Shown piece after piece: positions 1 to 28,581 of a DNA stretch of 28,581 bases; the first letter of the stretch is position 1, and each line of letters begins with the position of its first letter. Origin of the DNA: a virus. Position numbers and translations under genes: made by a program. The DNA lies in the IMG/VR virus record IMGVR_UViG_3300032163_000078, positions 1-28,581 of that record. One strand, written 5' to 3'. The notes below the pieces were generated by a model. It made no database searches and had not been told where the DNA came from. It was given only the letters and a program-made list of their open reading frames with translations.

Positions 1-127
1 AGTATAGACTTGAGTTGCCATTATACGGCAACTCCCTTCTTAGCTGCTGGGGCCTCTGATTTCGCGCCGTCCTTCGGTTCAGTGGCCTTAACTTCGTCGG
101 CCTGGTTAGGTAATACCTCAGCCTCTA
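1..127. repeat. Terminal overlap, left copy (circular contig)
   Basis: Bases 1-127 are identical to bases 28455-28581. A perfect overlap of exactly 127 bases is what a de Bruijn assembler run at k=127 leaves on a circular contig, so I read it as an assembly overlap and not a biological terminal repeat. Removing one copy gives a 28,454-bp circle. The operon structure agrees: the recT stop at 21-23 overlaps the start of the next leftward gene, which is only complete in the right-hand copy (28284-28475). Confidence 0.93.
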
Positions 128-932
128 CGAAGTCGCCGGAGTCGATAGCGTTAAGATCGAGCTCACCGGCTTTGAAGTTATCCGGCTTGAGTACTGCACC
201 GTCGGTAACGATATCGCGAAACTCTACCGAGGCCGGGAGATACTTCGCGAGCCGGCGTACTACGGTTTTTTTTCTCATTTCGTCTACGATAATATCCTCC
301 GGGTTATTCCAGGGGCTATACTTTGAGCCGGAAGCCTTTGAGGTTTTTTTAATCTTATTGATATCGGAGTCGCTCATTACTTCGAAGGCGAAGCCTCCGT
401 TAGTAAATTTCGCGACGGCGTAAGCGTAGATAAATTTACCTCGATCGCCGGAGGCTGGTTTGTGTACAAGTTTAGGCTCAAGTCCGAACTCGTAAGAGAA
501 TTCGTCCTTGTCATAAACAGCCTGAGCGTAGATCGTCGCGAGCTTATCGGATCTTCGGGCCAGATCGATAAGGCCCTTGTATCCGATAATGAATTGCACC
601 TCTTTTTTCCCGGTTACGTTATTGTTAAATGGTATTAAGTAGCATTGACCGAGAGCGGGGATCGGCTCGAAGCCGAGTATCGAAGCCTGTACTACGGATC
701 CGATCAGCGACTCGACGCTACACTCGGCAAGCTCCGGGGTACGGCTTATTAAGGTCGTAGCTACCTGTATGATCCGCTCAGCTGTTAAGTGTTTCGGTAT
801 CGCCTGAGCTATGAGCGGTTTGTAGGTTTGAAAAATAGCCTTAACGTCGTCGGCTTTTAGGCCCAGCATAGTACCGGGCTTCGTAGCTTTTTTCATTGAA
901 GTTAAAGCGTTGTTTTTAAGTTGTTCTGTCAT
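21..932 (-). CDS. recT: RecT-family single-strand annealing protein
   Basis: 303 residues, the usual RecT size. RecT proteins bind single-stranded DNA left by a partner exonuclease and anneal it to a complementary strand, serving phage recombination and concatemer formation. The family core is visible: GFEPIPALGQCYLIPF around residues 90-107, followed by VQFIIGYKGLIDLARRS. The C-terminus is acidic, then Ala/Lys-rich. The ATG is preceded by AGAGGAG. The gene lies downstream of a YqaJ-type exonuclease in the same operon, the standard exonuclease/annealase pairing, and an SSB is encoded further along. The stop overlaps the start of the next gene as TAATG, and that gene is completed across the contig join. 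Confidence 0.95.
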   Translation of the reverse strand: MTEQLKNNALTSMKKATKPGTMLGLKADDVKAIFQTYKPLIAQAIPKHLTAERIIQVATTLISRTPELAECSVESLIGSVVQASILGFEPIPALGQCYLIPFNNNVTGKKEVQFIIGYKGLIDLARRSDKLATIYAQAVYDKDEFSYEFGLEPKLVHKPASGDRGKFIYAYAVAKFTNGGFAFEVMSDSDINKIKKTSKASGSKYSPWNNPEDIIVDEMRKKTVVRRLAKYLPASVEFRDIVTDGAVLKPDNFKAGELDLNAIDSGDFVEAEVLPNQADEVKATEPKDGAKSEAPAAKKGVAV

Positions 933-964
933 TTAAATCTCCTCTGATTTATTGATTTTTAGAA

Positions 965-1102
965 TTAGTGAGTTAAGAAAAATACTACCAGGTGAGCGCC
1001 GAAGTACAACACGGCGAGGGTTATAACTCCCCAGCCGATAACGTCAAGCGCTTTGTTAAGTCTTTTATTTACGAGGTCGGTGTAGATTCTCTCAGTTTTC
1101 AT
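965..1102 (-). CDS. Small membrane protein (45 aa)
   Basis: A 45-residue gene between the exonuclease and recT. Its ATG overlaps the exonuclease stop as ATGA, the coupling used throughout this operon. The protein starts MKTERIYTDLVNKRLNKALD, an amphipathic charged stretch, and continues with one hydrophobic segment at about residues 21-43 (VIGWGVITLAVLYFG and on). It is probably a single-pass inner-membrane protein. No family recognised. The position between recombination genes is conserved in spacing only, so a function in recombination cannot be claimed. Confidence 0.7.
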   Translation of the reverse strand: MKTERIYTDLVNKRLNKALDVIGWGVITLAVLYFGAHLVVFFLTH

Positions 1103-2031
1103 TTTATCAAAAACCTCCGAGAGCCCGGCTTCTCAATTTGGAATGACTCGTATAAATCTTTGTGAACTGCTTTGAAAGTTGTAGCGTCGAAAACTTTTGA
1201 GGGCTTTGATACTTTCCAGCTGATTAATCTATCGCCGTTATATTCAAGACTCTCTGCGGGCCCCATAGCCAATTTAATGGCGAACTCAAGCTGCTCGGCT
1301 GCTATGTCTCGGGTTTTGATTTCAGATTTTAAAGCTACGAGCTGTTGATATGCTTCGTACGTTTCGCCCGCGGCTTCCAACACTTCTCCCTCGGTACTTT
1401 CCGGGTAGAGTCCCTTTAAGTCGGCCTCAGTTTTAGGAGGCGGGGGAACGTGAGCGAGTACGTTTCTCTCCCAAAAGTTTAGCATTACTTCGTTAGCGGT
1501 TTGTATAAAATTATCGTCGCGCTCTACTTTGAAGCGTTGAAAGTCGTAGCCGTCGATTAAGATAGCGAATTCACCCCAGGTGTAGCCGGTTACGTTTAAA
1601 TAATGCTGCAGCTGCGCGTAGAATTCCATAGGGAGAGTAGCTTCCCAGCCCTTTGCGTACCAGGAGCTCGTAGTTTTAATTTCGAGTACTCCGCGGCCCT
1701 CGCCGTTTTTAGGGAGTATAACTCTGTCGAGGTTAGCAATCAGAAAATTATAGTCCGGATGAATTCTTACTTTATTATCGCGCTGTACTTTGTATCCGCT
1801 TTCCTCCTCGTACCAATCTGCGACGGTCTGCTCGAGTTTTAATCCGGCTTTCATTCTCGGAGTAGGCGGTACGTCGGGAGCTACCGGCGCGATCTTTTCA
1901 AGATAGACGTCGAGCGGGGTTTTATAACTTGACAGTCCGAGTACCGCGGCTGCGTCCGAGCCTCCGATACCGTGCTGCCTTAAACTGAGCCATTCCTCGC
2001 GGCTCATTTCGATAGTTTTTACGTATGACAT
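1099..2031 (-). CDS. YqaJ-type phage exonuclease
   Basis: 310 residues. YqaJ/lambda-Exo type nucleases degrade the 5' strand of duplex ends to make 3' single strands for the annealing protein. The PD-(D/E)XK nuclease pattern is present: GIGGSDAAAVLG at residues 21-32, LEQTV around 66-70, the acidic residue in NLDRVI (Asp102), LEIKT with Glu117 and Lys119, and a following Gln-rich helix (AQLQHYL). The C-terminal third is charged and helical. It lies two genes upstream of recT and is linked to it through a 45-residue gene, so the two probably work as a pair. The start follows GAGGAG at good spacing. Confidence 0.92.
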   Translation of the reverse strand: MSYVKTIEMSREEWLSLRQHGIGGSDAAAVLGLSSYKTPLDVYLEKIAPVAPDVPPTPRMKAGLKLEQTVADWYEEESGYKVQRDNKVRIHPDYNFLIANLDRVILPKNGEGRGVLEIKTTSSWYAKGWEATLPMEFYAQLQHYLNVTGYTWGEFAILIDGYDFQRFKVERDDNFIQTANEVMLNFWERNVLAHVPPPPKTEADLKGLYPESTEGEVLEAAGETYEAYQQLVALKSEIKTRDIAAEQLEFAIKLAMGPAESLEYNGDRLISWKVSKPSKVFDATTFKAVHKDLYESFQIEKPGSRRFLIK

Positions 2032-2055
2032 TTTTTATATCTCCTCTTGGTTAGT

Positions 2056-2253
2056 TTAGTTTTTTCGCGCTGAAAAGTGCGCGGTTATTTGTTTTTTATC
2101 AATACAAACCTTTTGCATTGTATGGCGAAAATGGTAGAGCTCTGCTTCTAAGGCAGCGCGCCTTTTCTTACTCTCGGCAAACTCGGCAAGCCGACCGATC
2201 ATATAGCCTACGAGATAGGCTAAGTATATTATCGCTACTAAATACCAGCTCAT
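2056..2253 (-). CDS. Small membrane-anchored protein (65 aa)
   Basis: 65 residues with an N-terminal hydrophobic helix (about residues 3-20, SWYLVAIIYLAYLVGYMIG) followed by a charged, probably helical cytoplasmic part. The start overlaps the preceding stop as ATGA, which places it firmly in the early leftward operon. No recognised family. Small anchored proteins of this kind are common in phage early regions and their roles differ, so no function is assigned. Confidence 0.7.
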   Translation of the reverse strand: MSWYLVAIIYLAYLVGYMIGRLAEFAESKKRRAALEAELYHFRHTMQKVCIDKKQITAHFSARKN

Positions 2254-2654
2254 CGTTTCACACTCCTTGCGCGTTTGCGCTTAAGTCCCGCTTCATTCAC
2301 CGGAAACATCTCAGGGAAGATGAGGCGCTGCTTTAAAACAAAACCCTCAGGGAACATACAAACACGAAAAAAATTCTCCTCCTCCTCCTCCTCTTCCCAC
2401 TCCTCCTCCTCCTCCTCTTCCCTCTCCTCCTCCTCCTCCTCTTCCCTCTCCTCCTCCTTAAGGCTGAACGATCTCTCGCCCTCAAGTATCGAGTAGAGCT
2501 TCTTAGGCGAGATAAAAATTAAACTCGATATCGTATAGATCGCCTTGAACTGCGGAAACGATTTCGAATAATTTTCAATCGCTTTTTTATAGATGTCCTG
2601 TCGTGTCATAATTTGCAGAACCTCTTGTGTTGAAAGTTGAGGAACAAATTTCAT
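2250..2654 (-). CDS. Early protein with HTH-like N-terminus and Glu-rich repeat
   Basis: 134 residues. The ATG at 2654 follows GGGAGAAG, which decides the start over an internal Met at residue 16. Residues about 45-67 (SPKKLYSILEGERSFSLKEE) look like the end of a Cro/XRE helix-turn-helix, but this is weak. The middle is a run of glutamates broken by Arg or Trp every eight residues, encoded by a 24-bp tandem repeat. The C-terminus is basic. An acidic tract next to a possible DNA-binding region could mimic DNA or engage basic partners, but that is speculation. It lies directly after the Cro-like gene. Confidence 0.75.
   Translation of the reverse strand: MKFVPQLSTQEVLQIMTRQDIYKKAIENYSKSFPQFKAIYTISSLIFISPKKLYSILEGERSFSLKEEEREEEEEEEREEEEEEEWEEEEEEENFFRVCMFPEGFVLKQRLIFPEMFPVNEAGLKRKRARSVKR
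2377..2459. repeat. 24-bp minisatellite coding for Glu tracts
   Basis: About 3.4 copies of a 24-bp pyrimidine-rich unit (TCCTCC repeated, ending CTTCCCTC or CTTCCCAC), at 2377-2400, 2401-2424, 2425-2448 and a partial copy after that. The unit length is a multiple of three, so changes in copy number would keep the reading frame of the 134-residue protein and only alter the length of its (R/W)EEEEEEE tract. Confidence 0.9.
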
Positions 2655-2689
2655 TGACTTCTCCCGGCGAACTGGTTAAATTGTTATAG

Positions 2690-2881
2690 TTAATTTTCAT
2701 AAGCTTGAACGAACTCGGCGACTCTCGCGAGCGCGGCTTTTCTTTTTCCGCTGAGCGCCAGCGATACGGCGGCAAGGCTGTAGCCCAAATGCTCGGCTAC
2801 AAGCTTCATCCTCAAGCCCTTGCGTATCATCATCACGTGCACTTCTACAGGGTTAACTTTTTTACGTTTTGTGTTTTCCAT
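2690..2881 (-). CDS. Cro-like helix-turn-helix protein
   Basis: 63 residues, first gene of the leftward early operon and divergent from the CI-like repressor at 3004. A helix-turn-helix can be read at about residues 26-47: LVAEHLGYSLAAVSLALSGK, with the recognition helix AAVSLALSG. The small size and the position opposite the repressor fit a Cro-type regulator that shuts off the repressor promoter and tunes early transcription. A good sigma-70-type promoter lies about 35 bases upstream. No other domain is present. Confidence 0.75.
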   Translation of the reverse strand: MENTKRKKVNPVEVHVMMIRKGLRMKLVAEHLGYSLAAVSLALSGKRKAALARVAEFVQAYEN

Positions 2882-2916
2882 AGCTTTCTTTTATATTGTG
2901 AATATGTTTACGTTGG

Positions 2917-2945
2917 AATATAATACGATTATTCGTAATTGTCAA
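2917..2945 (-). promoter_or_regulatory. Leftward early promoter with internal operator
   Basis: On the minus strand TTGACA (2945-2940) and TATATT (2922-2917) are separated by 17 bases, a near-consensus sigma-70 promoter. The spacer holds a perfect inverted repeat, TACGA-TTAT-TCGTA, at 2924-2937. A repressor bound there would block RNA polymerase. Transcription would begin about 25-30 bases before the Cro-like start codon and read the early operon. The rightward repressor gene starts at 3004, so the same operator probably also affects its expression. Confidence 0.8.
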
Positions 2946-3003
2946 GTAATTTATATACCAAAGTGAAAATTGTTGAATTTCTCTACACTTCTTAAAAATA
3001 AGA

Positions 3004-3402
3004 ATGGCGATTTCAGAGCGTTTAAAGCAGTTGATAGGAAATAGGAAGCAAAAAGATTTTGCTGACGAGATGGGGGTTACTCCTACGAGGATTAACCAAT
3101 ACCTGAACGAACGGCAAGAACCCGCATCGGATTTTCTAAGAAAACTTGCTTCGAAGGGAGTAAATATAAATTGGTTTTTAACAGGGGAGGGTGTAGCTTA
3201 CGAAAAACAAAGCGGTAGCGCTGAGCTCCCGGTTGAAGTTCAAAGCTTGATAAATGAGATAATGAAAACTCCCGACCTCGCTGTTACTATCGCGAGAGAG
3301 TTACGAGCGATTCTTATAAATCTTGCGCAAGCGGAACACGCGCGTAAAATGATGAAGCTCTCGAATGATGAAATAAAAAAAGTACTTAAATCTAAAAAAT
3401 AA
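3004..3402 (+). CDS. CI-like phage repressor (XRE family, no protease domain)
   Basis: 132 residues. An XRE helix-turn-helix occupies about residues 5-55 (KDFADEMGVTPTRINQYLNE, then NINWFLTGEG, which is typical of phage repressors whose HTH ends with a 'WLLTGEG'-like motif). The C-terminal half is helical and lacks the LexA/S24 autocleavage domain (no Ser-Lys dyad region), so it is probably an oligomerising tail, and induction would not go through RecA cleavage of this protein. It is transcribed away from the Cro-like gene across the shared control region. No clear Shine-Dalgarno site precedes the ATG. Confidence 0.85.
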   Translation: MAISERLKQLIGNRKQKDFADEMGVTPTRINQYLNERQEPASDFLRKLASKGVNINWFLTGEGVAYEKQSGSAELPVEVQSLINEIMKTPDLAVTIARELRAILINLAQAEHARKMMKLSNDEIKKVLKSKK

Positions 3403-3432
3403 AATTTTCACTAACGCCTCCAGGAGTTTTTT

Positions 3433-3729
3433 ATGAATGAAAAAAATAACATTAACGACGAACGTGGTGTGGGATTTATTTTTTTTCTCAAGGCAATAGC
3501 GGTCGTTAATTTTGTCGCCTCCGTGATAACAGGACTGCTTATGCTCACCCGAACCAATAGCGTTCCAGGAGAAGAAAAAACTTTTCTTCTGATTGGTATC
3601 GGCGTGATGCTGCAAGGCTTAATTGTCCTCGTACTTTTTTTCGTCATCGCTGAGCTTGGCAAAAACGTGATACTGATTAAGAAAAAATTATTTGATACAT
3701 CTAATAACAAAATAGAAATTAAAAAGTAA
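3433..3729 (+). CDS. Two-helix membrane protein of the lysogeny module
   Basis: 98 residues with hydrophobic helices at about 13-37 (GVGFIFFLKAIAVVNFVASV and on) and 50-72 (FLLIGIGVMLQGLIVLVLFF), and a basic C-terminus ending KIEIKK. CAGGAG precedes the ATG. It lies 30 bases after the repressor on the same strand, so it would be expressed in the lysogen. That position and the topology suit a superinfection-exclusion or immunity protein, but this is inferred from position, not from a recognised family. Its base composition is more AT-rich than the recombination and structural genes. Confidence 0.65.
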   Translation: MNEKNNINDERGVGFIFFLKAIAVVNFVASVITGLLMLTRTNSVPGEEKTFLLIGIGVMLQGLIVLVLFFVIAELGKNVILIKKKLFDTSNNKIEIKK

Positions 3730-3759
3730 AGCGCAAATGATCATCCTCACGCTTAAAAA

Positions 3760-3895
3760 ATTGCTAACAGATTGCTAACAACTCCTCTCAAAAACATGTT
3801 CAAAAATGGCGATTTTGAATCAAAAAAGGCGGTTTGCTTGGCAGTACGCTTTCTCATAATCTGCGGGTCGTAGGTTTAAGTCCTACAGGGCCCAC
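3760..3895 (+). other. attP: attP: arm repeats plus tRNA-Met(CAT) 3' end core
   Basis: From 3855 the sequence is the 3' half of an elongator tRNA-Met: anticodon loop CTCATAA (3853-3860 region), anticodon 3' stem TCTGC, variable loop GGGTC, T stem-loop GTAGG-TTTAAGT-CCTAC and acceptor AGGGCCC plus A (to about 3893). No CCA is encoded. The bases before the loop (GCTTT) do not pair with TCTGC, so the tRNA is not complete here and identity to the host gene probably starts at the anticodon loop. Two copies of ATTGCTAACA at 3760-3769 and 3771-3780 could be integrase arm sites. This is the usual form of a phage attachment site that restores the tRNA on integration. Confidence 0.75.
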
Positions 3896-3916
3896 AAAAA
3901 AAATGAAGTTTTACCG

Positions 3917-4153
3917 GTGAGGATCCGCGCGGATTACGTCCGTCATAAATTTAAGAAGTACGCGCGAGCTGCAGGGCTCTCCGATAAACTTCATTTTCAT
4001 TCCTTGCGTCATACCTTCGCTACCTGGCTCGTGCAAAATGGCTCGACGCTCTACGAGGTACAAAAATTACTCGGTCATTCGAGCGGCGAGGTTACAAAAA
4101 TATACTCTCACCTCGCGGCAAGCGAACTGCATTATGTTGTTAATAGGATTTAG
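3917..4153 (+). pseudogene. Tyrosine integrase, C-terminal remnant
   Basis: 78 codons from GTG at 3917. It is the end of a tyrosine recombinase catalytic domain: HSLRHT (His28, Arg31), LLGH (His54) and the nucleophile Tyr63 in KIYSHL. Phage integrases are usually about 300-400 residues, so the N-terminal arm-binding and core-binding domains and the first catalytic Arg are missing. The frame stays open upstream to a TAA at 3857, inside the tRNA anticodon loop, and family-like sequence seems to begin around 3896, right after the tRNA core. No upstream frame supplies the missing part and no second integrase is seen. The GTG has no ribosome site. Most likely a non-functional deletion remnant. Confidence 0.85.
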
Positions 4154-4467
4154 GGTTTTAATTCGATATCAGGAGGAAGTGGCAGAGGCGTACCGCCCAG
4201 GAGCGTTTCGACGCGTACTATGCTTCTTACAAGATATAGGTGCTCAGTATCGTTTTTAATTTTAAAGGCCTTGAGCTCCGTTAGAATATCCTGGCAGGCT
4301 TTCAGAGCGGTTTCTACTTGGGCCACACGCTCACCGCTCGCTTTGCTGGCTACGTCGCTCTGCAGCCTTCCGTATCCAACCAGAGCGAAGGCGATCGGTA
4401 TTATGGCTAAAAATATTTGAAGCCATATACTGAGGCTCCGCTTTTCAATTATAATTTGCTTCGACAT
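4150..4467 (-). CDS. Membrane-anchored coiled-coil protein (105 aa)
   Basis: 105 residues: a transmembrane helix at about 14-33 (WLQIFLAIIPIAFALVGYG) followed by a helical, charged segment (residues 40-90) and a Pro-rich end (LPLPPDIELKP). This is the last gene of the leftward late operon and converges on the integrase remnant, with a 4-base overlap. The topology resembles small phage proteins with a membrane anchor and a coiled coil, such as hemolysin-XhlA-like or holin-accessory proteins, but no diagnostic motif is seen. Confidence 0.65.
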   Translation of the reverse strand: MSKQIIIEKRSLSIWLQIFLAIIPIAFALVGYGRLQSDVASKASGERVAQVETALKACQDILTELKAFKIKNDTEHLYLVRSIVRVETLLGGTPLPLPPDIELKP

Positions 4468-4487
4468 TTTTAAATAGTTCCTTTTTA

Positions 4488-4649
4488 CTAACCACTGCGT
4501 AGCTTATCCGAGTACGAGCGCCTAAGCCGCTCAAGCTTCGCTATCTCCAGGGAGGTAGCCCGCTGCTCTTCTACCAGCGCCCGCATCAAAGCCTTAAGGG
4601 TTGAAATGCGAGCCTTTATGCGCTCGAGCTGTACCTCATCCGGCGTCAA
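4488..4649 (-). CDS. Short coiled-coil protein (53 aa, TTG start)
   Basis: An open frame from TTG at 4649 to TAG at 4488. GGAG lies 10 bases before the TTG, inside the end of the preceding gene. The product is almost wholly charged helix: LTPDEVQLERIKARISTLKA, then RALVEEQRATSLEIAKLERL, with a heptad-like pattern of hydrophobic residues. It fills the only gap in the late operon here and is read in the same direction. The non-ATG start makes it less certain. No function assigned. Confidence 0.5.
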   Translation of the reverse strand: MTPDEVQLERIKARISTLKALMRALVEEQRATSLEIAKLERLRRSYSDKLRSG

Positions 4650-4656
4650 TTTAACT

Positions 4657-5202
4657 TTACTCCGCCATAATCATTACGTCGTTATCTCCGGCGGCCGCTC
4701 CGCTTGGAACCTCGATCTCGGCCCAACTTACCCTAATATCGTCCGGTTCACCGATGCTGCCTATTATCCTTTTAGCTCTAAACCTACAAGTATACGTACC
4801 GGAGCCAGGGGTGCTCTCCGGATCGGAAACGGTTACTTGAAAGTAATGAGTTAATCCGCTGGGAGGATCTCCGCAGTCATCGCCGTCTACCGTAAATCTG
4901 ATACGTAAATTATTTGAGTTAGAAGCCGGAGCCGTGAATGTAAAAGATAATGTTTGAAAAGAGATCGTTAGCGTCGGCGTATATGTACCTTTTTGTATTA
5001 CTCCGTCGTAGACTTTCGCGTTTAAAACCCCGCTGCACATAAGCTCCTGAGCGTAATCTGCGTCGGAGTACGAGGCCTCGTCGATCTGAGTATAAGTACT
5101 GCTACTCCACTCGGTTAGTAGATCGCCATCCGGACGTAGGTACTGTTGTCCGATCGCCGTTACAGGTAGTAGGATTAGGAGGGCTAAAAATAAGTGCTTC
5201 AT
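4657..5202 (-). CDS. Secreted beta-rich protein of tail cassette (181 aa)
   Basis: 181 residues with a clear Sec signal peptide, MKHLFLALLILLPVTAIGQQ, with cleavage expected after G18 or nearby. The mature part starts YLRPDGDLLTEW and is rich in alternating Thr/Ser and hydrophobic residues, suggesting a beta-sandwich. Four Cys (around CSG, DDCGD and YTCRF) could form disulfides in the periplasm or outside the cell, although the pairing is not known. The ATG overlaps the previous stop as ATGA. It lies downstream of fibre genes, so a receptor-binding or virion-decorating role is possible but not shown. Confidence 0.75.
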   Translation of the reverse strand: MKHLFLALLILLPVTAIGQQYLRPDGDLLTEWSSSTYTQIDEASYSDADYAQELMCSGVLNAKVYDGVIQKGTYTPTLTISFQTLSFTFTAPASNSNNLRIRFTVDGDDCGDPPSGLTHYFQVTVSDPESTPGSGTYTCRFRAKRIIGSIGEPDDIRVSWAEIEVPSGAAAGDNDVMIMAE

Positions 5203-5642
5203 TTTAAAGCCCTCGTTAAAGTTAGAGAAATAAATATCGAAGAAGGAGTACCAGCTACGGCTCGGACGGTAGCAAATATACTATCGCCGATCGCAAGCGC
5301 GCCTCCGGTTACGGATCCCATAGAGACGAAGCCGGTAGTCGTAACGTAGTTTGTAAACATAGCGGTACCATTTTTTAATACGTTCACGGTCGCCGAGGTT
5401 CCGCCTTCGCGCTTAGCCTCCCCGGCGATCACGGTAAGATTACTCTTTTTTACTCTCCAAATATAGCAGCTGTCCGCGGCTGCGAGCTTACGGAAAGTTA
5501 CCGTATAAGTCGTCGTATCGGTTAAGCTGTACGGCGTCCAACGTGAATTTTGCCAGCTCGAGATTTGCCCAGTAGTTTGACAATAGGTAATTCCCGGGCA
5601 AAGCGCTACTACAAAAAGTAGGGCTAATAAAAAAGCCTTCAT
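5199..5642 (-). CDS. Secreted beta-rich protein of tail cassette (147 aa)
   Basis: 147 residues starting MKAFLLALLFVVALCPGITY and then CQ, a Sec signal peptide; the C before Q is not in a good lipobox. The mature part is Thr-rich and beta-strand-like throughout (TTTYTVTFRKLAAADSCYIW, and later FISLTLTRALK). A GGGGG tract precedes the ATG. It is the second of four consecutive genes in this operon with signal peptides. No family recognised. Its arrangement between two other secreted proteins suggests that all four act together outside the cytoplasm. Confidence 0.75.
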   Translation of the reverse strand: MKAFLLALLFVVALCPGITYCQTTGQISSWQNSRWTPYSLTDTTTYTVTFRKLAAADSCYIWRVKKSNLTVIAGEAKREGGTSATVNVLKNGTAMFTNYVTTTGFVSMGSVTGGALAIGDSIFATVRAVAGTPSSIFISLTLTRALK

Positions 5643-5643
5643 A

Positions 5644-6696
5644 TTAAAACCCCCATCCAGTTACGGTTACCACGATAGGTAGGTCGACTTGCTCGTCGGA
5701 GTTACTTCGGATTCTTATATAGTTTGTACCGATCTCCTTAATATACAAAGCTCCGAGCGGCACATTAGTAGCTCCCACATTACCCCAGCTGGCATAAGCA
5801 TGGCTTGAGCCATCTATACCAGTAATAGCTACAAATGCTGTATCGCCCGCGGCTTTTAAAGTACCGTTGTAATATGGTACCGTTGCTGTCCAATCCGAGC
5901 CGGTAGTATTCGTAAGTACAGCTCCCAGGGATCCGGCGCTCGTCAGAGAGGTGCCGCCCTTAGCGGTTCCGATCGCGCTACCATTCCAGGATCCTACTAT
6001 GTTACCGGAAAAGTAACCGTCTCTAAATTTATACGAGCTTGAGCCGACATCATACGACGCATTGGAAAAAGGAATCATACCGATAATATATAAACCAGTA
6101 GGGCGTAGGCTAAACCAAGTTGAGGGCGATCCGTCGGGGTCGGTAATGAAATCCAAATAACCGGATGAGTTAGTATTATAAATCCCCATAGTGCTTGAAC
6201 TGTTTTTAATCTGAATTCCCTTAGTCGATGTCAAAATAATATTATCGTTAAAGGTTTTCACCCCGGCGAATGTTTGAGTCGTATTGGTTACTAATCCCCG
6301 GGCTGTCGCTGAGGCACTCGGTATATTAAATGTATGAGTCGTAGTCGCGCTCGATATCGAAAAGTCCGTACCGGTCGTACCGGTCGCGAAAGTTTGAGAT
6401 GATCCTGTTAAAGAATTTAAACTCGTAATCCCGGCGCCGCTTTGTGATAGCTCGGATGAGGTGCCGTCGCACCATTTCAGCCAAAGCTTATGACCCAGGC
6501 CCCAGTAGAGCTGAGCTTTACCTACGGTCGGAGTCGCAGGCGCGGCGGTCGCTGAGTCCATAGGTATGAATGGGATCGGCGCTACTTTAAATTGGTTCGC
6601 GCCGGTATCCCACCACTTAACAGCTTTATCGACCTGGGCAGTAGCCAGGCTGCAGCTGAGCACTACGAGTATTAAGATTAAAAAAAAGTTTTTCAT
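5644..6696 (-). CDS. Tail-fibre-like protein with Sec signal peptide (350 aa)
   Basis: I place the start at 6696 (MKNFFLILILVVLSCSLATA, then Q), because AAAGGACTT precedes this ATG. The longer frame to 6750 has no ribosome site. After the signal peptide the protein has a short WWDTGANQFK region, then repeats typical of phage fibres: TTHTFNIPSASATARGLV, TFAGVKTFNDNIIL and YDVGSSSYKFRDGYFSGNIV. These are the low-complexity beta segments of receptor-binding fibres. A fibre with an export signal is odd, since virion proteins normally fold in the cytoplasm. It is the largest of four signal-peptide genes in a row. Confidence 0.8.
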   Translation of the reverse strand: MKNFFLILILVVLSCSLATAQVDKAVKWWDTGANQFKVAPIPFIPMDSATAAPATPTVGKAQLYWGLGHKLWLKWCDGTSSELSQSGAGITSLNSLTGSSQTFATGTTGTDFSISSATTTHTFNIPSASATARGLVTNTTQTFAGVKTFNDNIILTSTKGIQIKNSSSTMGIYNTNSSGYLDFITDPDGSPSTWFSLRPTGLYIIGMIPFSNASYDVGSSSYKFRDGYFSGNIVGSWNGSAIGTAKGGTSLTSAGSLGAVLTNTTGSDWTATVPYYNGTLKAAGDTAFVAITGIDGSSHAYASWGNVGATNVPLGALYIKEIGTNYIRIRSNSDEQVDLPIVVTVTGWGF

Positions 6697-6721
6697 TTTA
6701 TAAGTCCTTTCTGTTTTTTTG

Positions 6722-7117
6722 TTACGGCAATGGTAAGCCGGTGTTGTCAATTAAATAATAAATTTCTAAGTCCTGTATTTCGTCGGTGTTTGAAAAAATT
6801 GTGAAGCCGGTCGCGTTTATATTTCGTAATCCGAGCTCGCCCAAGTAACCGGTGCCGGCCCATACCGCCATTACGACCGCGGTACTTCGAAGTCCATAAA
6901 TTGTTATCCGTATCGAGTCGCCATTCCCGGGGCTTGCACTCCACATTAAAGTTTTACCTTTTATGAGAGTACTGATATTGCCGACGTTAAGAGTATCGAC
7001 GTAAATAGTACGCTTCTGTATTACCTCGTCGCCGTAGACACCCTGGCAAAGAGCCCGCCCAGGAAGGAGGATTAATAAAAATATGAGCAGTAATGAATAA
7101 AAAAATATTGCTTTCAT
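6722..7117 (-). CDS. Secreted protein at head of signal-peptide cassette (131 aa)
   Basis: The ATG at 7117 overlaps the preceding stop (ATGA), which I prefer to an upstream ATG at 7132. The protein begins MKAIFFYSLLLIFLLILLPG and continues RALCQGVYG, a strong signal peptide with cleavage near ALC-Q. The mature 105 residues are beta-rich (IYVDTLNVGNISTLIKGKTL) with no recognised domain. It opens the run of four secreted products that ends the tail operon. Confidence 0.7.
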   Translation of the reverse strand: MKAIFFYSLLLIFLLILLPGRALCQGVYGDEVIQKRTIYVDTLNVGNISTLIKGKTLMWSASPGNGDSIRITIYGLRSTAVVMAVWAGTGYLGELGLRNINATGFTIFSNTDEIQDLEIYYLIDNTGLPLP

Positions 7118-7653
7118 TCGATTGCTACCCATTCCAGGTCGGCGTTATTTTTAAAACTCGCCGCCTTAAATCTATTTTTATATCTCTCGGGAAACTTAAC
7201 CGAAGTTTCGATCCCTCGCGCGTCCGTGCACCATACTTTTATTATCGCGTAGGTATCTGTTTTGAGCGGTGGGCTTATTTCAATAAAAACGCCCTCAGGG
7301 GTTATTGCGCTGCGCCCCCGGCGTACTGAACACGCGGAGTTAGAATCTATCAGCTCAATAATTTCTATATTCTCAACTGCCCACATATTTTGACCTACCA
7401 GCATTAGAGCTGTGCCGTTAAACTTTTCACCGGCGAGATGAAGTAGATATCGCCCCTGATCTAAGAAGGTCGGAAGGTCGAGGAGTACGCCGTTACAGGT
7501 TACCTCAAAGGGGATAAAAGGTTTCCATCCATCACCCGGATCATAAATAATATTTGAAAGCTCGATACCGCCTTCGCCGATAAGCAGAGAAATAAACCCC
7601 GCCTTGACCGGCGAGTTAAGGGTTTCGGTAGCATAGTCATTAGTTAAAATCAT
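7114..7653 (-). CDS. Tail-region protein of unknown function (179 aa)
   Basis: 179 residues, no signal peptide and no transmembrane helix. The sequence alternates Ile/Val/Leu with polar residues and is probably mostly beta (for example SAITPEGVFIEISPPLKTDT). Start and stop overlap with both neighbours by ATGA, so it is translated together with the fibre gene before it. By position it is a tail fibre-associated or baseplate-peripheral protein. Not recognised beyond that. Confidence 0.7.
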   Translation of the reverse strand: MILTNDYATETLNSPVKAGFISLLIGEGGIELSNIIYDPGDGWKPFIPFEVTCNGVLLDLPTFLDQGRYLLHLAGEKFNGTALMLVGQNMWAVENIEIIELIDSNSACSVRRGRSAITPEGVFIEISPPLKTDTYAIIKVWCTDARGIETSVKFPERYKNRFKAASFKNNADLEWVAIE

Positions 7654-8648
7654 AAGCTAAATAATAACGTAACATCGAATTGATAGGCGCTGCCATTGAG
7701 TATAGTTTTATCTGTGAATTGTGAATTAAAAAACTCGCTCTTTACGTAAACGTCCATGTATGGATCGGAGTCGGTGTGCATACCTTTGTATAGCACCAGC
7801 TGAGGTATTAGAATACCGCCGTTGTTGGCGCCGGTTTTAATAACCGGCTCGATCCAGCGATAGATATTTTTTTCTACGTCGGATTCGATATTATTAAAGG
7901 GCTCGTTTGCCGCTATCTTTTTCCAAATATAAACGACGTTTCCGCTCGATATTGCAGAAATAGAAACTTGCCGGAGTGTAGAACTGCGTGGGAGTAAAAA
8001 TCTCAGATTGCCCGCGCTCGGGTTTTTAAAAGGGTACTCAGTATTAGCGGCTGCAGCTGCTATGTTAAGCCCTCCGGTGAGTACAAACGTCCCGGATTTA
8101 ATACGCTCAGTCGCCCAGGCCTTTGTAGCTACTTCGCCTTCCTCCGTCATTAATACGTTGCTATGTGAGTCGCGCCATACGATCCACTTCCATATAGGGT
8201 TTTCATCGGTACCGATATTGATACGAAGCCCGCCGGAGTGATAGTCTGGGGATGAGTAACAGTCGGATCGTAATTCCGTACGCCCCTCGATAGAGCCGCT
8301 CACGCTTTTAAGTTTGAGTACTGCAGATACCGCGGCGCGGTTTATTATTACATCATTACTAAATGTTTTATTACCACCTACGCTTTCATCACCGGTCTTT
8401 TTCACATACGCCGCGTCGTGATCTGTGCTCGCTTTATGTGTCGCGAGGTTACCGTCGATCGTAGCGACCTTCGTATTGATTTCCGTTTCGGTGTAATACC
8501 GGCTATCGTGGTCGTCGCTGCCTTTATGAGTATTAAGAGCTGCAACGCCGGCGGCGATATCAGCATTAAGCGCGGTATCGTTATCATTCCATTTTACGCG
8601 CCCCTGATTAGGAGTGTCGGTACCCTGTACTGAGTTAATAGTAGCCAT
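7650..8648 (-). CDS. Tail fibre protein
   Basis: 332 residues. The N-terminal part contains fibre-type repeats: ALNTHKGSDDHDSRYYTE and ATHKASTDHDAAYVKKTG, both with the HK.S.DHD pattern, then the widespread phage-fibre phrase GDESVGGNKTFSNDVIINRA. The C-terminal half is beta-rich (YPFKNPSAGNLRFLLPRS onward), as expected for a receptor-facing or capping domain. It has no export signal, unlike the second fibre-like protein at 5644-6696. SD-like purines (AAGGAT) precede the start. Virion fibre responsible for host contact is the likely role. Confidence 0.82.
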   Translation of the reverse strand: MATINSVQGTDTPNQGRVKWNDNDTALNADIAAGVAALNTHKGSDDHDSRYYTETEINTKVATIDGNLATHKASTDHDAAYVKKTGDESVGGNKTFSNDVIINRAAVSAVLKLKSVSGSIEGRTELRSDCYSSPDYHSGGLRINIGTDENPIWKWIVWRDSHSNVLMTEEGEVATKAWATERIKSGTFVLTGGLNIAAAAANTEYPFKNPSAGNLRFLLPRSSTLRQVSISAISSGNVVYIWKKIAANEPFNNIESDVEKNIYRWIEPVIKTGANNGGILIPQLVLYKGMHTDSDPYMDVYVKSEFFNSQFTDKTILNGSAYQFDVTLLFSL

Positions 8649-8666
8649 ATAATTAAATCCTTTTTT

Positions 8667-9164
8667 TTAAGTTAGTGTACTGAAAGCTGCCGTTAAGTTT
8701 GTAAACTGTAACGAGATATTGCCCCACATTGTAAACGTGGCGAGCGTGAGCGGTACCCAATCCTCCAACTTCCTGCTTAACAGTTTGAGCTCAAAATCCT
8801 TTTGTGCCAGGAGGAAAAACGTAGCGAGCTTAATCGTGTCGTCATCGATCGTTACTTCGAGATAATATAGCGGCTTGTCAACGCTGTTAGGGTAGAATAA
8901 AATTTTATCATAGTCGCCCTTCGTTACAATCTTAGCGAGGTTTAAAAGATTTTCACCGGGTACCGCTTCGAAGTAGATCCGCGCCCGGTATCTAAAGCCG
9001 TCGAGCCTACGGATCAGCTCCTTATTGTCGAGTTCGTGAGTTAAAAATACCGGCTCATAATCGTCCTCGAATTCCGTGAAGCCCTCAAGTAAAAAATCAG
9101 CTACCGTAGTACCGGACTTCGAAACTATAAAACGTAAACTCGGCGCTCCTTTTATTAAACTCAT
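8667..9164 (-). CDS. Tail tip protein of unknown family (165 aa)
   Basis: 165 residues, start overlapping the preceding stop by ATGA. Contains mixed charged and beta-type sequence (GFTEFEDDYEPVFLTHELD, YYLEVTIDDDTIKLATFFLL). It lies between the probable tail hub protein and the fibre, where siphophages carry distal-tail or baseplate components. I do not recognise the family. A structural role in the tail tip is inferred from position alone. Confidence 0.7.
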   Translation of the reverse strand: MSLIKGAPSLRFIVSKSGTTVADFLLEGFTEFEDDYEPVFLTHELDNKELIRRLDGFRYRARIYFEAVPGENLLNLAKIVTKGDYDKILFYPNSVDKPLYYLEVTIDDDTIKLATFFLLAQKDFELKLLSRKLEDWVPLTLATFTMWGNISLQFTNLTAAFSTLT

Positions 9165-10381
9165 ATCTCATACCCAATCGCATTTATTTTTACTTTATCC
9201 TGGTTAGGATAGATTTCAGCTGAACGGATAAAGTGAGTAGTCCCGGAATCCGCCGATAATTTTCTATATGGTATTATCAACTCCGGGATAGTCGTATAGT
9301 TATCAATTAAGGAAAGCTCTACCTCAATCTCCGAAGTACCGAGGATCTCGACATTATACCACTTCCTTAAAATCTCTGACGCCGGCTCAATAACAATTCC
9401 CCAGGGAGGGTTCCCCTCATACCTCATAAGATAGCAGCCCGTAGCTCCATCATATATCACCGCGCTAATGGATCGTAAAAGAGTAGAGCGTAAAAACGGA
9501 AAGCTAAAAATTGACTCGACGGTTTTTTCAGTAAAGAGGTTCGAATTGCGCTTTATAGTAGCCTCGATATCCTCAGCCCAAAGGTTCGGGTGTTTATACT
9601 CGACATTTTTGTAATTAAATTTTACTATATCGCTCCCGACTCGTACGCCGGTTACGGTATGAGTACCTCTAATTTTTTTCAATGTGATACTTGCGGCCGG
9701 CTTACGAGCTTCGAAGATCCATATTTTAGGTACGAAGTATGCGTCCTTATTTTGCTCGATCCACCATACCGCATTATAGATTTTTACCAACTCGACGATC
9801 ATATCATAGCAAGTAATGTCCGAGAAAAATGGCTGGGCTGTAGCTACGCCTCCGAGGAGATATTCATAGCTTCGATTCATTCCGGGGTAGAGTTTAAAAT
9901 TATATCCGAAGTAGAAAAAAATCTGAGAGAGAAGACTGTCCGGTGTAAACAAAGTCCGGTTCGTTATTTGCCCAGGTAATCCTCCGATTGACTCGCAGTA
10001 CATTTCTACCGAAATCCCATAAAGAGGTATATCCTTTATCTTAATAAGTTTAGCCCGCTCGATAAAATCTTTTTCGGAGGCTATAGCTTCGAGCTCTACG
10101 CTTTCATTATCGACGTCATTTTTTATTCCGTCTCCTGAAACTACTCCGCTAAATACCTGGCTTCCCTCAAGTAATATCTTGACGCCTGGCCTTGCATAGC
10201 TCGCGAGCATAGTATTAAAATCTCCGTACATATTTGAGAGCTTGATCCTGGCCGATGAGATTGAGGCGTTACCTTCCTCGTCCTCCATTGCGAAAGTTAA
10301 ATTATTCAAGCCATCGCGGAATAGTCGGCGCTGAGCGTCGGCGTTGTAGTCTACGTTATTTATTACTACGCCCTTCCTCAT
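9161..10381 (-). CDS. Tail tip / baseplate hub-like protein
   Basis: 406 residues. The N-terminal region (INNVDYNADAQRRLFRDGLN, then VFSGVVSGD and VELEAIASEKDFIERAKLIK) follows the pattern of phage tail proteins of the gp27/late-control-D/Tal type, in which beta domains report 'displaced' coordinates followed by a long mixed domain. It comes immediately after the tape measure, with ATGA overlap, where the hub or tail-associated protein is normally encoded. The assignment rests mostly on order and length. No peptidase or glycosidase motif is visible. Confidence 0.65.
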   Translation of the reverse strand: MRKGVVINNVDYNADAQRRLFRDGLNNLTFAMEDEEGNASISSARIKLSNMYGDFNTMLASYARPGVKILLEGSQVFSGVVSGDGIKNDVDNESVELEAIASEKDFIERAKLIKIKDIPLYGISVEMYCESIGGLPGQITNRTLFTPDSLLSQIFFYFGYNFKLYPGMNRSYEYLLGGVATAQPFFSDITCYDMIVELVKIYNAVWWIEQNKDAYFVPKIWIFEARKPAASITLKKIRGTHTVTGVRVGSDIVKFNYKNVEYKHPNLWAEDIEATIKRNSNLFTEKTVESIFSFPFLRSTLLRSISAVIYDGATGCYLMRYEGNPPWGIVIEPASEILRKWYNVEILGTSEIEVELSLIDNYTTIPELIIPYRKLSADSGTTHFIRSAEIYPNQDKVKINAIGYEI

Positions 10382-13011
10382 TTTATTACCGACTTTCTAA
10401 AGCGCTCAGCTTTAGGATATTCTACCCGAACAAACTTTTGCCCCTCAAGTGTACCGGCAAGAACGGGCGACCATTCTTTTTTCCTCATAATATTTTTCAG
10501 TTCTTTTACTTCGCGAAGTAGTTCACTATTACCGTCTCCGCCTCCAAGCCTCGCTCTGGTTTCATTTATTATTCCTGGCACTATATCTTGATACATTACC
10601 TGGCTAAATGTTCGCTTCGGCATAATGTATTCCATTTGCCCGCCTTCGATAAATCCACGCTGGTCTTTTTCGAATACTCCACCTTTTTCGAAAGCGGTAG
10701 CAAGCGCTGCGCCTTTGACGGTAGCAAGTGCCGTTAGGACGGCGGCTGCACCGATAGCGGCTGCGCCTCCAAATGTTGCAATAGATACCAGGGCGGCAGC
10801 TGAGGACGCTGCTGCGGTTATTTCAGCCATAGCAGCCGTTACTACTCCGGCGATTGTAAGAGTCGCCGCGGTTGCTGTTATTATCTGTTCCGTCGCCGTT
10901 ACCTTTGTAATGACTGCGCTTGCGGCCGCGGTAGTTTTCTGAGTGAGCAGCTGAGTAACCGCGGACTCAATCACTTTCTCTAAAATATTTCCGATAGCGT
11001 TCCAGGCCGCCTGCTTCATCGAGTCCCAAATAGCTTGCCACTTTTGAGCGCCGGATTTCGACGAGTCGATAATCGATCCCCAGGCTGTTTTAAAGCCGGC
11101 AGTTAGAGAGGCATATAGTACACTCGTTTCTTTAATCCTGCGAACATCGATATCGTGTAACTCCCTTGACTTCGCGCGCTCAATAGCGGTAATTAAATCA
11201 GCGTTACCTTTCGCAGCTTCGAGCTCACGGCTATATTTTAATTTAACCTCAGCGGTTTCGCGCTCGTAATCATCCTTAATGCTTGAGAGCTGCAGTTCGC
11301 GGATTCTGTCGCGAGCGTCGTTAAGGCTTTTATCGATATTAACCTTCGACTCAGTTTCGTTTTTCCTTAGATCGATTTCAGCCTTAAGTAGTTCTTCTTC
11401 TTGAGCCATAGTCCGCACGCCGTAGCTTTTCAGGTCTGCAATACGCTGCTCAAGCTGAGCCCTGGCAATCGCGCTGCGTTTTATTTCATCGCTTTCGCCT
11501 GCGAGCACGTACTCATTATCAAGTTCGCGCTTGCGTCCGACAAACTGAGAGTAATCGTCAAACAGCTTTTGATTCTTCTCTCTTTGCTCTGTTATTACTT
11601 TGGATTTTTCTTGTCTCTCATATTTATTAATTTCGGCTAAAAGTTGCAGATTCCCCATTGCCTTTATTCGCATTTCAGATGCTTCGTTTTCAATAGACTT
11701 TAATTTTTGTTCGGTTTCGTCTGAAATATTTTTTATCCGTAACTCGTGCAGGAACTTCTCTTGTTCCGCGGTTAATTTTGTTTGTTGTTCTTCCGTCTTC
11801 GCTTTTCTATCCGATAACAGTTTGTCGATTGCTTTGACGCGTACCCCAAGCGCTGTAAGTTTTTTCTGTTTTTCTTCTATCTCAATATTTAAATTTAATA
11901 CGTCCGATAGAACTGATTTTTTTTCGGATTCAATAAGTTCGTTCCGTTTCGATATTAAGCCGTCGATCTCTTTACTCAGTTCGTCAATTTCTTGCGACGT
12001 TTCACCCCACTTGATTAAAAGAATGCCCTCGCTCAACTTTGTATAGGCCCGCGCGGCTTTATCTACGTTATTAGCGAGCTGATCCATTGGATTAATAATA
12101 CTATCAAGCCATATACCCAACGCGGCGCCTGCCGTTACGATCGCTCCGATGATGTAGGGAAGCCCGCCCATAGACGTACCGAGTACGAGGAAGGCGCTTG
12201 AGAGCGCTACGACTCCGAGAGCCATAGCTTGTATAGCTGGCGGGGAGTCAGTAATAACTCTTACGAGATTAGAGAGTAGCTCGAGTACTGGAGCGAGCGC
12301 GGATTTTATCAGATCACCGAAGCGCTCTTGTAAGTCATTCCAAGCTTCTGAAAACTTTTTAATCGAACCGGCTCCGGTAGACCCCATAGCGAGGGCTTGA
12401 CCGCCTACTGCTTTAGTAAGCTGCTCAATAATTGAAACGCTGCCGCGAGCCTTGATATCCGCTTCATCTAATCCCTTGATATAACGACCGAGCATACCGA
12501 TATTACCTGAGAAAGCGTCCGCCATTAATCGAGCGGCTGAGGTAGTATCGGTGCCCATTACGACAGATAGATCTTGTGCGAGGGCAGTAGCTTTTTTCAG
12601 CTGCTCACCATGTAAGCCCATAGCCGTGAGCTGTGCCATTGTTTGTACTGTAGCGTCATCACTAAGACCGGTAGCTCGTTGAAGCTCCGCTGCATAGCCC
12701 TGCAAATCGGCGAGCGTAGCTTGTGTATAGGTGCCTTGTTGCTTGAGTGCCTGGGCGAGTGAAGCTGTAGCCTTTTCCGATTCATTCGACGCTTCGACGA
12801 ACGCGCCCAGTGTACCTTTAACGATCTGAAATACTGAGTAGAGCCCTCCGATCCTTACGGCTACATTCGCGAAGGCTCCGCTCATAGCGTTTATCGGTTC
12901 TTTAGTTTTATCGATATCGCCCTGGAGTTGCTTAACGGACTTACCTACTGAGCGTATAGAAGTTACGGCTCCGCTCTCATCGAGGGTAAGCTTTAGAGTA
13001 ATATCACTCAG
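10378..13011 (-). CDS. Tape measure protein
   Basis: Sets tail length and is ejected on infection. The usual ATG would be at 12885, but the same frame stays coding-like for another 42 codons (LSDITLKLTLDESGAVTSIR, VGKSVKQLQGD and on), so I start it at CTG 13011, six bases after GAGG and overlapping the previous stop. At 877 residues, the common rule of about 0.15 nm per residue would give a tail near 130 nm. It has phage tail tape-measure features: a hydrophobic segment after about residue 260, a long coiled coil (Glu/Lys/Arg-rich, about residues 330-650), an Ala/Thr/Ile-rich membrane-like region near residues 690-780 and a C-terminus ending KAERFRKSVIK. Confidence 0.92.
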   Translation of the reverse strand: MSDITLKLTLDESGAVTSIRSVGKSVKQLQGDIDKTKEPINAMSGAFANVAVRIGGLYSVFQIVKGTLGAFVEASNESEKATASLAQALKQQGTYTQATLADLQGYAAELQRATGLSDDATVQTMAQLTAMGLHGEQLKKATALAQDLSVVMGTDTTSAARLMADAFSGNIGMLGRYIKGLDEADIKARGSVSIIEQLTKAVGGQALAMGSTGAGSIKKFSEAWNDLQERFGDLIKSALAPVLELLSNLVRVITDSPPAIQAMALGVVALSSAFLVLGTSMGGLPYIIGAIVTAGAALGIWLDSIINPMDQLANNVDKAARAYTKLSEGILLIKWGETSQEIDELSKEIDGLISKRNELIESEKKSVLSDVLNLNIEIEEKQKKLTALGVRVKAIDKLLSDRKAKTEEQQTKLTAEQEKFLHELRIKNISDETEQKLKSIENEASEMRIKAMGNLQLLAEINKYERQEKSKVITEQREKNQKLFDDYSQFVGRKRELDNEYVLAGESDEIKRSAIARAQLEQRIADLKSYGVRTMAQEEELLKAEIDLRKNETESKVNIDKSLNDARDRIRELQLSSIKDDYERETAEVKLKYSRELEAAKGNADLITAIERAKSRELHDIDVRRIKETSVLYASLTAGFKTAWGSIIDSSKSGAQKWQAIWDSMKQAAWNAIGNILEKVIESAVTQLLTQKTTAAASAVITKVTATEQIITATAATLTIAGVVTAAMAEITAAASSAAALVSIATFGGAAAIGAAAVLTALATVKGAALATAFEKGGVFEKDQRGFIEGGQMEYIMPKRTFSQVMYQDIVPGIINETRARLGGGDGNSELLREVKELKNIMRKKEWSPVLAGTLEGQKFVRVEYPKAERFRKSVIK

Positions 13012-13576
13012 CTGCTACCTCGATCGTAACAGGTAATCTCTCGATGTTACCGTCATCGTCAGTAACTTTCACGAGAACTTCATAGGTGCCGGGAGTAACG
13101 ACTGAGCCGGTAACCGACCAGGCGCCACTCTCTTGATCTTGCTCAACTACTAAGCCCTCCGGTACTGTAGATCCTTCCGCGGCTTCGAGCGCTACTGCAT
13201 AACTCGGTACTCCGCCGGTGATCGGTACGGCTAACTCGATCGGAGCCTCCGGTGCGACGTTTACCTCGTCGACTGCTTCCGGGAATTCGATAGACTTTAC
13301 CTTGCCGTTAGTTAACGGAAGACCGGTATACTGAGCAGTATAAGAGATCTGTACAGGAGGGTAATCCGCTTCGACTGCAGCGCGAGCAAGCTCGAAGGCT
13401 TCGGCTTCTGTTTCAGCCTTAGCTTTCTGTACAATACTTTCTACGACTTCACCATTTTGAATTATATCGAAGGGGAAGGAAAAATAAAAAGGCCCCGGGA
13501 TTACTTCCGGTATTACGATATCTTCCTCAGTTATAGGCTTCGGTAAGCCTGGAAATCCTAAGTGTCCGCGCCCCAT
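13004..13576 (-). CDS. Ig-like virion protein between tail chaperone and tape measure
   Basis: 190 residues. Residues about 30-90 form a small alpha/beta module (FSFPFDIIQNGEVVESIV, then AEAFELARAAVEADYPPVQI). Residues about 105-188 look like a putative Ig/cadherin-like domain: APIELAVPITGGVPSYAVAL, VPEGLVVEQ, GTYEVLVKVTDDDGN and a final strand. Such domains decorate phage virions and can bind carbohydrate. The first module resembles two other small virion-operon proteins here (14605-14808 and 17224-17565). It lies where siphophages usually have no gene, so it may be an accessory of the tail tube. Confidence 0.7.
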   Translation of the reverse strand: MGRGHLGFPGLPKPITEEDIVIPEVIPGPFYFSFPFDIIQNGEVVESIVQKAKAETEAEAFELARAAVEADYPPVQISYTAQYTGLPLTNGKVKSIEFPEAVDEVNVAPEAPIELAVPITGGVPSYAVALEAAEGSTVPEGLVVEQDQESGAWSVTGSVVTPGTYEVLVKVTDDDGNIERLPVTIEVAAE

Positions 13577-13605
13577 AATTTTTAAAGCTCCTTTCTTATT
13601 TTGGT

Positions 13606-14114
13606 TTACTCCTCAGCTTTAGCCAGGGAGTCGTATCGTATAAGGGCGACTAAAACTACATCGCTCCATAACGCGTTATCAAATAGGTAAAGGAACTCGC
13701 GCGCGCTTTCGCCGGCCGCGTAATAAGTTAGCTTTTCTATGCTTGCCTCAGTACTACCGGAACCCTCGGGGCTGCGCTGATTAAATCTCCCCGGATATTC
13801 GAGCGATTGCTTTACGTCTATTTGAATTGAGAAAAAAAATCCGTAATCACTTCGAGGATAGATCTGCTATCTACGTCGAGCCATTCGATATCGTCAGGGC
13901 AGCTTATTAGGCAAACTTCCATAAGTTTTTTAATCTTATCAGCGTCGGTCTGGATCTTAAAAAGTTTCATACCAAGCTCGGTTTGTTTTTCCCGGGTAGC
14001 GATATCGGAGAGCTCGATTTCTGTAGCTCCTAAAAACGCCGACAGCTTTCGCGGAGTCGGCGTTGCCAGGGTGAGCTCGTGATTACCGAAATTATATTTT
14101 TTAGCATCGCTCAT
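13606..14114 (-). CDS. Tail assembly chaperone, -1 frameshift product (169 aa)
   Basis: The 98-residue frame (13818-14114) ends shortly after eight T residues (plus-strand A run 13832-13839). In that run the zero-frame codons are GAT TTT TTT TCT. A -1 slip on T TTT TTT gives FFS and opens a frame with no stop until TAA at 13608-13606, adding 75 residues after F94 (SLEYPGRFN, YYAAGESAREFLYLFDNALW). There is no ATG start for this extension. The position, immediately before the tape measure region and after the tail tube, is where lambda gpG/gpGT and most siphophage chaperone pairs use a programmed -1 frameshift. Confidence 0.85.
13818..14114 (-). CDS. Tail assembly chaperone, short form
   Basis: 98 residues, product of normal termination at TAG 13820-13818. 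The protein begins MSDAKKYNFGNHELTLATPT and continues with a charged helical body, typical of gpG-like tail assembly chaperones that hold the tape measure during tube assembly. TAATG overlap with the tail tube stop. The ratio of this form to the frameshifted form usually matters for assembly in other siphophages. Recognition here is by order, length and the slippery run, not by a conserved motif. Confidence 0.75.
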   Translation of the reverse strand: MSDAKKYNFGNHELTLATPTPRKLSAFLGATEIELSDIATREKQTELGMKLFKIQTDADKIKKLMEVCLISCPDDIEWLDVDSRSILEVITDFFSQFK

Positions 14115-14584
14115 TACTTAGACCAGCTAACGGTCGCTTCGGTGTAGACGTCGGAGGGCTTCTTACCCATAGCTTGACCGCTGATAGCGGTAATGATAGC
14201 GTCCTTAGCGCTGAAGGCGCCGCTGAGTCCTACCGATACGTTCATACCGAGTAGCTTTATACAGGCTGTATCGGAGGCGATGATCGGGCGCAAAATTATA
14301 TCGCACTTTTTATTCAGCATCCCTTCGAGTATGGTGAGCTTCGCGCTATCGGTTTCAAGCCCCTCGGCTTCAAACTTGAGCGTAACTCCGAGCAGCTGCA
14401 TCTCGCCGTCGTGTAAAGCGATTTCGTGCTTGTCGGTTGAAAGCTTTATGCTGTCAGCCTTGAGCGTACCTACGTCGCTCCAATCGGTGCCTGCGGTGTG
14501 TGCTACCGGTGTAGAGGCGTCCGTTCGTCCTGCTACGTAAACGTGGCAAGCTTTAGCGAAAATTTTAGTTTTGTCTATAGCCAT
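14114..14584 (-). CDS. Major tail (tube) protein
   Basis: 156 residues. The sequence has the layout of phage tail tube proteins: a short N-terminal lead, VGTLKADSIKLSTDKHEIAL, LGVTLKFEAEGLETDSAKLT, and a compact beta-rich core. It lies directly before the tail assembly chaperone and after the capsid/lysis genes. Hexameric rings of this protein would form the tube around the tape measure. No sheath protein is encoded next to it, which supports a non-contractile tail. Confidence 0.8.
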   Translation of the reverse strand: MAIDKTKIFAKACHVYVAGRTDASTPVAHTAGTDWSDVGTLKADSIKLSTDKHEIALHDGEMQLLGVTLKFEAEGLETDSAKLTILEGMLNKKCDIILRPIIASDTACIKLLGMNVSVGLSGAFSAKDAIITAISGQAMGKKPSDVYTEATVSWSK

Positions 14585-14604
14585 AGTATTAAATCTCCTT
14601 CAAA

Positions 14605-14808
14605 TTAGTTACCGCTAATAAATTTCCAGGTAGAATTTTTCCCCTGGAGTTCCGCGTTAAGCGCGGCCGTTGCTTTTTCAGCCGCGGCGTTTATTGTACC
14701 GCCTTCGGCTTCGATTGTTTTATTTTCTTTAAACTTACCGCCCTCGGTGATCTCGAAAATAAATGTAAACTTTGTTAAGGGCGCTGGTTTTGTTTTTTCG
14801 TCTGCCAT
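14605..14808 (-). CDS. Small virion-operon protein (67 aa)
   Basis: 67 residues: FTFIFEITEGGKFKENKTIE, then AEGGTINAAAEKATAALNAE and a final WKFISGN. The pattern (aromatic beta strand, Gly turn, Val/Ile strand, Ala-rich helix after a Thr, final strand) is shared with residues about 30-90 of the protein at 13004-13576 and the C-terminal half of that at 17224-17565. Function unknown. It lies between the spanin-like and tube genes and may be a tail- or head-decoration component. Confidence 0.65.
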   Translation of the reverse strand: MADEKTKPAPLTKFTFIFEITEGGKFKENKTIEAEGGTINAAAEKATAALNAELQGKNSTWKFISGN

Positions 14809-14810
14809 AG

Positions 14811-15317
14811 TTACCTCATTAGTAAAAAAGTTAAGGCACCTCCTATGATAACGCCGGCAGCGAGTACGACTTTAGGCTTAAGATAAAAAGGCTGCTCGAT
14901 TTCATAAGGGATTGGTACCCGGATTGTATCTACTCTCGATACTCTTACGGTATCGACGCGGGAAACTTCCCGCGGTTGTAAATTAAAAATATAATTTAAT
15001 ACTACGCTATCCGTAGGCGGATATGTTTCTACCTGAATCTGAACAGACTCGCCCTCGCCGAAACTTATGGCCCGGTTGTAAAATTGATTTTTAATTCGCG
15101 GATCAGAAACGTGAGGCTTAAGCACCGCGGCGCCGATCACCTTTTTAGCCGGTAGGTACACGGTGTCAGGCGATCCCTCGACGGTATCAGCTTGAACGGC
15201 TCCGGTAAAAACAGATGGATCCGCAGGCGCCGGCTTATCGTAAATCGCTTTCGTAACGGAAAATGTAAGCACCGCTGTCAGCAGTATCGAGGCTAATATG
15301 TCAAGGCGTATTTTCAT
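14811..15317 (-). CDS. Spanin-like protein with two membrane segments
   Basis: 168 residues with an N-terminal hydrophobic helix (about 5-26, LDILASILLTAVLTFSVTKA) and a C-terminal one (about 148-166, VVLAAGVIIGGALTFLLM). The middle is periplasmic in character, with DTVYLP, and the repeats SRVDTVRV and SRVDTIRV. Start overlaps the endolysin stop (ATGA). In Gram-negative phages the gene after the endolysin often links the inner and outer membranes. A protein anchored at both ends fits a spanin of unusual form. No lipobox is seen, so it is not a classic u-spanin. Confidence 0.6.
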   Translation of the reverse strand: MKIRLDILASILLTAVLTFSVTKAIYDKPAPADPSVFTGAVQADTVEGSPDTVYLPAKKVIGAAVLKPHVSDPRIKNQFYNRAISFGEGESVQIQVETYPPTDSVVLNYIFNLQPREVSRVDTVRVSRVDTIRVPIPYEIEQPFYLKPKVVLAAGVIIGGALTFLLMR

Positions 15318-15742
15318 AAGTTTAAAAACAAGTTTCTCTCAGCTGCGCGTCGGTTAGTTAGTCCAATCGACGGTTTACCGTTTATGTCATTCCACTTTAA
15401 GAACTCGTCCGCGGCTTCGTAAAATCTTTTTGCGTTTATTCTCTTAAGAAGCGTAGACTTTTTAAAATTGCTCTCGCCCAGATTGAATACAAAGTCGACG
15501 AGAGCGTCGAAATTATTTTGCGTGATAGGTACAACTACGAGCTTTGATATTGACTCCTCACATTCCTTAATATCATCGGCGAGTAAAGCGTCCGCTTCCT
15601 TCGCTGTTATTTTCATTCCGGGCTTAGTAGTTTTTGTATGACCGTAGCCGATAGTCAAAACTCCACCGGGGCACTTGTAAGGGATCAGTGAGAGGCCTTC
15701 GATTTTTTTTATTAGCTCAGCTGCTACAGGCGAGGACTTCAT
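15314..15742 (-). CDS. Endolysin, GH24 lysozyme
   Basis: 142 residues, the size of T4/P22-type lysozymes, which cut the N-acetylmuramic acid to N-acetylglucosamine bonds of peptidoglycan. The family catalytic pattern E-x8-(D/C)-x5-T is complete: Glu15, Cys24 and Thr30 in KIEGLSLIPYKCPGGVLTIG, followed by YGHT. The Cys form of the triad occurs in several phage lysozymes. Other family features are present, such as NNFDALVDFVFNLG and NRRAAERNLF. No signal peptide, so release depends on the holin. It is placed between a holin-like gene and a spanin-like gene. Confidence 0.93.
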   Translation of the reverse strand: MKSSPVAAELIKKIEGLSLIPYKCPGGVLTIGYGHTKTTKPGMKITAKEADALLADDIKECEESISKLVVVPITQNNFDALVDFVFNLGESNFKKSTLLKRINAKRFYEAADEFLKWNDINGKPSIGLTNRRAAERNLFLNL

Positions 15743-16144
15743 TTATTTTATTAACTTGCCGTTAGAATTCATAAGCGAGTCGGCGCCATACCCCATAAGA
15801 AAAACGATCCACCAAGCCGAAGCTCCGCCCGCGTCGAGTATCCCCGGAGTAAGCTGATAGAAGCCTACGAGCTGCACTATGGCTGCGATCATAGCGCCGA
15901 TCGTAAGTCCGATATTATCGGTAAGCCAAACCCACCAGTTTACCGGGATAGTACCGCGCGTAAATCCTTTAATCCAATGGCCCAGCATACCGAGGTAAAG
16001 CGGTATTAATAAAACGACGGAGGGGAACTTCTGAACGAATGTACCCGGCGGATCAGCTGGATCCGATTGGGCGAGGGCTGTAATAGTTATAACTACCAGA
16101 GCCAGCACTAATACTAAAAATTTCACAAAGCTAAATCGTTTCAT
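15743..16144 (-). CDS. Holin-like multi-helix membrane protein
   Basis: 133 residues from ATG 16144 (MKRFSFVKFLVLVLALVVIT). Four hydrophobic segments can be read: residues 6-24, about 44-62 (SVVLLIPLYLGMLGHW), about 76-95 (TDNIGLTIGAMIAAIVQLV) and 107-124 (ASAWWIVFLMGYGA). Directly before the endolysin, with no gap. Timed inner-membrane pore formation is the likely role. A TTG-initiated 39-codon upstream extension is possible (16261) but reads as GC-rich structured leader, so I leave it out. Confidence 0.72.
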   Translation of the reverse strand: MKRFSFVKFLVLVLALVVITITALAQSDPADPPGTFVQKFPSVVLLIPLYLGMLGHWIKGFTRGTIPVNWWVWLTDNIGLTIGAMIAAIVQLVGFYQLTPGILDAGGASAWWIVFLMGYGADSLMNSNGKLIK

Positions 16145-16268
16145 AGAATTAAATTCTTTCTTCCCCAGGCTAAAAGTTTGCCCAGGCCGGGCAGAGGAGT
16201 ACCCAGCCTGAGCAGGTAGCGGGCGGAACAGATTGCCCGCGTAGCATTTAAGAATTTTCAAGCCGCTT
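16145..16268. other. Non-coding GC-rich structured gap
   Basis: 124 bases between the capsid stop and the holin-like start. It holds a clean hairpin, GCGGGC (16219-16224) with GCCCGC (16235-16240) and a 10-base loop, and a further set of CCCAGGC/GCCTG arms at about 16164-16210. There is no T run, so it is not a typical terminator. It could slow transcription or protect the capsid mRNA, separating the very high capsid expression from the lysis genes. Function inferred only. Confidence 0.5.
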
Positions 16269-17222
16269 TTATAGTCGGATACGAGAGATCCTTCTCATAG
16301 CGTCGACTCGCTCGACTGCAAGGTTTAAGAAAAACTGCAAGCGAGCTTTTCCCTGAGGATAGGTTTCGCTATTTTCAAAATCCTGGAAGTAGAAGCCTGA
16401 GTTAGTAGACAGCGCTACGCCTAACTCTTCAGCGAATCGTAACACGTATGCGCTGCAACAATCCGAGTTTGTGCCGTCGGACTCAGTTTGAAGTAATGCT
16501 GTAGTCGGTAGCGGCACGATTGGTACGTTGTTGAATGTCATAACCGGAGTACCGAAGGAGCTCATAGATTCCCCGGCCGCGCCGACTCTCTTAGCCATTG
16601 AGGATAAGCGAGCTGAGAGGTTAGCATTACAAAGGATAGCATTAGCGCCAGGCACTTCCGCGATCTTTTTGTACAACGTTTCGATAAACGTATCCTGGTT
16701 CGCTGTAGTATTGATCTGTAGCGAGAGCTGGGAATTCATCGCGGCGAGCTCGGTAGTGGTAAAGCCGAGGGCAGAGGTCTGTCCTCCGGAGGTAGCGTCC
16801 TTCACGAACACACTCAGCCCAAGCATTTGGTTTGTTGCACCGGTACCGACGAGGATATGATCCTGGATCTCTTGAGCAAGCTTCACGGCTAACCCAGCGA
16901 GACGCCGATCTGAGAATAAACGTAAACCAGCCGGCGATTGTCCGACGTTCCGGTCGAGCTTTCGTACATCGTCTATACCGATCTCGCGACCGTACAGCGC
17001 GAGTGCTATAGCAGCGCTAACCGGTACCTGGTTATCCTTTTGTACTGCGGCGTTTTCGGCACGGACAGCTGTACTCGTGAAAGTGTCGCTATCTTTGAAA
17101 CTTAAAAACGAGGAAGGATCGAGCTTAAATTCTGCAAACTGCAAAATAGGAGCGATCTCTAACATTTTAGCGAGCAAACTCGCGGCTCGTCCGCTTAATA
17201 AACTAACTTGTGATATTTTCAT
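16269..17222 (-). CDS. Major capsid protein (HK97-fold type)
   Basis: 317 residues, within the normal size range. The sequence is consistent with an HK97-type capsid protein: an N-terminal helical arm, LALYGREIGIDDVRKLDRNV, PAGLRLFSDRRLAGLAVKLA, a peptide GATNQMLGLSVF, and a beta-rich domain with TFNNVPIVPLPTTALLQTE. It follows the probable scaffold and a small auxiliary gene, which is the standard head order. No dedicated prohead protease is seen nearby. Assignment is from order, length and overall pattern. Confidence 0.85.
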   Translation of the reverse strand: MKISQVSLLSGRAASLLAKMLEIAPILQFAEFKLDPSSFLSFKDSDTFTSTAVRAENAAVQKDNQVPVSAAIALALYGREIGIDDVRKLDRNVGQSPAGLRLFSDRRLAGLAVKLAQEIQDHILVGTGATNQMLGLSVFVKDATSGGQTSALGFTTTELAAMNSQLSLQINTTANQDTFIETLYKKIAEVPGANAILCNANLSARLSSMAKRVGAAGESMSSFGTPVMTFNNVPIVPLPTTALLQTESDGTNSDCCSAYVLRFAEELGVALSTNSGFYFQDFENSETYPQGKARLQFFLNLAVERVDAMRRISRIRL

Positions 17223-17223
17223 T

Positions 17224-17565
17224 TTATTGTGTCTCCTTTATTATTTTTCGGAAGCTGCCAGTATATGCGGCGACGAAACCTTCCGCCGCATATTTAGTTT
17301 GTAAGGTACTTACTGCAACTTCCAGCGCTGCTTCTTCGGTAAGCCCCTCACTTTTTTCTTTTACTACTTGTGTATCCTTTCCCTGAGCTTCGAGCCTAAA
17401 CTCGAATTCGTAGAGTTGTTTATTTTCAAAATTTTTCTTATCAGCCTCAGCTGCAGCTTTTTTTTCAGCTGCGAGTTTTTCGGCTTCGGCTTTTTTCACC
17501 GCTGCTTTCTCGGCTTTATCTGCGGCCTTCTTCTCAACTGCCGCTTTTTTATCTTCTTCGTTCAT
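17224..17565 (-). CDS. Lys/Ala-rich head accessory protein (113 aa)
   Basis: 113 residues. Residues 1-45 are a Lys/Ala/Glu helix (KKAAVEKKAADKAEKAAVKK and on). Residues 48-113 form the small alpha/beta module seen in two other virion genes (LYEFEFRLEAQGKDTQVVKE, LTEEAALEVAVSTLQTKYAA). Two bases before the capsid gene on the same strand. A capsid-associated or decoration role is suggested by place. The basic helix could contact DNA. Not a recognised family. Confidence 0.7.
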   Translation of the reverse strand: MNEEDKKAAVEKKAADKAEKAAVKKAEAEKLAAEKKAAAEADKKNFENKQLYEFEFRLEAQGKDTQVVKEKSEGLTEEAALEVAVSTLQTKYAAEGFVAAYTGSFRKIIKETQ

Positions 17566-17574
17566 TAGTCGTCC

Positions 17575-18129
17575 TTAGTTTGTATTTTGAATTGCGGCGT
17601 TTTTATTTTGAGTAAGGATCGCGTCTAAGATCTTACCTCCGGGAGTTACTCCTATCTTCGGCCCGGCTGCTTCTGCGGCTGCCTTCGCTGCGGCTACTTT
17701 TGCTGCGTCGTCGCCGCCGCCGGCGAGAGCTGGATTAGGAGCGAGCTCCTCGATGATTGATTTCGTAAGTTCGAAGTCTTTATTAAGTCGTTCGGTATAT
17801 TTCTGCTTTTGTTCAGGTGTGATCTTGCCCTTAGTTACGGCGTCGGCTAATAGATCAACGATGGCTTTCTCGCGCTGTGCCTTTTGAGCTGACTCGGTAG
17901 CACTTTGCATCTGCTCGCGTACTTTTTTTTCATTCTCAAGAGTTTGAGATAAGTTTTTAATCTGCTCGAGGTATGGAGCGATCGCTGCGGCTACTTCACT
18001 TGATACGTTGCCAGTTGCAGCCGCAGCCGGAGCCGGAGCGGCTTCGTCCTTAATATCGAGTTTATCGACGTCGGCTATTTTGTCCGGGAATAACTTTTTT
18101 AGGAACTCTTTTATATCACTTGCCTTCAT
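17575..18129 (-). CDS. Probable scaffolding protein
   Basis: 184 residues, first gene of the leftward late operon. Ala/Lys/Glu-rich and helical, with a coiled-coil region around residues 52-90 (YLEQIKNLSQTLENEKKVRE) and VTKGKITPEQKQKYTERLNK. This resembles the C-terminal, scaffold part of Mu-type protein I, which in Mu follows a protease domain. Here no protease domain is present. Phage scaffolds shape procapsids and leave before packaging. Confidence 0.7.
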   Translation of the reverse strand: MKASDIKEFLKKLFPDKIADVDKLDIKDEAAPAPAAAATGNVSSEVAAAIAPYLEQIKNLSQTLENEKKVREQMQSATESAQKAQREKAIVDLLADAVTKGKITPEQKQKYTERLNKDFELTKSIIEELAPNPALAGGGDDAAKVAAAKAAAEAAGPKIGVTPGGKILDAILTQNKNAAIQNTN

Positions 18130-18176
18130 TTTAGATCCTCATTTTTCTGTGAAGATATAAAATAAATTTCAAATAG

Positions 18177-18200
18177 TTCTGCATTACCACTAATGCAGAA
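18177..18200. promoter_or_regulatory. Perfect 10-bp inverted repeat between divergent late operons
   Basis: TTCTGCATTA and its exact complement flank CCAC at 18177-18200. It lies in the 115-bp gap between the leftward scaffold gene and the rightward gp36-like gene. No consensus sigma-70 promoter is visible in either direction here, which is what one expects if late transcription needs a phage activator. The repeat is therefore a candidate binding site for a dimeric regulator of both late operons, possibly one of the zinc-ribbon proteins of the early operon. As a hairpin it lacks a T tract, so a terminator is unlikely. Confidence 0.6.
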
Positions 18201-18244
18201 GAATTTTAAAATTTAAAACTAAATTGAAGCAAAAAGGTGAATAT

Positions 18245-18634
18245 ATGCCATACGTAACGATAGATCAGATTAAGCCTTATATCAGCCCGGCCCTTTATTC
18301 AGCCCTGGGGAAGGAGATATCTACAGGAGTTACCTACTTCTCTCGCCTCGAACTTGAGGCCTCGGCTATGATTAATAAAATTACAGGAGTAGCAATCCCG
18401 GCTACTGCCGGATCCCTGGCCTGGGCTGTACTACCAGCCGCTTACATTATAAAAAAATTAGCTATCGAGCTGCTGACTAACTCCTCCCCTGAATATATCG
18501 CCCGGGTAGATAATGAATTTTTACTCGCTAAAGAGTTGCTCGCCGAGCGCGTAAACGAGGGCGACGAGGACGCTACTCCCCCGGATAGATCCTCGAGCTT
18601 TAAAGGATCGATCGAAGGAGTAGAGGTATGGTAA
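18245..18634 (+). CDS. Head-tail connector, Mu gp36-like (DUF1320 type)
   Basis: 129 residues from ATG 18245, which follows AAAGGTG. An upstream in-frame Met at 18224 has no ribosome site. The sequence MPYVTIDQIKPYISPALYSA, then ITGVAIPATAGSLAWAVLPA and YIARVDNEFLLAKELLAE, matches the pattern of small Mu gp36-type proteins that join the portal ring to the tail. The end overlaps the next gene by seven bases. It leads the rightward head operon instead of following the capsid gene as in Mu. Confidence 0.75.
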   Translation: MPYVTIDQIKPYISPALYSALGKEISTGVTYFSRLELEASAMINKITGVAIPATAGSLAWAVLPAAYIIKKLAIELLTNSSPEYIARVDNEFLLAKELLAERVNEGDEDATPPDRSSSFKGSIEGVEVW

Positions 18635-19086
18635 ACCCGGATTACGCTACCGTAATAAGTGGAGTACTCGTATATCTAAAATCTAAAGCTCCCAATCTTT
18701 ACGTCGACGAGAGTAATATATACGAAAGCGCCGGCCTCGTAGATCTTAACCAGGCAACGCCCTTTGTAGCGATCATAATAACTCCCCGGGAGTCCTGGGG
18801 TACTAATCAAAAAGGTAATATGATATCGACTATGCTCGATATCGAATTCATAGTCGGAGCCCCGGCGAGTGAGAATTCAGGCGACGGTATACGCGCGGCT
18901 ATGGTTATCGCCGGTAGGATCCTTACGTTGGTCGATGCCTTTACGAATTTCCGGGTAACTCCTAACATCACTACGCCCTTCGAATTCGTAGGTACGTACT
19001 CCGATAGAGTTATGATTAAATTAAATATGGAAACGGAATTCGATCCATACATCGCCGCGCCGGCCCCGGTGATAGAGCCGTTATAA
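18628..19086 (+). CDS. Tail completion-like protein, Mu gp37-type
   Basis: 152 residues, GGAG seven bases before the start. Follows the gp36-like gene, as gp37 follows gp36 in Mu. The pattern TPFVAIIITPRESWGTN, STMLDIEFIVGAPASENSGD, then FTNFRVTPNITTPFEFV fits the small alpha/beta tail terminator/completion proteins that cap the tail tube at the connector. No other diagnostic motif. Stop and next start overlap as TAATG. Confidence 0.68.
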   Translation: MVNPDYATVISGVLVYLKSKAPNLYVDESNIYESAGLVDLNQATPFVAIIITPRESWGTNQKGNMISTMLDIEFIVGAPASENSGDGIRAAMVIAGRILTLVDAFTNFRVTPNITTPFEFVGTYSDRVMIKLNMETEFDPYIAAPAPVIEPL

Positions 19087-19421
19087 TGGCTAAGACTGAA
19101 AAATACAAACCTGAACAAGTGGCGAAGGCTATAACTAAGGCTAACGGTATGCTATCGATTGCTGCGCGTTTTTTAGGCTGCGACCGTAAGACTGTAGATA
19201 ATTATGTCAAGAAGTACGAGCAAATAAAACAGGCTCAGGAGGAAGCGAGGGAATTTTTAAAAGATACTGCCGAGTCAAAGCTCGTAGTTGCGATAAAAAA
19301 TCGCGAAGCCTGGGCGATTTGCTTTTACCTAAAAACTCAGGCTAAGGATCGAGGATACGTCGAGAGATCCGAGCAGAAGGTACAGCTTACGAGTGATACG
19401 CTTACAATTAAATTCATATAA
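19086..19421 (+). CDS. terS: Terminase small subunit
   Basis: 111 residues. Residues about 10-45 contain a helix-turn-helix: AKAITKANGMLSIAARFLGC, then DRKTVDNYVKKYE, similar to the DNA-binding domain of many phage small terminases, followed by a helical oligomerisation part. It lies six bases before the large terminase gene. The protein would recognise the packaging site on concatemers and load the motor. Confidence 0.82.
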   Translation: MAKTEKYKPEQVAKAITKANGMLSIAARFLGCDRKTVDNYVKKYEQIKQAQEEAREFLKDTAESKLVVAIKNREAWAICFYLKTQAKDRGYVERSEQKVQLTSDTLTIKFI

Positions 19422-19427
19422 AAAATA

Positions 19428-20696
19428 ATGGAAATACTAAAACACTTCGAGCCGGTGATACGTACGCGGCTGCGATATCTTCTCTGTTACGGCGGCGCTG
19501 GATCCGGGAAGTCGTACTCTGTGGCGGAGAAAATTATCATAAGAATAACAAGCGAAAAACCTCATAAAATACTTTGTGTACGTAAGGTGTACCGGACACT
19601 TAAGGAGTCCTGCTTTGCGCTGTTCAAGTCGATAGTTTATAAGGAGGGCCTCCAGGACGTTTTTATTTTCAATACCTCGCCGCTCGAGATCACCTTCATA
19701 CCTAACGGTAACAGGATCGTATTTGCGGGCCTCGATAATCCCGAGAAGTTAAAATCTATCACCGATATAACGGCTATATGGATCGAGGAAGCTACCGAGC
19801 TCGAAGCTTGCGACTTAGATCAACTCGACCTCAGGCTCCGGGGAGAGCCGACGGTTTATCATCAAATAGCTATTACGTTTAATCCGATCGACGAGTTACA
19901 TTTTTTACGCGAGAGGTTTTTTAATAAGGCCGAGGATACCTTTCTGCATCACTCGACTATGTTAGATAATCCGAAACGCGGCGAGAAATACGACGAAGTG
20001 ATCGGGCGCTTTAAAATAAATAATCCCTCGTACTACAAAGTGTACGGCCTCGGCGAATGGGGCACGCTCGCGACCGGTCACATATTTACTCGAGATCAGT
20101 ATAAGGAATACGACAGTATCCCGGACGACCTTAAGAGCGTCCTCTATTGCGATCCTAATCTCGCTATAAAAGCCAAGGGTGATACCACGGCTATTACTGA
20201 GATCGGCTACTCGCCCAGGAGCGACGCCTACTACGTCGTGTCGGCTCTCTGTAGATCTTATTCGGATAGTAACGAGTTGCTAAATACAGTACTCAAATTA
20301 AAACAGGATTCTCCCTACTGCCTTGCCCTGGGATTCGACGGTAACGTAACTCAAGAGAGTACCTGGACTAATCACGTAAAAAGTTGGTGCCGAATTCACG
20401 AGTCACCTTTCCCGGTGATCGATTATAAGCGCTACGCCGTAGATAATCTCGTAAAAAATATCTCGCTACGCTGGGCCGAAGGAAAAATTTTATTTCCTCC
20501 AATGTTCCGAGAGCAGATACAAAATCGTGAGTATATCGGCCAGGTGTTTGCCTTCGAAGGTAAGAAGGCCGGCAACCCGGACGACGCCCCGGACTCGCTG
20601 GTATGCGCGTTCGAATTCCTTAACGATCGAAAATACGCTACTCAGAAAAATAAATCATTTAAGCAGCCGGATATTGAGCCGGCTTATAGTTTCTAA
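19428..20696 (+). CDS. terL: Terminase large subunit
   Basis: 422 residues, packaging ATPase/nuclease. Walker A GGAGSGKS at residues 22-29, Walker B at 115-122 (TAIWIEEA), and in the C-terminal nuclease domain acidic residues at YCDPN (Asp242), GFDGN (Asp304) and GNPDDAPDS (about 382-390), in the order of RNase H-like terminase nucleases. Overall pattern is of the PBSX/SPP1-type terminase. Between the small subunit and portal genes. All motor motifs are intact, so packaging should be functional. Confidence 0.96.
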   Translation: MEILKHFEPVIRTRLRYLLCYGGAGSGKSYSVAEKIIIRITSEKPHKILCVRKVYRTLKESCFALFKSIVYKEGLQDVFIFNTSPLEITFIPNGNRIVFAGLDNPEKLKSITDITAIWIEEATELEACDLDQLDLRLRGEPTVYHQIAITFNPIDELHFLRERFFNKAEDTFLHHSTMLDNPKRGEKYDEVIGRFKINNPSYYKVYGLGEWGTLATGHIFTRDQYKEYDSIPDDLKSVLYCDPNLAIKAKGDTTAITEIGYSPRSDAYYVVSALCRSYSDSNELLNTVLKLKQDSPYCLALGFDGNVTQESTWTNHVKSWCRIHESPFPVIDYKRYAVDNLVKNISLRWAEGKILFPPMFREQIQNREYIGQVFAFEGKKAGNPDDAPDSLVCAFEFLNDRKYATQKNKSFKQPDIEPAYSF

Positions 20697-20713
20697 AAAA
20701 AGGAGTTTAACCT

Positions 20714-21880
20714 ATGTACATTTACGAGCCATTACTTTTAAAATTATTTCCTACGATCGATCAGCTAACTTTAGCAGCGCGATACGCCGACGTAGAACAG
20801 GGGAGAGATATCCGACCGCTAATGAGTATACTTATGAGGATCGCTACAGCGTCGCCGCGGCTCGCCGGCAATATTCTTACCCGGCAGACTGCTATAAACT
20901 CCCTGAGCTGGACGGTTACCGGTGAGGATCCCGACGAAGCGGCCGCGATAAAATTACGCTTAAAAAAAATAGTGAGTGCGATACTTAAGAACTATCTTAA
21001 CGCTCCGCTATACGGCGCTTTTTGTATCGAGGTCGATTACGATACTACCTCAGGGGAGATCTTCCCATTTATTAAAAAAATCTATAAACCTATCGAGCTC
21101 GAAAAAGACGACTCGACCTTAAATCTGATAGAAGATCTACCGGGAGGTAGGCTCTCCAGGACTTCGATCAGCTCGAAGGCGGCGCAAAATTTTATATACG
21201 CCATAGATGAAAAAAGTTGGATCGGCGGTATACTCCGTTCGGTAATGTATCACGAAGTATTAAAAAATCAAACTATTCAGGAGTGGGCTACTTTCAATCG
21301 TAAACTTAAAGGACTGATCCAGGCTAAGGCTGAGGACGCGGATAAGGCGGACGCCGGCGATGCGCTCCGTACCTTTATTCAGGATCAGTACGCCGTTACC
21401 TCGAAGGACGTCGAATTTATTTTTAACGAGCTTACAAGCTCTAAGGCCGTAGATAGTTTTGAGAAGTTTCGCGACGGCTTAAATAATGATGTTAGTATAT
21501 CGATCCTGGGCCAAGCTAATACTTCGGAGCTTCCTAAGCAAGGAGGATCGAGAGCAGCCTTACAAATTATGCAGCTTATCAGCGCCGATATTCTCTACTC
21601 GGATCTCCTATCGTTAAAGGGAATTATAGACAGCCAGCTGCTTATGTACGATTATCAGCTTAACGTAGACAAGAAAGCTAAAGCGAGCCCATATGAATTT
21701 AGTTTTATCTTCGACGAGGCCCAGGACGTAGAAGGTAACGCTCGTATGCTTGAGATCGCTGCTCGTATGGGAGTACCGATCGTAAAGAGCGACGCTTATA
21801 AAAAGCTCGCGCTACAGGTTCCTACTGATACCGACGAGCTCCTCGAACTTAATACTAATACTGCAGCTCCCCAGGTATGA
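20714..21880 (+). CDS. Portal protein, Mu gp29-like (DUF935)
   Basis: 388 residues with the DUF935 portal pattern: RIATASPRLAGNILTRQTAI, LNAPLYGAFCIEVDY, GGILRSVMYHEVLKNQTIQE, ISILGQANTSELPKQGGSRA and the C-terminal RMLEIAARMGVPI. Portals form the dodecameric ring through which DNA enters and leaves. AAAGGAG lies eight bases before the ATG. It follows the large terminase, the usual order. Some Mu portals are longer, so this is near the short end. Confidence 0.93.
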   Translation: MYIYEPLLLKLFPTIDQLTLAARYADVEQGRDIRPLMSILMRIATASPRLAGNILTRQTAINSLSWTVTGEDPDEAAAIKLRLKKIVSAILKNYLNAPLYGAFCIEVDYDTTSGEIFPFIKKIYKPIELEKDDSTLNLIEDLPGGRLSRTSISSKAAQNFIYAIDEKSWIGGILRSVMYHEVLKNQTIQEWATFNRKLKGLIQAKAEDADKADAGDALRTFIQDQYAVTSKDVEFIFNELTSSKAVDSFEKFRDGLNNDVSISILGQANTSELPKQGGSRAALQIMQLISADILYSDLLSLKGIIDSQLLMYDYQLNVDKKAKASPYEFSFIFDEAQDVEGNARMLEIAARMGVPIVKSDAYKKLALQVPTDTDELLELNTNTAAPQV

Positions 21881-22443
21881 AGCTGATTGTTAATACTCAG
21901 CTCCTTAGGCGAGCAGCGGCCCGGGTGATTTTATTCATTACCGAAAATACTACCGACCGCGGCGTCGATAAAAACGGTAAGCCGTTTAAGCCCTACTCAG
22001 TTAAACCTTTTTTTATGCCATCGGGAGCGTACATAAACGCGACGACTAAGTCGCAGCGCGCTAAGCTTGAGGCTTCGAATAGCGTACACTTCAAAAGCAG
22101 TAAAGGGGGTAAACGGTACGTGATAATCGAGGGAGGATACGCGAACTTTAAAGCCGCGCGATTCCCTCAACATGGCGGCAAAGTAAATTTGCACTACTCA
22201 GGCACAATGATGGGCTCGCTTGCGGTGATAGGTGAGGACGCTAACAGTATTACGATTGGATTTACTACGAAGGAAGCTGCCGAGCGCGCTTACTATCACA
22301 TCGTAAGCGGCGCCGGCAAGTCAAAAGTTAAGCGCGACTTTTTAGGTATCACAAAGGATCAGCTCGAGGAGGTTACTCAGCTGCTTAAGTCCGGTATCTC
22401 CCTGGATCCTCGCGAGGTGATTAAAAATATTACGACCGGATAG
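21877..22443 (+). CDS. Virion morphogenesis protein, Mu gpG-like
   Basis: 188 residues, last rightward gene, ATGA overlap with the portal. Contains the gpG/virion morphogenesis pattern: RGVDKNGKPFKPYS, LHYSGTMMGSLAVIGEDANS and a final helical part. Mu gpG-type proteins act in tail completion or head assembly. It converges with the 64-residue Cys gene, overlapping its end by 14 bases, and no terminator is visible between the two operons. Confidence 0.75.
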   Translation: MKLIVNTQLLRRAAARVILFITENTTDRGVDKNGKPFKPYSVKPFFMPSGAYINATTKSQRAKLEASNSVHFKSSKGGKRYVIIEGGYANFKAARFPQHGGKVNLHYSGTMMGSLAVIGEDANSITIGFTTKEAAERAYYHIVSGAGKSKVKRDFLGITKDQLEEVTQLLKSGISLDPREVIKNITTG

Positions 22444-22624
22444 GATCTACTTTCTCGTATATGATATCGTTACCCTGGCCCTCAAGAGGTTTCTTATGTA
22501 GATTTTCACTAAAGATAATTTCATCAGGGATCCCGTAAGGGAAGGCGTCGCAAGTTAAACCTTCATATTCGAAATGTCTAAAATGTTTACAAGTACTACA
22601 GGGTGGAGATTTTACAGGCTTCAT
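22430..22624 (-). CDS. Small Cys-containing protein after Mu F toxin gene (64 aa)
   Basis: 64 residues: PPCSTCKHFRHFEYEG (Cys9, Cys12), TCDAFPYGIPDEI (Cys25) and NLHKKPLEGQGND. This CxxCKHF...CDAFP.GIP...H..P motif recurs in small phage proteins next to minor head genes, and may bind a metal. It starts two bases after the Mu F stop. Position next to a toxin-like domain makes an immunity or chaperone role possible, but nothing in its sequence proves it. Confidence 0.72.
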   Translation of the reverse strand: MKPVKSPPCSTCKHFRHFEYEGLTCDAFPYGIPDEIIFSENLHKKPLEGQGNDIIYEKVDPIRS

Positions 22625-22625
22625 A

Positions 22626-24005
22626 TTATTTTTTAACTCCGAATTTATTTTTAATTAATCTTAGTATCTCCTTCGAGTACTTCCCGGCTCCGTGATAGTT
22701 TACGGCTTGAGCGAAGCCCTCGGCTGCGAATTCATCTATACTTTTTTCGGCATAATCTGAAATAAAATTTATGGACTTTCTCCAGCCACCCGGATGCTGG
22801 GCCTTAAGCGATCTCATTTCTGAGAGGTACTCGTTACGTAACTTCCTCATATCGGCGACGAAGGGATCCGAGTCCGGGCCAGCGAAGGCGTCGCGTCTAA
22901 AATATACTCCGGTTAGGGCGTGTGAAAATTCGTGATCGATAATACTCTCGGCCGTAATAGCGCCGACCGGATTAACGCCGTTAGCAGTCATACGTACTAA
23001 GCTTGCGCCAATCTCCTTAGGATTATTAAAGCGCGTACTAAAGGCGATCATACCGGAGTTAGCTGAAGCGAAAGTAGTACGCCTTCTCTCGTGTGAGTAG
23101 TAGATCAGTTTTCCGAAGCCCGGCCCCTCGGTTTGAGCGAATTCAGCCTTAAGTTGTGTGAGTCGCTCGTTTACCATATTAAGAGCCTGTATATTTAACT
23201 TACTAAAGTTTTCTCGGATACCCAAAAACTCTTTAGCATAATCTACGGCCTCGGCTACAGTCTTAGCCGGCTTAAAGGATACGTTAGGTAGCGCCGTCGT
23301 AGAGATCTCGGCCAATACCGTCGGAGTTTTAGGAATACGCGGAGCCCAGGGCGCCTTAGGAGGAGGCTCAGGAGTTACGACGCCGGTAGTAACGGCCCCA
23401 GTTTCTGCGCTCTCGACCGGTAACCATTTATGATGACAGTTATAGCCGCCGCCGAAGTAGAGTACCGATAATCCTTGACCGTTATCGAGCGAGTTTATTT
23501 CCTCAAGTGAATATACTTTGCCCAGGTGTAATTTACAAAAATCTCTCTGAGCTCCTGGCCCGGAATACTTAAAGTATTTTAAATCCGCGGCCTTAGCGTC
23601 CTCAAAAGTTTTAGCCCTATTGATAGCAGCGTTACCGGTATGAGCCAGGGTACGAGCGATCGACGCCTTTACTCCGATCCGATCCCTAAGCCGATCGGAT
23701 AGTTCCTGAGTCGTAGCTTGTTTCTTAAGCGCGTTACGTACTTCGTACTCAATATCGGCGTTGAGAGTTTCTGTAAGATGAGCGAAGTCTTTAAGTATTA
23801 CGCGCGAGATTTCTCTTAGCGCCTTGGTATCAGATAACGACCTGAGCTCGATAAAAAGTTTTTTCTGTAACTTCTCGAGAAATTTTCTCTCCTCATCGGT
23901 GATTGCCCGGGATACTTGTAAAGTATTAGTGCTGCCTCTACCTATGAGTGCGGTAATCTCTTTCTCTAAATTTTCGAGGTATTCCCTTGTTAGATTGAAA
24001 TTCAT
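22626..24005 (-). CDS. Mu F-like minor head protein fused to zinc-metallopeptidase domain
   Basis: 459 residues. Residues about 1-195 are the Mu F/SPP1 gp7 head-morphogenesis domain, including IARTLAHTGNAAINRAKTFE (116-135), FCKLHLGKVYSLEEI (156-170) and YNCHHKWLPV (188-197). A Pro-rich linker follows (TPEPPPKAPWAPRIPKTP). Residues about 245-459 carry HEFSH (His358, Glu359, His362) and EFAAEGFA (Glu425/Glu429), a gluzincin-type zinc peptidase pattern. Mu F proteins with C-terminal toxin domains are known from temperate phages, so this is probably an effector carried or ejected with the genome. Unusually it is in the early leftward operon, convergent with the portal operon. Confidence 0.85.
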   Translation of the reverse strand: MNFNLTREYLENLEKEITALIGRGSTNTLQVSRAITDEERKFLEKLQKKLFIELRSLSDTKALREISRVILKDFAHLTETLNADIEYEVRNALKKQATTQELSDRLRDRIGVKASIARTLAHTGNAAINRAKTFEDAKAADLKYFKYSGPGAQRDFCKLHLGKVYSLEEINSLDNGQGLSVLYFGGGYNCHHKWLPVESAETGAVTTGVVTPEPPPKAPWAPRIPKTPTVLAEISTTALPNVSFKPAKTVAEAVDYAKEFLGIRENFSKLNIQALNMVNERLTQLKAEFAQTEGPGFGKLIYYSHERRRTTFASANSGMIAFSTRFNNPKEIGASLVRMTANGVNPVGAITAESIIDHEFSHALTGVYFRRDAFAGPDSDPFVADMRKLRNEYLSEMRSLKAQHPGGWRKSINFISDYAEKSIDEFAAEGFAQAVNYHGAGKYSKEILRLIKNKFGVKK

Positions 24006-24006
24006 A

Positions 24007-24240
24007 TTAGTAACTCTCCATCAGTTTAATAAACAAATCGAGTTTGACAGGTTGAGTTTTCAAATTAGAATTTTTTAATTTATGAATCTGTACCACTTGC
24101 GTAATAGTGTCGAAAAATATACGGCACTCAGTACAGTATTGCCGGCGATAATCGATAAACGGTTTCGGAGGTGTTAGCGTTTCGCCTCTAACAGTACGTA
24201 CGACTCTTAAATTACCCGAGGAACAGCGGGGGCACTCCAT
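24007..24240 (-). CDS. Zinc-ribbon protein, possible transcription factor (77 aa)
   Basis: 77 residues with a four-Cys ribbon: MECPRCSSGNLRVVRTVR (Cys3, Cys6) and RRQYCTECRIFFDT (Cys36, Cys39). The arrangement resembles the NrdR zinc ribbon and the Ogr/Delta-type late activators. The C-terminal part is basic. It stands one base before the Mu F gene and after SSB. No late promoter of consensus type is visible, so this is a candidate late activator, but NrdR-like or packaging roles are not excluded. Confidence 0.65.
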   Translation of the reverse strand: MECPRCSSGNLRVVRTVRGETLTPPKPFIDYRRQYCTECRIFFDTITQVVQIHKLKNSNLKTQPVKLDLFIKLMESY

Positions 24241-24261
24241 AATTTTTTATCCTTCCTATTT

Positions 24262-24696
24262 TTAAAAGGGTAGGTCGTCCTTTTCACTCGCGCCAGCTGT
24301 CAGCTGAGGCGCCTCCCCACTCCGGGGCGTTGACTGATCCAGCTCGCTTACGCTTGCGCCTTTACTACCGTCGAGCATAAGAAGCTTTTGTATTACGATT
24401 TCTGTAACGTAACGTTTGACTCCGTTTTTATCGTCGTAGCTTCGCGTATGGATCGAGCCGTCGACATAAACCAAGGAGCCCTTCTTAAGATACTGAGCGC
24501 AGATCTCGGCCAGCTTTCCCCAGGCCTGTATATTGTGCCAATCCGTACGCTCTTGCTTTTTGCCGTCCTCATCCTTCCACTCTTCACCGGTAGCGATTGA
24601 AAATACAGCGACCGCTTTACCGGAGGTCAAATACCTAAGCTCAGGATCTTTACCGAGGTGTCCGATTAATTCTACCTTGTTTAGTGATCTACTCAT
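24262..24696 (-). CDS. ssb: Single-stranded DNA-binding protein
   Basis: 144 residues with the OB-fold SSB pattern: NKVELIGHLGKDPELRYL, GKAVAVFSIATGEEWKDEDG, RTDWHNIQAWGKLAEICAQY, LVYVDGSIHTRSYDDKNG, and the acidic tip DDLPF that binds partner proteins. Complete family length. It would coat the 3' strands made by the exonuclease and work with RecT. ATGA overlap with the nuclease gene before it. Confidence 0.95.
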   Translation of the reverse strand: MSRSLNKVELIGHLGKDPELRYLTSGKAVAVFSIATGEEWKDEDGKKQERTDWHNIQAWGKLAEICAQYLKKGSLVYVDGSIHTRSYDDKNGVKRYVTEIVIQKLLMLDGSKGASVSELDQSTPRSGEAPQLTAGASEKDDLPF

Positions 24697-25043
24697 TTGT
24701 TATCTCCTTGCCACAAATTATCTATCCCAAACAATTTTAAATAATCGTTAATAAAATTTTTAGATATAGCCGCACTTGAAGAATATCGTAGTACGCGCCA
24801 ACCTTCGACTGTAGCCCTGTTATATTTTTCGCAGTCCTTAGTAAACCCAGCTCCTCTGGTATGGCGTCCGTTTATGAAAACTCCGCCTTCGAACTCGACA
24901 GCGATTTTATTAATTCTATCGGCGAGATCAAAGCGCCATTTTCGATCACGTACGAATTGAAACTCAGCCGTGAAGATATTTTGGATATTCGCTCCGGCGA
25001 GAAGCGACTTAACAAGCACCTCGCTATTGATTATAAAGCTCAT
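24693..25043 (-). CDS. DUF559-like / phage endonuclease-fold protein
   Basis: 116 residues. FDLADRINKIAVEFEGGVF contains a restriction-endonuclease-like D...ExE pattern (D around 38-41, Glu49/Glu51), followed by GRHTRGAGFTKDCEKYNRAT and GWRVLRYSS. This is the common small phage nuclease that resembles Vsr and DUF559. Probably a Holliday-junction or branched-DNA nuclease. Lies before SSB in the recombination part of the operon. Which substrate it cuts is not visible. Confidence 0.75.
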   Translation of the reverse strand: MSFIINSEVLVKSLLAGANIQNIFTAEFQFVRDRKWRFDLADRINKIAVEFEGGVFINGRHTRGAGFTKDCEKYNRATVEGWRVLRYSSSAAISKNFINDYLKLFGIDNLWQGDNK

Positions 25044-25103
25044 GGATGAGTTTCCTTTCCAATAATTTTATACCGTAATTAAATATTTTTATTTTCATTT
25101 CTT

Positions 25104-25280
25104 TTACCCTTGTGCTAAATTATAAAATCTATCTTTCATTGGTATGTTTAACTGTTGTTCAAGTTCAAACAATTCTTCTTCTGCTATCAAAGAAACTGTT
25201 TCCCCACAACCGATACAATAATCTTCATACACTGTTTCTCCAGCTAATTTATGAATATGTTTTTTCTGAAACAATTTCAT
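25104..25280 (-). CDS. Small CxxC protein (58 aa)
   Basis: 58 residues, ATG at 25280 with AGGAG five bases before it and ATGA overlap with the HNH gene. MKLFQKKHIHKLAGETVYED, then YCIGCGETVSLIAEEELFEL, and ending FYNLAQG. One CxxC pair only. It lies in the AT-rich island and uses A/T-ending codons such as AAA, TTT and GAA, unlike most of the phage. Not recognised. Confidence 0.68.
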   Translation of the reverse strand: MKLFQKKHIHKLAGETVYEDYCIGCGETVSLIAEEELFELEQQLNIPMKDRFYNLAQG

Positions 25281-25666
25281 TTCTTCTCCTCAAGTTTTTT
25301 AACTACGTTTTGTAGATATATTTTTATCGCTGGTAGAAAAGATTTATAAATACCCGAACACATCGCCTCTAATTCTTGATACCGTTTCTTGCCCAATTTC
25401 TTCTTAACTAATTTCTCAACCAAATGTTTTTTGCCTTGAACATGGGCAATGTAAAAATGCTCGCCTTTTGTCAAACATATACCGTTATCAAGTTCATACC
25501 GTAATCTATAATTTGATTTCCCAAAAATATGATGTGCATTCAGTGATTCATTTTTGCCAGAATATTCAGATTTGTTACCAGCTCTATATTTCACAATCTT
25601 TGACCATAATTCATCACAGTCTTTTTTAAGGTTTGGTTTTGGAAACAGTTTGTTTTTTTTTCTCAT
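25277..25666 (-). CDS. NinG/HNH-like endonuclease
   Basis: 129 residues from ATG 25666, chosen because AAGGAG precedes it and TAATG overlaps the previous stop. LWSKIVKYRAGNK, LNAHHIFGKSNYRLRYELDN and GICLTKGEHFYIAH give the order of a lambda NinG-type HNH domain. The catalytic AHH is present. The usual zinc Cys pairs are replaced (SEYSGK for CxxC, and LTKGEH for LCxxHH), a variant in which activity may be altered. NinG-like proteins help phage recombination. AT-rich composition suggests recent acquisition. Confidence 0.78.
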   Translation of the reverse strand: MRKKNKLFPKPNLKKDCDELWSKIVKYRAGNKSEYSGKNESLNAHHIFGKSNYRLRYELDNGICLTKGEHFYIAHVQGKKHLVEKLVKKKLGKKRYQELEAMCSGIYKSFLPAIKIYLQNVVKKLEEKK

Positions 25667-25917
25667 TAACACTCCTTCCATTCTCCATTAGTTATATATC
25701 CGTGTATAGTTGTTGCTTTCCCCTCATTGTGTGCTGTTATTAAAATTGATGGTGTTACTGTAATTGTATTGTCTGGATTTTCAACAACTGTATGATTCTT
25801 AAGATTGCCAATACCACACCGAGGGTAATATAACAACCATGTCCCGCCTTCCGTTCTCCAATAACAGATTATAGTTTCATCTAATTCTGCATAACCCTTT
25901 ATTCTTGTTGCTTTCAT
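25666..25917 (-). CDS. DUF6527-like small protein (83 aa)
   Basis: 83 residues. The C-terminal TPSILITAHNEGKATTIHGY, then ITNGEWKEC recalls the phage DUF6527 pattern (PS...CH.FI.DG), weakly. GTWLLYYPRCGIGNL is near the middle. AAGGAG seven bases before the start. AT-rich, in the island at 25.1-26.3 kb. Function unknown. Confidence 0.65.
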   Translation of the reverse strand: MKATRIKGYAELDETIICYWRTEGGTWLLYYPRCGIGNLKNHTVVENPDNTITVTPSILITAHNEGKATTIHGYITNGEWKEC

Positions 25918-25928
25918 TTCTTATCTCC

Positions 25929-26009
25929 TTATGGAATTGTTTCACAATCTGCACAAATGTTGAATTTTCTATTGTGCCACCGTCCACATCCACTACACCA
26001 ATCCCTCAT
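25929..26009 (-). CDS. Tiny zinc-ribbon ORF (26 aa)
   Basis: An ATG at 26009, seven bases after GGAG, opens 26 codons to TAA at 25931-25929. The product, MRDWCSGCGRWHN then RKFNICADCETIP, holds CxxC-x11-CxxC, a complete minimal zinc ribbon. It overlaps the end of the coiled-coil gene, and the Shine-Dalgarno site of the next gene follows directly. The four spaced cysteines and good ribosome site argue against chance, but its length makes it uncertain. Confidence 0.55.
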   Translation of the reverse strand: MRDWCSGCGRWHNRKFNICADCETIP

Positions 26010-26283
26010 TCTCTTTCTCCAATTCCTCGATACGCTGTTGAAGCATATTATTTGTGAAAACAGCCGCGTCCATATCTGAATGCGACGGATTATCTTTTAA
26101 AATATTCTCTAATTCCTCGATACTCTGTTGTTGGTTTAGCATGGCCGAACTTTGGCTCACAACAGATTTCTTTAATCCCTCATTCTCCTTTTGGATGTCG
26201 GAAACAATATCAGCAACATAATCATTAACATATTCATTAATTAATTTGCCAACTTCTAACTTAAATTCTTCTTCTCTGGTCAT
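25993..26283 (-). CDS. Coiled-coil protein (96 aa)
   Basis: 96 residues, helical and charged, with repeats of ELE/QRIEELEKENEGL type and NQQQSIEELENILKDN. AAAGG precedes the ATG. First gene of the AT-rich island, after a 148-bp gap. Its product is probably an elongated dimer. No recognised function. Confidence 0.65.
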   Translation of the reverse strand: MTREEEFKLEVGKLINEYVNDYVADIVSDIQKENEGLKKSVVSQSSAMLNQQQSIEELENILKDNPSHSDMDAAVFTNNMLQQRIEELEKENEGLV

Positions 26284-26431
26284 TTCTTTACCTTTTTTTA
26301 AGGCGGGTATTAATAGGACTTACAACTTTTAGTTTTTAATTAAAGCCGGCTGCTTAACCGCCGAAAACAACCGGCCCGATTTCAATACGCGCTGGCTAAT
26401 TAGACCGGCAGCGCGCGCCCGGATTGAACTA
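26284..26431. other. Non-coding structured gap at edge of AT-rich island
   Basis: 148 bases with no convincing frame. It contains CGCGCTG (26388-26394) and its exact complement (26409-26415) around CTAATTAG, and several CCGGC motifs. No T run follows in either direction. It marks the border between the phage-like genes at 26.4 kb onward and the AT-rich cassette, so it may hold a junction scar, a leader or a regulatory RNA. Confidence 0.5.
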
Positions 26432-26821
26432 TTAACTTTTGGGTTTTCTCGGTTTGCGTTTCTTTTTTCCGTTAGCTTCTTGGAATTCGAGTTCGCCTTG
26501 TAACTCGTCGGCTGTCATTATGTCGACGTCAACTACTTCTTTGGTATCGCGGCGTATAATTGTTTTCTGCCCTGGCTCAGGTTCTCCTAAACGTATTTCG
26601 CACTCGACGTCTCGGTATTCGTAACCGTTACTGATACCAGTAGCGTATTTTGATACGTTGGCTTTAGAGAGTGCGATCTTAGCCGCGAAGTCGCTCATAG
26701 CGGATTTTTTAGCTTCCTCAAGCTCGCGTGTGTTTTTAGTTTCGTTCGCCAAAAGCTGGGCTGTATTTTTAAGCTCTTTTTCTGAGAACGTATATTTTAG
26801 GTATTGTGATGTAACTTTCAT
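26432..26821 (-). CDS. Early helical protein (129 aa)
   Basis: 129 residues: an N-terminal coiled coil (FSEKELKNTAQLLANETKNT, then RELEEAKKSAMSDFAAKIAL), a short beta part (YEYRDVECEIRLGEPEPGQK) and a very basic tail ending GKKKRKPRKPKS. AGGAG precedes the start. Similar small proteins follow replication genes in many phages. The basic tail suggests nucleic-acid contact. Function unknown. Confidence 0.7.
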   Translation of the reverse strand: MKVTSQYLKYTFSEKELKNTAQLLANETKNTRELEEAKKSAMSDFAAKIALSKANVSKYATGISNGYEYRDVECEIRLGEPEPGQKTIIRRDTKEVVDVDIMTADELQGELEFQEANGKKKRKPRKPKS

Positions 26822-26860
26822 TTTTGTTACTCCTCTTAGTTTTGTTTTATAGTTTGTGGA

Positions 26861-27574
26861 TTATTTATTAAGGTATCCTCCGCCTGAGGTACGTCGTACC
26901 GGCTCCTCTGATCGAGTCGCTGTAAAGTCAGTCGAAGCCCTGGATATCCATAGGCCGGCAGCTGCTCTCCATTTTTTCATAGGATTTTTACCTACCTTCC
27001 AGCCGTTAGCTTCGTAGTAGGAAAAGAATTTAGCAGCCTCTTTTTGATTAGATCGCTTCTCGTAGAAGTATTTAACTACGTTCTCGTAGATCGGAGGGAT
27101 AGAGTTATCAACATTTTGAGCGGGTGTACTCTCTCTTATTTTATTCTTTATTCTTATCATTCTTGTTATTGGTTCGTTGTTACTCCGTTCATCGTTCCGT
27201 TCATCGTTCCGTTCATCATAGTTAGCTGGATTTTGATAAACGTCGTAATTACATACTGTTATAAGTGTTCCCCAAGCGTTGCTCACAACCTTAATCATAC
27301 CCCTGCTTCGTAACCAGTTCATAGCATACCTCACAGCTTCTTCACCATATCGCTCAAAACGGAAGCCTACTTTCCATTTTAACCCATCTCGAATACCATT
27401 TTGCGACCTAAAACATTGCCCGCGCTTAACTATAAAGCCTGCGTACTTTTTCTCTTTGTGATTAGCTGATCGGATTAAATATTCCCAAACTTCCCTTGTG
27501 CAGGGTGAGGCAATTGCTATTTCGCTCTCTTGAATTTTACGCGCCTTGATGTAATATCCGCCTTTAATTCTCAT
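26861..27574 (-). CDS. Replication initiator-like protein
   Basis: 237 residues with the layout of phage O/DnaD-type initiators: an N-terminal winged-helix-like part (REVWEYLIRSANHKEKKYAG, GEEAVRYAMNWLRSRGMIKV, GTLITVCNYDVYQ), an Asn/Asp/Glu/Arg repeat (DERNDERNDERS, about residues 120-131) and a C-terminal helix pair (IYENVVKYFYEKRSNQKEAA, FFSYYEANGWKVGKNPMKKW). It would bind the origin and load a host helicase. A 12-bp direct repeat and an AT-rich tract lie inside the gene, as in lambda O. Start overlaps the previous gene by 11 bases. Confidence 0.75.
   Translation of the reverse strand: MRIKGGYYIKARKIQESEIAIASPCTREVWEYLIRSANHKEKKYAGFIVKRGQCFRSQNGIRDGLKWKVGFRFERYGEEAVRYAMNWLRSRGMIKVVSNAWGTLITVCNYDVYQNPANYDERNDERNDERSNNEPITRMIRIKNKIRESTPAQNVDNSIPPIYENVVKYFYEKRSNQKEAAKFFSYYEANGWKVGKNPMKKWRAAAGLWISRASTDFTATRSEEPVRRTSGGGYLNK
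27184..27219. repeat. Iteron-like 12-bp repeats inside the initiator gene
   Basis: Three adjacent copies of TCCGTTCATCGT (the third ends CAT) at 27184-27195, 27196-27207 and 27208-27219, next to an AT-rich tract at about 27130-27180. Repeats plus AT-rich DNA inside an initiator gene are the form of the lambda origin. They also encode the DERN repeat, so a pure protein-level expansion is the alternative. Confidence 0.6.
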
Positions 27575-28016
27575 TACTTACCCTCTCAGCTCCGAGTTTA
27601 TCCTGTAAAGCTTCTACTACCGGGTGATCGAATAGGTGAGCCTGCTCCATACTCGCTTGGATAGAGCGAGTACTTCTTATAACTTTATCGATTGCATTTC
27701 TACGGTCAACGAGGTGAGCGATTACCTCTACCCATTCCCCTGCGCCTTTTACGTACCAATAACCTTTAGAGTTTGAACCGATAGGGTGTAGATCGTTCCT
27801 AAGGCTGTTTACTATTGCCCGGATATCGATATCGGTAATTGAGTAGCCGTAAATCTTAAGGTACCGATCGCAAATAGTCTGTGCCGAGATAGGGTTCTTC
27901 TGTGTTACGGTTTTTCGCTCTCGAGCGCTTTTTAGATCTGACAGGAGTTTCGCCTTAACAGGTATAAGCCGTTCCGGCAGGCGCGATCCGCTTGTGGTAT
28001 TAAATCCGCCTGGCAT
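27564..28016 (-). CDS. Winged-helix-like DNA-binding protein
   Basis: 150 residues. ISAQTICDRYLKIYGYSITD, IDIRAIVNSLRNDLHPIGSN and GYWYVKGAGEWVEVIAHLVD resemble the small winged-helix proteins found before phage initiators. The C-terminal helix is charged. Upstream of, and overlapping, the initiator-like gene. Possibly an origin or promoter binder. The fold is inferred from pattern only. Confidence 0.68.
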   Translation of the reverse strand: MPGGFNTTSGSRLPERLIPVKAKLLSDLKSARERKTVTQKNPISAQTICDRYLKIYGYSITDIDIRAIVNSLRNDLHPIGSNSKGYWYVKGAGEWVEVIAHLVDRRNAIDKVIRSTRSIQASMEQAHLFDHPVVEALQDKLGAERVSNEN

Positions 28017-28017
28017 A

Positions 28018-28221
28018 TTAACGACCCCCGCTGCCGCAGAAACGCGGGCCCACGCCGTCGGCAGCTCTCTGGCGTAGCTCTACTTCGCAGCTCGCGCATA
28101 CCTTATAGCCGGTAGGTACGTAAGCAGTTAAACAGCTCTCGCATTTATTTTTTAACTCATTAGCGACGATACGCTCCTCGCGCATACGCCTATACTCTTC
28201 TCTGTCGAATTCGATTGCCAT
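28018..28221 (-). CDS. Zinc-ribbon protein (67 aa)
   Basis: 67 residues with CxxC at Cys27/Cys30 (KCESC) and Cys42/Cys45 (VCASC), spaced by 11. N-terminal half is charged helix (DREEYRRMREERIVANELKN). First gene after an intrinsic terminator-like hairpin in the same operon. Its start is 18 bases from that hairpin's T tract. A role in RNA polymerase contact or antitermination is possible given its place, but unproved. Confidence 0.68.
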   Translation of the reverse strand: MAIEFDREEYRRMREERIVANELKNKCESCLTAYVPTGYKVCASCEVELRQRAADGVGPRFCGSGGR

Positions 28222-28236
28222 ATTGAAAACTTTATA

Positions 28237-28277
28237 ATTTTAAAAATACTCCCCGCTGGTACACTATCAGCGGGGAG
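28237..28277 (-). terminator. Rho-independent terminator-like hairpin inside early operon
   Basis: On the minus strand CTCCCCGCTG pairs exactly with CAGCGGGGAG (arms 28277-28268 and 28258-28249) across a 9-base loop, followed by TATTTTTAAAATT. A 10-bp GC-rich stem plus T tract is a textbook intrinsic terminator for leftward transcription. It lies 6 bases after the 63-residue gene and before the zinc-ribbon gene, yet no promoter is obvious after it. Confidence 0.82.
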
Positions 28278-28283
28278 GGTTAA

Positions 28284-28475
28284 TCAGTTAAGGTAATTTT
28301 CTATAGGCTCGAGCTTGGTAGGATCTGAGATAGCCAGCTCATATTTAAAGCCCTTGCCGAGTTTATCACGTAGCTTTTTTACAATTTTGTTTATAGGATA
28401 GCGCTTAGGACTCCAGGCTATCTGTAGCGACTTTGAAAAATCAGCGCTCCAAAAAGTATAGACTTGAGTTGCCAT
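28284..28475 (-). CDS. Small early protein (63 aa) after recT
   Basis: 63 residues: MATQVYTFWSADFSKSLQIA, then KRYPINKIVKKLRDKLGKGF and ISDPTKLEPIENYLN. Basic middle, likely one alpha/beta unit. On the circle its ATG overlaps the recT stop (TAATG), which supports the join. It is the last gene before the hairpin. Not recognised. Confidence 0.7.
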   Translation of the reverse strand: MATQVYTFWSADFSKSLQIAWSPKRYPINKIVKKLRDKLGKGFKYELAISDPTKLEPIENYLN

Positions 28476-28581
28476 TATACGGCAACTCCCTTCTTAGCTG
28501 CTGGGGCCTCTGATTTCGCGCCGTCCTTCGGTTCAGTGGCCTTAACTTCGTCGGCCTGGTTAGGTAATACCTCAGCCTCTA
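28455..28581. repeat. Terminal overlap, right copy (includes recT 3' end)
   Basis: Same 127 bases as 1-127. It contains the last 107 bases of recT (28475-28581, minus strand), which is the same gene as 21-932 and must not be counted twice. Confidence 0.93.

Follow-up and report, generated by a model that had tools for sequence, protein, structure and literature searches.

A predicted tail assembly chaperone gene that very probably encodes two proteins through a -1 ribosomal frameshift

The closest described system is that of phage lambda, in which the tail assembly chaperones gpG and gpGT are produced from one locus by a frameshift (Levin 1993 and Xu 2004, as cited in PMC5009743), the two products being made in a ratio of 30:1 (PMC5009743). 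The Atkins review describes this chaperone frameshift as widely conserved among long-tailed phages (PMC5009743); the phage set of the PRFect paper includes 2397 chaperones annotated as joined (PMC10885494). The stretch of DNA analysed here, referred to as the window, spans an entire virus record (28581 bases), and contains a gene that, judged on its sequence, is in all probability a tail assembly chaperone of the lambda gpG/gpGT type with a -1 ribosomal shift. Expression of this tail-assembly gene very probably yields two proteins. Most ribosomes would read its 98 codons to the TAG, giving a short product. In a minority, the P-site and A-site tRNAs-Phe on T TTT TTT would slip back by one base, and the slipped ribosomes would read 75 more codons, generating a predicted fusion of 169 amino acids (94 + 75), as the anatomy of the locus and comparison with its relatives suggest. 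If lambda is a guide, the short form may coat the tape-measure protein, and the C-terminal part of the fusion may recruit the major tail protein.

The candidate zero-frame gene is a minus-strand ORF with the 3' end ACG GAT TTT TTT TCT CAA TTC AAA TAG (Table 1). The initial annotation had noted eight T residues in the correct frame for a shift, 25 bases before the zero-frame stop. The run is indeed present, with its heptamer, read from 13839 to 13833, in the X XXY YYZ register of the ORF; the distance from heptamer to the TAG at 13818-13820 is 12 bases (4 codons) rather than 25. The -1 frame is open from 13833 to 13609, reading TTC TCA ATT ... GAG before the TAA at 13606-13608, and the 75-codon extension is, as originally described, free of stops and of any ATG, GTG or TTG. 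Were there no shift, the 241 nt of 13577-13817 would stay empty in a tightly packed strand, in line with the earlier remark that the locus would otherwise hold an unexplained gap.

Table 1. Features of the tail module in the window, and putative +1 sites in the sister group of phages.
Feature	Position	Strand	Basis
Tail assembly chaperone (predicted), zero-frame product (gpG-like), 98 aa	13818..14114	-	ORF; homologue L166; relatives' profile; predicted fold (weak)
Candidate slippery heptamer T TTT TTT	13833..13839	-	part of T8 run 13832-13839 (A8 on + strand)
-1 frame extension (gpT-like, predicted), 75 codons + TAA	13606..13833	-	open frame; no start codon; gene-like codon usage
Probable major tail protein	14114..14584	-	position; weak match to L190 4705-4881, E 0.001
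Ig-domain protein	13004..13576	-	Pfam He_PIG at its cut-off
Tape-measure gene	10378..13011	-	PHROG tape measure E 1e-11; 34% identity to L192 tape measure
Putative +1 sites TTT CGY	L198:6531, L199:7003, L201:11601		
Putative +1 sites on reverse complements	L194 3446, L197 6990, L203 11419		

The extension also resembles a gene in its choice of codons. When scored with codon usage trained on 38 other window ORFs, positions 13609-13817 carried 0.29 bits/codon in the -1 frame, the two remaining frames of that strand reaching 0.029 and -0.063. In-frame scoring windows averaged 0.243 bits/codon (n=171), and none of the 342 out-of-frame ones reached 0.29, with only 4/342 being free of stops. One frame of the opposite strand scored 0.269 but contains 4 stops. 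A structure model of the extension was unreliable (pLDDT 44).

As a measure of how often such an arrangement occurs elsewhere, an in-frame T TTT TTN within the last 31 codons was found in 3/116 other ORFs of the eight compared loci, and the same motif combined with a -1 extension of at least 60 codons in one of these 116. This single case is the window's own 14811-15317, whose TTTTTTA, close to the 3' end, was considered as a slippery site and rejected, since the next gene there has its own ATG.

A direct search with the chaperone found no relative in IMG/VR (viral_contigs) or in annotated phages. Used as single queries, the major tail protein, portal, tape measure and distal tail protein likewise returned nothing from viral_contigs, and the major tail protein nothing from annotated phages either. 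Relatives were instead reached via the terminase, a portal alignment and a portal search of 296 genomes, of which 13 matched, and were ranked by the identity of their major capsid protein to that of the window. The highest-ranking virus records were G335 (64%), G329 (64%), G333 (56%), G331 (55%) and G334 (50%), and the prophage loci L166 and L170 had 47% each. Six close relatives could be tested for the arrangement (L166, L170, L189, L190, L191 and L192). A seventh, G334, was left out of the count because its record ends before the tail genes, and L168, a further example, stands outside it because it was found by the slippery-site scan itself.

In all six testable close relatives, the ORF preceding the tape measure contains an in-frame T TTT TTN close to its 3' end and is followed by a -1 extension. 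The sites are GAT TTT TTT TTA in L189 and L192, TCT TTT TTT TTA in L191 and CTT TTT TTA in L190, with GAT TTT TTC and GAT TTT TTT TTG in the prophage loci L166 and L170 respectively. The extensions comprise 103 codons in L189, 78 in L190, 100 in both L191 and L192, 103 in L166 and 90 in L170, and all end beside the tape-measure start. Hence the comparison with homologous phages proposed in the initial annotation found heptamer and extension retained in each case, and the close-relative group contains no homologue in which the slippery run is absent and the extension is a separately started gene. The tape measure of L192 is 34% identical to that of the window over residues 2-318 (E 7e-40), which ties the L192 tail module to the window's. 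Between residues 4 and 96, the L166 chaperone and the window's are 31% identical (E 1e-6), and their DFF residues align. A profile of seven relatives, L168 included, matched the window chaperone with E 4.5e-9 in a one-sequence comparison, the alignment ending at DFF. Between the window's extension and those of the relatives, no similarity was detectable (E 0.13); a loose F-YLF...V...I pattern common to the window, L170 and L190 extensions was seen by eye and given no weight.

It is very unlikely that the extension is a separate small gene translated from a non-standard start, such as an ATT or ATA near the TAG. Unusual starts may occur in this phage, whose tape measure seems to begin at CTG, and in two more distant terminase relatives, L003 and L005, the tape measure comes just after an ORF with its own start (1868-2242 and 2607-3005 (-); 124 and 132 aa respectively), a candidate counterpart of the extension at most. 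No T-run shift was seen at the locus in either, and the window's tail proteins had no match in the terminase relatives L002-L006, although head genes are common to them. Against an independent start, the window's extension lacks ATG, GTG and TTG throughout, and the first such codon in the six close relatives' extensions comes only at codon 30-60; a separate gene would also leave the conserved heptamer unexplained.

The preferred reading, a ribosomal shift, is favoured by the way in which this heptamer is conserved. The residue preceding the Phe pair varies (D, A, S or L), yet its codon always ends in T; the product of the probabilities of T at this third base is 0.0028 over eight sequences, a value that ignores their relatedness. 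The run is of 8 T in the window, 9 in L189, L191, L192 and L170, 7 in L190 and 6 in L166. A constant in-frame heptamer within a run varying from 6 to 9 T favours ribosomal slippage over either polymerase slippage or an assembly error, and the constant X XXY YYZ fits, as expected, a tandem slip of two tRNAs, unlike an effect of homopolymer length alone.

Transcriptional slippage, with RNA polymerase adding a U (or dropping two) at the T8 and thereby changing the frame in the mRNA, is accordingly improbable, given that only 6 T in L166 and 7 in L190 accompany the same in-frame heptamer. It keeps some weight because bacteria do show slippage at stretches of 9 A or T (Atkins review, PMC5009743), and the window's T8 and the T9 of four relatives approach or reach this length. 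It would also accord with the lack of a stimulatory RNA structure: folding of the 90 and 75 nt after the window's run identified no downstream stimulator (z +1.4 and +1.0, with pseudoknots outside the scope of the test), and folding after the run in the relatives was mixed (z -2.1 to +1.8). Therefore, a ribosomal shift would have to depend on the heptamer by itself or on a pseudoknot outside the folding model. Ribosomal and transcriptional slippage could also act together.

That a single ordinary gene merely appears broken, through an assembly error or a real homopolymer indel, is highly improbable, because an assembly error would have had to strike matching codons in six more contigs. Homopolymers are error-prone, and the window virus is represented by a single record; however, the same break lies at the same place in six relatives of differing protein sequence, and 8 of the 12 window runs of at least 8 A/T sit inside intact long ORFs. 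Hence the proposal of a -1 programmed shift in the chaperone is supported by the six relatives, by codon usage and by a place upstream of the tape measure, with slippage of the ribosome as its probable mechanism.

Similar motifs were encountered beyond the close relatives. A T TTT TTN with a -1 extension is present at the distant loci L013, L020, L050, L096 and L142, which lie outside the counts and are candidate homologues at most, and a motif scan of L160-L165, L167 and L169 listed no candidate. In Flavobacterium phage FPSV-S1 (MK764442; L140:5719-5910), the ORF preceding the tape measure carries an AAAAAAG one codon before its stop, and a 61-codon -1 extension, absent from the annotation, runs up to the tape-measure start.

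Position and frameshift weigh more than fold in identifying the gene as a chaperone. The protein had no match in Pfam and none of significance in PHROGs (best E 0.092), profile collections that need not cover all chaperones. An AlphaFold2 model of the N-domain (pLDDT 75.7) consists of a beta hairpin followed by helices. The first-ranked PDB chain for this model was the HK97 tail assembly chaperone (2ob9), with a weak E of 0.83, and its VIA Z of 3.1 was tied with those of unrelated clamp-loader chains. Among viral models (BFVD), the best match was a tail assembly chaperone from an uncultured phage (E 0.0043, probability 1.00), and the same label was carried by 10 of the best 50 matches. Chaperones therefore came first in both libraries, with no match at E <= 0.001, and the modelled fold leans towards the chaperone assignment without proving it.

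The minus-strand gene order runs from a tube protein candidate, through the 98-codon ORF, the 241-nt gap, the Ig-domain protein and the tape measure, to genes at the distal-tail place. The chaperone ORF is thus between the major tail protein, assigned by position and with no family match in Pfam or PHROG profiles, and a PHROG-recognised tape-measure gene two genes downstream. The initial annotation had regarded this as the location at which siphophages use gpG/gpGT-type shifts, which holds in that the gene is upstream of the tape measure, and must be qualified in that one extra gene, encoding the Ig-domain protein, intervenes between the extension and the tape measure; ORF maps showed no such gene there in the six close relatives. 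The tape measure most likely starts at CTG 13009-13011, where no ATG, GTG or TTG is available. When compared with ATG- or TTG-started relatives, its N-terminus LSDITLKLTLD corresponds to MNDITLKISID of L189.

Other features of the window were recorded alongside the tail module. A small domain is apparently common to 14605-14808 (-) and the N-terminal part of the Ig-domain protein (E 7e-4), and perhaps recurs in the C-terminal part of 17224-17565 (-), with E 0.011 to the Ig-domain protein and 0.47 to 14605-14808. A short ORF at 3917-4153 (+) resembles by eye the C-terminus of a tyrosine recombinase (HTFATWLVQNG...LLGHSS) and looks like a remnant, and the ORF at 2250-2654 (-) has a long acidic, Glu-rich stretch of low complexity.

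Among more distant relatives (portal 32-36% and capsid 21-30% identical), a sister group of six records (L194, L197, L198, L199, L201 and L203) shows a different pattern. The ORF before their tape measures, which are of 1306-1774 codons, ends in ...FFR, IFR or YFR, with a TTT CGT or TTT CGC 6 to 8 codons before its stop, and a +1-frame continuation of 93-104 codons ends beside the tape measure. This continuation was the best-scoring of the three frames in 6/6 records. In the alignment, the F and R of the site do not vary, unlike the residues that follow; CGY is a minority choice of arginine codon in L197-L199 (0.17-0.27). The distance from the opening of the +1 frame down to the site is only 17-26 nt in L194, L197, L198 and L199; in L201 and L203, which have possible TTG starts, it is 110 and 167 nt. 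Possible starts also exist in L198 (ATG) and L194 (GTG), so the continuation might be a separately started overlapping gene. The two records tested, L198 and L201, had no relative in annotated phages, and comparison of the two domains between the +1 and -1 groups revealed no homology (E 0.097 and 0.044; probability about 1%). On balance, we lean slightly towards the view that, within a set of phages with related terminases and portals, recoding at the chaperone runs in opposite directions, by -1 at T TTT TTN (...DFF) in the window's group and by +1 at TTT CGY (...FFR) in the sister group. If true, a +1 signal at which tRNA-Phe moves from UUU to UUC ahead of CGY would be a conserved type of tail-chaperone frameshift, and one could ask which tail modules shift forward and which backward among phages sharing packaging and portal genes.

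In a limited literature search, no title or abstract opening dealt with a chaperone frameshift or forward shift in this phage group. The mechanism itself is ordinary and of a well-known kind; the new element is the member, from a chaperone family that Pfam does not match and for which PHROGs gave no significant hit. Hence a probable two-product gene missed by both profile libraries can now be correctly annotated, and a T TTT TTN towards the 3' end of the ORF preceding the tape measure provides a sequence rule for finding chaperones in a poorly described group of phages. Of the annotated phages, Rhodobacter phage RcRhea (KR935216) is the best tape-measure match by E-value (E 2e-8), and like the window has a two-frame chaperone, annotated as joined, just before the tape measure. 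However, its slippery candidate, GGGAAAC, is unlike the window's, whose chaperone matches no annotated phage. The HK97 chaperone is the top-ranked solved fold for the N-domain, at scores too weak for a proven shared fold. The lambda slippery site is of the G-A type, in contrast to the T TTT TTT of the window, and the window differs further in having no detectable sequence relationship to gpG/gpGT, and in its Ig-domain gene before the tape measure. Nevertheless, it shares with lambda the short chaperone, the -1 shift near the 3' end predicted here, the T-like extension and the position upstream of the tape measure.
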